Part shown: positions 1 to 64,000 of the stretch, in pieces
Layout: the number at the start of each line of letters is the position of its first letter
Numbering within the stretch: position 1 is the stretch's first letter
Assembly: GCA_035591015.1 (NCBI GenBank)
Contig: JAXIUW010229173.1
Span: 49,586 to 113,585 of the forward strand
DNA from: Cephalothrix simula
Lineage: Eukaryota > Nemertea > Palaeonemertea > Archinemertea > Cephalotrichidae
Direction: 5' to 3'
Length of the DNA stretch: 64,000 nucleotides
Program-made: the position numbers and the translations under genes
The notes under the pieces: generated by a model
Told to the model about the DNA's origin: nothing
Database searches by the model: none
What the model saw: the letters and a program-made list of their open reading frames with translations, nothing else

Positions 1-345
1 AGTAAAATACTGCAAATCAGCGAAATTGGTCTGGTAGAAATGACTCGTAAGCGTGACCGTGAAAACCTAGAAAGACTAGTAACCTCGCCCTGTCCTTATT
101 GTGCGGGCAAAGGCAGAGTAAAGTCATTGGCTACGGTAACTGCTGAAGTTGTTCGTGAAACACTGCGTGTTGCTCGGCGCAATTTTGCCTCATTAGCCAT
201 CAACGCCCATCCCGATTTAGTTGACTATTTGCGAACAGAACAATCAGAGCTACTTAAATACTTGGCCGAGAAAATAAAGCGTCCGATTGATATTCAATCT
301 TGTATGTTCTATAACCATGAGCAATTCGAGATTTTTGAATACTAG
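1..345 (+). CDS. rng: Ribonuclease G/E family protein, C-terminal part (cut by window start)
   Basis: The reading frame is open from base 1, so only the last 114 residues are present. The segment ISEIGLVEMTRKR followed by CPYCAGKG matches the end of the catalytic core of RNase E/G proteins: the C-P-x-C zinc-link cysteines that hold two protomers together, then the short RNase G tail. The protein stops soon after the zinc link, with no long disordered degradosome scaffold, which favours RNase G over RNase E. RNase G processes the 5' end of 16S rRNA and degrades some mRNAs. The family is certain; G versus E is probable. Confidence 0.85.
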   Translation, partial: SKILQISEIGLVEMTRKRDRENLERLVTSPCPYCAGKGRVKSLATVTAEVVRETLRVARRNFASLAINAHPDLVDYLRTEQSELLKYLAEKIKRPIDIQSCMFYNHEQFEIFEY

Positions 346-1105
346 CTCACCCAAGATTATCTATGAAGATGAACACCTGCTAGTAGTCAATAAACCCGCC
401 GGGCTTGCCGTTTATAATCCGGCTGGGATTAGCCCAATTAAAAGTAACTCTGTTGAAAGCCCGCCTACCTCTTTAGTAGAGTTTGTGCTGAGTGCTGGCT
501 ACACGCTATCTGAATTAGGCGAGATTGAGCGCCCGGGCATTGTGCATCGGCTTGATAAAAATACTTCGGGTTTATTGGTCATGGCCAAGACAGACTCTGC
601 GCATACCGCTCTTCAAGCGCAATTCTTAAAGCGCGCCGTTCAACGCCGCTATACCGCCTTTAGTATTGGCAACCCCGCCCAAATGGGAACCATTGATTTG
701 CCCTTAGGCCGAAACCCGAAGCTGCGTACTCGCCAAACGGTGTTAAAGCAGGGCGGTCGTAGAGCCGTTACTCATTGGACGGTGCTTCAACGCAATCCGC
801 CCTTTGTAGGCTTATCGCTAAAACTTGATACCGGACGGATGCATCAGATTAGAGTTCATCTTGCCCACAGCAATATGCCAATAGTTGGTGACCCCATTTA
901 CGGGCTTAAACGCCATCTAAATACCGATGTTGACCCTATACTAGGCAGCATTATAGATAACTTTTTGCGCCAAGCCCTACACGCAACAGAGCTTGGCTTC
1001 AACCATCCACACAGTGGTGAAAGCCTGCATTTTAGAAGCGAACTGCCTCAAGACATGAAGGTTCTTGAGCAGCACCTGTTTGGCGGCAATTCCTCTGTAG
1101 CCTAG
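317..1105 (+). CDS. RluA-family pseudouridine synthase
   Basis: Isomerises uridine to pseudouridine in structured RNA. The catalytic motif HRLDKNTSG is present with the nucleophilic Asp near residue 80, followed by the family signature GRMHQIRVHLAH and the GDPIYG loop. There is no N-terminal S4 RNA-binding domain: the protein begins almost directly with YEDEHLLVVNKPAG. The frame can be read from a TTG at 287, but the ATG at 317 is the better start, and it still overlaps the end of the RNase G gene by 29 bases, so the two are probably co-transcribed. Its target (23S rRNA or tRNA) cannot be decided from the sequence. Confidence 0.85.
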   Translation: MSNSRFLNTSSPKIIYEDEHLLVVNKPAGLAVYNPAGISPIKSNSVESPPTSLVEFVLSAGYTLSELGEIERPGIVHRLDKNTSGLLVMAKTDSAHTALQAQFLKRAVQRRYTAFSIGNPAQMGTIDLPLGRNPKLRTRQTVLKQGGRRAVTHWTVLQRNPPFVGLSLKLDTGRMHQIRVHLAHSNMPIVGDPIYGLKRHLNTDVDPILGSIIDNFLRQALHATELGFNHPHSGESLHFRSELPQDMKVLEQHLFGGNSSVA

Positions 1106-1535
1106 CCTTTGTAATAATTTCTGAGCGAATACTCATCAAACTTTAGACTTTCGCAAATCACTATTGCCACTATAAAGTTTAATGCTTAAAAATAGTGGTC
1201 TGCGGATTGACGCTTAGTGCTAGAATAGGCCGCATTGAGATAGTCTTTACCAAAACGGTACTCATGCAAGATCATCAAGATTGCCAAAACTGCAACAGAA
1301 CTATCAAAATGTTATCAGAAACTTACCAGATGCTTGACTAGATGCTCACTAGATACTTTATTAAATGATTATCAAGGCAGTTGGCATTGCCATGCTCTGA
1401 CTTTGCATAAGGCATAACTTATGTGCCTTGCCCCACTCTACTCATACTGCTTCGCAGGCCTTATGATACTGAGCCTCGGCTGTTCGGCTTGATTTGAAGA
1501 AGCCTGAAAGAACCTCAATTACATAACTTAGTTAA
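1106..1535. other. Intergenic region with a possible promoter and short tandem repeats
   Basis: No ORF, tRNA or strong terminator is visible. A TG-C-TAGAAT string at 1218-1226 could be an extended -10 element reading toward argA, but no good -35 lies at the right distance. At 1326-1372 four units of 11-12 bases follow one another, three of them beginning C-[CT]-A-G-A-T. The same kind of short-period array recurs in other intergenic regions of the window. Confidence 0.4.
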
Positions 1536-2594
1536 ATGCCCGACAACTTAGAGCTATTCAGAGCCTTAGAAATATCACACTACGCAAACCGCTATCGCCA
1601 GCAGGTTTTTGTGGTTGCCTTCAATAACCTCGCCACCTTTGAAAGCTGCGCCCTAGATTGCCTAGTGCTTAGTCAATACGCCCTGCACTGTGTGGTCTTG
1701 GTGCAAAGCAATGCCCAAGAACTTATTGACTATACCGCCAATCGCAGCAGCATAATTACTCTACCCAAAAAAGAATCTAGGGCTAGTATCAATAGCATCA
1801 AGGCAGCTTGGCAGCAAGAGTGCTTACCAGCCATGGCCACAGATAATTTGCTAGAAGAAGCCTTGGCTGTATCAGAATTGTTGAATGCCCGCAAACTGTT
1901 GGTGGTTAGCTCTGAATTTAATCAATTGACCGGATTTTTTCCGCTTAATTTGCTTCAGGCCAATGCGCTTAACATAGATAATGTGGCTCTTTCCTTACCA
2001 GAAACTGAAGCCCTAGCCTTTGTGCAGCAGCACATTGAACAGGTTGACTTTGATTTTGTCTTAATTGATGCCCAGCAGGGAGCGATATTCACCGAAATTT
2101 TTACGCTTGGCGGTGCAGGCTTACTCATCAGCAAAGAGCGCAAAGAGGTGATTAGATTTGCAAAAGTGGCTGATTTAAGCGCAATAACTTTGCTACTAGC
2201 TCGTGAGGTCAATGCTGGCAATCTTCTGCCAATTTCTAGTAGTCAGATTATGGCGCAGCTAAAGGATTTTTTAGTCTACCAAGTTGACGGCTTATTGGTG
2301 GGCTGCGTAATGCTCAAGCACTACCCCAAGTGGGCAGAGCTAGCTAAACTAGCCATGCTGCCCCGCTATCGTCATAAAAAAAGAGCCCAGCGACTTTGTG
2401 ATGCTCTACTGCTAGAGGCACACCAACGAGGTTATGAGGGCTTGTTCTTGCTCAGCACAGCCCCATCGCGCAATAACTTTTTTGAAAGAATAGGCTACGC
2501 ACCTATAGAACGCCAAGCCCTGCCCCTAGAATGGCAAAACCAATATAATTTCCGCCGTAATTCACAGGCCTACTTCAAAAGCACCGCTGGCTAA
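1536..2594 (+). CDS. argA: N-acetylglutamate synthase (amino-acid N-acetyltransferase), shortened form
   Basis: Catalyses acetyl-CoA plus glutamate to N-acetylglutamate, the first step of arginine synthesis. The C-terminal third is a GNAT domain, and its end (LPLEWQNQYNFRRNSQAY) aligns with the ArgA terminus LPESKKQLYNYQRKSK. The segment about residues 195-270 (GAGLLIS...EVIRFAKVADLSAI) matches the linker between the kinase-like and GNAT domains. The N-terminal amino-acid-kinase-like domain is present but short and strongly diverged, with none of the usual glycine-rich loops, giving 352 residues against about 440 in E. coli. argC lies 35 kb away. Its stop codon overlaps that of the convergent topA. 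The assignment is good; activity of the degenerate N-domain is doubtful. Confidence 0.75.
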   Translation: MPDNLELFRALEISHYANRYRQQVFVVAFNNLATFESCALDCLVLSQYALHCVVLVQSNAQELIDYTANRSSIITLPKKESRASINSIKAAWQQECLPAMATDNLLEEALAVSELLNARKLLVVSSEFNQLTGFFPLNLLQANALNIDNVALSLPETEALAFVQQHIEQVDFDFVLIDAQQGAIFTEIFTLGGAGLLISKERKEVIRFAKVADLSAITLLLAREVNAGNLLPISSSQIMAQLKDFLVYQVDGLLVGCVMLKHYPKWAELAKLAMLPRYRHKKRAQRLCDALLLEAHQRGYEGLFLLSTAPSRNNFFERIGYAPIERQALPLEWQNQYNFRRNSQAYFKSTAG

Positions 2595-5125
2595 CGCTTG
2601 CGAGTACGCTTTTTAGGTGCTTGAGCAGCTTTTTTGTCAATCATTTCGGTGGCTTGCTCTAGACTTAGGTCATTGGGTTCGCTGCCCCGTGGAATAGTTG
2701 CATTAACGCTACCATCGGTAACATAGGGGCCGTAGCGACCAGACATTATGCGGAGTTCTTTTTTGCTCACCGGATGCTCGCCCAATGTACGCAGCATAGA
2801 TGCCTGACCTCTAAAGCCTTTCTTAGGTTGTGCCAGCAAAGCTAATGCCTCTGTAACGGTAATTGAGAATACTTCCTGAGCTTCGCTAAGGCTACGAGTG
2901 TCGCTACCACGCTTTATATAGGCTCCATAGCGGCCATAGTCGGCATGTATTTCTGTTTCTTGCTCGTCCTTCCCCACCAGACGTGGCAGATTGACCAAGG
3001 CCAAGGCTGCGTCCAAGGTGATTGTTTGCGGGTCTTGCTCCGGCAATAAAGACTTCATCTTCCGATCTTTATCATCGCCCTCACCCAACTGAACATATGG
3101 ACCAAAACGACCACTCTTTACATATACATTACGACCAGTGGCTGGGTCTGTACCCAATACCGGATCAGCTAGATCTTGTTTATCTAGTTCTTGCATAGCA
3201 TTAACCAGTTTTAATTCATCGGGAATAATTCCGGGGTCAATTGAGGCTCGCCGCTCACCGCACTCAATGTACGGTCCAAAGCGACCAACCCGAACCTTGA
3301 CCTCGTTATCATCTCCATCTTTGCCCAGAGGAATAGAGCAAACCTCACGAGGGTCAATGTCAACCTCAAGCATATTTTGAAGGCCTTTAGAGCTCTTCTC
3401 TCCAAAATAGAATTGGCTTAGGTACTCTTGTGTGTCGCACTCGCCACGAGCGATTGCATCTAAGCTATCTTCCATGGCTGCCGTAAAGCGATAGTCAACC
3501 AAATCGCCAAAGTAACGCTCCATCAGCTGCACTACCGCAAAGCCTAAAAAGGTCGGCACCAAGTTTTTATTGTGCCGAAATGCATAATTGCGCTTCAGAA
3601 CCGTCTCTATTATTGATGAATAAGTACTCGGCCGACCAATTCCTAATCGCTCTAGTTCTTTAATCAGGCTGGCCTCTGAGTAACGCCGAATTGGCTTCGT
3701 GCGATGCTCTAAGGGCTTAAAGTCTGATGCCTCAAGCGCATCACCCACCTCTAGGTTGGGCAGATTGACCGCATCATCAGATTTTGCATCTTCAGCATAG
3801 GCATTCAAAAAACCTTTATACTCAATAACTCGCCCTCCAATTTGAAAGACATGCTGGCCATCGCTAATGCGCATTGTAACCTGATAACCTCGGGCAGACT
3901 TCATTTGGCAGGCCAAAGTGCGCTGGTAAATTAGGGTGTACAGCGATAATTCGGCCGGAGTAAGCTCTTTTTTTAGACTAGCCGGCGTTTTGAAGCTGAG
4001 GCCGCTCGGATGAATAGACTCATGCGCTTCTTGAGGATTACGAGTGCTAGACTTATACTGACGAGGTTTTTCTAACAAATGCTCAGCACCATAGTCTTTT
4101 TTGATGGAATCACGAGTAACCTTAGTAGCTTCGGCAGACATCGTTGTTGAGTCTGTTCGCATATAGGTGATTAATCCATTTTCGTACAAAGACTGCGCCG
4201 TACGCATAATCGCCGCACTGCTCATGTTTAGCTTGCGATTAGCCTCTTGTTGCAAGGTGCTGGTGATGAATGGTGGCGGCGGATTAAGCGTAACTGCCTT
4301 GCGGTCAACGGACTCTACCCGCCATGTTGACTGGCTTAGTTTAGCCATGAGCTGCTCAATGTCGGCAGACTTTAGCCAGAGTACTTTGTCATCTTGCAGC
4401 GTGCCTTTTTCAGGGTCAAAGCTATTGCCCTGTGCCAAAGGTTTGTTATTTATTCTAACTAAATTAGCTAAAAACTCTTCACCTTGCTTGGTTTTGAATT
4501 GAGCGGCAACATCCCAGTAAACCGCCTCTACAAAGCGCATCCGTTGCTTTTCGCACTCTACCATTAAGCGCATGGTAACGCTTTGCACCCGACCTGCTGA
4601 CAGCGATGGTCCAACCTTGCGCCACAGCAATGGAGAAATCATAAAACCATACAAACGATCTAAGATACGCCGTGCCTCTTGAGCAGAAACCAAGCGCAAA
4701 TCTACTTTACGGGGCGATTTAAGCGCACTTTCAATGGCTGATTTGGTTATTTCATGAAAAACCATCCGATGCACCGGCACCTTGGGCTTAAGAACCTCTA
4801 GCAAGTGCCAGCTAATCGATTCACCTTCACGGTCTTCATCGGTGGCTAGGTACAGCTCGCTGGCATCCTTGAGATGCTTTTTGATTGCCGTAATGTTCTT
4901 CTTTTTGCTTTCAGGAATTACGTAGAGAGGGCTAAAGTTATTATCAATATCTATGCCCAGCCTAGACCAAGGCTTTTCTTTGTGCTCTTTGGGAATATCA
5001 ACTGCAGAATTGGGCAAGTCACGCACATGACCTACGCTTGATTGAACCACTGATTCTTTATCAAGAAAGCGTGCTATGGTTCTGGCTTTGGTAGGTGATT
5101 CAACTATAAACAATTTTTTAGGCAT
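2591..5125 (-). CDS. topA: DNA topoisomerase I (type IA)
   Basis: Relaxes negative supercoils by transient single-strand cleavage. Counted from the ATG at 5125, the TOPRIM domain covers about residues 1-115 (acidic DEDRE cluster near 96) and the catalytic Tyr sits near residue 321 in ITYMRTDS. The C-terminus lacks the three four-cysteine zinc ribbons of enteric TopA. It carries instead at least four GRFGPY/GRYGPY-type repeats and a lysine/arginine tail (KKRTRKR). The frame extends to a TTG at 5137, but the ATG at 5125 has GGAGAG just upstream and gives the standard MPKKLFIVESPTKA start. dprA lies 29 bases upstream in the same direction. Confidence 0.97.
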   Translation of the reverse strand: MPKKLFIVESPTKARTIARFLDKESVVQSSVGHVRDLPNSAVDIPKEHKEKPWSRLGIDIDNNFSPLYVIPESKKKNITAIKKHLKDASELYLATDEDREGESISWHLLEVLKPKVPVHRMVFHEITKSAIESALKSPRKVDLRLVSAQEARRILDRLYGFMISPLLWRKVGPSLSAGRVQSVTMRLMVECEKQRMRFVEAVYWDVAAQFKTKQGEEFLANLVRINNKPLAQGNSFDPEKGTLQDDKVLWLKSADIEQLMAKLSQSTWRVESVDRKAVTLNPPPPFITSTLQQEANRKLNMSSAAIMRTAQSLYENGLITYMRTDSTTMSAEATKVTRDSIKKDYGAEHLLEKPRQYKSSTRNPQEAHESIHPSGLSFKTPASLKKELTPAELSLYTLIYQRTLACQMKSARGYQVTMRISDGQHVFQIGGRVIEYKGFLNAYAEDAKSDDAVNLPNLEVGDALEASDFKPLEHRTKPIRRYSEASLIKELERLGIGRPSTYSSIIETVLKRNYAFRHNKNLVPTFLGFAVVQLMERYFGDLVDYRFTAAMEDSLDAIARGECDTQEYLSQFYFGEKSSKGLQNMLEVDIDPREVCSIPLGKDGDDNEVKVRVGRFGPYIECGERRASIDPGIIPDELKLVNAMQELDKQDLADPVLGTDPATGRNVYVKSGRFGPYVQLGEGDDKDRKMKSLLPEQDPQTITLDAALALVNLPRLVGKDEQETEIHADYGRYGAYIKRGSDTRSLSEAQEVFSITVTEALALLAQPKKGFRGQASMLRTLGEHPVSKKELRIMSGRYGPYVTDGSVNATIPRGSEPNDLSLEQATEMIDKKAAQAPKKRTRKR

Positions 5126-5154
5126 ATATCTCTCCAATAACTCGCCGTTAAAAC

Positions 5155-6261
5155 TTAGGCTAAAGCATAGCGATTGTCGGGCAACGCTTCAACTATGCCC
5201 TGCAATTCTAGTTCTAATAATGCTGCTAATATGTTCTGAATACTTTCTCCTAAAATCTGGGCTATGTCATCTGGATGCCGTGCCTCATCCCTTAATACAT
5301 CAATTATAATGCGTTGGCTATAGTCATCTACAACTATGGCTGCCTGCGGTTTTTTTTGCTGCTGCTGAACTAGAAACATCGGAAACTCGGCCACAATATC
5401 ACTCAGATGAGTGGTCAATTTAGCATGTCCACGTTGAATAAGCTGGTTCGTACCTTGGTTATTGTCTCGGTTGATGTCTCCGGGAATCGCAAACACCTCA
5501 CGATTATGCTCCAAGGCATGATTGGCCGTAATCAATGCTCCGCTTTTTAATCCGGCCTCACACACCAGTACGCCGTGGCTCATCCCACTAATAGTACGAT
5601 TTCTGACCGGAAAGCTATGCACAGATGGTCTTTCTTCAATTGAGAACTCACTCACCAAACAGCCTTGCTGAGTAATCCTTTGCGCCAAATTCAGATTTTC
5701 TGACGGGTAAATGGTGCCTAAGCCACAACCTAGTACGCCAATAGTCTCTAGGCCATAATCTAAGGCAGCTAAATGCGCTGCTGAATCAATGCCTTTAGCT
5801 AAACCACTAACAATAACTGTGTTTGGCAGTGCCTGACTAATAGCCTTGATTAAATCACGAATAACCTTAACACCATAATGGCTGCATTTTCGAGTGCCCA
5901 CCACGGCCATATACAGCCGATTGTTACCCTGAGGCAAGCTGCCCTTGACGTACAAGACTTGCGCTGCGCCGCTGATCTCACGCAACAGCTGCGGATACTG
6001 CGGTAAATCACAATGAACAACGCTTATGCCCTGCTCTTCACACAGTTGAACCTCACGTTCCAAAAAATCTGTATGACTGGCTGCAACAATGCTTTGCGCC
6101 ATAGAATACTTAATCTGCGCACGGCGAGCAAGCCCCTCGGCAGTATCACCGAGTATGGCCATAATATCACCTGAATAGACCTCTTTAAGACGCTCTATAG
6201 ATCTTGGTCCTACGCCATTGGTATTATGCAAGGCCAACCAAGCCCGTGTGAATTTATCCAT
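5155..6261 (-). CDS. dprA: DNA-processing protein DprA
   Basis: Loads RecA on incoming single-stranded DNA during natural transformation. A Rossmann-like core includes GLAKGIDSAAH, the GCGLGTIYP loop, the SEFSIEERP segment and SGALITANHALEHNREVFAIPGDI, all hallmarks of the family. A C-terminal winged-helix domain (about residues 300-368) and an N-terminal helix-hairpin-helix region are also recognisable. The length of 368 is normal. It lies between a bamD-like gene (11 bases upstream) and topA. The dprA-topA adjacency is common in several phyla. No other competence gene is in the window, so competence itself is not shown. Confidence 0.95.
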   Translation of the reverse strand: MDKFTRAWLALHNTNGVGPRSIERLKEVYSGDIMAILGDTAEGLARRAQIKYSMAQSIVAASHTDFLEREVQLCEEQGISVVHCDLPQYPQLLREISGAAQVLYVKGSLPQGNNRLYMAVVGTRKCSHYGVKVIRDLIKAISQALPNTVIVSGLAKGIDSAAHLAALDYGLETIGVLGCGLGTIYPSENLNLAQRITQQGCLVSEFSIEERPSVHSFPVRNRTISGMSHGVLVCEAGLKSGALITANHALEHNREVFAIPGDINRDNNQGTNQLIQRGHAKLTTHLSDIVAEFPMFLVQQQQKKPQAAIVVDDYSQRIIIDVLRDEARHPDDIAQILGESIQNILAALLELELQGIVEALPDNRYALA

Positions 6262-6272
6262 TAGGGCTGACG

Positions 6273-6995
6273 CTATTTTTTAATCAACGGCAATAAGTAC
6301 TGTACTTCATCTTCTCTGCCAAGCCTTCTTAGCGAATAAACCCAATTAGATAGAGCATCTTCAGACACAAAATTGGGATAGTCAAAAAATAAATCACGAT
6401 AGCGCGCGCTGGCAGCTGCATAATATTCACCATCAAAATAAAAATCGGCCACCATTAGCTCATGCTCAGCCAGCATATTGAGGCTGTTGGTGTAAATGTT
6501 GCCTGAATAACTATGGAAAATACTATTGGGATACAGCAAATAAAACCGCTTATAAACCTCTATAATTTCTACTAACGGCTCTACGCCACGCTCATAGGCT
6601 GGGCCAAACCAAATATCTGCTTCAAATAGCTTAAAATTAGTCTCTAGCATTCTGTAGAGAACTTCTGAAGACATATACTCGCTGCCCGAGGTTGCTCTAA
6701 ATAGTCTATACTCAATAACGGCATCGTCCCAATTGCCGCCCTTGGCATGAATATTTGCCATTCGCAAGTGGGCATAGCTTCCTAAAGAGCTGCCTCGGTG
6801 TTGCTCAACTACTTTCTTAAACTCTTTAATAGCCTCTGAATTAAGATTTTGAGCCTCGTACAAGGCCGCATTCTGATACAGGGCCCGGGCTGAAATATTT
6901 GCCTCACTAAGGCTTGTTGAACACCCCCCTAGCACCAAAATGGCGGCCAGCATCAATGTTAAATTAATTATTCTTTGCCTTGCCATACTTACCAT
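6273..6995 (-). CDS. bamD: BamD-like outer-membrane assembly lipoprotein with TPR repeats
   Basis: A hydrophobic signal peptide ends in a lipobox (LVLGGC, Cys near residue 25), so the protein is a lipoprotein. The mature part is built of TPR-like helices (ALYQNAALYEAQNLNSEAIKEF, then AGNWDDAV-type and YRDLFFDYPN segments) in the order and total length (240 residues) of BamD, which feeds outer-membrane proteins to BamA. BamD's usual length is about 245. The first start overlaps the aroC stop by 7 bases; a second ATG three codons later gives a 2-base gap. The identity rests on architecture and a partial motif match, so another TPR lipoprotein is possible. Confidence 0.7.
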   Translation of the reverse strand: MVSMARQRIINLTLMLAAILVLGGCSTSLSEANISARALYQNAALYEAQNLNSEAIKEFKKVVEQHRGSSLGSYAHLRMANIHAKGGNWDDAVIEYRLFRATSGSEYMSSEVLYRMLETNFKLFEADIWFGPAYERGVEPLVEIIEVYKRFYLLYPNSIFHSYSGNIYTNSLNMLAEHELMVADFYFDGEYYAAASARYRDLFFDYPNFVSEDALSNWVYSLRRLGREDEVQYLLPLIKK

Positions 6996-8074
6996 ACCAT
7001 TCGTGCGCTGCGATTCATTAATAGGTGGTCAGCCAGCACCAAGTTAATCATAGCTTCAACAATCGGTACGGCTCGGGGTAAAACACAGGGGTCGTGCCGT
7101 CCACGCCCTTTTAGTTGGATTGCATTCCCGTCTTTATCAACGCTTTTTTGGTTTTTCATAATAGTTGCCGTGGGCTTAAAGGCCACCCTCAAAATAATAT
7201 CTTCTGCATTGGATATTCCACCTTGAATACCACCTGAATTGTTAGTCTCACAACCCACCGTGCCTCCGACTTTCGGTACTAGAGGGTCATTGTGCTGACT
7301 GCCCAATAGCTTTGTAGCTGCAAAGCCTAACCCAAATTCAACGCCACGGGTAGCCGGAATAGACATTAAACCCTGCGCTAAGTCTGCGGTTAGTTTATTG
7401 AACACCGGTTCACCCAAGCCTACAGGCACTTTGCTGACACGGGCACTGACCACGCCACCAAGGCTATCACCTTGTTTTCTAATTTGCTTAATTAAGTCTT
7501 GCATCTCTGCGGCCAGTTGAGCATCTGGACAGCGCACCGGATTGGCCTCTACCGCAGCATGGGTTGGATTAAGCTCTGGGCTAGCCTCTAGCTCACCAAT
7601 GGCTGAAACCCACGCCACGGTTTGGATGCCAGCTAGCACCGAGAGCATCTTTTTAGCTACCGCACCAGCGGCTACTCTAGCTGCTGTTTCACGGGCACTG
7701 GCTCGGCCACCACCCTTCCAATCACGATGCCCGTACTTTTGCTCATAAACCCAATCGGCATGAGACGGCCGGTAACCATGCTTAAGAGCCTCGTAGTCTT
7801 TACCCCTAGCATCTGTGTTGGCGATCATTATTCCAATCGGTGTGCCTAGTGTGAGGCCTTCAAACACGCCAGACATAACTACGGCTTGGTCTTGTTCTTT
7901 TCTTTGAGTGCTGATGTCGCTTTGACCGGGGCGACGCCGATTAAGCTCAAGCTGAATATCATCTGCGCTTAACTCTAAGCCCGCCGGACAGCCGTCAATA
8001 ACTACTCCTAAAGCACCGCCATGAGACTCGCCCCAAGTAGAAATCTTAAATATTCGCCCAAATGAGTTACCCAT
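6989..8074 (-). CDS. aroC: Chorismate synthase
   Basis: Converts 5-enolpyruvylshikimate-3-phosphate to chorismate with reduced FMN, the last common step of aromatic synthesis. The N-terminus MGNSFGRIFKISTWGESHGG, the block RRPGQSDISTQRKE, the segment GGGRASARET and the GGISNAEDI region are all diagnostic. Length is 361 from the ATG at 8074, which fits the family; the frame can be extended by one TTG codon. The upstream gene stops with a TGA that shares one base with this ATG, indicating translational coupling. aroA, the preceding enzyme, is at 57.6-58.9 kb, not in this operon. Confidence 0.98.
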   Translation of the reverse strand: MGNSFGRIFKISTWGESHGGALGVVIDGCPAGLELSADDIQLELNRRRPGQSDISTQRKEQDQAVVMSGVFEGLTLGTPIGIMIANTDARGKDYEALKHGYRPSHADWVYEQKYGHRDWKGGGRASARETAARVAAGAVAKKMLSVLAGIQTVAWVSAIGELEASPELNPTHAAVEANPVRCPDAQLAAEMQDLIKQIRKQGDSLGGVVSARVSKVPVGLGEPVFNKLTADLAQGLMSIPATRGVEFGLGFAATKLLGSQHNDPLVPKVGGTVGCETNNSGGIQGGISNAEDIILRVAFKPTATIMKNQKSVDKDGNAIQLKGRGRHDPCVLPRAVPIVEAMINLVLADHLLMNRSARMVW

Positions 8075-9780
8075 CAATCTAACTTACTTTCAACAAACAT
8101 TGCCCAATTTTTTAGCTTTTTATAGTCAGGGTCAATTTCTTTAACCTCCGCAAAGGCGGTCTGCGCCTCAACCCAGTTCTCTATTTTGCTTAGGGCTATG
8201 CCCATATTGTACCACGCATCAACGGCTGTGGCGTCGTTGACCACTATGTCCTCCAAAGCACTGATTACCACCGCATAATCCTTACGCCTTGAAGCTATGC
8301 GTGCAATGCCCCACAAAGACTTAGTATAGTACATATCATAGCGCAAACTGCTTTGATAGTCCGCAAAGGCTTCTTCAAAATTGCCCTCGCTCTCAAATAC
8401 CCAGCCTAGCTGGTAATAGATTAGCGGTTGTTCTGGATGCTCTGCGCTAAGTGCCTCAAGCTGCTTGATGGCCTGTGGATTGTGCCCTTCCTGATAGTCA
8501 ATCAACGCCAAATACAGCTGGGGCTGGTAGGCCAGCGGATACTGCTCTGCCAAGGCCTTAAAAACCTGCTGGGCTTCTGGATACTGCTGTTGTTCGTAGT
8601 AGCCCATGGCCAATTGATAGGCTTGGCCGTCTTCATCTAACTCGCCAGAGCTTTCAGAAATTGCGCTGGCCCGGCGAGTGTCTCTCCAGCGGAGCAGCTC
8701 TGGGTAGAACAGACCATAGACCGATGCCAAATTGGTCGGCGGTGCAAAAGTCATCCACGATGGATTCAGATTAAGCACCTGCTGCACCTGTTGAGAACCA
8801 ACATCACCACTGATGCCCTCGGTTAGAGCCATCACCAGCATAGCCATTGCTGACAACGGATTGCGCTTAATCGCCACTTGAGCTAGCTTGACGGCCTGCT
8901 CTGTCTGCCCCAGCAAATAAAAGGCATAGGCCTGAATATCTGGCCTAAAATACTGCCCTTGGTCTTGCAGTAAGCCTATGGTCTTCTTTAGAGTTTGCTG
9001 ACGCTCACGAATATCTTTAGTATACAGAGTCGCCAAACTAAGCATTGTTAGGTAGAGATCAGGCTGGTCTTTCACCCACGGATCATTAAGCGTGTTCAGT
9101 ACTTTAAGGCGCGCCAGCAATCCTACCTCATTATTAGCTGGAGGAGCATTGAGGAAATCATTTACAGACTGCCAACTTAGTGGCATCGGCACTGGCTGAA
9201 CGGTTACAGCATCTCCTAAAAGCAACTGTGCTTGTTCAACCACGGTCTCAAATAACTCTGTCGGCGAATTGTAGGTAAGAACTTCTGCCCATTCAGAGCT
9301 AGACTCCAGTCCCTGAACCTCAAGCTGCACCCGAGCAGAATTAATAACCGCCTGCACTTGACCACTCAGCCTAAGCAGCTTGATTTGGTCTTGCTGGGAC
9401 ATATCAGACAATAGATTAGTCCGCTCGGTAACCAAGACCCCGCCCTGAGCTTGAAGCGCAGCCGCCATTGACCTAGTTAAAAAATCGGCAATAGACTGCT
9501 CTAGCTCGCTTTTGCGCACCGACTGTAGCGGAAAGATAACTACGGCTACGTCATCTTCAGCAGCCAGCAAATGCTCTGTCCAAGCCATTCCAATGATTGC
9601 CCAAATAACTAGGCTAGCACCCAATATCCGCACTAAAGGCCTGCTCAAAAACACTAATAACCATTGGCCAAGTAGCCCATGGCGATAAATTGAACTGGTC
9701 AAAGTGGCTGATGTCACAGTGCCTGATTGAGCCTGCAAATTAGCTATGGAATTCTCCAGAGGGCACCTCAATCGACCCAT
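8074..9780 (-). CDS. Membrane-anchored CsgG/TolB-like and TPR repeat protein
   Basis: Not a named family. From the ATG at 9780 (568 residues) there is one hydrophobic segment at about 52-67, probably a signal anchor. A domain at about 77-195 follows (VAVVIFPLQSV...VTERTNLLSDMSQQDQ), resembling the nucleotide-binding-like fold shared by CsgG, LpoB and TolB N-domains. About ten TPR units run from about 250 to the end, for example YQLGWVFESEGNFEEAFADYQSSL. The start is uncertain: a TTG at 9822 also lies in frame, and the ATG overlaps the ZapB-like gene by 41 bases. Co-transcription with aroC is clear. An envelope scaffold role is a guess. Confidence 0.6.
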   Translation of the reverse strand: MGRLRCPLENSIANLQAQSGTVTSATLTSSIYRHGLLGQWLLVFLSRPLVRILGASLVIWAIIGMAWTEHLLAAEDDVAVVIFPLQSVRKSELEQSIADFLTRSMAAALQAQGGVLVTERTNLLSDMSQQDQIKLLRLSGQVQAVINSARVQLEVQGLESSSEWAEVLTYNSPTELFETVVEQAQLLLGDAVTVQPVPMPLSWQSVNDFLNAPPANNEVGLLARLKVLNTLNDPWVKDQPDLYLTMLSLATLYTKDIRERQQTLKKTIGLLQDQGQYFRPDIQAYAFYLLGQTEQAVKLAQVAIKRNPLSAMAMLVMALTEGISGDVGSQQVQQVLNLNPSWMTFAPPTNLASVYGLFYPELLRWRDTRRASAISESSGELDEDGQAYQLAMGYYEQQQYPEAQQVFKALAEQYPLAYQPQLYLALIDYQEGHNPQAIKQLEALSAEHPEQPLIYYQLGWVFESEGNFEEAFADYQSSLRYDMYYTKSLWGIARIASRRKDYAVVISALEDIVVNDATAVDAWYNMGIALSKIENWVEAQTAFAEVKEIDPDYKKLKNWAMFVESKLD

Positions 9781-9955
9781 TGGCAGCCTCAGTCGGCTTT
9801 TCAATGTCTTGGATGCGCTCAATCAGTGCCTTTATTTTTCCTTCTAGCATCTGCCGCTCATTGCGTAAAAATTGAACCTCTCTTTGTAGCTGCTCAACAA
9901 GCTCAACTGTAGATATAACCCTATCTTCTAAGGTTTCTAATAAAGTATTATCCAT
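9740..9955 (-). CDS. Small coiled-coil protein, ZapB/TIGR02449-like
   Basis: A 71-residue acidic protein that is almost wholly a heptad coiled coil (LEDRVISTVELVEQLQREVQFLRNE..., residues about 5-52) with a short unstructured tail. Size and pattern match the ZapB/TIGR02449 group of small coiled-coil proteins in gammaproteobacteria; ZapB stabilises the FtsZ ring through ZapA. The ATG at 9955 is preceded in frame by one GTG codon. It is the first gene of the tight series that runs on through the TPR protein to aroC, bamD, dprA and topA. No zapA is visible here. A coiled-coil protein of other function cannot be excluded. Confidence 0.6.
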   Translation of the reverse strand: MDNTLLETLEDRVISTVELVEQLQREVQFLRNERQMLEGKIKALIERIQDIEKPTEAANGSIEVPSGEFHS

Positions 9956-10071
9956 CACTCAAGTCCCTTTGTTACCGATGTTGGTTGTTTAACTGCGCAA
10001 GTTTTACCAACTTACACACACGCATAGATGGTAAGTCTATCACAAATGCTTAGGTGCTGGATATTCTTTAG

Positions 10072-10500
10072 TTATTTTAGATGAGCCTCATTGATAATAG
10101 TTTGCACCAGCTGTTCATTAATTGGCTGGCAAAACTTTGCATGGGCAATATAGCTGTGGTCGTTGTCTGGAAAGGCTGTTTGATGAGGCGTACAGCCCAC
10201 AATAACAACTTCAATAGCTAGATCACGATTAGCACTAACCAGCATTTTCTCACCTATTTTGATTTTGCGTGGCGAATAAAACGCTAGCCCGCCTGCCGAT
10301 ATGTTATGAATATGCACCGGCTGTGGCCGTTGATGAACATAAATTATGGGCCTATTATATTGCTCAAAGAAATAGCGAACGTATCTACGGCGTTCAATTG
10401 CTGCTGCGCTAGAGCTACGAGGCAATTCTGGTGCTTCATGCGGGATAATTCCATTTGTTTGGTCAGCTGGAAGGCGATGATTTTTTTTATCTGTTTTCAT
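10072..10500 (-). CDS. PilZ-domain protein (putative c-di-GMP receptor)
   Basis: The 142-residue protein carries both PilZ signatures: the arginine motif ERRRYVR (about residues 36-42) and the N-x-S-x-x-G motif NISAGG (about 67-72). These are the residues that bind cyclic di-GMP in characterised PilZ proteins. The first 30 residues are polar and probably disordered. There is no membrane segment or partner domain, so it is a single-domain adaptor. It stands about 116 bases upstream of the ZapB-like series in the same direction and may share its transcript. A second PilZ protein is encoded at 47.4-48.1 kb. The regulated target is unknown. Confidence 0.8.
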   Translation of the reverse strand: MKTDKKNHRLPADQTNGIIPHEAPELPRSSSAAAIERRRYVRYFFEQYNRPIIYVHQRPQPVHIHNISAGGLAFYSPRKIKIGEKMLVSANRDLAIEVVIVGCTPHQTAFPDNDHSYIAHAKFCQPINEQLVQTIINEAHLK

Positions 10501-10840
10501 AGCGAAGATTCTATCAGCGAGGTTATGTTATTGCCGGCTGAATACTAAAACGGGCATACAGTATGTAACGGATTAACTAAGGTTGAGTTCATTTAACATG
10601 CACCAAGACGCTTAACTCTGTGCCAACCAGATGCCAGCCAGATATTACCTAGCCATTTGTTAAATGACTACTCAAGTTAAGAACCAAACCAACCGATATT
10701 AGGGTTTAGAGAATGCTGTTGTTGCTGACCGCAATGCCCGCTTTGGGCAATAGCTGATGAGGCACAATGCTTATTTAAGGCTTAAATAAGATTACTAACA
10801 TGCTTAGTACAAATACCTTTTATAAAACCTGAGATTTGAA
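10501..10840. other. Intergenic region between divergent genes
   Basis: No gene found. Two 11-base units (TGCCAACCAGA, TGCCAGCCAGA) stand in tandem at 10621-10642. A perfect inverted repeat is listed separately. The rest shows nothing specific. Confidence 0.4.
10770..10790. promoter_or_regulatory. Perfect 9+3+9 inverted repeat upstream of an exported-protein gene
   Basis: The arms CTTATTTAA and TTAAATAAG are exact reverse complements separated by GGC. The site lies about 50 bases before the ATG at 10841, where a promoter would be expected. No T-run follows, so it is more like an operator for a dimeric regulator than a terminator. No regulator can be named. Confidence 0.4.
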
Positions 10841-11236
10841 ATGCTTAGTATAAAAAAGTTTGTGGTTTGCCTCTTTTGTGGCTTAGTTTTGACTGCTGGG
10901 GCGGGCATGGGTCAAAATGCGTTAAGCGAAGATGTATATACGGAATGGCTTAACCTATCTATTAGGGGACTATCTCAAGAAGAAATTGAGGCTCGCCTAA
11001 ATCAAGTAGACCCACAGCTACTTGACAATACTAAAAGTCGGCTCAGGCGGGTGATATTAGCCAACCTGCGTGGCAAAAATGTGGGTAATTACCTAAAAAA
11101 TGTTTCTAATCCCGGTGACTTTAAGAGCATTCTCTTTTTAATCAAAACCGAGCTCCGCTTTTTTGGGATGCATAACGATAAACTCGTTAAAATTATGATT
11201 AAAGATGAGTTTAAGATACCGCTTAATTACCTGTAA
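10841..11236 (+). CDS. Hypothetical exported protein
   Basis: Unrecognised, 131 residues. The N-terminus (MLSIKKFVVCLFCGLVLTAGAGMGQNA) has the positively charged start, hydrophobic core and small residues of a signal peptide, probably cut near residues 22-26. The mature part of about 105 residues is charged and helical, with an SQEEIEARLNQVDPQLLDNTKSR segment that looks like a helical hairpin. It has no cysteine after the signal and no known catalytic motif. It stands alone on the plus strand between two minus-strand groups, behind a perfect inverted repeat. It is probably a real gene because of the signal peptide and clean composition. Confidence 0.55.
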   Translation: MLSIKKFVVCLFCGLVLTAGAGMGQNALSEDVYTEWLNLSIRGLSQEEIEARLNQVDPQLLDNTKSRLRRVILANLRGKNVGNYLKNVSNPGDFKSILFLIKTELRFFGMHNDKLVKIMIKDEFKIPLNYL

Positions 11237-11307
11237 TCACTGATATTGACAATCAAAAACTACCGCCCATTGCGCAACATGCTAAGCTCAACAGTCCATT
11301 ATCGTAA

Positions 11308-11461
11308 TTGGCACTGCGTAGTCGGCACTAATAGTTTGCATTAATAGTTAGCATTACGCAGTTGGTATTAAACAGTTAGCACCACACAATTGGCACTACC
11401 ACTAGCACCGCATAATTAACTCCACCACAGTTGGCACTGCATAGTCGGCACTAATAGTTTG
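11308..11461. repeat. Degenerate tandem array, unit 13-14 bases, about 11 units
   Basis: Consecutive units such as TTGGCACTGCGTAG, TCGGCACTAATAG, TTAGCATTACGCAG and TTGGCACTGCATAG follow each other without spacers. The first two units (11308-11338) recur almost exactly at 11431-11461, with one change in 31 bases, so the array grew by larger duplications too. It fills the space between two convergent genes and contains no ORF. Confidence 0.8.
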
Positions 11462-11496
11462 AGGATACCTTAAGCTGGTTGGCAACCTAATACTTT

Positions 11497-12696
11497 CTAT
11501 TGAGCCAGAAAATCCATGGCCACCACTCCCAAGGCACTTACGCCAAGGGGCAAGCTATCTTCATCAATATTAAAGGTGCTTGAGTGTAAGGGGCTAGTAA
11601 TGCCCTTGGCTTCATTGCGAATACCCAGCCACAAAAATAATGACGGAACACGCTTACTAAAGTAGGCAAAGTCTTCGCCACCCATGTGGCTTTCAGTAAT
11701 GATAGCCACGGCATCATCTCCCAGATTATTGCTGACTGCCGCCAAGCCGAGGTCATGCATTTGGACATCATTAGAAAACCCCGGATAGCCACGCCGATAA
11801 TCAAACTCATAGCTCAAGCCGTGCGCAGCGCATATTCCACTAATCACACGTTCAATATCGCCCGGCGTGCGTTGGGCGTGTTCTTCATCAACACAGCGGG
11901 CAGTGCCTGATACGGTGATGCTATCAGCCAAAATATTAACAGCAGTACCACCGTTAATCATGCCCAACCCAATAACTCGTGGCACATTGGGTGCGGTTTC
12001 TCTAGTAATTAGGCATTGCAAGGCCAAGCAAATCTGCGCCGTAGCCGGCAAGGGGTCACGCCCCCGATGTGGCAGAGCAGCATGGCTTTGCTGACCTTTA
12101 ATTGTAAAGGTAAAGTTGTCGGCATAGGCCAAAACGCCACCATTTCTAAATCCAATCTTGCCAACATCAATGCGATTATCTACATGCAGAGCTAAGGCAG
12201 CATCAACACCGTCTAATACCCCGCCATTTTCAATCATCGTTAGAGCTCCACCGGGTGGAACTTCTTCGGCAGGCTGAAATAAAAACTTCACCCGACCCTT
12301 AAAGCGTTCTTTGTTCGCTGCCAGCACATCTGCCAAGCCCAACAAACAAGTAACATGAGCATCATGGCCACAGGCATGCATCACGCCCGTATTTTTTGAG
12401 CAATACTCAACGTCATTCTGCTCGGTGATAGGCAGGGCATCCATATCTGCCCGAATAAGTATGCTCGGCCCGGGCTTGCCCGTATCTAGCTCAGCCACCA
12501 CACCATGCATTCCGCCCACATTACGCATAATACTTAAACCATTCAGCTTGCTTAGGCGTTCTAAAACCAACCGGGCTGTGGCTTCTTCATGCAAAGATAA
12601 CTCAGGATGGGCATGAATATGGCGTCGTAAGGCCGATAATTCAGCATGTTTCTGCTGCGCTTCTTCAACCAACCAGTGATAATTGCCGTTGCTCAT
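11497..12696 (-). CDS. M20D-family amidohydrolase (N-acyl-amino-acid / hippurate hydrolase type)
   Basis: A zinc peptidase-fold enzyme that removes an acyl group from an N-acylated amino acid or similar amide. Visible motifs are RRHIHAHPELS at the start, RADMDALPI, the metal ligands in MHACGHDAH (about residues 108-116), the acid pair in FQPAEEVPPGG, and the dimerisation domain with GQQSHAALPHRGRDP. The last metal region SHMGGEDFAYF is also present. Length 399 is typical. Its ATG shares one base with the stop of fadA, so the two are coupled; the physiological substrate is not evident, and pairing with a thiolase suggests degradation of an N-acyl compound. Confidence 0.88.
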   Translation of the reverse strand: MSNGNYHWLVEEAQQKHAELSALRRHIHAHPELSLHEEATARLVLERLSKLNGLSIMRNVGGMHGVVAELDTGKPGPSILIRADMDALPITEQNDVEYCSKNTGVMHACGHDAHVTCLLGLADVLAANKERFKGRVKFLFQPAEEVPPGGALTMIENGGVLDGVDAALALHVDNRIDVGKIGFRNGGVLAYADNFTFTIKGQQSHAALPHRGRDPLPATAQICLALQCLITRETAPNVPRVIGLGMINGGTAVNILADSITVSGTARCVDEEHAQRTPGDIERVISGICAAHGLSYEFDYRRGYPGFSNDVQMHDLGLAAVSNNLGDDAVAIITESHMGGEDFAYFSKRVPSLFLWLGIRNEAKGITSPLHSSTFNIDEDSLPLGVSALGVVAMDFLAQ

Positions 12697-13859
12697 TAAG
12701 CTCTTTCAAAAACCGTTGCCACTCCCTGCCCCAAGCCCACGCATAAAGTCGCCAAGCCTAGTTCAAGATCTTTTTCTTCCATCATATGAATAAGATTGGC
12801 ACTAATCCGTGCTCCAGAACAACCCAAGGGATGCCCCAAAGCTATGGCTCCGCCATTGACGTTGACCATTTCATCCATGCGTGAATCTAGCCCTAAAGTA
12901 TTCAGCACGGCTAATGATTGAGCCGCAAAAGCCTCATTTAACTCTACAATTTCAATATCATCAATATCTAGGTTGCCACGCTTGAGCACCTTATTTGTGG
13001 CCTCAACCGGTCCCATGCCCATGATGGCTGGGTCTATGCCACTAATGGCCATGGCCTTGATTTTAGCTTTGGGCTCAATTCCTAATGCCTTAGCACGCTC
13101 TTCAGACATAACCAAAACCGCTGCTGCACCATCAGAAATCCCTGATGAATTGCCTGCCGTAACCGTTCCATTGCGGGGGTCAAAGACCGGCCTTAGTGCC
13201 GTTAGGGCATCTATGTTGGCATCGGTGCGAACTGGTTCGTCATAATCTACCAGCACGGGCAAACCGTCTTCATCATGCCCCCAAATGGGAATCATCTGCT
13301 TGCTAAAAGTGCCGTTAGTCTGCGCTTCATGAGCCAATTGATGCGAACGCAGGGCAAACTCATCCTGCTCACGGCGAGTAATGAAGTTCATTCTAGCCAC
13401 CATTTCGGCGGTAACTCCCATCAGATAATCGGCACGTGCTCCTCGCAGACTGTACTTCGGCGGTGGGTCTACTCCATGATCCATCTTAACGTGCCCCATG
13501 TGCTCTGCTCCACCGCAAATAAATACATCGCCACAATCAGCCGCAATGGCCTGCGCTGCCGACATAATACTCTGCAATGATGACCCACACAGCCGATTCA
13601 CGGTTTGTGCCGCCGTTGAAAACGGCAACCCCGACATAAGACCAATCATTCGTGATACATTGAAGCCCTGCTCAAGAGTTTGATTAGCACAGCCCCAAAT
13701 AAGATCTTCAACCTCGGCCGGGTCTAGCTTTGGATTACGCTCTAAAAGTGCCTTAATCAGCCCCACACCTAAATCTTCTACCCGCACATTACGAAACACT
13801 CCACCCTTAGAACGTCCCATCGGAGTGCGCACTGCATCAACTACAACTGCCTGCTTCAT
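12696..13859 (-). CDS. fadA: 3-ketoacyl-CoA thiolase
   Basis: Cleaves 3-ketoacyl-CoA with CoA to acetyl-CoA in fatty-acid beta-oxidation. It has exactly the 387 residues of E. coli FadA and is closely similar throughout. The start is MKQAVVVDAVRTPMGRSKGG, the acyl-accepting Cys lies in VNRLCGSS (about residue 91), and NEAFA, GGAIALGHPLGCSGAR with the general-base Cys, and the GLGQGVATVFER end all match. The usual partner fadB is not adjacent; instead an amidohydrolase follows with a one-base overlap. An acyl-CoA dehydrogenase is encoded 4 kb away. Confidence in the enzyme class is very high. Confidence 0.95.
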   Translation of the reverse strand: MKQAVVVDAVRTPMGRSKGGVFRNVRVEDLGVGLIKALLERNPKLDPAEVEDLIWGCANQTLEQGFNVSRMIGLMSGLPFSTAAQTVNRLCGSSLQSIMSAAQAIAADCGDVFICGGAEHMGHVKMDHGVDPPPKYSLRGARADYLMGVTAEMVARMNFITRREQDEFALRSHQLAHEAQTNGTFSKQMIPIWGHDEDGLPVLVDYDEPVRTDANIDALTALRPVFDPRNGTVTAGNSSGISDGAAAVLVMSEERAKALGIEPKAKIKAMAISGIDPAIMGMGPVEATNKVLKRGNLDIDDIEIVELNEAFAAQSLAVLNTLGLDSRMDEMVNVNGGAIALGHPLGCSGARISANLIHMMEEKDLELGLATLCVGLGQGVATVFERA

Positions 13860-14371
13860 TTCACTAAAACCTCAATAAATAGTTAATAATCACCACCAGT
13901 ATAACTTTTCTAGTGTTAAACATACAAGAACAACAAAACCCTACGAGTAATACTGAATGTAATCAACTTGATAGATTGCCATACTGAAGTTATTGCCATG
14001 CTTTATGCTCATGTTTTACGGCATAATTAACACTTGCAGTTCACAATACAATAATATTGTAGGCTGCCTCTAATTAAGATACGTCTCAAGAGAGCTGATT
14101 TATCAGATAGTTCTAGTGTGGATGAGATTTAAGCCGCATATGATGAGAAACATCAGCCTTGGAAATAGCTGTGCTACAATGCAAACGACTGTGGTCAAAG
14201 TAAGATATGCCAAAGATTAGGCGTATTGGCAGAAAGCTCTTGCAATATTGACGGCTAACTATAGGCAAACATGCAGTCTGCTGCTATAGCCGTGAGCGCA
14301 TTATAGATAATCAGATTGTAGATGATCAGTTAGACACTGCCGAGCGCAATCGTTAAGTTAAAAATAGCACC
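13860..14371. other. Intergenic region of about 510 bases
   Basis: Lies between divergent fadA and the RapZ_C gene. No ORF, RNA gene or terminator recognised. A 13-base near-palindrome ACAATA-A-TATTGT is centred near 14055. At 14304-14342 three units of 12-15 bases begin with TAGA(T/C). Promoters for both flanking genes must lie here but cannot be assigned safely. Confidence 0.35.
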
Positions 14372-14776
14372 ATGCAAATTGAAATTATTAGCTTTGGATA
14401 CACCTACGGCATGCCCAATTTTGAGCGTGGCCATGGCGGGTTTGTATTTGATTGCCGCCTACTACCCAATCCCTATTGGGACGAATCTTTGCGTAATTAC
14501 AACGGCCTTGAGCAACCCGTGCAAGATTTCTTCAAGGCTCGGCCTTTGGCACAAGACTTCATTGAACGGCTGCAACAGCTTGTGTTCTTGGCCACCACTG
14601 AATATCAAAGCCGTGACTACGAGTATATGTCGGTGGCTTTTGGCTGTACGGGTGGTCGTCATCGCTCTGTGTACACCGCTGATACTATCAGCAAGGCTCT
14701 TACTGCTTGCGGCTATCAGGCGTTAGTTAGCCATCGTGATATATCCCGTCACCTAGAGCGTGTTGAGCTAGCATGA
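14372..14776 (+). CDS. Stand-alone RapZ C-terminal domain protein
   Basis: 134 residues that match only the C-terminal domain of RapZ: ISFGYTYGMPN near the start, FDCRLLPNPYW, a YNGLEQPVQDF segment, the phosphate-binding-like GCTGGRHRSV (about residues 90-99), and a VSHRDI end. In E. coli RapZ this domain senses glucosamine-6-phosphate and binds the small RNAs GlmY/GlmZ. The N-terminal P-loop ATPase half is absent, and the upstream sequence holds no trace of it. The stop overlaps the start of the nucleotidyltransferase gene by four bases (ATGA). The context suggests an amino-sugar metabolism role and not RNase E adaptation; this is inference. Confidence 0.85.
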   Translation: MQIEIISFGYTYGMPNFERGHGGFVFDCRLLPNPYWDESLRNYNGLEQPVQDFFKARPLAQDFIERLQQLVFLATTEYQSRDYEYMSVAFGCTGGRHRSVYTADTISKALTACGYQALVSHRDISRHLERVELA

Positions 14777-15504
14777 CTACGCAGGCCTTTATTCTAGCGG
14801 CAGGCTATGGCAGTCGTCTTAAAGAGCTTACCAAATATCGCCCCAAAGCCTTGGTTGAGGTGCGCTCTCAGCCCTTGCTGGGCAGATTGCTGGCCTATCT
14901 AACACGCAATAAAATCGGCAGAATAGCCCTTAACACGCACCATTATTCTGAACAAATTGAGCTTTTCTTGCAGCAAAAGCATCCCTCGGTTAGCATATTT
15001 CATGAACCTCAACTACTGGGAACTGCTGGCGGAATATACAATGCACGGCAGTTTTGGCAGTCTGCGCCGGTGCTGGTGTGGAATGCAGACATCGTAGCTA
15101 ACTTGCCTTTGCCTAGTTTATTTAAGCATCATCAACAACAAGGCCACGATGCCACCTTGGTAGTTAGTAGACGAACTAGTAGCTCTTATCTTGTATTTGA
15201 TGAGCATGGCCAACTACTTGCCGTAGACTCACCCCACCGTGGGCATTGTTCTGCCAAGGGTTTACGCCAAGCCTTTCATGGCATTTCAATACTTTCACCA
15301 AGTATGCTGCCCCACCTTAGCCAACATCAAGATCTAATTAATGCTTTGCTACAGGCTGCACAGCACGGCCTAAAAATAGCTAGCTGGACGGCTGATAACG
15401 GCTATTGGGGCAGTAGTGGCACTCCTCAACAACTCCAGCAGCTTGAGGTTGATTTTGACCAAAGCTCTAGCTCATCAGCAGGCGTTTTAGATGATTGGAT
15501 TTAG
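14773..15504 (+). CDS. MurU-like sugar-1-phosphate nucleotidyltransferase
   Basis: Transfers a nucleotidyl group to a sugar-1-phosphate. The signature FILAAGYGSRLKELTKYRPKAL (pyrophosphorylase loop with the catalytic Arg and Lys) opens the protein. GTAGGIYNA and the metal-binding WNADI (about residues 96-100) follow. At 243 residues it is close to MurU (about 223), which makes UDP-MurNAc from MurNAc-1-phosphate in cell-wall recycling, and it lacks the hexapeptide domain of GlmU. The four-base overlap with the RapZ_C gene implies coupled translation. An AmgK-like kinase is encoded at 58.9 kb. Substrate assignment is inference. Confidence 0.75.
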   Translation: MTTQAFILAAGYGSRLKELTKYRPKALVEVRSQPLLGRLLAYLTRNKIGRIALNTHHYSEQIELFLQQKHPSVSIFHEPQLLGTAGGIYNARQFWQSAPVLVWNADIVANLPLPSLFKHHQQQGHDATLVVSRRTSSSYLVFDEHGQLLAVDSPHRGHCSAKGLRQAFHGISILSPSMLPHLSQHQDLINALLQAAQHGLKIASWTADNGYWGSSGTPQQLQQLEVDFDQSSSSSAGVLDDWI

Positions 15505-16727
15505 CATTCATCCCAGCTAAAACTGACCACATCAGCAATGTTTTCAGCGCCACAGAGTAGCATCAGCAGACGATCTACCCCCAAGGCCATGCCTGCACAG
15601 GGCGGTAATCCAGATTGCATTGACCGCAAAAACAGCGCATAGTCTGGCGTGGGCATTCCACGTTGCTGACGCTGCCTAAGCTGCTCATCAAAGCGTTTTG
15701 CGCATTCTTTAGCATCGATAAGCTCATTGAATCCATTGCATATTTCTGTGTTTTGCGCTATAAGTTCGGTGCGATTAGCTTCGCCTGATGGGCATTCTTT
15801 AGCCAAAGAGGCCAGCTCTAGCGGAAAGCCGCTAATCCACTGTGCCGTGGCGGGCAGTTTTTGTTCAATATAATCCCAAAGTAAACTAAAACAGTCTACG
15901 TAATTTAGCTGCGAGGCATCATTATGCAAAGAAGCTCCACCAGTATTGATTGCAGCTAGAGCGTTTTGCAATTGCTCTATTGAGCGGTAATTGCCAATAT
16001 CAAAATATTCTTTGAAGAGCTGATTGACTCTAAACTGTGGGTAGGGAGCAGCAAAAACCTTGGTAATAGCGGCAGTTGGCGCATCGTTAGCCTGTAACTG
16101 ATTGATTAAATAGGCTATCAACTGTTCAGTTTGCTGCCTAAGCACTGTTAAAGAAATGCCGCGCTCGTACCACTCAAGCATACAAAACTGAGGCTGATGT
16201 TGCTGTCCCTGCTCTTGAGCACGGAATACAGCACCCAGTCTATAGACTTTATCAAAGCCTCCCACCAGCAGACGCTTCATTTCTAGCTCTGGTGAAGTAA
16301 TCAAGAAGCGTTGATCAGTTTTGAAGAGTTGAAACTGCGCCTCTGGATTAGCTTCTGAAACCAAAATTGGCGTGTCAACTTCTATGTAGCCCAAGTTATC
16401 AAAGAACTCACGAATACCCTTCAAAATGAGGTGTCGCCAGCGGAGCATCTGCCGCCGTGAGACTGATTTTTTTGCCGATATTTTTTTATCAAACCAATGG
16501 CAAGCACTAAGCTGCCAATTTTCGGTTTGCGGGCTAGAGACATGCCTAGTTCCCAGCAAGCGTGGCGGTTGGCCGGCTTCAATACGCTCATAGGCTATCC
16601 AATCACCAAGCCTTATAGATGGTTCGGCCTTGATTAAGGCCAAGGCTTCACTGCCCGTATCACACCAAATATTGCCCCCTTCAGCATACTCAACTAAGCG
16701 AGCTAGCTTTTGCTTAGGATAATCCAA
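15501..16727 (-). CDS. epmA: EF-P lysine lysyltransferase (EpmA/GenX/PoxA) with N-terminal extension
   Basis: A class II lysyl-tRNA-synthetase paralogue that attaches (R)-beta-lysine to elongation factor P. The catalytic core from about residue 90 carries motif 2 (YRLGAVFRAQEQGQQHQPQFCMLEWYE), a CNGFNELIDA segment and motif 3 (GMALGVDRLLML). E. coli EpmA has 325 residues; this one has 408, the surplus being about 80 N-terminal residues before the RRQMLRWRHLILKGIREFF helix. The extension is not a clear OB-fold anticodon domain. efp lies just upstream in the same direction, confirming the role. The partner aminomutase EpmB is not in this window. Its stop overlaps that of the convergent MurU-like gene. 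Confidence 0.88.
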   Translation of the reverse strand: MDYPKQKLARLVEYAEGGNIWCDTGSEALALIKAEPSIRLGDWIAYERIEAGQPPRLLGTRHVSSPQTENWQLSACHWFDKKISAKKSVSRRQMLRWRHLILKGIREFFDNLGYIEVDTPILVSEANPEAQFQLFKTDQRFLITSPELEMKRLLVGGFDKVYRLGAVFRAQEQGQQHQPQFCMLEWYERGISLTVLRQQTEQLIAYLINQLQANDAPTAAITKVFAAPYPQFRVNQLFKEYFDIGNYRSIEQLQNALAAINTGGASLHNDASQLNYVDCFSLLWDYIEQKLPATAQWISGFPLELASLAKECPSGEANRTELIAQNTEICNGFNELIDAKECAKRFDEQLRQRQQRGMPTPDYALFLRSMQSGLPPCAGMALGVDRLLMLLCGAENIADVVSFSWDEC

Positions 16728-16797
16728 TTTAACTATCTTGGGTTTGATTATTACTGGTTGCCTTTGCTTCTAGCAGGTCTCTGCTAGGGCATGTGTT

Positions 16798-16875
16798 GGA
16801 TACGCAATCTGAATATACTATTTGAATATAGTATTTAGATATTGTACTTGGATACGCAATCCAAACAGGCAATCT
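16798..16875. repeat. Tandem array of six 13-base units between efp and epmA
   Basis: Six consecutive 13-base units: GGATACGCAATCT, GAATATACTATTT, GAATATAGTATTT, AGATATTGTACTT, GGATACGCAATCC, AAACAGGCAATCT. The period is exact although the units vary. Units two and three also form inverted-repeat arms (AATATACT / AGTATATT-like). No ORF covers it. Confidence 0.8.
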
Positions 16876-16958
16876 TATCATGCAATAAGCATGGCCTATT
16901 CTCTGCGCTGTTAATGGCTTTGTTTGAGAATAAAAGCTCTTTGCTCCGACCAAGCCGA

Positions 16959-17519
16959 CTACTTGACTCTTTCTATGTAACTGGCGGTGCGAGTATCTAC
17001 ACGGATTTTGTCACCACGGTTGATGAACAAGGGAACCTGCACTATTCCACCAGTAGAAACTGTCGCCGGTTTTTTGCCACCAGAAACCGTATCACCTTTA
17101 AGGCCGGGTTCGGTTTCAGAAACCTCAACCTCAACAAAGTTAGGCAAGTTCATAGTTATTGCTCGCCCTTGATAAACCAGTATGGTTACCTCTAAGTTTT
17201 CTAGCAACCAGTTGGCACTATCGCCAATATCTTCACTGCTCAGGGTAACTTGCTCGTAGGTAACTGAATCCATAAAATGAAAGCCGCCGTTATCCTGATA
17301 CAAAAACTGGCCGTTATGCTCTTCAAGGTCGGCTTCTTTAAGTTTCTCGCCAGACCGAAAAGTTTTATCCAAAACTACGCCAGAAATCAGATTTTTAACT
17401 CGACAACGAGTAAAGGCATTGCCCTTGCCCGGCTTCACAAATTGAAAATCAACCACCACAAACGGGTCGCCATCTAACTCTATTTTAATGCCTTTTTTAA
17501 TATCTGATGTCTCGTACAA
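16959..17519 (-). CDS. efp: Translation elongation factor P
   Basis: Relieves ribosome stalling at polyproline stretches. The 186-residue protein has the normal three beta-barrel domains. The modified lysine is Lys32 in FVKPGKGNAF, the loop that EpmA lysylates in gammaproteobacteria. The C-terminal signature GLKGDTVSGGKKPATVSTGG...VPLFI and the TRTASYIERVK end are diagnostic. The start codon is TTG (reading MYETSDIKKG), with AAGAGG upstream. epmA follows 231 bases downstream on the same strand after a tandem array, so the enzyme and its substrate are genetic neighbours. Confidence 0.97.
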   Translation of the reverse strand: MYETSDIKKGIKIELDGDPFVVVDFQFVKPGKGNAFTRCRVKNLISGVVLDKTFRSGEKLKEADLEEHNGQFLYQDNGGFHFMDSVTYEQVTLSSEDIGDSANWLLENLEVTILVYQGRAITMNLPNFVEVEVSETEPGLKGDTVSGGKKPATVSTGGIVQVPLFINRGDKIRVDTRTASYIERVK

Positions 17520-17629
17520 CTTACTAGCCTCTTAGTTTACAAATGGGCATTCACACGAACACCAACTACTAAATTCAATGGTAGCTTTAGGCGTCCGTTA
17601 CAGTGCTTTGCTATGCGTCTTCCCTCATG

Positions 17630-18100
17630 CTACTGGCGGATACAGTGCAAAACCATTTCATAGTTGCGACCCCACTCATTTTCGCAATGAGACCGACGAA
17701 CACTGTCAGTGTAAGCTCTCTCAATTGTGCGTTTGGCCGATCTTTGATTGTTGGAACAATACTCGACCATTTCAAAGTTATTCCCCCATTCGCTTTTGCA
17801 GTTTAGAGTGATGTGATCTTGAGGCGCATTACTCAGGTGTTGTTTTGCGTTCGATTGGTTATTGATACAGTAGAGAACCATTTCATAATTTTTGCCCCAC
17901 TCATTTTCACAGTTGCCACGGATGAGACCAGAGTGCGCAGAAATTTCACGTTTCGCTTGACGCTGGTTTTTGGTACAGTAGGCAACCATATCATAGTTCG
18001 CCCCCCACTCTGATTCACATTGTTGAACAATTTCATCGGCAACCGCCGGTTGCCAAACCATCAATAGTAAGGCGAAAGTCGTTAGTTTTAGAACGCGCAT
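17630..18100 (-). CDS. Exported protein with four cysteine-tryptophan repeats
   Basis: Not a named family. A signal peptide (residues 1-21, ending AVA) precedes four copies of a motif C-x3-W-G-x-N-[YF]-[DE]-M-V-x-[YH]-C beginning at residues 28, 64, 101 and 139, so the period is 36-38 residues. Each copy has two cysteines exactly 13 residues apart, probably a disulfide in the periplasm, and the first three are followed by a basic helix (NQRxAKR-like). The eight cysteines are all in the repeats. The protein ends three residues after the last Cys. The repeats are also visible as similar DNA, so the array arose by internal duplication. Function unknown. Confidence 0.7.
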   Translation of the reverse strand: MRVLKLTTFALLLMVWQPAVADEIVQQCESEWGANYDMVAYCTKNQRQAKREISAHSGLIRGNCENEWGKNYEMVLYCINNQSNAKQHLSNAPQDHITLNCKSEWGNNFEMVEYCSNNQRSAKRTIERAYTDSVRRSHCENEWGRNYEMVLHCIRQ

Positions 18101-18158
18101 GTTCCTCCAGTTGTTTTAATGCACAGTAACACATAACATAGCCGAGTCAATAACTAAG

Positions 18159-19994
18159 CTACAGCGCTGTTTCTAAAGCTACAAAGCTCTCATTTTTAAG
18201 CTCTTCTTCAACAACAATTGTGCGTGGCAAAATATGGAACACATAGTGCTGGGCAGTTTTAATCTTGTTATGGTAAAAGCGAATGTCTTCATTTTGCTCA
18301 ATTAACTCTTCAATTACTCCACCATTGACTAAATCAGTCAAGTTTTTGTCAGCAATTAAAGCACTTTTTAAGAGCAAGTACGCAATAATCACATCACCAA
18401 AGAACATAGTTATATCAGAGGCATGCAAAACCGCATGGCGTGGTCCATTATTATCAAAAATACTCTTCAGGTTTACCACTAAACCTCGCAGACCTTTCAG
18501 TCTTCGTCCCCAATATTTAATTGCTTTCTTAAGCTGGTCATTGGTGGTCTGTTCTGGATTAAGCTCTCCCATTTCTTCCATAAAAGTAGCAAAGAGGCGT
18601 CCACCATGCTGGCTTAGTTTGCGACCAACTAAATCTAAGGCTTGAATGCCAGAAGTACCCTCGTAAATAGAGGCGATTTTGGTATCACGCAACGCTTGCG
18701 ACAACGGAAACTCTTCTATATAGCCCACACCGCCCAAAACCTGTATGCCCATTCTGACCACATCAAAGCCATCTTCTGCTCCCATATTTTTAGCTACTGG
18801 AGTCAGTAAGTCTACCAAATCTTGGTGACGGCGGCGGTCTTCTTCTGGTCCATAATTAGCCATGTCAGAATGATACAGCAAACCGTAACATAGAGCTCTA
18901 ATGCCTTCTACATGAGCCTTCATCGTCAGCAATGTTTTCGCCACATCGGGATGCTTGATGATGGGCACTCGCTCTGCATCAGGATTATGAATATTCTCAA
19001 TGCTCGTTCCCTGAATGCGCTCATGAGCATAGGCTAGGGCATTACGATAGGCTCCACCAGCCGAACCCAGCCCCTGCAACGCTACTATGCGCCGAGCCTC
19101 ATTCATTAAATCAAACATAACGCGCATGCCTTCAAACTCGTTGCCAATCAAATAGCCCCAAGTTTCACCAGAACCGCCAAACTCAAGCACGCACGTTGGC
19201 TTGCCACGAATGCCCAGCTTATGGTCAACCCTAATTGTGGTTATGTTATTGAATTCACCGCAGCTTCCATCATCATTAAGCCTTAGCCGTGGCACTATAA
19301 ACATGCTGATACCCTTAGTTCCCCTAACTCCATCGGGAGTGCGTGCCAAAACTAAATGCACTATGTTTTCAGACAAGTCATGGTCACCGCCACTAATCCA
19401 TTGCTTCGTACCCGATATAAGATAATGATCTGCGCCTTCAGCCTTAACCGCCTTACAGGTTAAATCGCCCACTGCAGTGCCTATATCAGGCTCGCTAAGG
19501 CACATGGTTCCACCCCACTTACCGCTATTAAGATTGCGACAGTACTGCTTAATTTGCTCAGGACTACCATGCCCTGCAATCAGATTAGCGGCTCCGGTGG
19601 TTAGCGTTGTCAACACAAAAAGGGCTGGATTAGCACCAAACAAAGCCTCTAGCACGCCCGCCGACAATGAAAAAGGCAAGCCTTGACCGCCATGGTCTGG
19701 CGCCGAGTTCATACTTAGCCAACCGCTTTCACTGAATTGTCGCCAAGCCTCTTTGAAGCCTTCTGGAGTAGTCACCTTACCATCTTCAAGATGGCTGCCT
19801 TGCTCATCACCAACTTTGTTGATAGGCGCAAACACATTCTCAGCAAAGGTGATGCCTTCATCGGCCACCATGTCCATATCTTCTTCGGTTAGTTCGGTAA
19901 AGGGCTTGTACTTAAAAAGTTTTTGAACCTGAAAAAGCTCTTTTTGAACAAAACTTATATCTCTACGATCAACGCTGAAATTTGTGCTATCCAT
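18159..19994 (-). CDS. Acyl-CoA dehydrogenase, long DmdC-type
   Basis: A flavin enzyme that introduces a 2,3 double bond in an acyl-CoA. At 611 residues it belongs to the long class with an extra C-terminal helical domain, as in the 3-methylmercaptopropionyl-CoA dehydrogenase DmdC group. Seen are the FAD-binding MCLSEPDIGTAVGDL, the segment WISGGDHDL, and the catalytic-base region IASIYEGTSGIQALDLVGRK (about residues 430-450). It could serve fatty-acid oxidation with fadA at 13 kb, or DMSP degradation; no dmdA, B or D gene is in the window to decide. A monocistronic unit is likely: 58 and 85 bases separate it from its neighbours. Confidence 0.88.
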   Translation of the reverse strand: MDSTNFSVDRRDISFVQKELFQVQKLFKYKPFTELTEEDMDMVADEGITFAENVFAPINKVGDEQGSHLEDGKVTTPEGFKEAWRQFSESGWLSMNSAPDHGGQGLPFSLSAGVLEALFGANPALFVLTTLTTGAANLIAGHGSPEQIKQYCRNLNSGKWGGTMCLSEPDIGTAVGDLTCKAVKAEGADHYLISGTKQWISGGDHDLSENIVHLVLARTPDGVRGTKGISMFIVPRLRLNDDGSCGEFNNITTIRVDHKLGIRGKPTCVLEFGGSGETWGYLIGNEFEGMRVMFDLMNEARRIVALQGLGSAGGAYRNALAYAHERIQGTSIENIHNPDAERVPIIKHPDVAKTLLTMKAHVEGIRALCYGLLYHSDMANYGPEEDRRRHQDLVDLLTPVAKNMGAEDGFDVVRMGIQVLGGVGYIEEFPLSQALRDTKIASIYEGTSGIQALDLVGRKLSQHGGRLFATFMEEMGELNPEQTTNDQLKKAIKYWGRRLKGLRGLVVNLKSIFDNNGPRHAVLHASDITMFFGDVIIAYLLLKSALIADKNLTDLVNGGVIEELIEQNEDIRFYHNKIKTAQHYVFHILPRTIVVEEELKNESFVALETAL

Positions 19995-20079
19995 AAGATT
20001 ACCTCTAAATTACCTTTGCCGTCATCATGCGTAATAAGTAAAAAGTACCTGTTGAATAAACGCCAATTTTGAAAAAATT

Positions 20080-21321
20080 TCAAGGATAAAACCTTAATGC
20101 TTCAACAGGATTAAATTTTAACGCCATTTTAGCTGGTATCCACGTTGATAAAAGACTGATAACTAAAGTTGCGCCCACAATCCAAATTAGGTCTGTTATG
20201 GCAACATTAATCGGTAGGCTTTCTGAACCGGGATACACATAGGCCGGAAAGTCAATTATCAATAAATTGCTGATTGACCAGCACAACGCCATTCCCAAAG
20301 CTATTCCCAAAGCAGACCCCAGCAAGCCTATTAGCAAGCCCTGCACTATAAAAATATACTTAACAGATTTTTGCGCTAAACCTAATGAACGCAAAATAGC
20401 TATCTCACGCCGCTTCTCACGCACCAGCAAACTAATTGCACACAGCATTCCAAAATAAGCTATCAAAACTATGCTCAATAAAACCACATACAGCACCTGT
20501 TTTTGCGTTTGTATTAGTTGGAAAAGACGCTTATTACTCTCTAACCAGCTATAAATATATACATTTTCGCCGAGCCATTCTTGCTTATCAAGCTGCTGAT
20601 GCCAATATTGAAAATCTAGCGGATTAGTCAAATGCAGGCCAATTGAAGGCGGCAACTCTGTTTTGAATATACGAACCAAATCAGCATAACGGGCAATCAC
20701 AAAAGAACTATCAATCGTGGGCATGCCACTGGCTACTAGTCCCACCAACCTTAGATTAACTCTTTGTCTTAACAAGCCCTTACCCTGACGATAAGCCTCT
20801 AAATCAACTACATGCAAGCTGTCACCAACGGTAACCCTCAATATCTCAGCTAGTGTGGGACTCATCAAAACAGGATAATAGTCTGCATCTTCAGGCAATT
20901 GAAATGCTTCAAGAGCTTCCGCATTCAGATAGCTGCTATCGGCCACAGCCAGCGGATCGTAATCAAGCTCTATGCCTCTGAAAACAACTCCACGGACTAG
21001 ATTGTTTTTACCACTAATCAGGGCTTCATTAAGAGTGTACAGCTCTGAAAACTGTAGTGCATCGCCCATAACTTTTTGAAGTTCTTCACGTATTTGCTGT
21101 TCATTCATAGCATCATAGGTAGAGCGCACAGTAAGATGCGGAAAGGCACCAGACATCGCTTTAAGCAGATTGTGACGGTAGCCATCCATCATAGCCATCC
21201 CCACCATTAAGGCAGCTACTCCTAAACTTACGCCCAACAAAGCCACTATGCCAATGGTTGAAATGCTATGTGAACGGCGTGCTGCACGTAGATAGCGTAA
21301 CCCAATGCTAAAGTGAATCAT
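20080..21321 (-). CDS. lolC: LolC/LolE-type lipoprotein-releasing ABC permease
   Basis: Inner-membrane subunit that extracts outer-membrane lipoproteins. The layout is classic for the family: a transmembrane helix at about 22-45 (ISTIGIVALLGVSLGVAALMVGMAMMDGY), a large periplasmic domain of about 220 residues, and three transmembrane helices in the last 140 residues (about 280-305, 325-350, 375-400). The coupling helix VREKRREIAILRSLGL and the terminal NPVEALR are present. Only one such gene is here, without lolD, so it either forms a LolF-like homodimer or its partners are elsewhere. C versus E cannot be settled. Confidence 0.8.
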   Translation of the reverse strand: MIHFSIGLRYLRAARRSHSISTIGIVALLGVSLGVAALMVGMAMMDGYRHNLLKAMSGAFPHLTVRSTYDAMNEQQIREELQKVMGDALQFSELYTLNEALISGKNNLVRGVVFRGIELDYDPLAVADSSYLNAEALEAFQLPEDADYYPVLMSPTLAEILRVTVGDSLHVVDLEAYRQGKGLLRQRVNLRLVGLVASGMPTIDSSFVIARYADLVRIFKTELPPSIGLHLTNPLDFQYWHQQLDKQEWLGENVYIYSWLESNKRLFQLIQTQKQVLYVVLLSIVLIAYFGMLCAISLLVREKRREIAILRSLGLAQKSVKYIFIVQGLLIGLLGSALGIALGMALCWSISNLLIIDFPAYVYPGSESLPINVAITDLIWIVGATLVISLLSTWIPAKMALKFNPVEALRFYP

Positions 21322-21357
21322 TTGCCCAGCTCAAGACAAAATCTATCGCTGTGCCGA

Positions 21358-22200
21358 CTAGGCAGTAAGGATATCATAGCCCTTAGTAGTAACGCACACG
21401 GTGTGCTCAAACTGCGCAGACAGGCTACCATCTTGGGTAACGGCCGTCCAACCATCATCAAGAATTCGCACTGGCCATGCGCCTTCGTTAATCATTGGCT
21501 CAATGGTAAACACCATGCCAGGCACTAAGGTTGCTCCCTCTCCGGGATTGCCGAAGTGTGGTATTTGAGGCTCTTCATGAAAATCTATTCCGGTGCCATG
21601 CCCTACAAAATCACGGACTACAGAAAATCCCTGACCTTCGGCATATTGTTGTATGGCATACCCAATATCACCCACCGTAGCCTGTGGCCGAACCTGCTCA
21701 ATGCCTAACTGCAAACACTCTTTAGTAACATCAATCAGCCGTTGTGCTTGGGGTGATATTTCTCCCACGGCGTACATACGGCTCGAGTCGCTGTAATAGC
21801 CATCAAGAATAGTGGTTACGTCAACATTAACAATATCGCCGGCCTGTAGAACTTGACTGTCGGGGATGCCATGGCAAACTACCTCATTAATTGATACACA
21901 AACGCTTTTAGGAAAGCCCTTATAATTAAGCGGTGCTGGAGAGGCTTTATGCTCAAGAGTCATCTTATGCACCAAGTCATTAATAGCTCTGGCGTGAACT
22001 CCGGGCTTAATAAAGGTCTCTAATTCATTGAGAATTTCAACATTAATCCGCCCAGCAGTGCGAATACCCTCAATTTGTTGGGCAGTCTTGATGATGGCTC
22101 CAAGACGAGTTTGCCCATGACACTTCTTATATTTGCGGCCACTACCGCAATGGCATGGAGCATTGCGTTCGCCTTTACCGTAGCTCTGCATATGTTTCAT
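21358..22200 (-). CDS. map: Methionine aminopeptidase type I with N-terminal SEC-C zinc finger
   Basis: Removes the initiator methionine from new proteins. The pita-bread fold from about residue 38 shows the metal ligands in NVDVTTILDGYYSDSSRMY, GHGTGIDFHEEPQIPHF, TIEPMI and SAQFEHT. Ahead of it, residues about 12-30 hold a SEC-C motif, CHCGSGRKYKKCHG, the zinc finger known from the SecA tail. Enteric MetAP (264 residues) lacks this; it gives 280 residues here and may help ribosome docking. Two starts (22200 and 22191) are possible. ppiD lies 22 bases upstream on the same strand. No rpsB neighbour is present. Confidence 0.95.
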   Translation of the reverse strand: MKHMQSYGKGERNAPCHCGSGRKYKKCHGQTRLGAIIKTAQQIEGIRTAGRINVEILNELETFIKPGVHARAINDLVHKMTLEHKASPAPLNYKGFPKSVCVSINEVVCHGIPDSQVLQAGDIVNVDVTTILDGYYSDSSRMYAVGEISPQAQRLIDVTKECLQLGIEQVRPQATVGDIGYAIQQYAEGQGFSVVRDFVGHGTGIDFHEEPQIPHFGNPGEGATLVPGMVFTIEPMINEGAWPVRILDDGWTAVTQDGSLSAQFEHTVCVTTKGYDILTA

Positions 22201-22222
22201 AACGGCTACCAGTGCGATTGTC

Positions 22223-24112
22223 TTACAAAAAGTTTTCTAGCAATATTTCTACCGGATATTTATCCATCAGCAGATGTAAATCACGACTTCTAAGATATTC
22301 TTGACGTTCGGCAATTAGCCTCTGTTCTAGCTCATCACGAGTGCTCTCTTCTAGCCCCAATGACAAAAACACACGCTCATTAAGAAAGCTCAAGTAAACG
22401 TCTTCGCCCCTCACCGCATAGGTAATTGGGCTTTCTTCAGTTAGGCTAAATGCCTTGCGTTGTAGCTCAGAGAAGGCTCCTAAATCTCCTAACTGGTCAT
22501 CATTAAAGGTAAATCGTGCTGTGGCTATATTTTCGTCATATTCTCGGCCAATTCTAGCAAAATCTTGGGAGGTCTTAACCTCTGTTTTTATTTTTTCGGC
22601 CTCATCTAAGGCCAGTTCACGGCTTTTTTCTGTAGTTAATATTTGGCGAATATCATCTGTAACCTGCTCTAATGACTTAACTTCGCTAGGTTCATTTTCT
22701 TTATAAACATAAAATACATAGCCTTGAACTGCGTTTCTAACCAATACTCTTGAAGAACCCGGTGTTGCCGAGGTCAGCTGAGCGGCTATCTCAGCCATGC
22801 TCCCTAGCTCTGAATTAGAAGTTTCAGCACTAAACCAGTCTGAAGATTTTGGCTCAACACCATAGTCAGCTGTGAGCTGAGCAAGATCAATCTCGCCAGC
22901 TCTGAATTGCGGTGCAAGGTCTTGCAACAGTCGTTCGGCACGCTGTTCAGCTATGGTATTTTGCACCTCATCGCTAACCTCACTCAATGGTTTAAGGTAT
23001 TCAGGACGTTTGTCAATAACCTCAATAATATGCAAGCCGTATTCTGTCTCTACAATGCCGCTAATCTGCCCCTTATCAAGGCTAAAGGCTACGTCAGAAA
23101 ACCCTGAAACCATTTGGTTTCTATCAAACCAGCCTAAATCACCGCCGTCTTCTGCGGTTGAATCATCTGATTCAGTCTTCGCCAATGCAGCGAATTGTTC
23201 TGGGTTTTGGTTCAGCTTATCTAGCACTGCTTGTAGCTCTTCTCGTTTGGCCTGTCTTTCTTCTGCAGTTGTATTGTGGTCAATCTTTTTGAGGATGTGC
23301 CGTGCTTGCACCTCAGCTTGGTCAGTATAGAGATTGTCTTTATTTCTATCGTAGTAGATTTCTATCGCACGAGTAGTAACGTTAGTTTTCTGTTTTAATG
23401 TTTCTAAATTAAGCACTACATAGTCAATCTTAAACTCTTCTGTAGTGCGGAATAGATGGGTGTTGTTGTCATAGTACTGCTGAATTTCATCAGCACTAAT
23501 CTCTACTTTATCTGCAAACTTACTAAAGGCTAGCGGAAAGTAGTTTAGAACAACTAACTCTGTGTCAAAGCGGTTTTCCCACTGAATATCAAAGTCGTTG
23601 ACCACTGTTCCGATAGCAGATTGTTCTCTATACTTATCAATTAGCATTTGCCTACGCAGAGAATCTTCGTAGCGACCCACAGAAAATCCATTGTGCGCCA
23701 ACACTGTTTCGTAGGTTTCAGCATCAAAGCGACCGTCAAGCTGAAAAGATGGATTGTCAGCTATGCTCTGGGCTAATTCTGAATCAAGCACCTGTAGTCC
23801 TCTATCTAATGCCGCCTGCTCTAAAACTTTTTCTTCAACTAACTGCTCATAAATCGTATTGCGGAGGCCAATGCTCTGGGCATATTGTTCGGCTTGTTGA
23901 CCAAGCTGTACCTGCAAAGACCGCATGGCAGTGCCATAGCGCATTTGATACTCAGATATCATTATCTGTTGATCGCCCACCGTGGCCAAAGTCAGATCGC
24001 CCGGATCAGTAAATTGCCCCACACCAAACGATACAACAAAGGTGAATATAATTACTCCCAGCAGTATCTTTATGCCCCATGATTGGACGTGTTTTCTAAT
24101 GTTAATGATCAT
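22223..24112 (-). CDS. ppiD: Periplasmic chaperone / peptidyl-prolyl isomerase PpiD
   Basis: An inner-membrane-anchored folding factor at the Sec translocon exit. A single transmembrane helix lies at about residues 14-34 (IKILLGVIIFTFVVSFGVG). A SurA-like N-terminal chaperone domain follows. The parvulin domain is at about 270-365, recognisable by VQARHILKKI, AKTESDDSTAEDGGDLGWF and YGLHIIEV. A C-terminal chaperone region completes the 629 residues, near the E. coli length of 623. Unlike in enterics it is not beside hupB, which lies at 41 kb here; it sits directly upstream of map. Function is well supported by domain order. Confidence 0.92.
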   Translation of the reverse strand: MIINIRKHVQSWGIKILLGVIIFTFVVSFGVGQFTDPGDLTLATVGDQQIMISEYQMRYGTAMRSLQVQLGQQAEQYAQSIGLRNTIYEQLVEEKVLEQAALDRGLQVLDSELAQSIADNPSFQLDGRFDAETYETVLAHNGFSVGRYEDSLRRQMLIDKYREQSAIGTVVNDFDIQWENRFDTELVVLNYFPLAFSKFADKVEISADEIQQYYDNNTHLFRTTEEFKIDYVVLNLETLKQKTNVTTRAIEIYYDRNKDNLYTDQAEVQARHILKKIDHNTTAEERQAKREELQAVLDKLNQNPEQFAALAKTESDDSTAEDGGDLGWFDRNQMVSGFSDVAFSLDKGQISGIVETEYGLHIIEVIDKRPEYLKPLSEVSDEVQNTIAEQRAERLLQDLAPQFRAGEIDLAQLTADYGVEPKSSDWFSAETSNSELGSMAEIAAQLTSATPGSSRVLVRNAVQGYVFYVYKENEPSEVKSLEQVTDDIRQILTTEKSRELALDEAEKIKTEVKTSQDFARIGREYDENIATARFTFNDDQLGDLGAFSELQRKAFSLTEESPITYAVRGEDVYLSFLNERVFLSLGLEESTRDELEQRLIAERQEYLRSRDLHLLMDKYPVEILLENFL

Positions 24113-24373
24113 TTATCTAATAAGGTAAAGATTATTTAATCTAAGCCACTACACTGATTGTGCCTCATATTCATATAAAGTTCTACGCTAAGAAACCTTA
24201 ACGAGTTTTTTAAGTTATCACCTTAAAGCGAGCTTCTAAAATATTCTCATCAGCGGCATCTCTTAAGAAAAGCCCCAATCTGCCGATAAAAACATTGTGC
24301 TGATGCAGTTATGCAAAGCAAAGATTAGGCTGTGTTTTTATAAATTTATTTTATATAAACGCGCTATAAATTG

Positions 24374-24401
24374 TTGCCGCAACTCTGCATGGTTATATGA
24401 T
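24374..24401 (+). promoter_or_regulatory. Probable sigma-70 promoter with AT-rich upstream element
   Basis: TTGCCG at 24374-24379 and TATGAT at 24396-24401 are separated by 16 bases and read toward the small gene at 24456. The 35 bases before the -35 (24335-24370) are nearly all A and T, like an UP element. The rest of 24113-24455 shows nothing else. Confidence 0.55.
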
Positions 24402-24455
24402 TTTAATAAGCATTTATAGCTTTAGTGCACATAAACCCTAGCCGAGAGAAATATA

Positions 24456-24662
24456 ATGACTACTGCTAACAAAGAAACCTACCTTAGCCTAGCACGCAAT
24501 AAAGACTTTGAAAGATTGGTCAATGAAGCCACCGAGCAAGCCCTATGGCACATGCAACGTGATATTGAAAAAGATGTCAAACTGCGCTATTTGACCCATA
24601 TTTTTTCTAAGACCCTTGATAAAGCAGCCAAAATATTAGACAAGAGCCAGTTTTTGAACTAA
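24456..24662 (+). CDS. Small acidic/basic helical protein, unknown
   Basis: Not recognised. 68 residues, rich in charge and apparently all helix (KDFERLVNEATEQALWHMQRDIEKDVKLRYLTHIF). It has no signal peptide, cysteine or membrane segment. The gene is supported by GAGAG eight bases before the ATG, a good promoter pair upstream and a hairpin terminator downstream, so it is an independent transcription unit of about 250 bases. This layout is typical of small regulatory or nucleoid-associated proteins, but no DNA-binding motif is evident. The transcript could also act as an RNA. Confidence 0.6.
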   Translation: MTTANKETYLSLARNKDFERLVNEATEQALWHMQRDIEKDVKLRYLTHIFSKTLDKAAKILDKSQFLN

Positions 24663-24711
24663 GACCACTCTAGGTGCTTAACATTGCTATACCAGTAAGG
24701 CCAGTGGGTGC

Positions 24712-24741
24712 AAAAAATTGCTAAATTACTCTAGCATTTTT
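24712..24741. terminator. Bidirectional terminator between convergent genes
   Basis: Arms AAAAAATTGCTA and TAGCATTTTT pair with one bulged T around an eight-base loop. The A-run on one side and T-run on the other allow termination in both directions, for the small gene (plus) and pyk (minus), whose stop codon lies at its edge. Confidence 0.65.
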
Positions 24742-26203
24742 AATCCGGTAGTTCTAATCTACCCACCTGCTGGCGTTCTGGTGCAACTTTTTCAATGCGA
24801 ATGGTGTTTGTCCAGCTGCGTGAGTTAAAGGGTAGCCCAACGGTGATTATGTAAATATCCTCATTTTTGAGAATGGCCTTCTTTTTTAGCTCATCCTCAA
24901 TAAAGGGCAAAGCCACTTCTACAGCGTCAGTGTCAAGCTCTGGAACCTGACAAACCCGTATGCCCCAGCGCATCGCCAACGAGCGTAACTCATTGGCATC
25001 GCTGGCAATAGCTACCACAGTCTGCGATGGCCTGCTTTTACTGATATAGCGTGCCATAGAGCCGGTGAGGGTGAGGCAGATTATGGCTTTGGCACCCACG
25101 TCATCAGCCAAGGCGCAGACCGCATTGGCCATGCCCAAACCCACATCACTGCGCTGAATACTAAGATCATCCCGCTGTGGATGGTTTATTAGCTCAGCTT
25201 CCATAATCGTTTTTTGCATCATATGCACAGCTTCAACCGGATGCTTGCCCGAAGCGGTTTCGGCTGAAAGCATTACGGCATCAGAGCCATCCCAAACCGC
25301 ATTGGCTACATCATTAACTTCGGCACGAGTAGGCAGTGGATTGTCAATCATCGATTCAAGCATCTGCGTGGCGGTAATCACCGTTAGGCCACGGTCGTTA
25401 GCCTCAGAAATGATTCTTTTTTGTATTGACGGCAGTTTCTCTGGTGCTATTTCAACCCCCAAATCGCCACGGGCAACCATTATTCCATCGGTTACATTCA
25501 GTATTTCAGTTAGATTATCAAGCGCCTGCGGCTTCTCTACCTTTACTATTACTCGCGTTTTTGATTTTTTGTCGGCAATCATTCTATTTAGATTAGCCAC
25601 ATCGGCTGCCGTACGCACAAATGACAGCGCAATATACTCTATGTCTTGCTCTAGGCAAAGTTTAATATCTTCAATATCTTTCTCTGATACCGTAGGCACA
25701 TACTCCATTGGATTACCGGGAATATTTATGCCCTTATGATTACTCAATGTGCCACCACGAATAACCTTGCAATAAAGATTTTCATCATCTTTGCTAATAC
25801 ACTTAAGGCAAATTACGCCATCATTAATCAGTATTTGATCATCCTCAACCACATTCCTGACCAACCCCGGATAAGTAACTGATATTACTTCATTATTGCC
25901 CTCTATTTCTTTAGCCGTAATAGTTAGTGATTGTCCGCTAACCAGCTCTACGTGTCCGTTTTCTATTGTACCCACTCTAATTTTAGGGCCTTGAATATCG
26001 CCCATAATTGCCACTAGGGTGTCTAGCTCATTGGCCACACTGCGTACTGTTTCAATCAGATAGATGGCTAAGTCTCTATCAGCATGAGAAAAATTTATTC
26101 GTGCTACGCTTAGTCCAGCCAGCACCATTTGTCGGATAACATCTTTTGTATCGCTAGATGGACCCAAAGTGCCAACGATTTTAGTTCTGTTTAGCATCTT
26201 CAT
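24740..26203 (-). CDS. pyk: Pyruvate kinase
   Basis: Converts phosphoenolpyruvate and ADP to pyruvate and ATP. The start NRTKIVGTLGPSS, the segment ARINFSHA, GDIQGPKIR, the active-site Lys in VIVKVEKPQAL, the ligand block MVARGDLGVEI, and ITATQMLESMI are all present. A C-terminal allosteric domain covers about residues 355-487. Length 487 is normal for a type II-like bacterial enzyme. Two ATGs (26203 and 26197) lie close together; the second gives the more usual N-terminus. No glycolytic neighbour accompanies it, and it converges on the small gene through a shared terminator. Confidence 0.97.
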   Translation of the reverse strand: MKMLNRTKIVGTLGPSSDTKDVIRQMVLAGLSVARINFSHADRDLAIYLIETVRSVANELDTLVAIMGDIQGPKIRVGTIENGHVELVSGQSLTITAKEIEGNNEVISVTYPGLVRNVVEDDQILINDGVICLKCISKDDENLYCKVIRGGTLSNHKGINIPGNPMEYVPTVSEKDIEDIKLCLEQDIEYIALSFVRTAADVANLNRMIADKKSKTRVIVKVEKPQALDNLTEILNVTDGIMVARGDLGVEIAPEKLPSIQKRIISEANDRGLTVITATQMLESMIDNPLPTRAEVNDVANAVWDGSDAVMLSAETASGKHPVEAVHMMQKTIMEAELINHPQRDDLSIQRSDVGLGMANAVCALADDVGAKAIICLTLTGSMARYISKSRPSQTVVAIASDANELRSLAMRWGIRVCQVPELDTDAVEVALPFIEDELKKKAILKNEDIYIITVGLPFNSRSWTNTIRIEKVAPERQQVGRLELPD

Positions 26204-26274
26204 GAAAATGTAAAAGGTAATATAATGAAGTAGGCAAGGTTTGCCCTCATTATTTATGCACTACTCTGTAAGCT

Positions 26275-27054
26275 ATGATTGACTGTCATACTCATCTAAC
26301 TGATGCCTGCTTCAATATTGACAGAATGGCAGTCATCAACGCAGCGCTGTCATCAAGGGTCAAGTATATAGCAGTTGTTGGGCAAAACAACGCAGAAAAT
26401 GCTCAAGTTTTGTCATTATGCGCCAATAATTCAGCCCTGCTGGCTTTTTGTGGACTGCATCCAGACTGTTTTGGTGATGACAAACAACCGCCAACAATCG
26501 CTGAAATTAATGCTGTTCTAGAGCTGATTAAAGATAACCGCCACCAATTAATCGGTATTGGTGAAGTAGGCTTAGATTTTTGGAAGACCAAAGACCCCCA
26601 GCGCAAAAAATTGCAGATAGAGGCGTTTAGTCATATTGTAGAGCTTGCCCTAGAACTTGATTTACCGCTTAACGTTCATTCACGCTCAGCCGGACACTAC
26701 TGCATTGATTTATTGATTGAACTTGGCGCAAAAAGAGTTTTAATGCATGCCTTTGATGGTCGTGCTCACCATGCCCTGCGTGCTGCTGAACATGGCTTTA
26801 TTTTTTCTATTCCGCCCTCAATTTGTCGTTCTGAACAAAAAGTTAAGCTGGTCAAACGTTTGCCGCTTGAAGCTCTAGCCCTAGAAACAGACTCTCCCGT
26901 ACTCGGCAAAACCGCTCATGAGCGCAACGAACCGAAAAACGTATTTATAAGCGCCCTAGAAATTGCTAGGATCAAATCTATTACCGTTGAAGAGGTCATC
27001 AGTCATACCACACGCAACGCCCAAACTTTGTTCAAACTAGAAGAATCGGCATGA
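26275..27054 (+). CDS. TatD-family metal-dependent hydrolase
   Basis: A TIM-barrel amidohydrolase-fold protein; characterised members are 3'-5' exonucleases or D-aminoacyl-tRNA deacylase-like. The metal ligands are visible as IDCHTHLTD at the start, GIGEVGLDFW with the bridging Glu (about residue 101), LNVHSRSAG, LMHAFDG, and LETDSPVL. Length 259 is typical. The four-base ATGA overlap with the next gene shows it heads an operon TatD / GNAT / hemB. The particular paralogue (TatD, YcfH or YjjV type) is not determined. Confidence 0.88.
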   Translation: MIDCHTHLTDACFNIDRMAVINAALSSRVKYIAVVGQNNAENAQVLSLCANNSALLAFCGLHPDCFGDDKQPPTIAEINAVLELIKDNRHQLIGIGEVGLDFWKTKDPQRKKLQIEAFSHIVELALELDLPLNVHSRSAGHYCIDLLIELGAKRVLMHAFDGRAHHALRAAEHGFIFSIPPSICRSEQKVKLVKRLPLEALALETDSPVLGKTAHERNEPKNVFISALEIARIKSITVEEVISHTTRNAQTLFKLEESA

Positions 27055-27719
27055 GCAATGAAAATAAACTAGAAGTAGTGTTGCGTGCCTTTCGTAAATC
27101 TGATGCTCATCAACTGTTTTTTCTGCAGCATGCAGCCTATCCGCCAACGATGCAATGGACGTATCTTCAAATGCTGGGCTTGCTTAGAAATAGTGAGACC
27201 ATTGGCATGGTTGCCGAAGAACAAGAAGACCACCGAATAGTCGCTGCAGCAATCGCTTTAGGTCAGCAAGAGCAACGCATTATGCGTGTTGCAGTGCTGA
27301 TGGTTAAGCCACGTTTTCAACGCCTTAATCTGGGCAAGATGCTCTTTTCACGACTAATCAGTATTACCAAAAAATATGAGTATCAGCGTATTTTGATTGA
27401 AGCACCAATCACTACAGTCAGTCAAACATTCTTAACCAAGATGCACTGCCAGCTGAAATCTGAAAATGCGCCCCTTCAATTATGGGAGTTTGACCTTAGC
27501 CATACCGCTAAAACACCATCTCCAGCCGCTACACCAGCTACCCCACCAGCCAGAGACACCGCAGCCGCAGCGCAAGATCATCTTGATATACAAGAGCTTA
27601 TCCATGAACCCCGCCGCAGAGTGAAGCGTCGCCAAAGTCGGCGTAGCAGACTGCGCCTAACCCGGCTTAGTCATAGTCGGCGCAAAGGTTACACCAAGAA
27701 ATACACAAAAGCAGAATGA
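27051..27719 (+). CDS. GNAT-family acetyltransferase with arginine-rich C-terminal tail
   Basis: Residues about 7-150 form a GNAT fold: a start like RAFRKSDAHQLFFLQHAAYPP, strand 4 (RIMRVAVLMVKPRFQRLNLGKMLF) with the Arg/Gln-x-x-x-G acetyl-CoA loop altered to RFQRLNLGK, and a C-terminal strand. Beyond it comes an Ala/Pro/Thr linker (about 160-175) and a tail with about 17 Arg/Lys in the last 36 residues, which is not part of known RimI-type enzymes. The substrate is unknown. It overlaps the TatD gene by four bases, and hemB starts five bases after it. Confidence 0.75.
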   Translation: MSNENKLEVVLRAFRKSDAHQLFFLQHAAYPPTMQWTYLQMLGLLRNSETIGMVAEEQEDHRIVAAAIALGQQEQRIMRVAVLMVKPRFQRLNLGKMLFSRLISITKKYEYQRILIEAPITTVSQTFLTKMHCQLKSENAPLQLWEFDLSHTAKTPSPAATPATPPARDTAAAAQDHLDIQELIHEPRRRVKRRQSRRSRLRLTRLSHSRRKGYTKKYTKAE

Positions 27720-27723
27720 TAAA

Positions 27724-28701
27724 ATGAACTACCCCAAACTCAGATTGCGTCGGAGACGCCGCACAGCAGGCACTAGAAAGCTCTTTAGAGAAACTTGGCT
27801 CCGACCTGAAGACCTTATTCAACCACTATTTGTGATTGAGGGCAGTAAAAAGAGGATTGCTATTCCTAACATGCCCCATGTTTATCGCCTGTCTATTGAT
27901 GAGACCCTCCGTGAAATAGAGCAACTTTGTGCAGTAGGCATAGCGGCCGTCAACCTGTTTGGAGTGCCTGAACACAAAGATACTACCGGCCAACTTGCCC
28001 AATCAGAGCAGAGCATTGTCAGCAAGGCCGTCCGTGCCATCAAAACCGAGTTTCCCGACTTGGTGGTTATGACTGACGTTTGCTTATGCTCGTGGCTTAC
28101 TCATGGTCATTGTGGAATAGTTGATGCGCATCAGGTGCTTAATGATGCAAGCCTACCCATTCTAGCGGCCATTGCCGTTCAGCACGCCCGAGCCGGTGCT
28201 GATATTGTCTCGCCTTCCGATATGATGGATGGCCGTGTTGAACACATCCGCCAAGCCTTAGACAGCAATCAGTTTTTTGAGGTGGGAATAATGTCTTATG
28301 CAGCAAAGATGGCTTCTAGCTTTTACGCACCGTTTCGTAACGCCGCTGATGGTGCGCCACAGTTTGGTGATCGGCGTAGCTATCAGATGGATTATGCCAA
28401 TGCCCGTGAGGCCGTGCACGAGGTACTATTAGATGCTAATGAGGGCGCCGATATAATAATGATTAAGCCGGCTATAACTTGTCTTGATATTATCTTTAGA
28501 GCTAAACAAAGCACCCTTTTGCCCGTCGCAGCGTATCAGGTTAGCGGCGAATACGCCCAGCTTTATGCAGCCCATGCCCAAGGCTGCCTAGACCTTGATG
28601 CGGCTATTCATGAAAGCCTGACCGCTATTAAGCGTGCCGGAGCCGACTTGATTTTAACCTACTTCGCCAAGCATTATGCTGCTCAGCTCAGGGCATTATA
28701 G
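27724..28701 (+). CDS. hemB: Porphobilinogen synthase (delta-aminolevulinate dehydratase)
   Basis: Condenses two 5-aminolevulinate molecules to porphobilinogen in heme synthesis. The two active-site lysines are Lys195 (IMSYAAKMASSFYAPFR) and Lys248 (IIMIKPA). The metal cluster DVCLCSWLTHGHCG keeps three cysteines (120, 122, 130), indicating a zinc-dependent type. Length 325 is usual. The N-terminus is unusually basic (LRLRRRRRTAGTRK), though such a start is common in the family. It is the last gene of the TatD-GNAT-hemB series, and a convergent gene begins 22 bases beyond. Confidence 0.97.
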   Translation: MNYPKLRLRRRRRTAGTRKLFRETWLRPEDLIQPLFVIEGSKKRIAIPNMPHVYRLSIDETLREIEQLCAVGIAAVNLFGVPEHKDTTGQLAQSEQSIVSKAVRAIKTEFPDLVVMTDVCLCSWLTHGHCGIVDAHQVLNDASLPILAAIAVQHARAGADIVSPSDMMDGRVEHIRQALDSNQFFEVGIMSYAAKMASSFYAPFRNAADGAPQFGDRRSYQMDYANAREAVHEVLLDANEGADIIMIKPAITCLDIIFRAKQSTLLPVAAYQVSGEYAQLYAAHAQGCLDLDAAIHESLTAIKRAGADLILTYFAKHYAAQLRAL

Positions 28702-28723
28702 ATTGTTGATGATTGAAGATTAA

Positions 28724-30259
28724 CTAACTTTTGGACTGGACGCACCTAAAGCCAACGTCTGGCCAAGCATTTTCAGACAACGAAGTTTGACGATTGAACA
28801 GCTTGGCATACTCAGCTGGCGTTGCCCAAGAAGCTCCCTTGATTATGCGATTCTGGCCATCTTGGCTAGCATCAACCCATTCACGAACATTGCCGGCAGC
28901 AAAGCGTAGCCGATACGGGCTAACATCTGCGGTTGGACTATACACCGAAATACTATCCTTTAAGCCGCTTTCTAGGGTGTTGGTGTATCTAGCACTAAAG
29001 CCAGAGCCTCGCCATGGATACATATTACCGGCATTGCCACGAGCGGCTTTTTCCCATTGCTGTTCGGTGGGGAGTTTTTTGCCATTAACCTTGCAATAAC
29101 GCTGGGCTTCATGCCAATTAACCCCAATCACGGGGTCATCCGCTGGCATTGAACTGCGCCAATTAGCGGGCTTGGGTGCGCCGGTCTTCTTGATAAATTG
29201 GGCGTATTCATCATTGGTAACTTCATTGGCATCTATGTAGAACTCATCCAGCCATAGCTTTTGGGCTCTATTTGGGCTGCCAAAAATAAATTCTCCCGCC
29301 GGTATCAGTCGCATACTAACCTGACCTTTGGCCGCTGACAATGCCCCGGTATCAAATTTAATTAGGTCTGCCCACGCAATAACGCCCGTAAATACATTAA
29401 GTAGCTTCATAGATAATGATAACTCCGTACCTCTACGCAAATCTATTCCGCCATAAATAAAACCGTCTACACCATGCAGCTCGCCCATGCTTTTGGCACG
29501 TTCAGCATCAATGAATGAACTCTGATTAAGCCTTTGTTCTCTGGCTAAAACCTGCAAGTTTTGCCGATCAATAACCGTCAACACACCGCTTTGCACCATG
29601 CGCACCGTAACAGCATCAATCAAGGCTTCGCCACTAATGCCCGTGCTAGAGTTAATGCTCCAAAAACTGATTTTATTGATTTTTTCTTGGAGCAGGCTAG
29701 CCTCATTATTCTGCAATGAGGCCACCACCGCATCGGCCATCTCAAATAAAATACTATCTTCAACTGGCTGATTATTAAGCGCAAAAGCATCTGCCCACAC
29801 AATTGATGAGTTTTCAACATCTACAGCTTTGAAAACCGCTAATTGATCATAAACATGCCCGTAAATGAATAAATCTACCCCCACTATTTTGCCTAATTCA
29901 CGGTAACGACTGCTAGAAACTAAATCTGAAAGCTGAATTTGCTGCTCTTTAAGAATTAAACTTAGCTTAGAGCGGTCAACCATTTGTAAAATTCTCTCTC
30001 TAACCAACAGCACATTGGCATAATCAATAAACTGGTCAACATTAAAACGATTATCGGCATTTTCAATGCGCCAAAAAGCCGCAGTTTTGTTTTGATTAGC
30101 CAGCACCCGTAAGGCTTCAGAAAGTTGCCCGGCTAGCTCTTCAGCACCGACATCAGCCCGTGCCACCGTTGCTCCTGCCAGCATTACCGCGAGCAGAATC
30201 CCCCACAAGGCTTTGCCCACCATCTTAGATAACTTCTTCGCTAATCCGTCAATGCTCAA
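28724..30259 (-). CDS. Secreted fusion of two CsgG-like domains and an FGE/SUMF1-like domain
   Basis: A new combination to this annotator. A signal peptide (about residues 1-35, ending VARA) comes first. Two related CsgG-like domains (about 37-175 and 185-310) each contain a VVDRSKLSLILKEQQIQLSD / VIDRQNLQVLAREQRLNQSS segment and a GVD-FIYG strand. A formylglycine-generating-enzyme-like domain (about 315-511) carries PAGEFIFGS, YEVTNDEYAQF-like, LPTEQQWEKAARG, GNVREWV and the terminal GFRCV. The two catalytic cysteines of true FGE enzymes are missing from the GASWATPAEYAKLF region, so it is probably a binding domain. The TTG start has AGGA seven bases upstream. Confidence 0.75.
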   Translation of the reverse strand: MSIDGLAKKLSKMVGKALWGILLAVMLAGATVARADVGAEELAGQLSEALRVLANQNKTAAFWRIENADNRFNVDQFIDYANVLLVRERILQMVDRSKLSLILKEQQIQLSDLVSSSRYRELGKIVGVDLFIYGHVYDQLAVFKAVDVENSSIVWADAFALNNQPVEDSILFEMADAVVASLQNNEASLLQEKINKISFWSINSSTGISGEALIDAVTVRMVQSGVLTVIDRQNLQVLAREQRLNQSSFIDAERAKSMGELHGVDGFIYGGIDLRRGTELSLSMKLLNVFTGVIAWADLIKFDTGALSAAKGQVSMRLIPAGEFIFGSPNRAQKLWLDEFYIDANEVTNDEYAQFIKKTGAPKPANWRSSMPADDPVIGVNWHEAQRYCKVNGKKLPTEQQWEKAARGNAGNMYPWRGSGFSARYTNTLESGLKDSISVYSPTADVSPYRLRFAAGNVREWVDASQDGQNRIIKGASWATPAEYAKLFNRQTSLSENAWPDVGFRCVQSKS

Positions 30260-30410
30260 AGTATTTTCCTGCTTAAAACTCTATCCTGAAAAGAGCGACT
30301 TGCTGACCAAGCCCTATCGTTTAGTCCCCATCGGTTTAGACCATATCACTTAGGCTGTTCCGCTCAGACCTTCGCTATGGCTAGTAGCATCATCGCCAGC
30401 ACTGCAATAC

Positions 30411-30456
30411 CTAACACTATGTGTATCTAACACTATTATATCTAACACGATGATAT
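30411..30456. repeat. Three tandem units of 15-16 bases
   Basis: The units CTAACACTATGTGTAT, CTAACACTATTATAT and CTAACACGATGATAT run head to tail in the 255-base gap between smc and the CsgG-FGE gene, about 60 bases before the smc 3' end region. No ORF. Confidence 0.75.
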
Positions 30457-30514
30457 GCTGGCTTTGGCATAATCAGCGTATCTGAAAATTAAATCTAGCT
30501 CGCAGATAATATTT

Positions 30515-33500
30515 CTACGAATGCACTTGACGAGCAGAACTTGTACCAAACTCATCGGGAACATCTAAGGTTACTATCTCTGAACGCCCATCTTCTTGCA
30601 TAGTTACCCCGTACAAAGCCTCGCCTATGCGCATGGTTAAATGATTATGAGTTATGATAATAAATTTAGTAACCGCTGTCATCTTTTGTATCAAGCCCAA
30701 AAACCGACTAACGTTGGCATTGTCTAGGGCTGCATCGGCTTCATCTAAAATAAAGAATGGACCGGGCTTATAGTTAAATAATGCACACAAAAAAATCAAT
30801 GCAACCAAAGACTTTTCGCCTCCAGAGAGCAAATTTAAGTTTTGGATGCGCTTACCGGGCAGGCTAATCTTAAAAGAAAGACCATTAGTCTCAGTGGCCG
30901 GCTTTTCTAGCTCTATGGCGGCCGCTCCACCCGGAAACACATCTTCAAACATAGTCGTGAAATTTTCGCTAACGGCCTTAAAGGCTGTGTTAAAGCGTCT
31001 TCGTGACTCGGCATTCATGTATTCTACCGAGCTTTCTAAATCAGAAATTGCCTGTTCAATATCATTTTTTTCGGCTTCTGTAGTATCGATTCTTTGCTGC
31101 AGACTAGCCCACTGCGCAGGAGCTTGCAGATTGACCTCCGCCAGTCCATTGATCGTGTTTTTGTCTTTGGCGATGCATCGCTGTAATTCGTTGATATTAT
31201 TCAGTTCGGCGTACTTAGAGTCTAACTCAGCCTGCGGTGGTTCTAGCTCACCTAAACGAGCTCGCTCGGCACTGATTCTAATCTCTAACTGTTGCTGATG
31301 TTGCTCGGTGCTTTTTAGGCTGGCGTAGGTGGTATTAAGATTTGCCTGAATACGCTGTAACTCGCCTTTTAGCTCAAGCTGAGTTTGCTGGGCTTGACGA
31401 TAGGATTGCTCTATAACATTGCGCTGAAGATTATCTTGTTCAAGCTCTTCGGTTAATTTTTTGGCCTCAGCAACAAACTGCGACTGCCGCACCTGATGAG
31501 CGGCTAAACTGCTTTTAGCAGCATTTAGCTCTTGCTCAATACGACTGTATTCTGCACGCATAAACTTACTTTTAGACTGTTGCTTGTCTAGCAATTTGGC
31601 TTTAAGCTGCGCCTCAATTTTCTTGTCAACAATGGCCTCATAGGCAATTTTTTGCTCTTGAAGCTCTATAGACATCTTTTCAGCATCGTTTTGGTTAGCC
31701 AGTACCTGATGCTCAAGTTCTTCTATCTCGGCACTGATTTTGGTTGAGGTCGCCGTAAAACTTTCTCTATCTTGTTCTAGCTTACTGATTGAATTTAGTT
31801 TTTGCTGTAGCTCGTTTTTTTCACGAGCTATGCTCTGCTGTTGCAGCTTAAATTGACTGTTTTGACGCTGCTGTTCAGACTGCTTGAGCATTAATTGCTG
31901 AGACAATTGGCGATATTCATCTTCTGCAGAACGCCTCAGGGTGCGTTGCTCTGATAGCTTTATAGTAGCCTGTTCAAGCTCTCTGGTGCTGTGCAGGATG
32001 TTCTTGGCTAACTGCTCTAGCTCAACCGCATCATCAACTTTTTCACTTTTCCCCAACAAATACACCCGACCATCAGCGGTGCTAAAATATTGGCCATCAG
32101 GGGCGATAATTGCACCCCGCTGTTCATCTGATTGACGCAGTCTAACTCCGCCAAAAAACAAGTGCCCTTGCTCTCCTAACGGCTCCTTAAAACTAACCCA
32201 CTCGCTTAACGCACTCGGTTGAATTGCCTCAGAGAATGCTTCTAGCACCAAGCACACCAAAGAGCGGTTTTGATATTGACTAAACAAATGCTCTAGGCCG
32301 GCATAAGTCTTAAATACCCCGTATTCAAGCATGGTCGCAACATAGGCACGCAATGGGTCGGGAATATGCGGGTCAATCCGTACCAAATCACCGAATAGCC
32401 CTAAAAACTGTGTCGTTTCTATTTGTTCAGGATGCTCCTTGAACCAACTCAACAAGGCTTGCCCTTGCTGGCCATGCAGTGTTTGTCGCTGGGCGATATC
32501 TTCAAGTGCTGATTGCCGCATCTTGAGCTGATAAAGACTCTTTTCAAGCTGGCGTTGCTGTTGATCTAAGTCATAGACTATTGATTTAAGCTCTTTGTAT
32601 TGCTTATTTTTTTCAGACACAGCCGTGCTAAGAGCTTCTAAGTCTTCTTCTGGCATAGGCAGATTAAGCTCTTGCTCCATTGTAGCGATAAGCTGTTCAC
32701 GGCCAGCTATTGCGGATTGCTCGGTTTGCAAGCGTTCTGCAGTGGCAGTTTGATTCTTGCTGAGCAGGCTTTGTTCTTGGCGCAGTAAGCTAAGTTTATT
32801 CTGCAATCGGTTTAGTTCTTGTTGAGCAGACTCGGCTATGGCTTGGCGTTGTTTGTACTTCTGTTCAAAGTCTTCAAGCTGGGCCAAGCTACTTTCATTT
32901 AAGGCTATTTCATCATTTGTGGCCTTGTTCTGCTCGGCTTCGGCCAGCTCTTCGCTATAATTACTTTGTTGCTGCTCGTACTGGGCAATTTCTCCATGAA
33001 CTTTCTCTAGCCAGCTCTGCTCGTTGTCGCCACGCACCTCAAGCAAGCGCAGTTGATCACGCTTACTACGCAGGCCTTCGTCTAACTCTCTGATGCGCTG
33101 TGCCGTTGCTTCTAATTCTTGAGTACATTGATTTAATTTATTTTCTGTCTCTACTTTAAGCAGATTTTGTTCATTTGCGCCACTATCTAGTTGGTGGCGT
33201 TTTTCTGTAGAGCTGTGTAGCTCCGCATCTAGCTCGGCAACTTTTTGCTCTAAGCCCTCAATCACTAGCTGTTGCAGGCGTATTTGCATGTTCTCAAGCC
33301 GTTCTTTTGCATCAATATAAATCTGCGCCTGTTCTTTTTGCTCGGCAAGGCTATCAGCCTGATGCTTTAATTCTGCTAGAAGATCATTGCAGCGCACTAT
33401 ATTTTGCTGACTACGCTTAAGGTGTTGCTGACTTTGCTGGCGTCTGAGTTTGTAGCTGGATATTCCGGCGGCATCCTCTAGGTATTGATAGCGTTCTTGC

Positions 33501-33976
33501 GGCGAGGCTAGCAAAAAGTGGTCAATCTTCCCCTGCTCTACAATGCTGTAAGAACGACCGCCACCACCGCCATCAAGCATTAGCTCACGAATGTCTGACA
33601 GCCTGCAAATCGCCTTATTGATTAGATATTCGCTTGTGCCATCACGATACAACCGCCTCGTAATCATAATTTCGCTTTGATTGCGATAGGCCGGTGCTAG
33701 CTGCTGTGGATTATCATTGCCAAAAATTAAACTAACTGCACAACGATTTTGTGGCGCAACATTATCACTGCCATGAAAGATTATCTCTTCCATGCTCTGA
33801 CCACGCAACTGACGAGGATTATGCTCACCCAGCCCCCACCGAATCGCATCAACAACATTGCTTTTGCCACAACCGTTGGGCCCGACAACCATTGACACGC
33901 CAGCGTGATCAAAGTTGAGTACAGCACGATCTCGGAATGACTTAAAACCGCTGATATGAACAGAGTTTAATCGCAT
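30515..33976 (-). CDS. smc: Chromosome segregation ATPase SMC
   Basis: The chromosome-condensing ATPase. The Walker A loop GPNGCGKSN is at residues 32-40 and is followed by the Q-loop region. Long heptad coiled coils lie on either side of a hinge at about 515-650. The C-terminal head carries the LSGGEKSLVAL signature, Walker B FFILDEADAALD and the switch histidine in IIITHNH. Length 1153 is typical. Its presence implies an SMC-ScpAB condensin rather than the MukBEF of enterics; scpA and scpB are not in this window. glnA lies 39 bases upstream on the same strand. Confidence 0.97.
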   Translation of the reverse strand: MRLNSVHISGFKSFRDRAVLNFDHAGVSMVVGPNGCGKSNVVDAIRWGLGEHNPRQLRGQSMEEIIFHGSDNVAPQNRCAVSLIFGNDNPQQLAPAYRNQSEIMITRRLYRDGTSEYLINKAICRLSDIRELMLDGGGGGRSYSIVEQGKIDHFLLASPQERYQYLEDAAGISSYKLRRQQSQQHLKRSQQNIVRCNDLLAELKHQADSLAEQKEQAQIYIDAKERLENMQIRLQQLVIEGLEQKVAELDAELHSSTEKRHQLDSGANEQNLLKVETENKLNQCTQELEATAQRIRELDEGLRSKRDQLRLLEVRGDNEQSWLEKVHGEIAQYEQQQSNYSEELAEAEQNKATNDEIALNESSLAQLEDFEQKYKQRQAIAESAQQELNRLQNKLSLLRQEQSLLSKNQTATAERLQTEQSAIAGREQLIATMEQELNLPMPEEDLEALSTAVSEKNKQYKELKSIVYDLDQQQRQLEKSLYQLKMRQSALEDIAQRQTLHGQQGQALLSWFKEHPEQIETTQFLGLFGDLVRIDPHIPDPLRAYVATMLEYGVFKTYAGLEHLFSQYQNRSLVCLVLEAFSEAIQPSALSEWVSFKEPLGEQGHLFFGGVRLRQSDEQRGAIIAPDGQYFSTADGRVYLLGKSEKVDDAVELEQLAKNILHSTRELEQATIKLSEQRTLRRSAEDEYRQLSQQLMLKQSEQQRQNSQFKLQQQSIAREKNELQQKLNSISKLEQDRESFTATSTKISAEIEELEHQVLANQNDAEKMSIELQEQKIAYEAIVDKKIEAQLKAKLLDKQQSKSKFMRAEYSRIEQELNAAKSSLAAHQVRQSQFVAEAKKLTEELEQDNLQRNVIEQSYRQAQQTQLELKGELQRIQANLNTTYASLKSTEQHQQQLEIRISAERARLGELEPPQAELDSKYAELNNINELQRCIAKDKNTINGLAEVNLQAPAQWASLQQRIDTTEAEKNDIEQAISDLESSVEYMNAESRRRFNTAFKAVSENFTTMFEDVFPGGAAAIELEKPATETNGLSFKISLPGKRIQNLNLLSGGEKSLVALIFLCALFNYKPGPFFILDEADAALDNANVSRFLGLIQKMTAVTKFIIITHNHLTMRIGEALYGVTMQEDGRSEIVTLDVPDEFGTSSARQVHS

Positions 33977-34015
33977 CGCAAGAACTGCCGCACACTAGGC
34001 ACGGGGTCAATTGGC

Positions 34016-35443
34016 TTAAATATCAAAATATAGCTCAAACTCATGCGGAGTAGGTCTGCTTTCAATGGCCTTAACCTCATGCTCCATCTTAAAGTTAATA
34101 TAGCTCTCAATAAGATTCTTGTTGAAAACATCGCCTTTGAGCAAGAAGTCATGGTTTTTCTCCAAAGATCGCAATGCCTCACGCAGACTGCCCGGCATCT
34201 GTGGCACCTTGGCCAACTCTTCGGGTGGGAGTCCGTAAATATCTTTGTCAAGAGGCTCTCCGGGGTGAATCTTATTTTCAATCCCATCTAAACCAGCCAT
34301 GAGCATCGCTGAGAATGATAAATACGGATTGCAACTGGGGTCTGGACACCTAAACTCAACACGCTTGGCCTGTGGAGACGTAGACAGCGGAATTCTAATT
34401 GACGCCGAACGATTCCGACCAGAATACGCCAAATTAATCGGCGCCTCAAAGCCCGGCACAAGTCTGCGGTATGAGTTTGCCGTTGGGTTAGAAAATGCCG
34501 CAATCGCATTAGCATGTTTGATTATTCCGCCAATGTAATACAGTGCAGTTTCACTAAGTCCAGCATAGCTATCACCGGCGAATAACGGCTTGCCACCGCT
34601 CCACAATGACTGATGCACATGCATCCCTGAACCATTATCACCAAAAACTGGCTTGGGCATAAACGTGGCGCAGAGACCATTGCGTTTGGCGATATTTTTA
34701 ACAACATACTTTAATATCTGCACATTATCAGCCGTTTCAATCAACTTGCCAAACCTAAAATTAATCTCGTGCTGCGATGGCGCAACTTCATGATGCCCGG
34801 CCTCACACTGAATGCTAAGTTTGGCTAAGGCCGTCATCATCTCTAGCCTGACTGATTGATAATGATCATGCGGCGCGACCGGGAAATAGCCCTCTTTAGC
34901 TCTAATGCGATAGCCCATGTTGCCCGAGGTTTCACCTGCATTCCACGGGGCTTCATCAGAATCTAAAAAGTAATAGGCTGAGCCACTGCCACTCTCAAAA
35001 GAGGCCGTGCTAAACATAAAAAACTCGGCTTCAGGCCCAAAATAGGCCGTGTCGGCAATGCCACTAGCCTTCATGTATTCAACCGCATTAGCTGCAATTT
35101 GGCGTGGATCTTTGCCATAGGCTTCACCGGTAATCGGGTCTCTAACCACGCAAATCAACGACAGAGTTGGTTGGTCAAAAAATGGATCTATAAAGGCTGT
35201 TTGCGGGTCTGGCACCAGATTCATATCGCTATTTTCAATGCCCTGCCAAGCTCTAATGCTTGAACCATCAAAAAATAGCCCCTCTTCAAGTATGGTGGCA
35301 CTCAATTCACTGGCTGGAATCTGAAAATGATGCCAACGCCCAAATAAATCTAAGAACTTGAAATCAATAAATTTAACCGCATTGATATCACCGCTGATTC
35401 TTTTGCTAGACTTAAAAAAATTGCTTAATTCGTTTGTACTCAT
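34016..35443 (-). CDS. glnA: Glutamine synthetase, type I
   Basis: Makes glutamine from glutamate, ammonia and ATP. The beta-grasp segment FFDGSSIRAWQGIENSDMNL, the ATP/metal block YFGPEAEFFMF, the segment HHEVAPSQHEINF, NGSGMHVHQSLW, NPTANSYRRLVPG and the RIP loop SASIRIP are all present. Tyr403 in DKDIYGLPPEE corresponds to the tyrosine adenylylated by GlnE in class I-beta enzymes, so covalent control is possible. The C-terminus ELYFDI departs from the common YYSV. Length 475 is a few residues longer than E. coli. glnB lies directly upstream, separated by an AT-rich tandem array. Confidence 0.97.
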   Translation of the reverse strand: MSTNELSNFFKSSKRISGDINAVKFIDFKFLDLFGRWHHFQIPASELSATILEEGLFFDGSSIRAWQGIENSDMNLVPDPQTAFIDPFFDQPTLSLICVVRDPITGEAYGKDPRQIAANAVEYMKASGIADTAYFGPEAEFFMFSTASFESGSGSAYYFLDSDEAPWNAGETSGNMGYRIRAKEGYFPVAPHDHYQSVRLEMMTALAKLSIQCEAGHHEVAPSQHEINFRFGKLIETADNVQILKYVVKNIAKRNGLCATFMPKPVFGDNGSGMHVHQSLWSGGKPLFAGDSYAGLSETALYYIGGIIKHANAIAAFSNPTANSYRRLVPGFEAPINLAYSGRNRSASIRIPLSTSPQAKRVEFRCPDPSCNPYLSFSAMLMAGLDGIENKIHPGEPLDKDIYGLPPEELAKVPQMPGSLREALRSLEKNHDFLLKGDVFNKNLIESYINFKMEHEVKAIESRPTPHEFELYFDI

Positions 35444-35501
35444 TGTTAATTAAAAATGTGAGCTAAATTGACTAAATTGACCTCTTAAAAATTAAAGCTG
35501 G

Positions 35502-35537
35502 CATTGTATATAACATTGTATATGACTTTATATATAA
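35502..35537. repeat. Three AT-rich 12-base tandem units upstream of glnA
   Basis: Units CATTGTATATAA, CATTGTATATGA and CTTTATATATAA are adjacent, in the 122-base gap between glnB and glnA. A smaller ACTAAATTG doublet lies at about 35463-35480. This is where the glnA promoter should be; no clear sigma-54 (GG/GC) site was seen. Confidence 0.7.
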
Positions 35538-35565
35538 CTACTGCCATGCTTGACTATGCAACCAT

Positions 35566-35937
<372 letters not shown>

Positions 35938-35965
35938 CTATGAATTAACTCAATCAAGGCGATTG

Positions 35966-37267
35966 TTACCAAATATTGCCCATTTTAATCACCTCATTGC
36001 GATCTTGTCCAGTAGATACAATGCTAATCGGAACGCCGCATGCTGTAGCTATAAACTCAACATACTCCTGTGCATTCTGAGGCAACTTGTTCCAGTCATT
36101 TACGCCCTTGGTAGAGCTTTTCCAACCTTTAAGTGTTTTATATTGGGGGGTTAAACTACCATGTCGCCCCATCCACGGTGGCGGATAGAGATGTTCTTGC
36201 CCTTCGTCATCTATATACGCCGTGGCCACCATTATTTCATCAAGCTCATCTAGTATGTCTATTTTGGTGATGACTAATTTATTTACGCCATTTAGGGCTA
36301 CTGCATGCCTCAAAACGCATAAATCTAGCCAGCCCACACGCCGAGGTCGGCCAGTGGTTGCGCCAAATTCATTCCCGGCTTGTTGCAGTTTATGATTAAG
36401 GCCATCATCTTGTATTTCTGTTGGAAAAACTCCCTCGCCAACTCTGGTAGTGTAAGCCTTGGTAATGCCCACTGTACCCCCTATATGCTGCGGACTAAGC
36501 CCTGAATTAACGCTGGCTGCCGCCGCAATTGTGTTGGAAGACGTAACATAGGGATAGCTGCCATGCAAAACATCAAGCATGCAGCCTTGAGCACCCTCAA
36601 ATAGCACATTCTGACCTTGAGCTACTACAGACCTAATCATCTGTGCTGTATCGGTTAAATAGCACTTTAACTGCTCATAGTAGTGCTGATATTCCTGATA
36701 GATGGCCTCGGCATTCAGTGCCTCGCCCGAATATGAGTACACTTTTTTGAGGATGGCGTTTTTTTCAGCAATTAGCTCTGCAAACCAAGGCATAAAGCTG
36801 CTCTTAAAGCGTGGATTAAACTCATTAAAACTTATACCACAACGCCCAACTAGGTCTTCATAGGTTGGGCCGATACCACGGTGGGTAGTGCCTATTTTTT
36901 GCGAATGGCCTTCTTCACGAACCTTATCAATTAGTTTGTGATACGGCATGATCAGATTCGCACGATCACTAATCATAACTCGCTGGCTGATGCTGGCATC
37001 ACGCTCAATCAGCCGATTAAGCTCTTGCAGCAGTATTGAGGGGTCTATAACCACTCCATCAGCCAAAATTGCTTTTGTATCTGGCTGAAACACCCCCGAA
37101 GGCACAATGTTCAAAACAGACTTAACACCATCAATAACAATGGTATGCCCGGCATTATTCCCACCCTGAAAGCGCACCACTACATCAGCAAAATCAGCAA
37201 GTAAATCAACTATTTTACCCTTACCCTCATCGCCCCATTGCAATCCAACAACTACTCTTACAGACAT
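35966..37267 (-). CDS. purA: Adenylosuccinate synthetase
   Basis: Joins IMP and aspartate with GTP hydrolysis on the path to AMP. The P-loop-like QWGDEGKGKIVD (about residues 9-20), GGNNAGHT, GTTHRGIGPTYED, a GAQG-type loop (EGAQGCMLDVLHG), TTGRPRRVGWLD and the base-recognition NKLVITKIDILD are complete. Length 433 is standard. GGAGA lies eight bases before the ATG at 37267. It is upstream of glnB on the same strand with a 61-base gap; a hisZ neighbour, frequent elsewhere, is absent. Confidence 0.98.
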   Translation of the reverse strand: MSVRVVVGLQWGDEGKGKIVDLLADFADVVVRFQGGNNAGHTIVIDGVKSVLNIVPSGVFQPDTKAILADGVVIDPSILLQELNRLIERDASISQRVMISDRANLIMPYHKLIDKVREEGHSQKIGTTHRGIGPTYEDLVGRCGISFNEFNPRFKSSFMPWFAELIAEKNAILKKVYSYSGEALNAEAIYQEYQHYYEQLKCYLTDTAQMIRSVVAQGQNVLFEGAQGCMLDVLHGSYPYVTSSNTIAAAASVNSGLSPQHIGGTVGITKAYTTRVGEGVFPTEIQDDGLNHKLQQAGNEFGATTGRPRRVGWLDLCVLRHAVALNGVNKLVITKIDILDELDEIMVATAYIDDEGQEHLYPPPWMGRHGSLTPQYKTLKGWKSSTKGVNDWNKLPQNAQEYVEFIATACGVPISIVSTGQDRNEVIKMGNIW

Positions 37268-37650
37268 AAGTTTCTCCTACAAAACCAAAAACAGTATAGC
37301 AAATACTTTTTAATTCTTTAGAAAAAACAGCCCCTCATTACGAGCTTTTTGCAAAGTGCCTCTGTGCAAAGACTGTTAAACTTTTTATAATCGCAAACAT
37401 ATCGCCCAGATAGCATAAGCGAGTTCTACACTTGTACCTGGTAATGCGGTGCAGCGTCTTCTAAAGCCGCCTACTCTTTTTGATATACATGCAGCCGATA
37501 ACTAGTTGGGGTTTGCTTGGTTATGCGGTAATCTATGCAGTACTTTATACAATGCTATTCATGCGCTGCGCTTATTCTACAGATTAGCCAACACAGTGCT
37601 GAATATTTTAGTAACGCATTTTTAGATGATGCCCGCTTAGTTTTAGCAAT
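37268..37650. other. Intergenic region between divergent purA and argC
   Basis: No gene found. A TATAAT at 37386-37391 faces argC but the -35 is poor and the leader would be about 255 bases. Around 37521-37572 four 12-13-base units starting near TATGC or similar are seen (TATGCGGTAATC, TATGCAGTACTT, then weaker), a faint version of the arrays elsewhere. No ARG-box-like site could be assigned. Confidence 0.35.
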
Positions 37651-38661
37651 ATGATTAAAGTCGCCATAATTGGAGCCGCAGGTTTTTCAGGGCTAGAGCT
37701 AATCAGCCTCTTAGAGCAACACTCAGGCGCAGAACTAACTCATATAACCTCTGACAAACATGCCGGGCAGGCGTTGAGTGCCGTTTTTCCGAAGTTTGCA
37801 AGCTCAAAGCTGGTTTTCTCTACGCATGATGCCGATTGTAGCTCTGCTGATGTAGCTTTTTTGGCCATACCGAATAAAGCTAGCCTCAGTAAGGCCGTTG
37901 AACTTTGCCAGAGTGGTTTGCGGGTCATTGATTTATCAGGAGCTTTTCGCCTTAAAGATCAATCTCTTTATCCCATTCATTATGGCTTTGAACACAGCGC
38001 AACCGATTGGTTGCAGAAGGCTGTTTATGGCTTGCCTGAGTTATTTGCAAATGATATTCGCCAAGCCCAGCTTATAGCCAACCCCGGTTGCTATGCTATT
38101 TGCTCGCTACTGGGGCTACTACCCTTAAAAGAGCTGGTGGAGCAGTTGCATCAGCCACCAATTATTGATGCTAAGTCTGGCGTATCAGGTGCCGGTGGAC
38201 GCACCGAAGATGATTCAATGCGCTATATGCGCATCAATGAAAACTTTAGGGCCTACAAGCTGTTCTGCCATCAGCACCAACCTGAAATAGCAGCTTGGTT
38301 TGCGGCATCTAGTCATAGTCCGCCAAGTAGCATGACCGAGGTTACGTTCACGCCCCACTTATTACCCCTAGAGCGTGGAATATTAGGCACTATCTATCTC
38401 AACTTCAAAACTCCGCAACCCGATTTATATCAGCGCTATCAAGATTATTATGCCCAAAATCAGCAAGTAATCGTGCTGCCCGAGGGTGCTGATAACGAGC
38501 TTGGCCATGTTCAGCGCACCAATCTTTGTGCGCTTAGCCTTCATTCTAGCTCTGATGGACTGCGCTGGACGGTCGTTAGTGCCATAGATAACTTGCTGCG
38601 AGGTGCTAGCGGAAATGCCTTAGACTGCTTAAATATTGCCTTTGGAATCAAAGCTAATTGA
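37651..38661 (+). CDS. argC: N-acetyl-gamma-glutamyl-phosphate reductase
   Basis: Third step of arginine synthesis, reducing N-acetylglutamyl phosphate to the semialdehyde with NADPH. The N-terminal nucleotide loop IIGAAGFSGLELISLLEQH is present. The catalytic Cys lies in the NPGCYAI motif (about residue 147). The DLSGAFR, YGLPEL, DAKSGVSGAGG and HQHQPEI motifs match the family. Length 336 fits the long-type ArgC. The next gene, miaA, begins at the base after the stop codon. argA is 35 kb away and argB is not in the window. Confidence 0.96.
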   Translation: MIKVAIIGAAGFSGLELISLLEQHSGAELTHITSDKHAGQALSAVFPKFASSKLVFSTHDADCSSADVAFLAIPNKASLSKAVELCQSGLRVIDLSGAFRLKDQSLYPIHYGFEHSATDWLQKAVYGLPELFANDIRQAQLIANPGCYAICSLLGLLPLKELVEQLHQPPIIDAKSGVSGAGGRTEDDSMRYMRINENFRAYKLFCHQHQPEIAAWFAASSHSPPSSMTEVTFTPHLLPLERGILGTIYLNFKTPQPDLYQRYQDYYAQNQQVIVLPEGADNELGHVQRTNLCALSLHSSSDGLRWTVVSAIDNLLRGASGNALDCLNIAFGIKAN

Positions 38662-39606
38662 ATGTCTTATCCGCCTCTATTTGCTATTGTTGGCCCCACT
38701 GCCAGCGGTAAAAGTGAGTTGGCACTACGCATAGCTCTGACTGAACAGGCCGAGATTATCAGTGCTGATTCAGCCTTAGTTTATCGGCAGATGGACGTTG
38801 GAACTGCCAAGCCATCATTATTGCATCGTCAGTACGTTAATCATCATTTAATTGATATACTTAACCTTAACCAATTATATTCGGCTGGCGAATTTGTACG
38901 GAATGCTCAAAGCTGCTTGCTTGATATTCAACGGCGTGGACACGCAGCCATTATTTGCGGTGGCACCGGGCTATATGTACGTAGCCTGCTTGAAGGCATA
39001 GTTGATGTGCCGCCCATCTCACCGGCCATACTCAAAAAAGTAGAGCTCTTTTTTAACAAATATGGTGCCTCGCACTGCTATGAAATTATTGCCAATAACT
39101 CTGGTCAACCCCACTTTGAACCAAATGATAGCCAGCGCATCAAGCGTGCCTTGGCGGTGCTTTGGGCTACCGGAAAGCCGCTGGCCAGCTATCAAACTCA
39201 TCGTTATAATCAAAAAAACAGCAATTCCATCAATGCCAAAACCATGGCCGTACTCTGGCCACGTGAGGAGTTATATCATCGTATTAATCAACGTGTTATC
39301 ACCATGATAGACTGTGGCTTCAAAGCCGAAGTTGAGGGCTTGCTTGACCAAGGTTATAGCCCCAATTTGCCTGCTCTGCGTATTATTGGCTACCGAGAGA
39401 TGATTGAGTGCATCAAAGGCGAGATCACTTTAGATGAGGCCATTTCAATCATTCAACAACGCAGTCGGCATTATGCTAAACGTCAAATCACTTGGTTTTC
39501 AAAGTATAACAATGTAGAATGGGTGGCGTTTGACAACATTAATCGCATCATAGATGCGGGGCATGAATGGTTACAGAACAGCTCAAGAACTAATGAAAAA
39601 ATATAG
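38662..39606 (+). CDS. miaA: tRNA dimethylallyltransferase
   Basis: Adds a dimethylallyl group to A37 of tRNAs that read codons starting with U. The P-loop GPTASGKSELAL (residues about 10-21), SADSALVYRQMDVGTAKP, the GGTGLYVRSLLEG block and the C-terminal RSRHYAKRQITWF are diagnostic. Length 314 is typical. The start ATG immediately follows the argC stop, so translation is coupled. The usual downstream hfq is absent; an unrecognised gene overlaps the last 44 bases. Confidence 0.97.
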   Translation: MSYPPLFAIVGPTASGKSELALRIALTEQAEIISADSALVYRQMDVGTAKPSLLHRQYVNHHLIDILNLNQLYSAGEFVRNAQSCLLDIQRRGHAAIICGGTGLYVRSLLEGIVDVPPISPAILKKVELFFNKYGASHCYEIIANNSGQPHFEPNDSQRIKRALAVLWATGKPLASYQTHRYNQKNSNSINAKTMAVLWPREELYHRINQRVITMIDCGFKAEVEGLLDQGYSPNLPALRIIGYREMIECIKGEITLDEAISIIQQRSRHYAKRQITWFSKYNNVEWVAFDNINRIIDAGHEWLQNSSRTNEKI

Positions 39607-39973
39607 TATTGGCAATGAGAATTACCTAGTTTTTGACAGTAATTTAGCCGATAACGTTATCTATCTGCACTTTATATGGGGCAAGAAGGATTTTAGAATT
39701 TATCTGGAAAAAACCGCAGCTGGCAATCATGATACCGAGGCTAAGGATGGCAATACATACTCAGCCGTAAAACTTGAATACCTCAATAAATACAAGTGGT
39801 ATCGTTATGACAAGCTGGTTGGCCATGGTTTAGCTCATGATGAAATTCGCTTCGTCAACAACGGTTCGGTGCGTTTTGTGGAATTGCCCAAAGACTTCTA
39901 TGACTGCGCCCTTGATTTAGCCTGCCAAGTATTTGAGCTTACTAGATCGCACAAAGGCAAGTCTGCAAGTTAA
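39563..39973 (+). CDS. Hypothetical protein overlapping the miaA end
   Basis: Not recognised. About 136 residues from the ATG at 39563; a later ATG at 39593 (126 residues) is also possible. It is soluble, aromatic-rich and mainly beta in appearance (NYLVFDSNLADNVIYLHFIWGKKDFRIYL), with a short helical end containing the only two cysteines. No signal or motif is seen. Overlap with miaA suggests co-transcription, occupying the position where hfq lies in many gammaproteobacteria, but there is no Sm-fold sequence, so it is not Hfq. Confidence 0.55.
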   Translation: MNGYRTAQELMKKYSIGNENYLVFDSNLADNVIYLHFIWGKKDFRIYLEKTAAGNHDTEAKDGNTYSAVKLEYLNKYKWYRYDKLVGHGLAHDEIRFVNNGSVRFVELPKDFYDCALDLACQVFELTRSHKGKSAS

Positions 39974-40121
39974 TGGCTTGGCATTATTCAGTTTTAAGCC
40001 GAAATTCATGCGAAAGGCCTCCTATACTAGGGCATCTATCTTTACACTAAGTCATAGCCACTATCTTTTGCGGCGGTTTCTGTAGCTGGGTTTTGCTTTT
40101 GATAGTAAAGCTCACTGCACC

Positions 40122-40286
40122 CAAATAAAGCCCTTATCGGGATGCTCGCTCTTATCTTGCCGAGGCGATAATCACCGAATAGAGCCCTGTCGAGAGGCGG
40201 TGAATCTTGCTTGTTTTGCCGAGACAATAAGTTCAAATAAAGCACTTTCAGAGGTAAGAGTCTTATTTTGTCTTACCGAAGCAGCC
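40122..40286. repeat. Three degenerate direct repeats of about 54-58 bases
   Basis: Units begin at 40122, 40176 and 40234 with CAAATAAAGC, CGAATAGAGC and CAAATAAAGC. Each also contains a CTTATCTTGCCGAGG-like block (CTTATCTTGCCGAGG, CTTGTTTTGCCGAGA, CTTATTTTGTCTTACCGA). They lie at the start of the gene-free stretch 39974-41200; ORFs that can be drawn across them look accidental. Confidence 0.6.
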
Positions 40287-40330
40287 TCCTCAAAATTGAA
40301 GAAACTCCTTGTTACCGGCAGTGAGGCTTC

Positions 40331-40388
40331 GTGAGGGGGGCTAGTCCCCCTCACCCTCACCCAAGTGGGGAGCTGCTGCGCTCCCCAC
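40331..40388. repeat. Two perfect 9-bp hairpins in series
   Basis: Hairpin one: arms GTGAGGGGG and CCCCCTCAC with a 6-base loop, 40331-40354. Hairpin two: arms GTGGGGAGC and GCTCCCCAC with loop TGCTGC, 40365-40388. The two stems are ten bases apart and GC-rich against an AT-richer background. There is no T-run, so this is not a simple terminator. It resembles REP-type elements. Confidence 0.7.
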
Positions 40389-40637
40389 ACCCCTAGCAAC
40401 GGTGCTTATTCTTTGCCTTTAGGTATAGTACATGGCTCACTCTATTAGCTACAGAAGTTAGCTAACATGGGCTTTAAGCTGGCTGGCATTTTTAGTAATC
40501 CTCTTAATAGTCTAGTCGCTTTTTTTACCTTTAGCACAATCCTATAGGTAGGGGCTAAAGTTTGTTGATTGGCTATAGGCGCAAAGCAATTCTTTTGCTT
40601 CCTAAAACCCCTTTCGGTCTAAGTATTAGCAATATTT

Positions 40638-40821
40638 GACTAAGCTAGGCTGTATAACATCAAGCCTTTTTGGCCGAAGGCGTGAGCCTTCGGCCAAGTC
40701 TGAGAGTGCAGAGAGCTGGCTCTCTGCCGGGGTTGTTAGGGGTGGAACCCCTAACCCTAAACACTTTGCCAGATAACCTTGCTTACTTACATGAGTGCAA
40801 GGCAATTCTCTATTGCCTTGC
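40638..40821 (+). repeat. Multi-hairpin repeat element, copy 1
   Basis: Four stems lie in a row. A (40670-40697): TTGGCCGAAGGC / GCCTTCGGCCAA. B (40708-40727): GCAGAGAGC / GCTCTCTGC. C (40735-40755): GTTAGGGGT / ACCCCTAAC. F (40797-40821): GCAAGGCAAT / ATTGCCTTGC with loop TCTCT. The block A-C is flanked by imperfect inverted ends (left about 40638-40660, right about 40768-40791). The rest of the gene-free region 40430-41200 has only a weak hairpin at 41043-41070. Confidence 0.8.
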
Positions 40822-41200
40822 CGGTGCAGAGCCTCTAACCCTAGCCATTTTGATGACTTGCTTTGCCTTCACGACCGAGCGAGCGAGCAATATCTAACTT
40901 CAAAGAAAGTGGCTAGTTGAAGCCCTTAATGCGCTCGCACACCTACAACAAGCTCGCATCAACACCTCAGTAACGTCAAGACAAACTTCTAGCGCAACGC
41001 AGAACTGACTGCGACCGACAAAAAAATCAAAAAATAAAGGACAGAGGGGATACGAAAAACGCACCCCTCTACTAGGCAGTGTAGATGCGGGCAACAACCC
41101 TGTTCCCCTATGCACCTACCTGTGTATGGACGGAAATAATTGGTGAGATTTTTCCTACGTTACCCGGTAAAAACCGATGGGCACGAGGGGTATGTATAAC

Positions 41201-41479
41201 CTACTTAGAAGAAACAGCCTCCTTCAATGCTTTGCCCATTCTGAAGCGAACAACTTTAGTTGCTGGAATGGTTATTTCTTTTCCTGTTTGCGGATTGCGA
41301 CCTCGGCGCTCATCACGCGCAGAAACCGAGAAAGATCCGAAACCCGTAAAAGAAATCGAATCACCTCTACTCAAGAGATCTTTTATCTCCGCCAAAGCAC
41401 TATCTAAGAATTCGCCTGCCTTTGCCTGACTTACTTTATTTTTCTTTGCCAAAGTGACAATCAGATCTGCCTTAGTCAT
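41201..41479 (-). CDS. hup: HU-family DNA-binding protein
   Basis: A 92-residue histone-like protein that bends and compacts DNA. The helical dimerisation part (MTKADLIVTLAKKNKVSQAKAGEFLDSALAEI), the segment SFTGFGSFSVSARDERRGRNPQTGKEITIPA and the RFRMGKALKEAV end are canonical. The beta-arm tip NPQTGK contains the intercalating proline. GGAGA lies before the ATG. HU is favoured over IHF by its sequence and length. It stands alone, with a long gene-free repeat region downstream and a 262-base gap upstream. Confidence 0.95.
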   Translation of the reverse strand: MTKADLIVTLAKKNKVSQAKAGEFLDSALAEIKDLLSRGDSISFTGFGSFSVSARDERRGRNPQTGKEITIPATKVVRFRMGKALKEAVSSK

Positions 41480-41765
41480 TCAATTTCTCCAATATAAAAT
41501 GTTCCCAAATACCGCAGAAAGCATTCCTATAGTCAATTCTAATAGGATAGCATTTTAGTACCACGCCTCTGCTTACCTAATACATTAACAAGTATCATAT
41601 AAGTTTATTATAATCTTGGCAACCATATTCAAGATTTTTTTGTAAGGTTAAAACTTTGTAATAGGTATTGCTTAATCACCTTGATAAGTCTTATAATATT
41701 CGCAAAGCTGGTCTGACAGGCTGCGCCATACAAAGTTAGTATTGAAGCAATATTTTATTGTTTTT

Positions 41766-42194
41766 ATGATGAAGAAAATTTTCACAACAAGTTCAGAAAA
41801 ATCACTTATTGCAAAACATAAGGCACAAGTTTCGACTATTTTTTCTTATCAGCATCGTCTCATATCAGAATTATTTCGGCTACAGCTAATATCGCAGGCT
41901 ATTTATGGAGTGCTGATTGTATACTTGATTTTCAGCAATAGTGAAATTATAACCTACGATATTTTGAGTTTGGCTTTAATCGCTGGCTTAGCAGTTTTAC
42001 TTTTTGGTGGTTGGCTATTTGTGCTTAGAGAGTATAAAAAATATTCTTCCGTTAATAGCAACATTGGCGAGATATTAAATTTTTCAGAAGCCAGATCAGA
42101 CAAGTTCAAAGAATGTCCGTACTGTAATAAGATACTTAAAATGCATGACGATGACTGTGATAACTGCGCCATGTCAAGTGTCTTATTAAATTAA
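41766..42194 (+). CDS. Two-helix membrane protein with C-terminal zinc ribbon
   Basis: Unknown protein. From the ATG at 41766 (142 residues) there are two transmembrane helices at about 40-60 (LQLISQAIYGVLIVYLIF) and 68-90 (LSLALIAGLAVLLFGGWLFVL). The C-terminal domain contains CPYC and CDNC pairs separated by 12 residues, a rubredoxin-like zinc ribbon. A TTG at 41742 is in frame, but a tandem ATG-ATG is the more likely start. queA begins two bases after the stop, so it is co-transcribed with it. The role is not evident. Confidence 0.6.
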   Translation: MMKKIFTTSSEKSLIAKHKAQVSTIFSYQHRLISELFRLQLISQAIYGVLIVYLIFSNSEIITYDILSLALIAGLAVLLFGGWLFVLREYKKYSSVNSNIGEILNFSEARSDKFKECPYCNKILKMHDDDCDNCAMSSVLLN

Positions 42195-42196
42195 AT

Positions 42197-43237
42197 ATGC
42201 TGCATAATACTAGCACCTACAACTATCACCTCCCCACCGAATTAATTGCCAAACAGCCCCTTGAACCCCGTGATAGCTCACGGATGCTCTGGGTTAACCG
42301 AAATCGTGGCCAGCTTAAGCATTTGGCCTTTCTTGATTTAGCACAAGTTTTGCCGCAAAGAGCCTTATTAGTGTTCAACAACACACGTGTTATGGCTTGG
42401 AATCTGCGGGGCTTTATCAGGAGCATTCCCATAGATTTATTGCTGACCGAAGCACTCTCAGACGGTTTGTTTAGAGCCTTAGTCCGCAAGCTCCGCCGCC
42501 TAAAAATTGGCGACCTAATTAAGTTTGACGATGCCCAACTTAGCGCTCAGCTTGTAGAAAAGTGCGCTGATGGACAAGCTCTACTGCGCTTTAATAATCC
42601 GCAGCTACTCAAAGAATATGTAGAGCAGCATGGCTTGCCGCCCCTGCCACCCTATCTGCATCCAGAAAAAATGAGCGTTCCCGAACTTAAAGAGCATCTA
42701 AAACGCTATCAAACAACCTATGCTGCTATTGATGGAGCAGTTGCTGCGCCTACTGCTGGCCTGCACTTTACCGACAATGCGTTGGCAGCATTGGCTGAAT
42801 TTGATAAGGCATACATAACCTTGCATACTAATTTGGGAACATTCAAACCTCTTCAAACCGATGATATTCGTCAGCATTCAATGCATCAAGAGCTGTATCA
42901 GATTAATGCCTCTGCCACCGCAATGATTAAGACTGCTCTAGCCGAAGGGCGACCCATTATTGCCATTGGAACAACCACCGTTAGAGCTTTAGAAAGTTGG
43001 GCTAGTCATAATATGCCCGTTATGGAAGAAATGTTTCCAAGTAAGTTATATATTTTCCCTCCATTTTATTTTAGAATAGTCAGCGGATTGTTGACTAATT
43101 TTCACCAGCCTAAAAGCACTCTGTTGTTGCTGGTTTCGGCGCTTGCCGGAGCTGAAGTATTAGCAAAGGCCTATGCTTCTGCCATAGAACAACGTTATCG
43201 CTTTTTGAGCTATGGCGACTGCATGCTGATTACCTAA
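42197..43237 (+). CDS. queA: S-adenosylmethionine:tRNA ribosyltransferase-isomerase
   Basis: Transfers ribose from S-adenosylmethionine to 7-aminomethyl-7-deazaguanine in tRNA, making epoxyqueuosine. The start YNYHLPTELIAKQPLEPRDSSRM is canonical. VFNNTRVM, the GLPPLPPYL block, AAPTAGLHFT, HTNLGTFKP, the IAIGTTTVRALES motif and TNFHQPKSTLLLLVSALAG complete it. Length 346 is normal. The usual partner tgt does not follow; fabF begins nine bases after the stop. Confidence 0.97.
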   Translation: MLHNTSTYNYHLPTELIAKQPLEPRDSSRMLWVNRNRGQLKHLAFLDLAQVLPQRALLVFNNTRVMAWNLRGFIRSIPIDLLLTEALSDGLFRALVRKLRRLKIGDLIKFDDAQLSAQLVEKCADGQALLRFNNPQLLKEYVEQHGLPPLPPYLHPEKMSVPELKEHLKRYQTTYAAIDGAVAAPTAGLHFTDNALAALAEFDKAYITLHTNLGTFKPLQTDDIRQHSMHQELYQINASATAMIKTALAEGRPIIAIGTTTVRALESWASHNMPVMEEMFPSKLYIFPPFYFRIVSGLLTNFHQPKSTLLLLVSALAGAEVLAKAYASAIEQRYRFLSYGDCMLIT

Positions 43238-43246
43238 GGGCAAAAA

Positions 43247-44476
43247 TTGGCCACCGAAAAAAGATTAGTAATAACTGGGCTGGGTGTATTGAGTTGCATC
43301 GGTAACGATGTAGATTCTTTTTGGCAAGCGTTGGCTTCGGGAAAATCGGGCATCGCCCCGTTTGACCCCATGCCTGAAGATGAGTTTTTACTCACCGACC
43401 AAGGCGGTCAGGTGCGAGGCTTTGAACCTTTGGGCAAGCAGTATCGCCGTATGGAGCGGTTTAGCCAGTTTGCAACTAAGACTAGTTTTGACGCCCTTGC
43501 CATGGCTGGCCTCAGCGACTTAAGCCAGCTAGACAAAGAGCGTTGTGGTGTTGTTTTTGGGAATGCTACCGGCGGACTCATTCGTGTGCTTGAAGGTTAT
43601 TCTAAATACAAAACTAAGAATGGTCGTGTTCATCCACTGATGGTGCCGTTAGTCATCAGCAACATGGTCTCTGGCAACGTGGCCATTACAACCGGCTTTA
43701 ATGGCCCTAATCTAGCCGTAAACACTGCCTGCGCATCAGGCAATCATGCCATTGCTACCGCCGCTGGCCTAATTAAAAGCAACCAAGCTGACTTAGTCAT
43801 CGCTGGCGGTTCAGATACTAATCTTAACACCTACATCATTAATTCTTATGCCTCGCTGACCGCACTATCATCACGCAAATGTTTGCCGACTGAGGCTAGC
43901 TGCCCCTTCAGTAAAAACCGGGACGGTTTTGTGATCGCCGAGGGCAGTGGCGCACTGGTTATTGAAAGTCTTGAACATGCCACCCAGCGCAAAGTCAATA
44001 TTTTAGCTGAATTAAGCGGTTTCGGCCTCACCAATGACTCCTTCCATATTACTGCGCCCGACCCGCAGTATAACCAAACTAGTCGGGCGATGCAGCTGGC
44101 CTTGGATACGGCGAACCTCAAACCGCAGGATATCTCGTATATCAATGCCCATGGAACATCAACTCCGCTCAATGACCTTTACGAAACCCGAGCTATTGAG
44201 CGCATTTTTCCTGACCCACCACCGGTAAGCTCATTCAAATCTATGATTGGGCACTGCCTCACTGGTGCAGCAGCCATTGAGGCCGTAGGTTCGGTAATGG
44301 CCTTGCAAAAGGGCATTATTCCGCCAACCATCAACCTCCATGAGCCAGACCCAGAGCTAACCTTAGACTATGTACCCCTCAAGGCACGTCAGGCTAATTT
44401 AGAGCATGTGATGAGCAATTCTTTTGGCTTTGGTGGGCATAATTCAGCCATCATTCTTTCACGCTTTAGGGCTTAA
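43247..44476 (+). CDS. fabF: Beta-ketoacyl-ACP synthase II type
   Basis: Elongates acyl-ACP by condensation with malonyl-ACP. The catalytic triad is visible: Cys162 in VNTACASGNHA, His in INAHGTSTPLND (about 302) and His in KSMIGHCLTGAAA (about 339). GFGGHNSAIIL closes the protein. 409 residues is the normal length. The start codon is TTG with AAGGG just upstream, nine bases after queA. There is no acpP or fabG beside it, so it may be a dedicated or secondary synthase, such as one for lipid or secondary products. An HNH nuclease remnant abuts its 3' end. Confidence 0.92.
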   Translation: MATEKRLVITGLGVLSCIGNDVDSFWQALASGKSGIAPFDPMPEDEFLLTDQGGQVRGFEPLGKQYRRMERFSQFATKTSFDALAMAGLSDLSQLDKERCGVVFGNATGGLIRVLEGYSKYKTKNGRVHPLMVPLVISNMVSGNVAITTGFNGPNLAVNTACASGNHAIATAAGLIKSNQADLVIAGGSDTNLNTYIINSYASLTALSSRKCLPTEASCPFSKNRDGFVIAEGSGALVIESLEHATQRKVNILAELSGFGLTNDSFHITAPDPQYNQTSRAMQLALDTANLKPQDISYINAHGTSTPLNDLYETRAIERIFPDPPPVSSFKSMIGHCLTGAAAIEAVGSVMALQKGIIPPTINLHEPDPELTLDYVPLKARQANLEHVMSNSFGFGGHNSAIILSRFRA

Positions 44477-44630
44477 GAACACAATTAACCGCAGTCTTTC
44501 GCAGTCCAAAGGCGGCTCCGACCACTTAGATAATCTGCAACTGCTATGCTCAGCATGCAATTCTGACAAGGGCACAAAATCGCAGGCAGAGTTTATTGCC
44601 GAACTCAAAAAACAAGGCCTGAGGCACTAA
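44475..44630 (+). pseudogene. Remnant of an HNH endonuclease C-terminus
   Basis: The frame through this stretch reads SQSKGGSDHLDNLQLLCSACN and then SDKGTK, which is the core of the HNH zinc-finger nuclease motif with its Asn-His and two Cys, followed by a helical end and a stop. The N-terminal half of the domain, with the first HH pair, is absent; the frame runs instead into the fabF coding end. It is read here as a truncated, non-functional leftover. The complete parent may have been an HNH nuclease or a restriction/modification protein. Confidence 0.6.
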
Positions 44631-44673
44631 AACCTCTAAAAACTACAACCGGCTGCATCCCTTGTAAAATCTG

Positions 44674-44682
44674 TGCTAGAAT
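44674..44682 (+). promoter_or_regulatory. Possible extended -10 element before ftsH
   Basis: TGC-TAGAAT has the extended -10 form, 56 bases before the ftsH start, and the same nine bases occur before argA at 1218-1226. No convincing -35 accompanies it. Confidence 0.35.
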
Positions 44683-44737
44683 CTAGAGTCTCTGAAGCGT
44701 AACCCTGTAATGACTTATATTTTGACGAGGTTTTAAT

Positions 44738-46525
44738 TTGAACGCTAAAAACAAAAACTATCTGTTGCTATTCCTGATTGTGCTAGGGGGCTTAATTGCC
44801 TTCAACGTGATGAACTCCAACCAAGGCACCGCTAACAAAATCAGCTACAGCGATTTCATTACTGCCGTAAAAGATGAGCGGGTGGTTAATGTATCTATTC
44901 AGAATGAAGTGATTACCGGCAATTTTCTGAATGGCGGCAATTTTGAAACCATCGCCCCCCAAGATTCGGGCTTAATCGCCCTACTTAATGAGTATAAGGT
45001 CAATGTAAATATTGTGCCTCCAAATCAAACTTGGTACATAACGCTGTTGCTCAACTGGGGTCCGTTTATTCTGCTGATTGCCTTGTGGGTGTTCTTTATG
45101 CGCAATATGCAAGGTGGCGGAAGTCGCCTGTTCTCGCTAGGACGAAGCCGCATGAAGCGCTTTAATCCAGAAAACCAAAAAGTAACCTTTAAGGATGTGG
45201 CCGGTGTTGATGAAAGCAAGGCCGAACTAGCCGAAGTAGTGGACTATCTTCGTAATCCAGATAAGTTCCGTAAGCTAGGCGGCAGAATGCCCACCGGAGT
45301 GCTGCTGGTTGGGCCTCCGGGCGTAGGTAAAACTCTTTTGGCACGAGCCGTGGCGGGTGAAACTAACTCAGCCTTCTTTACTGTCAGCGGTTCGGACTTT
45401 GTAGAGATGTTTGTCGGCGTTGGAGCAGCCCGAGTGCGTGACCTCTTTAATGAAGCCCGTAAGGCCTCACCCTGTATCATCTTTATTGATGAGATTGATG
45501 CCGTGGGGCGTCATCGCGGCACGGGGCTAGGCAGTGGCTTTGATGAGCGTGAACAGACTCTTAATCAACTGCTAGTTGAGATGGACGGCTTTGAGAAAAG
45601 TAGCGGAGTTATTGTTTTAGCTGCCACCAATCGCATTGATGTGCTTGACCCGGCACTACTGCGCCCGGGACGTTTTGATAAGAGCGTTATGATTTTTCCG
45701 CCCGACATAAGAGGTCGTGAAGAAATTTTAGCCATTCACTCTAAGGGCAAGCGTATGGCCTCAAATATTGACCTTACACGTGTTGCTAGAGGCACCCCGG
45801 GCTTTACCGGTGCCGATTTACAAAGCCTTGTTAATGAGTCTGCGCTACGTGCTGTGCACGAAGACCGCACTGAAATTATTATGGATGATCTTGAATGGGC
45901 TCGCGATAAAATCATGATGGGTCCCGAGCGCAAAAGCATGGTTCTTAAACCCGAAACAAAAAAAGTTACCGCCTATCACGAGGCCGGTCATGCCTTGGTT
46001 GGTGCCTACCTAACAAACACTGACCCTGTGCATAAAATAACTATTATCCCTCGTGGAGCAGCCATGGGATTAACATCATTCTTGCCTGAGATTGATAGAC
46101 ATTCTTACGACAAAGAATTTCTATTGAACAAAATTGCTGTGGCCATGGGTGGCCGAGCAGCCGAAGAAATTATATTCAAACAAATCACCACCGGCGCCGG
46201 CAATGACATTGAACAAGCTACTCATATTGCAGATAAAATGGTTACTGAATGGGGTATGAGTGAAGAACTTGGTCCGCTTAACCTACATTCTGAATCTGAT
46301 GATCCTTTTGTACGTGAACTCGGAAATTCTAGTGAATATGGCGAAAAAATTGCCGATAAGGTTGATCAGGAGATTCAAAATATTTTGACTACAGCCTATG
46401 ACCAAGCCTGTACTCTTCTACGAGAAAACATTGAGAAACTTCATCGGCTTGCTGAAATGCTTATTGAAAAAGAAACCGTTGATGGTGAAGAGCTGAAAAC
46501 ACTCATCAGTGATCCTTCTCTATGA
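44738..46525 (+). CDS. ftsH: ATP-dependent zinc metalloprotease FtsH
   Basis: Membrane-anchored protease for damaged and regulatory proteins. Two transmembrane helices lie at about 8-25 and 105-122 around a small periplasmic domain. The AAA+ domain has Walker A GPPGVGKT (192-199), Walker [13 protein letters not shown] and the second-region-of-homology arginines. The zinc ligands lie in [12 protein letters not shown] (about 413). 595 residues is shorter than the E. coli 644, mainly by a shorter C-terminal tail. The TTG start has GAGG eight to nine bases upstream. psd overlaps its end by four bases. The usual rlmE and folP neighbours are absent. Confidence 0.97.
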
Positions 46526-47301
46526 GTTATTTTTCTAGATACATCCCAAGGCGTACCTATTCGGCAGTTGTGGGCGGTCTGGCTGGCCTCAAAATGCCGG
46601 GCTTTGCGTTGCGTCCAATAATCAATATCTATAAGAGTATATTGGGCATTGATATGGAATTATTTGAAACTCCTGAACAAGGCTTTGGCAGCTTTCAAGA
46701 ATTCTTTGTACGCCGTAAAAAAGATGAGTATCTACACATTGATGCCGCTAAAAATCATCTAATTAGCCCTTGTGATGGCGCAGTTATGCAGCACGGACGC
46801 ATAAAAGATGGTGAGGCTTGGCAAATTAAAGGGATTAACTACACCATTAAAAATCTGCTGGCCGATGACGTATATGAAAAATTTACTGATGGCTACTTTT
46901 ATAATCTCTACCTTAGCCCGCGTGATTATCATCGCTTTCATAGCCCGATAAGCGGACAATTAATAAGCGTTACCAATATTCCCGGAGAACTGTGGCCTGT
47001 TAACTTTTGGTCTGTAAGAAATATTCCACAACTTTATGCCATAAATGAGCGCCAAGTGTGTATATTCCAGAGCGACTGGGGTTTAATTGCCTTGGTAGCT
47101 GTGGCTGCAATGGGGGTCGGCAACATAGTCATAGAGCACATTCCAGAACAAAATCAAGCTGTAAAAATTGAGCGTGGTGCAGAATTGGGGCGATTCTTGC
47201 TGGGTTCTAGCATTGTCTTGCTGATTGAGAGCAAGGCCGGCTTTACTCCACAGGCTAATCTTGACAGCCTCAGAGTTGGTCAAAGCCTTGGCAGTTTTTA
47301 A
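46522..47301 (+). CDS. psd: Phosphatidylserine decarboxylase proenzyme
   Basis: Makes phosphatidylethanolamine. The enzyme cleaves itself at a Gly-Ser bond to form a pyruvoyl group. Here the site reads LLGSS (Gly228-Ser229) where most bacterial enzymes have LGST; the serine itself is kept. The DGAVMQ stretch, LSPRDYHRFHSPISG with the catalytic His and Asp, and PGELWPVN are the family signatures. Length 259 is a little short (E. coli 322). The ATGA overlap with ftsH couples the two. pssA is not in the window. Confidence 0.95.
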   Translation: MSYFSRYIPRRTYSAVVGGLAGLKMPGFALRPIINIYKSILGIDMELFETPEQGFGSFQEFFVRRKKDEYLHIDAAKNHLISPCDGAVMQHGRIKDGEAWQIKGINYTIKNLLADDVYEKFTDGYFYNLYLSPRDYHRFHSPISGQLISVTNIPGELWPVNFWSVRNIPQLYAINERQVCIFQSDWGLIALVAVAAMGVGNIVIEHIPEQNQAVKIERGAELGRFLLGSSIVLLIESKAGFTPQANLDSLRVGQSLGSF

Positions 47302-47319
47302 GTTTGGCACTAGCCATAA

Positions 47320-47337
47320 TATCAATAAATATTGATA
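47320..47337. promoter_or_regulatory. 8+2+8 inverted repeat upstream of the PilZ gene
   Basis: TATCAATA and TATTGATA are perfect arms around AA. A second, looser pair ACTATTTT / AAAATAGT (about 47341-47370) follows. Both lie in the 132-base gap before the ATG at 47434 and are candidate operators. No T-run is present. Confidence 0.4.
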
Positions 47338-47433
47338 TATACTATTTTCAACGAGTACTGTAAAAATAGTATGCTAATGTAGTTCTATAGATAAAGTGCA
47401 GTATTAGATAACTTTTTTACACTTCATCAAGCC

Positions 47434-48141
47434 ATGACTGGTAATTTTAGACAAGGTTCTAGGGGTGATAAGCAGCGAGAAATGATTGATGCAATCGCCG
47501 AGCTGGCCAGCAAAGCAGAACCAATGCGCATAAAGTTAGAACAGCATAATTTTTTGTTCAACTCACCGGTAAGCATCAAAGATGGGATGCTTGTTTTCAA
47601 ACGACCGCATGACCTTGAACCTGATTGGCTTAAAGAAGGTAGTCCAGTCAGTTTTTCTTTGCTCTTAGATGATAGCTCACGCCATGTTATAAAAACATCA
47701 ATAGTTATACCAGAGCAGACTGATGCTAACAGCGAAATGCTGTTCTGCTCTATGGCCTCAGAGTTTGAAGAACATAAGAACCAGCGCATATATGTGCGCT
47801 ATGACACAACTAAATTCAATAATTTATTTATAAACTTTGCTACCTATAACCAAGACTTTCGTTTGTGGGACATATCCTGTCGTGGAGCCAAGATTTATAT
47901 GGCTTCAACCCAACTAATTCCAGAATTGAGCCTACACAGCAAGCCATCTGCTAAAATTATCATTGATAACACCTGCTTAGTTTCTATACCGGCTGTTGAG
48001 CTGCGCTATATTGGCGAGTACTCTTTGGGCGTGTTTTGGGAGCTAGATCATTTCAGCGATGCTCAGCGTCATCTTTCTTCTCTTACAGCTATGCTGGCTG
48101 ACTTAGAGCAATCAACTGAAAATAGTTCTAGGAGTCGCTAA
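47434..48141 (+). CDS. Two-domain PilZ protein (YcgR-like)
   Basis: 235 residues. The C-terminal half carries the PilZ signatures: QRIYVRY (an R-x-x-x-R motif, about residues 117-122) and DISCRGA (D-x-S-x-x-G, about 147-153). The N-terminal part (about 1-110) is a beta-rich domain positioned like the YcgR N domain. It is therefore a likely cyclic di-GMP receptor, the second in this window. No flagellar gene is nearby, so a motility role is not implied. rlmN begins ten bases after its stop. An alternative start near residue 10 is possible. Confidence 0.75.
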   Translation: MTGNFRQGSRGDKQREMIDAIAELASKAEPMRIKLEQHNFLFNSPVSIKDGMLVFKRPHDLEPDWLKEGSPVSFSLLLDDSSRHVIKTSIVIPEQTDANSEMLFCSMASEFEEHKNQRIYVRYDTTKFNNLFINFATYNQDFRLWDISCRGAKIYMASTQLIPELSLHSKPSAKIIIDNTCLVSIPAVELRYIGEYSLGVFWELDHFSDAQRHLSSLTAMLADLEQSTENSSRSR

Positions 48142-48151
48142 GGTTTCAATC

Positions 48152-49192
48152 GTGATTAAAGAGTGTATTTACGCTTACCACAAGCCCCTGCTGGTTGACT
48201 GGCTGGGTGCATGTGGCTATCGCAAGTTTCATGCTGATCAAATATTCAAGTGGCTTTATGCCCGGCGTGAAGCCGACTTTAATTTGATGACTGATCTAAG
48301 CCTTAAACTAAGGCAACTATTGGGTGAAGCGTTTCATACCAAGGCTCCCACTGTTATCAAAGCCACCGCCTCTGACGATACTTCAACCAAATTATTGCTT
48401 GGTCTTGAAGATAATAAAACCATTGAGGCTGTGCTTATGCCCAATAGTCGTGGCTTGCACACGCTTTGTATATCGTCTCAGGTTGGTTGCGCTATGGGTT
48501 GCAAGTTCTGCCGCACCGCCAAAATGGGCTTACTACGCAATCTTACCGTTGATGAAATCGTCGGGCAAATGGTGGTGGCTCAACAACTAACAGAGCAGCG
48601 CATCAGCAACATAGTGTTTATGGGCATGGGCGAGCCTTTGCATAATTATGCTAATCTAATCAATGCAATGCGCATCATAGTTGAAGGCTATCAGTTATCG
48701 TGGCGGCGAATAACCTTGTCTACATCGGGCTTAGTGCCTGCCATTAAACGTTTAGCGGCTGAAGATGACGTGCGCCCGCACTTGGCCGTATCACTTAATG
48801 CCGTAGATGATGTTACTCGCTCAGAGATTATGCCGATTAACCGCCGCTGGAATATTGAAGAATTGCTGGCTGCTTGTCGACTATTACCAACGGTTGGTAA
48901 TCGTAAACGCCTGACTATTGAGTATGTTTTGTTAGATAAGATAACATCAGACCTGCGCATGGCACGGCGTTTGGTTAAGCTGCTCCACGGACTGCGTTGC
49001 AGCGTTAACCTTATTCCTTTCAATGCTTGGCCGGGCAGTAATTTTGAAACTGTAAGCATTGAGCAGGCTCAAGAATTTCAAAAAGTCCTGCTTGATAGAG
49101 GAATCTTGGCCACACTGCGCCTATCTAAGGGGCGTAATGTGCTGGCCGCCTGCGGTCAATTAAGCACTGCCGAAGCTGTTTCTATTGCCTAG
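48152..49192 (+). CDS. rlmN: Dual-specificity RNA methyltransferase RlmN
   Basis: A radical-SAM enzyme that methylates C2 of A2503 in 23S rRNA and of A37 in some tRNAs. The cluster cysteines are C113, C117 and C120 in CAMGCKFC. The catalytic cysteine near the end lies in the segment NVLAACGQL, and the N-terminal FHADQIFKWLYARR matches the accessory domain. Length 346 is typical. The start codon is GTG at 48152, ten bases after the PilZ gene stop. In many relatives ndk precedes and pilW follows; neither is here. Confidence 0.95.
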   Translation: MIKECIYAYHKPLLVDWLGACGYRKFHADQIFKWLYARREADFNLMTDLSLKLRQLLGEAFHTKAPTVIKATASDDTSTKLLLGLEDNKTIEAVLMPNSRGLHTLCISSQVGCAMGCKFCRTAKMGLLRNLTVDEIVGQMVVAQQLTEQRISNIVFMGMGEPLHNYANLINAMRIIVEGYQLSWRRITLSTSGLVPAIKRLAAEDDVRPHLAVSLNAVDDVTRSEIMPINRRWNIEELLAACRLLPTVGNRKRLTIEYVLLDKITSDLRMARRLVKLLHGLRCSVNLIPFNAWPGSNFETVSIEQAQEFQKVLLDRGILATLRLSKGRNVLAACGQLSTAEAVSIA

Positions 49193-49218
49193 CTAGAAAG
49201 GCACAACTCAACGCTGCT

Positions 49219-50106
49219 TTAGTTTGAACATTCAGGCATTCTTTGTTCATCTGGTACATCCCATGCGGAATGCAGCTTCAATTCTAGTTGCCCCCTATAT
49301 TTAATCAAAAAGCCATCCGCATAAAGAAGCTCTTCAGGCTTTTGAGTATAATTTTGCGGTAATAAATCTTTCCACAATGGATAACGCACGGTGAGCTTAC
49401 CCAGCTTGAACTCTCCCCAGTCGTTGCCGTAACGCCGCCACCCATGGCCACTACCGACAAGCGTTACAAATGTTCCCACAAATTGAGATAAGTCATCATC
49501 CGCACTATGCACTCCCCTTGTAAAGAGCCTATTATGACTACTTCGTGGAGTCTTAGCCTCATCCTGTAAGCGTTTGAGGTAGTCATTCCGAGAATCTTTC
49601 CAAATACCCTTATTTTCGGCAAAGGCTTCAGCCTCAGCCAAAGAGTAACGGCAATACTCTGCTAATGTAGACGGAATGCCAAAGCGTGTCAGAAAGTAAG
49701 AATGCCCCTCACGGATTAAATCTAGGCTAAGCAGTTGCTGACCGGCGTAGACCAGTGCCAAAGTTCTTCCATAGCGATCTGTGCCATGGGCTTCAATTCT
49801 TAGAGCGCCATTATGCCGAGCCTGCTCTAAGGCATTGCTCAAAAATTGATGGGCAGGCAAACCGTCTTTTAGGTTTTTGCCCTTATGTGATTGGTGTAGC
49901 TCTGGAGTGTCTACATAAAGTAATCTGATGCGTTCAGCGGGAAGATTTAATCGGCCATCTCCGTTAAGGTCAAACTCAAACGTATCGCCGTCTAAAACCT
50001 TCAGCAGATTGGGCTCTGCCTCAGCCGTAGAAAAAAATATACTTACCATAGCAAGGCAGATCAACGAAGCTATGACCTGCCTTGAATAACTGGGGCTTCT
50101 TTTCAA
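49219..50106 (-). CDS. Secreted staphylococcal-nuclease-like (TNase) protein
   Basis: A signal peptide (residues about 1-30, ending TAEA) is followed by an SNase-fold domain (about 35-170). It shows VLDGDTFEF, RIRLLYVDTPE with the active-site arginine and acid, AHGTDRYGRTLALVY, and LIREGHSYF. Such proteins are calcium-dependent DNA/RNA endonucleases or nuclease-fold proteins at the envelope. The C-terminal 110 residues are a separate domain without a known motif; a WRRYGNDWGEFKLGKLTVRY stretch looks like a second small beta domain. It lies 5 bases past the aapP stop, at the end of the aap operon. Confidence 0.8.
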   Translation of the reverse strand: MKRSPSYSRQVIASLICLAMVSIFFSTAEAEPNLLKVLDGDTFEFDLNGDGRLNLPAERIRLLYVDTPELHQSHKGKNLKDGLPAHQFLSNALEQARHNGALRIEAHGTDRYGRTLALVYAGQQLLSLDLIREGHSYFLTRFGIPSTLAEYCRYSLAEAEAFAENKGIWKDSRNDYLKRLQDEAKTPRSSHNRLFTRGVHSADDDLSQFVGTFVTLVGSGHGWRRYGNDWGEFKLGKLTVRYPLWKDLLPQNYTQKPEELLYADGFLIKYRGQLELKLHSAWDVPDEQRMPECSN

Positions 50107-50111
50107 TAAGA

Positions 50112-50882
50112 CTAGTGCTGCAAAATTTGTGATAGAAAAATTTTGCTGCGCTCTTCTTGTGGGTTGGTAAAGAAGCTCTCCGGATCGGTCTTTTCAACAA
50201 TTTGACCCGCATCCATAAACACTACAGTATCGCCAACACCACGGGCAAAGTTCATCTCATGAGTAACCACTAACATGGTCATCCCGCCCTCGGCCAGCTC
50301 TACCATTACATCAAGCACCTCTTTGATCATCTCTGGATCAAGCGCCGATGTGGGTTCGTCAAAAAGCATAATCTTCGGCTGCATTGCCAAAGAACGTGCT
50401 ATGGCCACCCGTTGTTGTTGGCCACCAGAAAGCTGGCCGGGGTATTTTTGAGCCTGCTCTGGAATACCAACTCGCTCCAATAGCTCCATGGCTGTAGCCA
50501 TGGCTTCGCTGCGCGGAATCTTCTTAACCCACATTGGGGCTAAAGTGATATTGTCAAGCACCGTCATGTGCGGAAAAAGATTAAACTGCTGAAACACCAT
50601 GCCCACCTCACGGCGCACCTTGTCGATGTTCTTGATGTCATCAGTCATCTCTGTTCCATCGATGAAAATATGACCTTTTTGATGCTCTTCAAGACGATTG
50701 ATAGTTCTAATCAGTGTTGATTTGCCAGACCCTGATGGCCCACAGATTACTATCACCTCACTCGGAGCAACGTCCATTGATACATCGCACAAAACGTGCA
50801 TGTCTCCAAACCACTTATTGACCTTATCTATTTTTATAATTGGCTCTACACCATTACTTGCTGTTGTATTATTTTCTGCCAT
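50112..50882 (-). CDS. aapP: General L-amino-acid ABC transporter, ATPase subunit
   Basis: The nucleotide-binding subunit of a polar amino-acid uptake system. Walker [10 protein letters not shown] (about residues 49-57), Q-loop [17 protein letters not shown], the signature [17 protein letters not shown], Walker [13 protein letters not shown] and the switch histidine in VVTHE are all intact. 256 residues is the usual size. It follows aapM by 88 bases in the operon. The amino-acid-binding HAAT family is indicated by the conserved [18 protein letters not shown] block. Not distinctive otherwise. Confidence 0.93.
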
Positions 50883-50970
50883 TACTCACTACCTCCTCAT
50901 CTGTGTTTTTGCCTCTAAGTCTATGTTTCAAAATTACATTCTTAAGGCAACTCTTGGTTTATTAGATTTA

Positions 50971-52017
50971 TTATCGACTTCGATCATACTTTTTCTCTAA
51001 TGACTTAGAGAACCGTGACATGCTGTAGCAAATCGTCCAATAAATAGCACCCACAAAAACGTAACCTTCTGTGGCAACTCCTAACCAGCGGTCATTAGTA
51101 GAAACTAGAGAAACCATGTTGAGTAGATCAAACAAACCGATAATCCCCACCAACGAAGTGTCTTTGAATAAGCCGATGGCTGTTCCCACTAAGGTTGGAA
51201 TAACTGTCTTCAACGCCTGAGGCATAATTATGAAGGTCGTGCTTAGCCAATAGCTCATGCCCAACGATTGAGCTGCTTCGTACTGTCCCCTAGGAATAGA
51301 TTGCAATCCACCACGCACAGTCTCGGCAATATAAGCCGCACTAAACATGGTTATCCCAATAATTGCACGAAGAACTTTGTCTAGATCAAACCCCCCTGAG
51401 AAAAACAAAGGCAACATGAATGATGCCATAAACAGCACCGTAATTAACGGCACGCTACGAATAAGCTCTATGTAGACTATAGATGCTGTCTTAATGAGCG
51501 GCAAGTTGTTAGCTCTACGACCCAAAGCCAATACAATTCCAACTGGAAACGCCAATATAATTCCCGTAAGTGCCAAAACGGTAGTCAGCGTTAAACCGCC
51601 CCACAAGTCTGTCTCAACCAGCTTCAAGCCGAACATGTTGCCGTGTAGTAGTATAAATGCGAGTACACTCCACACAACCCAGGTTAAATGAAACCACTTC
51701 CAAGACCTAATGCGTGGGAATGTGCATAAAACTATCAATATTATCAGAGTAATACCTAGCACATATGGCCGCCAACGCTCCGAAAAAGTGTATGTTCCCA
51801 CCATAAACAACTGCCACATATCGACTACCATCGCCCAACAGGCTCCATCACCTTGTGCGCATTGCTGATAATCTTCTGCATTTATTTGAGCCTTAAGTAC
51901 TGCCCAATTAAAGACAGCAACAAGGCCTCGCAAAATCGCATACACTCCGACAACCGTCAGAATAGAGTTGTACCAGTTATTAAATAAATTAATTCGTAAC
52001 CATCTCAAAGCTTTCAT
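50971..52017 (-). CDS. aapM: General L-amino-acid ABC transporter permease, AapM-like
   Basis: One of two inner-membrane permeases. About eight hydrophobic segments are seen. The coupling loop, EAAQSLGMSYWLSTTFIIMPQALKTVIPTLVG, is a typical HAAT EAA motif. The LWGGLTLTTVLALTGIILAFPVGIVLALGRR segment begins the conserved permease core. The length of 348 is near the AapM norm. The stop is followed after 88 bases by aapP; aapQ ends nine bases upstream of its start. Confidence 0.9.
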   Translation of the reverse strand: MKALRWLRINLFNNWYNSILTVVGVYAILRGLVAVFNWAVLKAQINAEDYQQCAQGDGACWAMVVDMWQLFMVGTYTFSERWRPYVLGITLIILIVLCTFPRIRSWKWFHLTWVVWSVLAFILLHGNMFGLKLVETDLWGGLTLTTVLALTGIILAFPVGIVLALGRRANNLPLIKTASIVYIELIRSVPLITVLFMASFMLPLFFSGGFDLDKVLRAIIGITMFSAAYIAETVRGGLQSIPRGQYEAAQSLGMSYWLSTTFIIMPQALKTVIPTLVGTAIGLFKDTSLVGIIGLFDLLNMVSLVSTNDRWLGVATEGYVFVGAIYWTICYSMSRFSKSLEKKYDRSR

Positions 52018-52025
52018 ATCTGCAC

Positions 52026-53378
52026 CTACCGCTCTACCAACGCCATTTTCTTGTTGTACCAGTTCATAAATGCCGAGATCGACAAACTGATAGTCATATA
52101 GACCAACATGGTCAAAGCGATAATTTCTAGCGCTTGTCCACTCTGATTAAGAACAGTGCCTCCTATACTGACCAATTCTGGGAAACCTATAGCAACTGCT
52201 AGTGAGCTATTTTTGGTTATATTGAGATACTGACTGGTTAAGGGCGGAATGATAACCCGCATCGCCTGTGGAATAATTATCAGTCGCATAACCTTATTAG
52301 TATGCAAGCCCAACGCAAGGCCGGCCTCCCACTGACCCTTGCTTACGGCCTGAATACCACCACGAACGATCTCAGCAATAAATGAAGCATGATAAATCGC
52401 TAATGAAATACACAAGGCTATAAACTCTGGAGAAACACTTCCGCCCCCCACAAAGTTAAAACCTTGCAACGATGGGTAATCAAGATTGAAGGGTTTGCCC
52501 AAAAGAATAACGGTCAATAGCGGTAAAATGATAAGAATGCCTATTGACGGTAAAAATTCTGGCAATTGTCGGCCAGTAGAATTACGTACATCGGCCACAT
52601 ACCTCTTCCAAAAGAGAATCAATATTACCGCTAAAATAATTGATGCTATGAAGAAAAAGTAGCTTTCCGTAGGCATTTGCGCCGGGTAATAAAGCCCCCG
52701 TGTATTAAGAAACAGCGAATCACCTACACCAAGGCTTGAGCGCACATTAGGCAGGCTTCTTAGCACCGAAAAATAAAACACAAATAGCCATAATAGCAAC
52801 GGAATGTTACGCAAAGTCTCTACGTAAAAAATTCCAAAATTGCGGATGAGCCAATTTGAAGAGAGCTGCATAATACCAACTATGAAGCCCAATATTGTAG
52901 ATATAATACAAGCCAACAACGACACCTTTAAGGTGCCAGCTATGCCAGCAATAAAGGCCAATCCATAGCTACTAAACTTGTTATAAGACCAGTATTCAAA
53001 GCCTCCTTTGAAAAAATATAGCCCAACCAAAGGAATGCCCAGCAACAAAATCCAAAAGATGACCAAGTAGCTGGTTTTAGAGCTAAGCGGTATTTTGTTG
53101 TATTTTAAATACTGCACAAAGCCCACGGTAAGGACTATGCTTATCAGCGTTACAACTAGAAAATTAATAAATGAATCGTTCAAATCTGGCAAGGTCGATG
53201 CCTCGCTGACATCAAAACCACTTTCTTCAGCCAGAAAGCTGAAACCTGTAGAAATGCCTCTTTCCTCAAGGTTGTTGATTGCATTGCCAGCGATGGTGAA
53301 TATGCCGTACGCCAACAAGCCTACCAATATAGTTTGGTACAGAATTGCACGAAAAGTGGGATTTCTCCATAGATGCAT
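52026..53378 (-). CDS. aapQ: General L-amino-acid ABC transporter permease, AapQ-like with extra helices
   Basis: The start (RAILYQTILVGLLAYGIF...NLEERGISTGFSFLAEESGFDV) is characteristic of AapQ. The core (GIAGTLKVSLLACIISTILGFIVGIMQLSSNWLIRNF and the EAGLALGLHTNKVMRLIIIPQAMRVIIPPL coupling loop) is intact. Between the signature N-terminus and the core lies a stretch of about 65 residues (about 80-140) with two additional predicted helices, which lengthens the protein to 450 (usual AapQ about 400). Two hairpins and about 200 bases separate it from the upstream binding-protein gene. Confidence 0.88.
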   Translation of the reverse strand: MHLWRNPTFRAILYQTILVGLLAYGIFTIAGNAINNLEERGISTGFSFLAEESGFDVSEASTLPDLNDSFINFLVVTLISIVLTVGFVQYLKYNKIPLSSKTSYLVIFWILLLGIPLVGLYFFKGGFEYWSYNKFSSYGLAFIAGIAGTLKVSLLACIISTILGFIVGIMQLSSNWLIRNFGIFYVETLRNIPLLLWLFVFYFSVLRSLPNVRSSLGVGDSLFLNTRGLYYPAQMPTESYFFFIASIILAVILILFWKRYVADVRNSTGRQLPEFLPSIGILIILPLLTVILLGKPFNLDYPSLQGFNFVGGGSVSPEFIALCISLAIYHASFIAEIVRGGIQAVSKGQWEAGLALGLHTNKVMRLIIIPQAMRVIIPPLTSQYLNITKNSSLAVAIGFPELVSIGGTVLNQSGQALEIIALTMLVYMTISLSISAFMNWYNKKMALVER

Positions 53379-53407
53379 GATTACTCTCCTTCGTTGCTAT
53401 CAGTGCC

Positions 53408-53426
53408 GGACTCCTCTAAGGAGTCC
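53408..53426. terminator. Perfect 8-bp hairpin upstream of aapQ
   Basis: GGACTCCT and AGGAGTCC pair around CTA. It lies 30 bases before the aapQ start, in the aapJ-aapQ gap. No T-run follows on the transcribed strand, so it is more a stability or attenuation element than a full terminator. Confidence 0.45.
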
Positions 53427-53531
53427 TTCGGTTATTCCCCTAAACAACAGTTCATGTCTTTCAGCCTACGTAGCTCATGTTTTAGTGCATGCCTTAACAC
53501 ATGACCAACCTGCCCCAAGCACCAGATTTTG

Positions 53532-53565
53532 AGGAAGACTTCCTAAACTAATATGAAGCCTTCCT
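53532..53565. terminator. 11-bp stem-loop just after the third aapJ gene
   Basis: On the transcribed (minus) strand the arms AGGAAGGCTTC and GGAAGTCTTCCT pair over 11 positions with one G-T wobble around an 11-base loop. It starts 10 bases after the aapJ stop and has no downstream T-run on that strand, so it fits partial termination or mRNA protection, as known for binding-protein genes. Confidence 0.55.
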
Positions 53566-53575
53566 TTTTTTAGAT

Positions 53576-54577
53576 TTAGCGAAGCGGTATTCCGTATTGC
53601 AAACCTCCATTAGTCCACAAGTTGTTATATGCTCTAGCTAAGCCTAGCTTAGTGCCTTCACCAAGATTACGACTGTATATCTCACCATAATTACCAACTT
53701 CGGCAATAATTTTGGCGCACCAATCATTATTAAGCCCAAGGTCTTCACCAAAAGTTCCTGATATACCTAGCAATCGTTGTATTTTGGGGTCATCACTACT
53801 CTTCATACTATTAACATTGCTTTGCGTAATGCCCAGTTCTTCGGCGTTAACCGTACAATAGTAAGACCACCGCACAACATCGCCCCATTGGCTGTCTCCC
53901 TGACGAACGGCGGGGCCTAAAGGTTCTTTAGAAATCAGCTCAGGCAAAATCATGTGCGCGGCAGAATCCCGAAAAGTTGTACGCATTGAGGCCAAGCCTG
54001 ATACATCTGTTGTATACACATCGCAACGACCAGTCTCATAGGCACGTACTACCTCGGATGATTTTTCATAAATAACTGGCACAAACTGCATGTTATTCTT
54101 GCGGAAATAATCAGCCAAATTAAGCTCTGTAGTTGTACCCGTATTAAGGCAGAAAGTTGCTCCATCCAGCTCTAGGGCAGAGGTAACACCTAGGTCTTTT
54201 CTAACCATAAAGCCTTGCCCATCGTAATAATTGACAGCTACAAAGTTCAGACCTAGCTTGGCATCACGGCTGGCAGTATAAGTTGTATTGCGATAGAGAA
54301 CATCTATCTCACCCGATTGTAAGGCCGGAAAACGCTCTTTACCACTAGTTGGCTGAAACTTGACATCAATGCCAACGGCCGCTCCCAATCCGTTGCAAAA
54401 ATCAACGTCAAAACCACTATAAGCACCTCGTGAATCAACCGTAGAGAAGCCCGCTAAACCTCCCGACACTCCGCATTTAATGTAACCTCTATCACGAACA
54501 TCTTCTAAAGTGCCGGCATGCACCGCCACAGGCAAAAGAATAATGGACACAGTTACTGCTACTTTTTTGAATAACAT
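53576..54577 (-). CDS. aapJ: General L-amino-acid ABC transporter binding protein, third copy
   Basis: A periplasmic receptor for the AapQMP permease. The ATG at 54577, preceded by AAGGAA, gives 333 residues and a typical signal peptide (MLFKKVAVTVSIILLPVAVHA, then G-T-L). The frame can be read to 54646 but that would bury the signal. Family features are GYIKCGVSGGLAGFSTVD, GFDVDFCNGLGAAVG, FPALQSGEIDVLYRNTT and the LPELISKEPLGPAVR segment. It is closest to the first copy (55701-56702), with the second more diverged. It lies directly upstream of aapQ. Confidence 0.93.
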   Translation of the reverse strand: MLFKKVAVTVSIILLPVAVHAGTLEDVRDRGYIKCGVSGGLAGFSTVDSRGAYSGFDVDFCNGLGAAVGIDVKFQPTSGKERFPALQSGEIDVLYRNTTYTASRDAKLGLNFVAVNYYDGQGFMVRKDLGVTSALELDGATFCLNTGTTTELNLADYFRKNNMQFVPVIYEKSSEVVRAYETGRCDVYTTDVSGLASMRTTFRDSAAHMILPELISKEPLGPAVRQGDSQWGDVVRWSYYCTVNAEELGITQSNVNSMKSSDDPKIQRLLGISGTFGEDLGLNNDWCAKIIAEVGNYGEIYSRNLGEGTKLGLARAYNNLWTNGGLQYGIPLR

Positions 54578-54608
54578 GTATTTTCCTTTTTTATATTGAT
54601 TTAGCCGG

Positions 54609-55622
54609 CTATCTAACCGGTGGGCTATATTGCAAGCCGCCCTCATACCATTGAGCGTTCAAACCACGCTCTATTTTTAAGTCTGTATCTAAGCCCAAAT
54701 TACGCTCAAAAATCTCTCCATAATTACCAACCTTGGCAATTTCTCTAACGCACCAATCATTGGGCAAGTTTAGTTCCTTCCCTGAATTTCCTGCTGTGCC
54801 TAACAGTCGTTTAATACGAGGGTCATTACTATCAGCGGCCAGCTTATTGACATTGGCCTGTGTAATACCCAATTCTTCAGCTTCAACAGTGCAATAGTAC
54901 GCCCAACGAACAATATCAGCCCATTCATCATCACCCTCTTTAACAACTGGACCAAGCGGCTCCTTAGAGATAAGCTCTGGCAAAATAACATGCTTTGTCG
55001 GGTCTTTTAAGGTTGTGCGCATCCCGGCAACATTGGATGCGTCTGAGGTTAAGGCATCGCACTCGCCCTGCTCATAGGCTGGCACCATTTCTCCATCACT
55101 AGGAAAATACTTGGCATTGAGATTCATCCGATAGAGCTTAAAATAGTCTTCTAAGTTCAGTGCGGTGGTCGTGGCCTCTAACACGCAAATACTCACGCCA
55201 TCTAAATCACGCACTGAAGATGCCCCAATGCTCTCTTTAACCATAAACCCCTGCCCGTCATAATAGTTTACCCCCACAAAGGTGAGGTCTAAGTCTGCAT
55301 CACGACTAGAGGTGTGCGTGGTTGATCTATACAATACATCAATCTTTTTGTCTCTTATCAGCGCCAGACGAGCTCTGCTACTGGCTTCAACAAATTCTAA
55401 TTCAACACCCAGCACAGCAGCTAATCCACGACAAAAATCAACATCAAAGCCAATGCGCTCACCCTGACTGTTTTCTTCAGAAAACCCCGTTACCAAATTC
55501 GCAACACCACAGTTAAGAGAACCTCTTTTGAGTACTTCCTGCAAAGTTCCGGCTTGAATTATTTGAACCGAAACCACAGAACAACCCAGCAGAATCAGAA
55601 ATAATCTCACTGCAGCATTCAT
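54609..55622 (-). CDS. aapJ: General L-amino-acid ABC transporter binding protein, second (diverged) copy
   Basis: A further AapJ-type receptor, 337 residues from the ATG at 55622; the frame extends to 55697 but the ATG gives the signal peptide MNAAVRLFLILLGCSVVSVQIIQA. The FDVDFCRGLAAVLG, YYDGQGFMVKES and LPELISKEPLGPVVKEGDDEW motifs are retained. Ligand-contact stretches differ: SSRARLALIRDKKIDVLYRSTTHT replaces FPALQSGEIDVLYRNTTYT, and CVLEATTTALNLEDYF replaces CLNTGTTTELNLADYF. This suggests a shifted ligand preference. Neighbour copies lie on both sides. Confidence 0.9.
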   Translation of the reverse strand: MNAAVRLFLILLGCSVVSVQIIQAGTLQEVLKRGSLNCGVANLVTGFSEENSQGERIGFDVDFCRGLAAVLGVELEFVEASSRARLALIRDKKIDVLYRSTTHTSSRDADLDLTFVGVNYYDGQGFMVKESIGASSVRDLDGVSICVLEATTTALNLEDYFKLYRMNLNAKYFPSDGEMVPAYEQGECDALTSDASNVAGMRTTLKDPTKHVILPELISKEPLGPVVKEGDDEWADIVRWAYYCTVEAEELGITQANVNKLAADSNDPRIKRLLGTAGNSGKELNLPNDWCVREIAKVGNYGEIFERNLGLDTDLKIERGLNAQWYEGGLQYSPPVR

Positions 55623-55648
55623 AAAACTCACCAACAGTCCATAGACAA

Positions 55649-55675
55649 GAGAGCAGAGGCTCACCCCCTGCTCTC
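55649..55675. terminator. 8-bp stem-loop between the first and second aapJ genes
   Basis: GAGAGCAG and CTGCTCTC pair around an 11-base loop, 25 bases after the stop of the first copy. It is T-flanked on the plus strand only; for the transcribed minus strand it can act as a pause, stabiliser or weak terminator. Confidence 0.5.
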
Positions 55676-55700
55676 TCTTTTTAAGCAGCACTAACAATAA

Positions 55701-56702
55701 TTATCGGACAGGAATACCATATTGAAGGCCACCATCAGTCCACAGAGCGTTTACACCTCTTGCGATGTTCAACGGAGTATCAGTCCCTAGATTGCGAGCA
55801 AATATTTCGCCGTAGTTTCCGGTTTCAGCAATAATCTTTGCACACCAGTCATTGCCTATGCCAAGATCTGCACCAAAAGTTCCTGACTTACCTAGCAAGC
55901 GCTGAACTTTTGGATCTTCGCTATTGCTAGCTTGGCTTTTGACATTGCGTTGGGTAATGCCTAACTCTTCGGCATTGACCGTGCAGTAATAAGCCCAGCG
56001 TACAATATCGGCCCACACGTCATCACCTTGACGCACAGCCGGCCCAAGAGGCTCTTTTGAGATGATTTCTGGCAGAATTATATGATCCTCAGGGTTCTTA
56101 AACTGGCTTCGCTGAGCAGCTAAGCCTGATGCGTCAGTAGTATAAACGTCACAGCGATTAGACTCATAAGCTCGTTTAACTTCTTCGGTTTTCTCGTAAA
56201 GCACCGGGGTATAGTCCATATCATGCTTACGGAAGTAATCAGCCAAATTGAGCTCGGTGGTTGTGCCAGTATTAACACAAACTGTGGCTCCGTTAAGCTC
56301 TAACGCAGAGGTTACTCCTAAAGACTTTCTGACCATAAAGCCCTGACCGTCATAGTAATTGACCGCCACGAAGTCTAACCCTAACTTAATGTCACGGCTA
56401 GCTGTGTAGGTTGTATTACGATAGAGAAGATCCGTCTCACCCGACTGTAATGCCGGAAAACGATCCTTAGCCGAAGTCGGCAAGTATTTAATGTCTACAC
56501 CTACTGCGGCAGCTACACCACGACAAAAGTCAACGTCAAAACCTTTGTAGTCGCCGCTTGAATCAACGGATGAAAACCCCGCCAATCCTTGCGAAATGCC
56601 ACACTTCACGAAACCATTACTCTTAACATCTTCTAAGGTTCCCGCATAGGCAAAAGAGGCTGAACAGCCCAAGATAATCAGACATGTAGCTAATCTAAGC
56701 AT
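55701..56702 (-). CDS. aapJ: General L-amino-acid ABC transporter binding protein, first copy
   Basis: 333 residues with signal peptide (MLRLATCLIILGCSASFAYA, then GTL). Promoter-proximal gene of the operon: AAGGAGAT lies six bases before the ATG, the strongest ribosome site of the window. The sequence is the standard AapJ pattern (GFVKCGISQGLAGFSSVD, FKGFDVDFCRGVAAAVG-like, FPALQSGETDLLYRNTTYTASRD, CVNTGTTTELNLADYF, LPEIISKEPLGPAVRQGDD). Together with the third copy it forms a close pair. A stem-loop follows its stop, which would favour a higher protein level than for the permeases. Confidence 0.94.
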   Translation of the reverse strand: MLRLATCLIILGCSASFAYAGTLEDVKSNGFVKCGISQGLAGFSSVDSSGDYKGFDVDFCRGVAAAVGVDIKYLPTSAKDRFPALQSGETDLLYRNTTYTASRDIKLGLDFVAVNYYDGQGFMVRKSLGVTSALELNGATVCVNTGTTTELNLADYFRKHDMDYTPVLYEKTEEVKRAYESNRCDVYTTDASGLAAQRSQFKNPEDHIILPEIISKEPLGPAVRQGDDVWADIVRWAYYCTVNAEELGITQRNVKSQASNSEDPKVQRLLGKSGTFGADLGIGNDWCAKIIAETGNYGEIFARNLGTDTPLNIARGVNALWTDGGLQYGIPVR

Positions 56703-56708
56703 CTCTAT

Positions 56709-56728
56709 ATCTCCTTATTATTATTATA
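56709..56728 (-). promoter_or_regulatory. Strong ribosome-binding site and possible -10 of the aap operon
   Basis: On the minus strand TATAAT (56723-56728) is followed closely by AAGGAGAT (56709-56716), then six bases to the ATG. A matching -35 is not clear, so the -10 call is tentative, while the ribosome site is secure. Confidence 0.45.
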
Positions 56729-56937
56729 AAATTAAAGTTTTTACACCTCACCAAAAAAAACCGGCGGCTCCCCAATACTCAATAAGCCAATGCCAGCACA
56801 AAAGGAGCTATGCCCAGCAAACGCCAGACACACATTAGACCCCACAAATTATTTTCCCCTCGAAATGATAATACTCCTAATGCTTGGGGTGGATTGTACC
56901 CAAAAACAGTATTAAGCGCAACCGTTTTTTTCATATC

Positions 56938-56985
56938 CTAAATACTGTTCTAAATGCTACTCCAAGCGCTACTCTAAATACTATT
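56938..56985. repeat. Four tandem 12-base units upstream of the aap operon
   Basis: CTAAATACTGTT, CTAAATGCTACT, CCAAGCGCTACT and CTAAATACTATT stand head to tail. They lie in the 394-base gap 56703-57096, about 235 bases before the first aapJ start. The rest of the gap shows no gene. Confidence 0.75.
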
Positions 56986-57096
56986 TAGCATAAGTATATT
57001 ATCTGCGCCAATAATAACTTTAAGTACCGAACAATACTCAAGAAAATTAATCAAAATATTGATAACAACTAACCCTCAATTATGCCCGGTGCGCAA

Positions 57097-57615
57097 TTAT
57101 GCTCGGTAAATATGCAAGCCATCGGCAGTATTGAAGATTAAAGTTTGCGCCTTGTGCTTCTGAGCTAAGGTGTGCTGTGAATCATTGCTGTTATAGTCTG
57201 AAGATTGAGCTAGCCAGCTTGGAATATAAAGTGGATACCCTGCATCGCTCAGAGACATCTGAGGTATTTGGGGCAGTTGCGGAGCAATTAAGTATTCAGA
57301 ATTACTCAGTGCTGCCGTATGCAATTTAATCCATGCCAACTGACTTAAAGACTGGCTAGAGATTGGCCACAGCCAAAAACCTTGTTCTACCAATGCGCTG
57401 TTAGAGGCTGGCTTAAAGTTTGTAGTACTAATAATGCTCGGCTCAATACTTTGGTCAGTTAAACTCGCATCAATCGCAGCTAAAAGACTGGGCAGGGTGT
57501 AAATAGTCGGAGCTGATTGCGTAGTCTGACTACAACTTAAAATAGCACCGAGCTTCTGGCTCAGAAGCGGCTCAGGCTGAAAAATAGTGATTAAAACTGC
57601 TAGGCCTTGGTTCAG
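57097..57615 (-). CDS. Unrecognised ORF coupled to aroA, possibly CTG-started
   Basis: The frame is open from inside the 3' end of aroA to 57097 without any ATG. The first TTG (57393) would give 98 residues. A CTG at 57615, overlapping the aroA stop and preceded at eight bases by AGAGAGG, would give 172 residues starting LNQGLAVLITIFQPEPLLSQ. The protein is Ser/Gln/Leu-rich with one cysteine and no recognised motif. The absence of internal stops over 519 bases is notable, but a degraded or frameshifted gene that lost its start is equally possible. Confidence 0.35.
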   Translation of the reverse strand: MNQGLAVLITIFQPEPLLSQKLGAILSCSQTTQSAPTIYTLPSLLAAIDASLTDQSIEPSIISTTNFKPASNSALVEQGFWLWPISSQSLSQLAWIKLHTAALSNSEYLIAPQLPQIPQMSLSDAGYPLYIPSWLAQSSDYNSNDSQHTLAQKHKAQTLIFNTADGLHIYRA

Positions 57616-58877
57616 TGGACAAGCCTCTCTAGTTGTTCAAAGAAATCAGGATAGGTTTTGTTGACGCACTCAGGATTCAATATAGTTATGGGCGCATTAC
57701 CGCAGGCAGCGACCACAAACGCCATGGCAATGCGATGATCCTGATAGGTTTCTATTGTTGCCGGCTTGATGTTTGCTAGGGGACGCACACAGATTGAATC
57801 AGCACTGGTTGCAACTTGAGCACCTAACTTGCGGAGCTCGGTAGACATGGCCAAGAGGCGATCACATTCTTTAATTCTCCAATTAGCAATGCCTTTAATC
57901 AACAGGGGTTCGGTGCAGAATAATCCTAGTACTGCCAGCGTCATCGCTGCATCGGGAAAGTCTTGGGCGTTGATTTCTCCACCGCTCAAACGCTCTCCAC
58001 CGCGAATCTCTAGAGCTTGTGCCTCTAGCTTAATGTTTGCTCCAAGTTTAGCCAACACTCGTGCAAACTGAACATCGCCCTGCAAACTTTGTTCGCCGCA
58101 ACCCTCTATGCGCAACGAGCCTTGGCTCAGGGCGGCCATGGCTATAAAGTACGATGCTGAAGAGGCATCACCCTCAACATGATAATGACCGGGGCTGCTA
58201 TAATTCTGACCAGCCTCAACCGTATAGTGATTACTGTGGTTGGTGGTGTTGATGCCAAAAGTGCGCATCATTTCTGTAGTCATGGTTACGTAGGGTGCCG
58301 AGACTAGGTCTAACACCTCTAGCTCAAGCGTGCCACGCATCAGCGGTGTGGCCAGCAGCAAGGCCGATATATATTGACTGCTTTGTTGACCGCTTACGGT
58401 AAGTGGCTGAGCCTGAAGCGGTTGGCCAATAATGCTCAAGGGCGGGCAGCCATCTTGGTCAAGGTAGTTGATTGAGGCTCCTAATTGGCGCAAAGCATCT
58501 ACTAGGTCAGCAATTGGGCGTTCGCTCATACGCTTAGTACCGGTGAGACGGTGCGTTCCATGCTGATTGGCTAAAACCGCCGTCAGTGAGCGCATCGCTG
58601 TACCCGCATTGGCTAGATATAAGCCTTGTTCAACGGCTTTGAGGCTGGCCTTGCCATCTATTTTAGCGGTACTGCCAGACTGCTCTATTGGCACACCCAT
58701 GCTGGCTAAGGCTTTGAGCATAACTTGGGTATCTTCGCTAACTAAAATGTTGCTGATTTCGGTGCTTCCCTGCGCCAAGGCAGCCAACAGCAAGGCTCTA
58801 TTGGTAATGCTCTTTGAGCCTCGCAGCACCAGTTTGCCCTTAATATTCTTAATTGGATTAACTACACGCTTCAACAT
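57612..58877 (-). CDS. aroA: 3-Phosphoshikimate 1-carboxyvinyltransferase (EPSP synthase)
   Basis: Adds the enolpyruvyl group of PEP to shikimate-3-phosphate, the step before chorismate synthase. GSKSITNRALLLAALA, the segment LANAGTAMRSLTA, MSERPIADLVDALRQLGA, SSQYISALLL, VEGDASSASYF, DFPDAAMTLAV and NWRIKECDRLLAMSTELRKLGA are all typical. 421 residues is the usual length. The LANAGTAMRSL loop, with Ala where class I enzymes also have Ala and Thr-Ala-Met order, points to a class I-type (E. coli-like) enzyme. It diverges from the kinase gene across a 58-base gap with an inverted repeat. Confidence 0.97.
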   Translation of the reverse strand: MLKRVVNPIKNIKGKLVLRGSKSITNRALLLAALAQGSTEISNILVSEDTQVMLKALASMGVPIEQSGSTAKIDGKASLKAVEQGLYLANAGTAMRSLTAVLANQHGTHRLTGTKRMSERPIADLVDALRQLGASINYLDQDGCPPLSIIGQPLQAQPLTVSGQQSSQYISALLLATPLMRGTLELEVLDLVSAPYVTMTTEMMRTFGINTTNHSNHYTVEAGQNYSSPGHYHVEGDASSASYFIAMAALSQGSLRIEGCGEQSLQGDVQFARVLAKLGANIKLEAQALEIRGGERLSGGEINAQDFPDAAMTLAVLGLFCTEPLLIKGIANWRIKECDRLLAMSTELRKLGAQVATSADSICVRPLANIKPATIETYQDHRIAMAFVVAACGNAPITILNPECVNKTYPDFFEQLERLVH

Positions 58878-58885
58878 ATACTGGC

Positions 58886-58927
58886 TGTGTTAGTTTATGC
58901 GCTAAATCGCTAACTCATCCTAACACA
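58886..58927. promoter_or_regulatory. Spaced inverted repeat between aroA and the AmgK-like gene
   Basis: TGTGTTAG (58886-58893) and CTAACACA (58920-58927) are perfect reverse complements 26 bases apart in the 58-base divergent gap. Such a spacing fits a shared operator or two half-sites. No regulator is identified. Confidence 0.4.
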
Positions 58928-58935
58928 AAAGAGCT

Positions 58936-59946
58936 ATGACCAAACCCCATGCCAGCCAAAAGCAACTGGCTATAGGCACGTTAAAGGCCAATCACCAACT
59001 TAGCGCGCAGCAAATAGCCCAGCTTGAGCAGCTAGCCGTGGCCATGCCCAACTTTAATCATGCCCAAGAGCTTGACCATACACGTCTTGAGCGGCGCTAC
59101 TTTAGGTTTTATGCTCAATCAGGCGCATCACTAATTGCTGTACTAGCCGAGGATCGTTCTGAGATGCTGGCCTTTATTGACTGGGCGCAGCACTTCTTTA
59201 ACGCCGGAATTCCAGTGCCGAGGGTAATTGCGGTCAGAGCCAGCTCATACCTAATCAGTGATGGTGGCCAGCGAACTCTTGCTCAATGTCTCCAAGAATG
59301 GACAGACCCTGCCCAGCGTCAACAAGCCTTAGAACAAAGCCTATATTGGCTGGTGCGCCTCCAAAACTGTACTCTAGATGGCCTCAAGCGAGATCTGCCC
59401 CGCTTAAATCAAGAATTATTTATGGCTGATGTTCAGGCATTTATAGACGGGCTTGCCAAAATTAATCGTGGAGCAGACTTTAATCATCAACTGGACAGCC
59501 ACTTGATTGAAGCCTGCCGAACCGAGCTACAACGCCTCGCTGAACAACTAGGCCGGCTGCCTCAAGCTGACCTTGTGTATCGTGACTTTCAGCCTCGCAA
59601 CATAATGTGGAACGATGCGCCACTACTGATTGATTTTCAATCAATTCACCATGGGCATGGCCTGTACGACCTAGCCTCATTTTTGAGCAGCAACAGCTCT
59701 AAGCTCTCTCTAGCCGAGCAAAATTTTTGTATTGATACCTATTGCCGTCTTAATCAACCCGCCGCACAAGCCCTAGAGTACTTGCCACATTTAATATTAA
59801 TGCGGCGTATTCAGGCTTTAGCCGCCTATGCACGCTTAGGCTGGAACAATCAGCTTGATGAGGGGCTAGATAAGCTACATCAAGCAGCGATGTCCCTAAA
59901 AGCTGAAGCACCGCAATTCTTGAATCTAGTAGAACTATTGCGCTGA
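58936..59946 (+). CDS. amgK: AmgK-like sugar kinase (aminoglycoside-phosphotransferase fold)
   Basis: Characterised AmgK phosphorylates the anomeric carbon of MurNAc or GlcNAc in cell-wall recycling. The catalytic loop is VYRDFQPRNIMW (about residues 213-224) with Asp and Asn, and the metal-binding IDFQSIHHGHGLYDLASFL (about 231-249) follows. The RDFQxRNIM and IDFQ forms are typical of AmgK and not of antibiotic kinases. 336 residues matches. A MurU-like nucleotidyltransferase is encoded at 14.8 kb. In P. putida amgK and murU are adjacent; here they are apart. Fructosamine or choline kinase activity is less likely. Confidence 0.75.
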   Translation: MTKPHASQKQLAIGTLKANHQLSAQQIAQLEQLAVAMPNFNHAQELDHTRLERRYFRFYAQSGASLIAVLAEDRSEMLAFIDWAQHFFNAGIPVPRVIAVRASSYLISDGGQRTLAQCLQEWTDPAQRQQALEQSLYWLVRLQNCTLDGLKRDLPRLNQELFMADVQAFIDGLAKINRGADFNHQLDSHLIEACRTELQRLAEQLGRLPQADLVYRDFQPRNIMWNDAPLLIDFQSIHHGHGLYDLASFLSSNSSKLSLAEQNFCIDTYCRLNQPAAQALEYLPHLILMRRIQALAAYARLGWNNQLDEGLDKLHQAAMSLKAEAPQFLNLVELLR

Positions 59947-59992
59947 GGGTAGCTCAATCAGTCTGTAGTCGTCTGGTTTGGTCTGGTCTGGA

Positions 59993-60409
59993 CTAAAAAA
60001 AGCTCAAATAAAAGCCGATTATGCCGCCATTGACCGTCATCAAGGTTATGTTGTGCCCCTGATCGATCAGATACAGACGAATCGGCGTCATTGAAAACAT
60101 GGCATGGGGAACATTCAGCAGAGTGCTAAAGAATAATCCAAACAAAAAGCCCGTAACCAAACCTATGCCTAAGCCCGAGATTAGCATCTCGTCCATTGCG
60201 TACAGCATAAACCAAGCAATGATGAAGTTCATGATAAAGGTTACTACATACTTATGCAGCATTGGCTCTGAAGTATCTTCAATGTCAAAGTTGTGATAAC
60301 TTAGCCACACCTCGCCAAATAACGAAGTATACCAAAGAAAACCTATGCCCTGAGCTGCTATGGCGCAGACTAGAGCAATCAAGGCATCGCCCCAGATTGG
60401 TGAATACAA
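59993..60409 (-). CDS. DUF1761-like small membrane protein
   Basis: 138 residues, four predicted transmembrane helices (about 8-28, 52-70, 78-98 and 115-135). The GIGFLWYTSLFGEVWL stretch near the start resembles DUF1761 proteins, which have no assigned function. The glycine-rich GLGIGLVTGFLFGLFF helix is another family trait. No partner gene is close: 45 bases to the AmgK-like gene (convergent) and 196 bases to uppP. Identity is by general resemblance only. Confidence 0.55.
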   Translation of the reverse strand: MYSPIWGDALIALVCAIAAQGIGFLWYTSLFGEVWLSYHNFDIEDTSEPMLHKYVVTFIMNFIIAWFMLYAMDEMLISGLGIGLVTGFLFGLFFSTLLNVPHAMFSMTPIRLYLIDQGHNITLMTVNGGIIGFYLSFF

Positions 60410-60605
60410 TTGATAATCCTCCTTGCCATTATTAATTAATCGCTACAAATGGCTACAGCGGTTAGCACTTATTATTTGTTTATCGCCAGTTTAGCACAAT
60501 ATGTCGTTCTGTTGCATCAAGATAATGCATAGGCAATTAGAATTAGACTTAGAGTTAAACTTATAAGCCGATTTTTAATCTGGCAAAATAACTTGCGGCA
60601 ATTGA

Positions 60606-61409
60606 TTAAACCAGCACCAAAACCAAAATACTCAGCAAAACTCTATACACTATAAAGGGGCGCAATCCCCAGCGGTTAAGTATGGCCAACAAAAAATACA
60701 AGGCCATGTAACTACTGATGAAGGCCGCAACCAAGGCAATAATCATAATATTCCACGAAGCACCTTGAACAGCTTGCGGTAGCTCGTATAATCCACTGCC
60801 CAAGATGGCCGGCAATCCTAACAAAAATGAAAATCGTGCGGCCTCGGTAAGTTTTAATCCGCACCAAAGGCCGCCCAAAATAGTTACTCCAGAGCGTGAA
60901 GCACCGGGAATAAGCGCAAAGCATTGCATCACTCCAATCAGCATTACAGCCTTAAAGCCTAAGTTATTAAAGGCCAAGCCTGCCGATTTGCCTTGCCTCA
61001 GCTTATGCTCAGACTGATACAGCAATGCGGCCACAAAAATCAGCATAAAGGCAATTACATATAATGACCGAAACCAGCCCTCTATCCACTGCTCTAAGAG
61101 CAGGCCGCTAATTACAATCGGAATATTGCCCGCAGCAATAAACCACGCCAATTTGAAGTCTGCTGTAGTGCGCACTTTAGGGTCATATAAGCCGTAGATA
61201 GCGGCTTGAACAAGCCTCATCAGCTCTGTTCTGAAAAAAATGATAATAGCCAGTAAACTGCCCAGCTGAACCGTCGCAGAAAAGGCACTACCTTGATCTT
61301 GCCAGCCCAGTAATTCTGGTATAATGCGCATATGCGCCGTACTGCTGATTGGAAAAAACTCCGTAAGACCCTGAATAACACCCATTATTAGGGCTTGTAA
61401 CTCATTCAT
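60606..61409 (-). CDS. uppP: Undecaprenyl-diphosphatase UppP (BacA type)
   Basis: Dephosphorylates undecaprenyl pyrophosphate to recycle the lipid carrier of peptidoglycan synthesis; it also confers bacitracin tolerance. The ATG at 61409 follows GAGGAT at a good distance; an in-frame upstream extension to 61463 is unlikely because it would overlap the divergent hyuA start. Motif 1 is QGLTEFFPISSTAHMRI (consensus TEFLPVSSTGH), motif 2 is PGASRSGVTI with the catalytic Arg. About seven transmembrane helices are seen. 267 residues is normal. Confidence 0.95.
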   Translation of the reverse strand: MNELQALIMGVIQGLTEFFPISSTAHMRIIPELLGWQDQGSAFSATVQLGSLLAIIIFFRTELMRLVQAAIYGLYDPKVRTTADFKLAWFIAAGNIPIVISGLLLEQWIEGWFRSLYVIAFMLIFVAALLYQSEHKLRQGKSAGLAFNNLGFKAVMLIGVMQCFALIPGASRSGVTILGGLWCGLKLTEAARFSFLLGLPAILGSGLYELPQAVQGASWNIMIIALVAAFISSYMALYFLLAILNRWGLRPFIVYRVLLSILVLVLV

Positions 61410-61438
61410 ATCCTCACAACATTTATCACTCAACAAGC

Positions 61439-63388
61439 ATGAACCAGCATAACTCAGTGCCACGCCTTGGTATTGGCATAGATACCGGCGGCACCTTTAC
61501 CGACAGCGTGCTAGTCAACATGCACAGCGGACAGATTATCAACAAGGCTAAAACTCCAACCACACACAAACAATACCACATCTGTATTGATGAAGCCCTG
61601 CGCCAACTACAGCTAGAAGACCCCCATGCAATCAATAGAATTTGCCTCTCAACAACCCTAGCCACCAATGCTGTTGCCGAAGACCTGTTAGAGCCAACCT
61701 GCCTAGTCATTGAACCTGCCGACATTAAACCAACATCTATTCAGCATGAACGCTTAGTGAGCCTCAACAGCGGCATCAGCTATGATCTTAATGAGATAGC
61801 CCCCGTTTGCCGTGATGAAGTGCTGCAAAAGACCGCTCCCTATGCGTCTGCGGTGGTGGGCTTTGCCGTATCGGGCTATGCGGCCACACGTGACCCCCGT
61901 CATGAACAAGAAATTGGTGCCATTCTTGAAGAAGCCTACGGCCTGCCCGTAGTTTTGGGTAGTACACTAACCCAGCAGCTAAACTTTATCCAGCGTGGCC
62001 AAAGTGCACTGATTAATGCTGGGCTGTGTTCAATAATCACCCATTGGCTCGCTGAGCTTGAAGGCATTTTAGCTAAGCATCAGCTTAGTTGCCCCGTTTA
62101 TGTGGTCAAGAGCGATGGCTCGCTAATAACCAGTGCTGAAGTAGTCAAAAACCCAGTTCTCACTCTATTCTCAGGGCCAGCGGCCTCTATTGAAGGAGCA
62201 GTACACCTCAGCGCACAAACCGAATGCTTAGTTGTAGATATTGGCGGCACCACCAGTGATGTGGCACGCATCCGCTCAGGGCGAGCAGAGCTAAGCCAAA
62301 ATGGCACAACCATTCATAATACTAGGCTGGCCTTAGACGGGCTAAAGATTCACCCGTTCGGCTTAGGCGGCGATAGTCGGCTTAACTTTCGTGGTCACTT
62401 TAGGTTTGAGAAACGGCGTGCCATGCCCTTTGCCCGAGCACGGCACTTTTATTCTAATCTTAATCTTGAAGCTCTCGCCGCTCTTAATGAGCAAATATTC
62501 CACCATGGCGACAATCAGTTAATTGAATTAATTGTCAAAGCTCCCTATAGCACCGATGACGATGCTCTACCGAGTGTATTTGCGAATCCCACAGCCTTTT
62601 ATAATCTATGCCCCGCCTCAGAACGTCCAAAATTATTGCGCCAAATTGATGAATGGAACGCTCGCCGCTTAGTTGAACGCATCGCTTTAACACCAACAGA
62701 CTTGGCCGCCATCAAAGGCTTGCTAGGTTCGGTCGGGTCTAATTTTAATACTGATGATGCACAGGCAGCAATGGCTATCTATGCTCGCATTTTTGACCTT
62801 AGTCCCCAAGAATTAGTTAGTGAATTAAGTAACACCATCAGCAAGCAATTAATGAGCATATTAATCAGCCATCTAGGCCATGTAAAAACCGAGGTAGATC
62901 ATCTAGCCCAGCTGGCCTTGGGATTGCTTGAGGAATCTCCGCTGCGACTAGAGCTTAAATCTAAGCTAGCCTTAGTTTACGTAGGTGCGGCGGCTAACTT
63001 GTGGCGAGAGTGGACTCCGCTACCCCTGCGTGAGCAAGTTATCGTGCCGCAACATGCTGAAGTAGCTAATGCTGTGGGCGCAATTCTGGCCTCTTTTGTT
63101 GCCCGTGATAAGATTTGCTTAGAGCTAGCTTCTGACGGGTCAGTTTTTGCCTATGCCGGGCAAGGCAAGCATTCATTAGCTGATTTTAACACTGCCATTG
63201 CGTGGTCAAAGCAGCATCTTACACAACGCTTAACCCAAAAAGCCCATGATTGGCGTTTATTGAACCATAAGATTGAACTAGCTGTAGATATTAGAGAAGA
63301 ATATGACGGCCTATCACGAAAACAGCATAAACGCATCACCTATGCCGAGGTTGAAGGCTGCCTAATGGCCAAAGACAGGCAGGCTTAG
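61439..63388 (+). CDS. hyuA: Hydantoinase/oxoprolinase A-subunit family protein
   Basis: An ASKHA-fold ATPase that opens hydantoins, 5-oxoproline or related cyclic amides at ATP cost. The phosphate loop GIDTGGTFTDSVLV opens it and VVDIGGTTSDVARI is the second phosphate motif. STTLATNAV is also conserved. 649 residues is somewhat short of the usual 680-700. The usual B-subunit gene is not adjacent: after the stop comes only repeat sequence, so it is either an orphan, or the partner lies outside the window. It is divergent from uppP with 29 bases between starts. Substrate unknown. Confidence 0.85.
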   Translation: MNQHNSVPRLGIGIDTGGTFTDSVLVNMHSGQIINKAKTPTTHKQYHICIDEALRQLQLEDPHAINRICLSTTLATNAVAEDLLEPTCLVIEPADIKPTSIQHERLVSLNSGISYDLNEIAPVCRDEVLQKTAPYASAVVGFAVSGYAATRDPRHEQEIGAILEEAYGLPVVLGSTLTQQLNFIQRGQSALINAGLCSIITHWLAELEGILAKHQLSCPVYVVKSDGSLITSAEVVKNPVLTLFSGPAASIEGAVHLSAQTECLVVDIGGTTSDVARIRSGRAELSQNGTTIHNTRLALDGLKIHPFGLGGDSRLNFRGHFRFEKRRAMPFARARHFYSNLNLEALAALNEQIFHHGDNQLIELIVKAPYSTDDDALPSVFANPTAFYNLCPASERPKLLRQIDEWNARRLVERIALTPTDLAAIKGLLGSVGSNFNTDDAQAAMAIYARIFDLSPQELVSELSNTISKQLMSILISHLGHVKTEVDHLAQLALGLLEESPLRLELKSKLALVYVGAAANLWREWTPLPLREQVIVPQHAEVANAVGAILASFVARDKICLELASDGSVFAYAGQGKHSLADFNTAIAWSKQHLTQRLTQKAHDWRLLNHKIELAVDIREEYDGLSRKQHKRITYAEVEGCLMAKDRQA

Positions 63389-63390
63389 AT

Positions 63391-63544
63391 TAACTAAGGG
63401 TTAGGCTAAGCAAGATTAAGTTTGAAGTATTTTAGGTTAAGGACTTCGCCCTTAACAATCCCAGCAAAGAGCCAGCTCTCTGCACTCTCGGGATAGTTCT
63501 TTGGGGCTGGATAAGCCCCAACGGGCTTACGCACCCGAATTAAA
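63391..63544 (-). repeat. Multi-hairpin repeat element, copy 2 (inverted)
   Basis: Read on the minus strand it has stem A' (TTGGGGCT / AGCCCCAA, 63501-63521), stem B (63464-63483, GCAGAGAGC / GCTCTTTGC with a G-T wobble) and stem C (63436-63456, GTTAAGGGC / GTCCTTAAC with a G-T wobble). 120 bases (63425-63544) recur at 63881-64000 with two differences. It starts right after the hyuA stop. Confidence 0.75.
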
Positions 63545-63643
63545 TAAATCACATCTCGGCTTACTCGCAAGGCAAAATGCTTTTGTATAATAAGTAGACT
63601 CATAAAACCCCTGTTAATCCAAATGTTGGTATACGGCAATGCC

Positions 63644-63800
63644 TAACTAAGTAAGGTTATATAATGCCAAGCCCTTTTGGCCGAAGGCATGAGCCTTCGG
63701 CCAAGTCCGGGAGTGCAGAGGGCATTGCCCTCTGCCGGGGGGTTGGGGGCGGCGCCCCCAAGTAATAAACACTTTGGTATATAACCTTGCTTACTTACAT
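63644..63800 (+). repeat. Multi-hairpin repeat element, copy 3
   Basis: Same order as copy 1. A (63677-63704) TTGGCCGAAGGC / GCCTTCGGCCAA. B (63715-63735) GCAGAGGGC / GCCCTCTGC. C (63743-63761) TTGGGGGC / GCCCCCAA. The ends are inverted repeats: left TAAGTAAGGTTATATAATG (63648-63666), right, at 63776-63798, its imperfect reverse complement (GGTATATAACC then TTGCTTACTTA). The full element is about 157 bases. Confidence 0.8.
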
Positions 63801-63815
63801 GGTTAGACTAGTTAA

Positions 63816-64000
63816 GGGCTTTGCCCAGCAAGATGATAGAGAATCATCTTGCTCGGTTAATTTAAGCAAGGTTGCTTTAGAAGTGTTTTAGGTTAAGGAC
63901 TTCGCCCTTAACAATCCCAGCAGAGAGCCAGCTCTCTGCACTCTCGGGATAGTTCTTTGGGGCTGGATAAGCCCCAACGGGCTTACGCACCCGAATTAAA
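63816..64000 (-). repeat. Multi-hairpin repeat element, copy 4 (inverted, cut by window end)
   Basis: On the minus strand it carries A', B (canonical GCAGAGAGC / GCTCTCTGC), C as in copy 2, and stem F at 63827-63853 (AGCAAGATGAT / ATCATCTTGCT with loop TCTCT), plus a small GGGC / GCCC hairpin at 63816-63826. Stem F is homologous to the one in copy 1. Confidence 0.75.

What the first reader, a model, noticed from the sequence alone, without database searches (positions are those of the whole stretch)
40638..40821. Structured, mobile-looking multi-hairpin repeat family with compensatory base changes
Four copies are visible (40638-40821 plus; 63391-63544 minus; 63644-63800 plus; 63816-64000 minus). 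Each is a series of stems A-B-C, and copies 1 and 4 add stem F. Stems differ between copies but stay paired. In B, an A-T pair in copy 1 becomes G-C in copy 3. In C, two pairs change together between copies 1 and 3. In F, three pairs change together (GCAAGGCAAT versus GCAAGATGAT) while the loop TCTCT and stem base are fixed. In copy 2 the two unpaired-looking changes are G-U wobbles only on one strand, giving a sense orientation. The ends form inverted repeats of about 20 bases, like a MITE. This points to selection on folded RNA or DNA structure in a non-autonomous element with no transposase here.
Basis: partly seen in the sequence, partly recalled or inferred. Interest (0 to 1): 0.85.

Follow-up and report, generated by a model that had tools for sequence, protein, structure and literature searches.

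The report
Hairpin-array mobile repeats in SAR324 relative
A deep-branching relative of the SAR324 bacteria carries dozens of intergenic repeats built from strings of hairpins whose paired bases change together, and the same central hairpin pair sits in related bacteria inside small jumping elements whose ends resemble those of a transposase-coding element in the same genomes.

Summary
In detail: the four copies, their hairpins and the reported paired changes are real. The family is large here: at least 77 BLAST matches on 17 contigs, and 104 box-F module matches in 33 fetched stretches. Two arm types, often back to back and reading outward, lie mostly at gene 3-prime ends. The central double hairpin (B-C) is 98% paired over 109 distinct copies, with double-sided changes at 16 of 18 pairs. 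It occurs in 11 of 52 SAR324-phylum genomes and 1 of 50 others. G-U mismatches outnumber A-C 39 to 5 on the outward strand, which points to selection on one folded strand. In three relatives, 14 short elements (177-240 bp) have 13-base terminal repeats and YTAR target duplications (8 exact); 10 of the 14 carry the core. Three 1.47 kb insertion sequences with an IS1182-like transposase have closely similar ends. Here neither those ends nor that transposase family was found; arms carry an extra hairpin module (F) instead. Best reading: an elaborated, probably immobile branch of a MITE family with a conserved single-strand fold.

The parts
40328..40394 (-). Possible diverged left arm of the copy 1 element (two hairpins, GTGAGGGGG.. 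and GTGGGGAGC..)
   Evidence: Model R2 matches L136:1914-1980 minus, 31 bits, E 9e-5; hairpins at 40331-40354 and 40365-40388
40601..40666 (+). Type I leader (centre side) of copy 1
   Evidence: Profile I5; TATAAT or TATAAC in 19 of 22 leaders
40670..40697 (+). Hairpin A, copy 1
40702..40758 (+). B-C double-hairpin core, copy 1
   Evidence: R2, L136:2288-2344, 71 bits; B 40708-40727, C 40735-40755
40759..40824 (+). Box plus hairpin F (40797-40821), copy 1; part of the unit seen in tandem at 84 bp elsewhere
63433..63489 (-). B-C core, copy 2 (type II arm; contains the G-U pairs)
   Evidence: R2, L137:2019-2075, 59 bits
63501..63585 (-). Type II hairpin D (63501-63521) and leader (63546-63585), copy 2
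63603..63673 (+). Type I leader, copy 3; with the copy 2 leader it forms the centre of a divergent two-armed element
63677..63704 (+). Hairpin A, copy 3
63709..63765 (+). B-C core, copy 3
   Evidence: R2, L137:2295-2351, 61 bits
63767..63801 (+). Box of copy 3, without a following F
63824..63879 (-). Hairpin F (63827-63853) and box, copy 4
63889..63945 (-). B-C core, copy 4
   Evidence: R2, L137:2475-2531, 64 bits
63957..64000 (-). Hairpin D (63957-63977) of copy 4, cut by the contig end

Best explanation
The copies belong to a family of non-autonomous (MITE-class) repeats of one SAR324 clade. The conserved heart is an outward-facing double hairpin (B-C). A common unit is two arms back to back around a centre, each arm reading outward. 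In three relatives the unit lies between 13-base terminal repeats and was inserted into YTAR sites, most likely by the DDE transposase of an IS with closely similar ends. In this genome the arms have no recognisable ends of that kind, carry hairpin A or D and an F unit that is tandemly repeated in places, and look immobile. They were reshuffled at hairpin tips and are found mostly at gene 3-prime ends. The stems stay paired because the outward strand is folded as a single strand, most likely RNA that runs outward from the centre. Shown: copies, covariation, strand asymmetry of the core, ends and duplications in relatives, a transposase with similar ends. Inferred: that this transposase moved the elements, that own and relatives' elements share descent beyond the core, that the folded strand is RNA, that it starts in the centre, and any effect on neighbouring transcripts.
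For: Copy number: at least 77 matches on 17 of 580 contigs, 104 box-F matches. Covariation: B-C core 98.6% of 432 cells paired and 13 of 18 pairs changed on both sides (A4); 98.1% of 1894 cells and 16 of 18 pairs over 109 distinct copies, 0 of 500 shuffles (A5); type I arms 97.3% of 911 cells, 11 of 46 pairs; F 912 of 940 cells, 0 of 500 shuffles. G-U 39 against A-C 5 on the outward strand, own 21:2 and relatives 18:3; unique column events 20:5, p 0.004. Clade: R1, trained on own arms only, hits 8 of 52 SAR324-phylum genomes; R2 11 of 52 and 1 of 50 others; own 16S is 87% identical to two R2-positive genomes. Divergent arms also in relatives. TIR pattern: 48 sites, all in 3 of 10 genomes, reversed control 0. 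Of 14 two-ended elements, TSD exact in 8 (one of them with a 2-base offset), 3 of 4 bases in 5, 2 of 4 in 1; 10 of the 14 hold a core match. Three ISs with similar ends, TSD exact in 2; IS1182/IS5-type transposase. Gene flanks 41 three-prime against 17 five-prime.
Against: In this genome no end with up to 1 mismatch to the TIR was found in 34 stretches (8 with 2 mismatches, reversed control 2), no secure TSD, and PF01609 and PF01797 were absent from the held assembly, so mobility here is by analogy. Only the B-C stretch is shared by sequence; own leaders do not match relatives. The TIR occurs in 3 of the 10 genomes tested, so in the others the vehicle is unknown; 4 of the 14 TIR elements have no good core match. 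The G-U excess by unique events is p 0.065 in own and 0.057 in relatives taken alone; hairpin F alone shows no clear asymmetry (15:10). In type I arms the number of further pair types is below the shuffles (29 against 34.1). No sigma-70 consensus at the leaders. No expression data.
Confidence: 0.55

Rival explanations
1. The paired changes come from DNA-level copying: template switching and gene conversion inside palindromes turn imperfect hairpins into perfect ones, and no folded RNA is selected.
For: F has few discrete stem types (left arms 38, 26, 11, 7 and 5 of 94) and no clear strand asymmetry (15:10); left and right arms of different types are joined in one copy (L141:2362); arms are fused or swapped at hairpin B (L134:2434, L117:2219, L132:1617, L142).
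Against: In the core G-U intermediates are frequent and nearly confined to one strand (39:5), which templated correction would not give; unpaired columns, read by eye, show no matching C-to-T excess.
Confidence: 0.2
2. Host-serving 3-prime structures: arrays kept at gene ends as transcript stabilisers or read-through barriers, not mobile.
For: 41 of 58 flanking ORFs point their 3-prime end at the element, 28 of the 41 within 100 bp (mechanical ORFs of 120 aa or more); strong folds.
Against: Transcripts from adjacent genes read the nearest arm in the inward sense, the opposite of the favoured strand; TIRs and target duplications in relatives; copy 1 itself lies far from its flanking ORFs (628 and 918 bp); a 3-prime bias is expected for any tolerated insertion.
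Confidence: 0.15
3. Chance convergence: unrelated GC-rich hairpin repeats that merely resemble one another in own and related genomes.
For: Only about 55 bases are shared; leaders and ends differ.
Against: A sequence-only profile of G007 elements finds own cores at E down to 6e-7; R1, trained on own arms only, finds relatives at E down to 1e-12; R2 hits 11 of 52 against 1 of 50 genomes, four of them (G006, G011, G054, G055) without having given a training sequence.
Confidence: 0.1

Closest known systems
BOX elements of Streptococcus pneumoniae (PMC3049150, passages read)
   Same: Composite and modular: end modules and a middle module in variable tandem number; predicted stem-loops when transcribed; many copies; the paper's introduction counts such small repeats as likely MITEs.
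   Different: Here the tandem module (C'-box-F, 84 bp) lies at the outer end of an arm; arms often stand back to back; stems covary; another phylum. No BOX sequence was compared.
MITEs thought to be driven by an IS in trans (for example Nezha, named in PMC3049150)
   Same: In relatives: short, TIRs, TSD, ends like those of an IS in the same genome.
   Different: GC-rich hairpin bodies with a conserved double hairpin; in this genome no such ends, no secure TSD and no IS partner found.
Correia/NEMIS elements of Neisseria (PMC2229807, passages read)
   Same: MITE-class with putative divergent internal promoters and RNA stem-loops.
   Different: About 105-155 bp with one main stem formed by the ends (the latter recalled); here strings of three or more separate hairpins per arm.
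REP/BIME elements with RAYT (PMC2817692 and PMC3733652, listing and abstract start only)
   Same: Extragenic palindromes in alternating orientation.
   Different: No Y1 transposase in the held assembly; units far longer.
Foldback transposons (recalled, no call)
   Same: Long inverted arms with tandem internal repeats.
   Different: Eukaryotic; arms here are two different types.

Membership tests
MITE (IS-driven), for the elements of relatives G007-G009 | Terminal inverted repeats | tested here: met
   AAGGGCTGTGATT..AATCACAGCCCTT; 48 sites, reversed control 0; 14 two-ended elements counted
MITE (IS-driven), for the elements of relatives G007-G009 | Target-site duplication | tested here: met
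   YTAR-like; 8 of 14 exact, 5 with 3 of 4 bases, 1 with 2
MITE (IS-driven), for the elements of relatives G007-G009 | Autonomous IS with matching ends | tested here: met
   Three ISs of 1466-1484 bp in G008 and G009, ends within 0-3 mismatches of the pattern, among 30 of 38 PF01609 matches whose loci were held; activity not testable
MITE (IS-driven), for the elements of relatives G007-G009 | Carries the B-C core | tested here: met
   10 of 14 at E 0.001 or better; L209, L212, L220 weak, L211 none
MITE, for the elements of this genome | Terminal inverted repeats | tested here: not met
   Relatives' TIR absent at up to 1 mismatch; proposed leader-box repeat p 0.059; outer ends variable
MITE, for the elements of this genome | Target-site duplication | tested here: inconclusive
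   One 9-base direct repeat around a composite copy, right flank itself repetitive
MITE, for the elements of this genome | Transposase in trans in the genome | tested here: not met
   PF01609 and PF01797: 0 in the held assembly, which may be incomplete; other transposase families not searched
BOX element | Sequence homology to boxA/B/C | not tested
   Only architecture compared
REP/RAYT | Y1 transposase | tested here: not met
   0 matches to PF01797 in the held assembly
Known RNA family (Rfam 15) | Match at gathering score | tested here: not met
   0 in the window; one sub-threshold match, E 0.18, in 9 loci
IS1182 family (for the partner transposase) | NCBIfam NF033551 cut-off | tested here: inconclusive
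   248-257 bits against 270; NF033581 (IS5) 149-155 against 140

The most novel reading that the evidence does not exclude
The B-C double hairpin is itself the functional unit: an undescribed structured RNA of a SAR324 clade, transcribed outward from the centre of two-armed elements, that different mobile repeats carry as cargo (IS1182-type MITEs in some genomes, amplified hairpin arrays in this one) and that acts on the 3-prime ends of neighbouring genes.
Probability: 0.22. Interest if true: 0.72.

Novelty: new variant of a known kind. Interest (0 to 1): 0.5.

Why it matters
It gives a case in bacteria where the fold of a dispersed repeat is visible as covariation over about a hundred copies and several genomes, with a strand preference in the core. 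That makes it possible to ask directly whether MITE hairpins are selected as RNA or kept by palindrome copying. It also suggests a route by which a plain MITE core could grow into BOX-like modular arrays.

Tried and rejected
Rfam: nothing at gathering score. Y1 transposase and DDE_Tnp_1 in the held own assembly: none. Closed multiloop with leader pairing to box: not kept (p 0.059). Stem between the B-C linker and the box found by RNAalifold in type I: not kept; no double-sided change in 6 pairs and not predicted in type II. Exact 28-base pattern in viral contigs: 0. Plasmid blastn with window 40600-40900 and with a G007 element: no match. F in 52 SAR324-phylum genomes: 0 (one exact pattern). 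Homology of leaders to relatives' centres, which I had put in my notes as likely: one alignment at p 0.02 in 56 comparisons and no significant profile hit, so not claimed. My note that elements lie mostly between convergent genes is corrected (9 convergent, 10 co-directional, 2 divergent). The first G-U count (F 12:4, other 36:26) ran stems on into flanks and was replaced.

Selections: A2 took 20 of 35 type I and A3 19 of 32 type II matches, by eye for length. A4 took 16 of 20 relative loci; L159, L160, L169 and L174 were dropped as unclear by eye; so R2 had training sequence from seven of the genomes it later hit. One search used the best 92 of 113 matches, 89 distinct. One search scored 94 of 104 module matches, at least two of these doubtful; some of the 104 are box without F. 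One search tested 10 of the 11 R2-positive genomes (G054 left out). One search tested 50 of the 80 loci. From three listed pairs were not counted: a contig start (L210), a copy with an N-run (L189), one judged chance (L220:862). From pairs without the transposase or without matching flanks were judged chance.

Full report
WHAT IS THERE. The four copies are real and placed as described. Two arm types exist. Type I: leader, hairpin A (TTGGCCGAAGGC stem), B, C, a box, F. Type II: another leader, hairpin D, B, C, box, F. Copies 1 and 3 are type I plus; copies 2 and 4 are type II minus. Copies 2 and 3 stand back to back, reading outward; copies 3 and 4 run towards each other, and copy 4 is cut by the contig end. 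Copy 1 may have a diverged partner arm at 40328-40394 on minus (31 bits).

COPY NUMBER. BLAST with copy 1 gives 77 matches on 17 of 580 contigs of the held assembly, a lower bound by the tool's own words. An element lies within about 700 bases of 16 of the 34 ends of these contigs (counted by hand). The 33 stretches fetched hold 104 box-F module matches; L006 has three in tandem at 84 bp. Flanking ORFs of 120 aa or more: 41 with the 3-prime end towards the element (28 of them within 100 bp) and 17 with the 5-prime end; 9 convergent, 10 co-directional and 2 divergent pairs.

STRUCTURE. Type I arms: 97.3% of 911 cells paired, 11 of 46 pairs with changes on both sides, 0 of 500 shuffles for both; the count of further pair types is lower than in the shuffles (RNAalifold). 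F: 94 scored, loop TCTCT in 88, 912 of 940 cells paired, shuffle maximum 842. B-C core with relatives: 98.1% of 1894 cells, 16 of 18 pairs, 0 of 500 shuffles; partners slid by 1-3 columns give 44-53%. That alignment was fitted to the model; the MAFFT alignment A4 gives 98.6% and 13 of 18, on a structure read from these sequences. Related copies inflate such counts. Strand test: 39 G-U against 5 A-C cells on the outward strand (and 18 other unpaired cells), 21:2 in own and 18:3 in relatives; counting each column and pair once, 20:5, p 0.004, while own alone gives p 0.065 and relatives alone 0.057. F alone is 15:10. G-T pairs also form in single-stranded DNA, so RNA is the likelier but not the only reading.

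RELATIVES. The best named FtsH hit is a SAR324 cluster bacterium at 58% (top hit, unnamed, 59%). The one 16S match lies on contig C326, which carries elements; it is 87% identical to G011 and G012, both R2-positive, and 65-84% to the other near-full-length matches; 38 of 52 genomes, most R2-positive ones among them, gave no 16S match. The 52 genomes are the phylum of the genome of L046, titled SAR324 cluster bacterium. Model R1, trained on own arms, hits 8 of 52; R2 11 of 52 and 1 of 50 genomes of other groups (one match in an Acidobacteriota MAG). A sequence-only profile of G007 elements finds own cores at E down to 6e-7, but own leaders find nothing in the relatives' loci. F was not found in the 52 genomes by exact pattern or in the relatives' loci by profile.

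MOBILITY. In G007, G008 and G009, 14 elements of 177-240 bp end in AAGGGCTGTGATT and AATCACAGCCCTT or close forms. The flanking four bases are YTAR-like and duplicated: 8 of 14 exact (L180 with a 2-base offset), 5 with three of four bases, 1 with two. Ten of the 14 hold a core match at E 0.001 or better, six of these with an exact duplication; L209, L212 and L220 match weakly and L211 not at all. Three ISs of 1466-1484 bp have ends within 0-3 mismatches of the pattern, two with exact duplications; they were found among 30 held loci of 38 PF01609 matches. They encode 457-462 aa proteins with DUF772 and DDE_Tnp_1, close to the IS1182 and IS5 models, 67-70% identical to the first. That IS5-type elements favour CTAG/YTAR targets is recalled. 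In the own assembly neither PF01609 nor PF01797 was found, and 34 own stretches hold no such end at up to 1 mismatch, against 33 in the relatives' loci (those loci were partly fetched by that end).

REARRANGEMENT. Some arms have hairpin B replaced by an inverted F-box unit, or a type I arm fused at B to an inverted type II arm; one F joins halves of two types. Palindromes acting as points of strand exchange would explain the composite arrays and part of the discrete stem types.

MECHANISM, COMMITTED. A MITE family with an outward-folding core, diversified and probably immobile here; likelihood about 0.55. The outward transcript, its start in the centre (TATAAT or TATAAC in 19 of 22 type I leaders; no full sigma-70 consensus at the leaders) and an effect on neighbours are inferred.

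LITERATURE. Searches listed no paper whose title or abstract start describes this family or such repeats in SAR324. I read passages of PMC3049150 and PMC2229807 and saw the rest as listings and abstract starts. Subscription papers and preprints are not held, so absence from print is not shown.

Noticed in passing
window about 40200-40600; L132:1932-2490; L135:1500-1910: A second repeat of some hundred bases (hairpins GTGAGGGGG.. and GTGGGGAGC..) precedes type I arms at these three places; its hairpin pair weakly matches the B-C model on the other strand (window copy and L135).
   Followed up: partly
L132:1514 and 1932: A 9-base direct repeat flanks one composite copy that ends a short ORF; may be a target duplication or chance.
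   Followed up: partly
window 53576-56702: Three neighbouring ORFs share repeated DNA (D1); the one tested resembles an amino-acid ABC transporter binding protein, below the family cut-off: probable tandem paralogues.
   Followed up: no
window 17639-18019: Four 48-base repeats spaced 108-114 bases inside a 156 aa ORF.
   Followed up: no
G064:C392:98-155 (L183): One B-C match (E 7e-5) near a contig end in an Acidobacteriota MAG; could be contamination or transfer.
   Followed up: no
G000: The held assembly is 8.6 Mb in 580 contigs with one 16S match, but the matches to copy 1 lie on 17 contigs totalling about 1.3 Mb; it may hold more than one organism.
   Followed up: no
about L117:2370-2590 and L123:1605-1825: A near-identical stretch of about 200 bases forms the centre between arms in two places (by eye).
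   Followed up: no
L236:756-811 and L234:2893-2972: Weak B-C matches (26 and 20 bits) overlap or lie next to two of the three ISs, as if IS and short element had inserted side by side.
   Followed up: no
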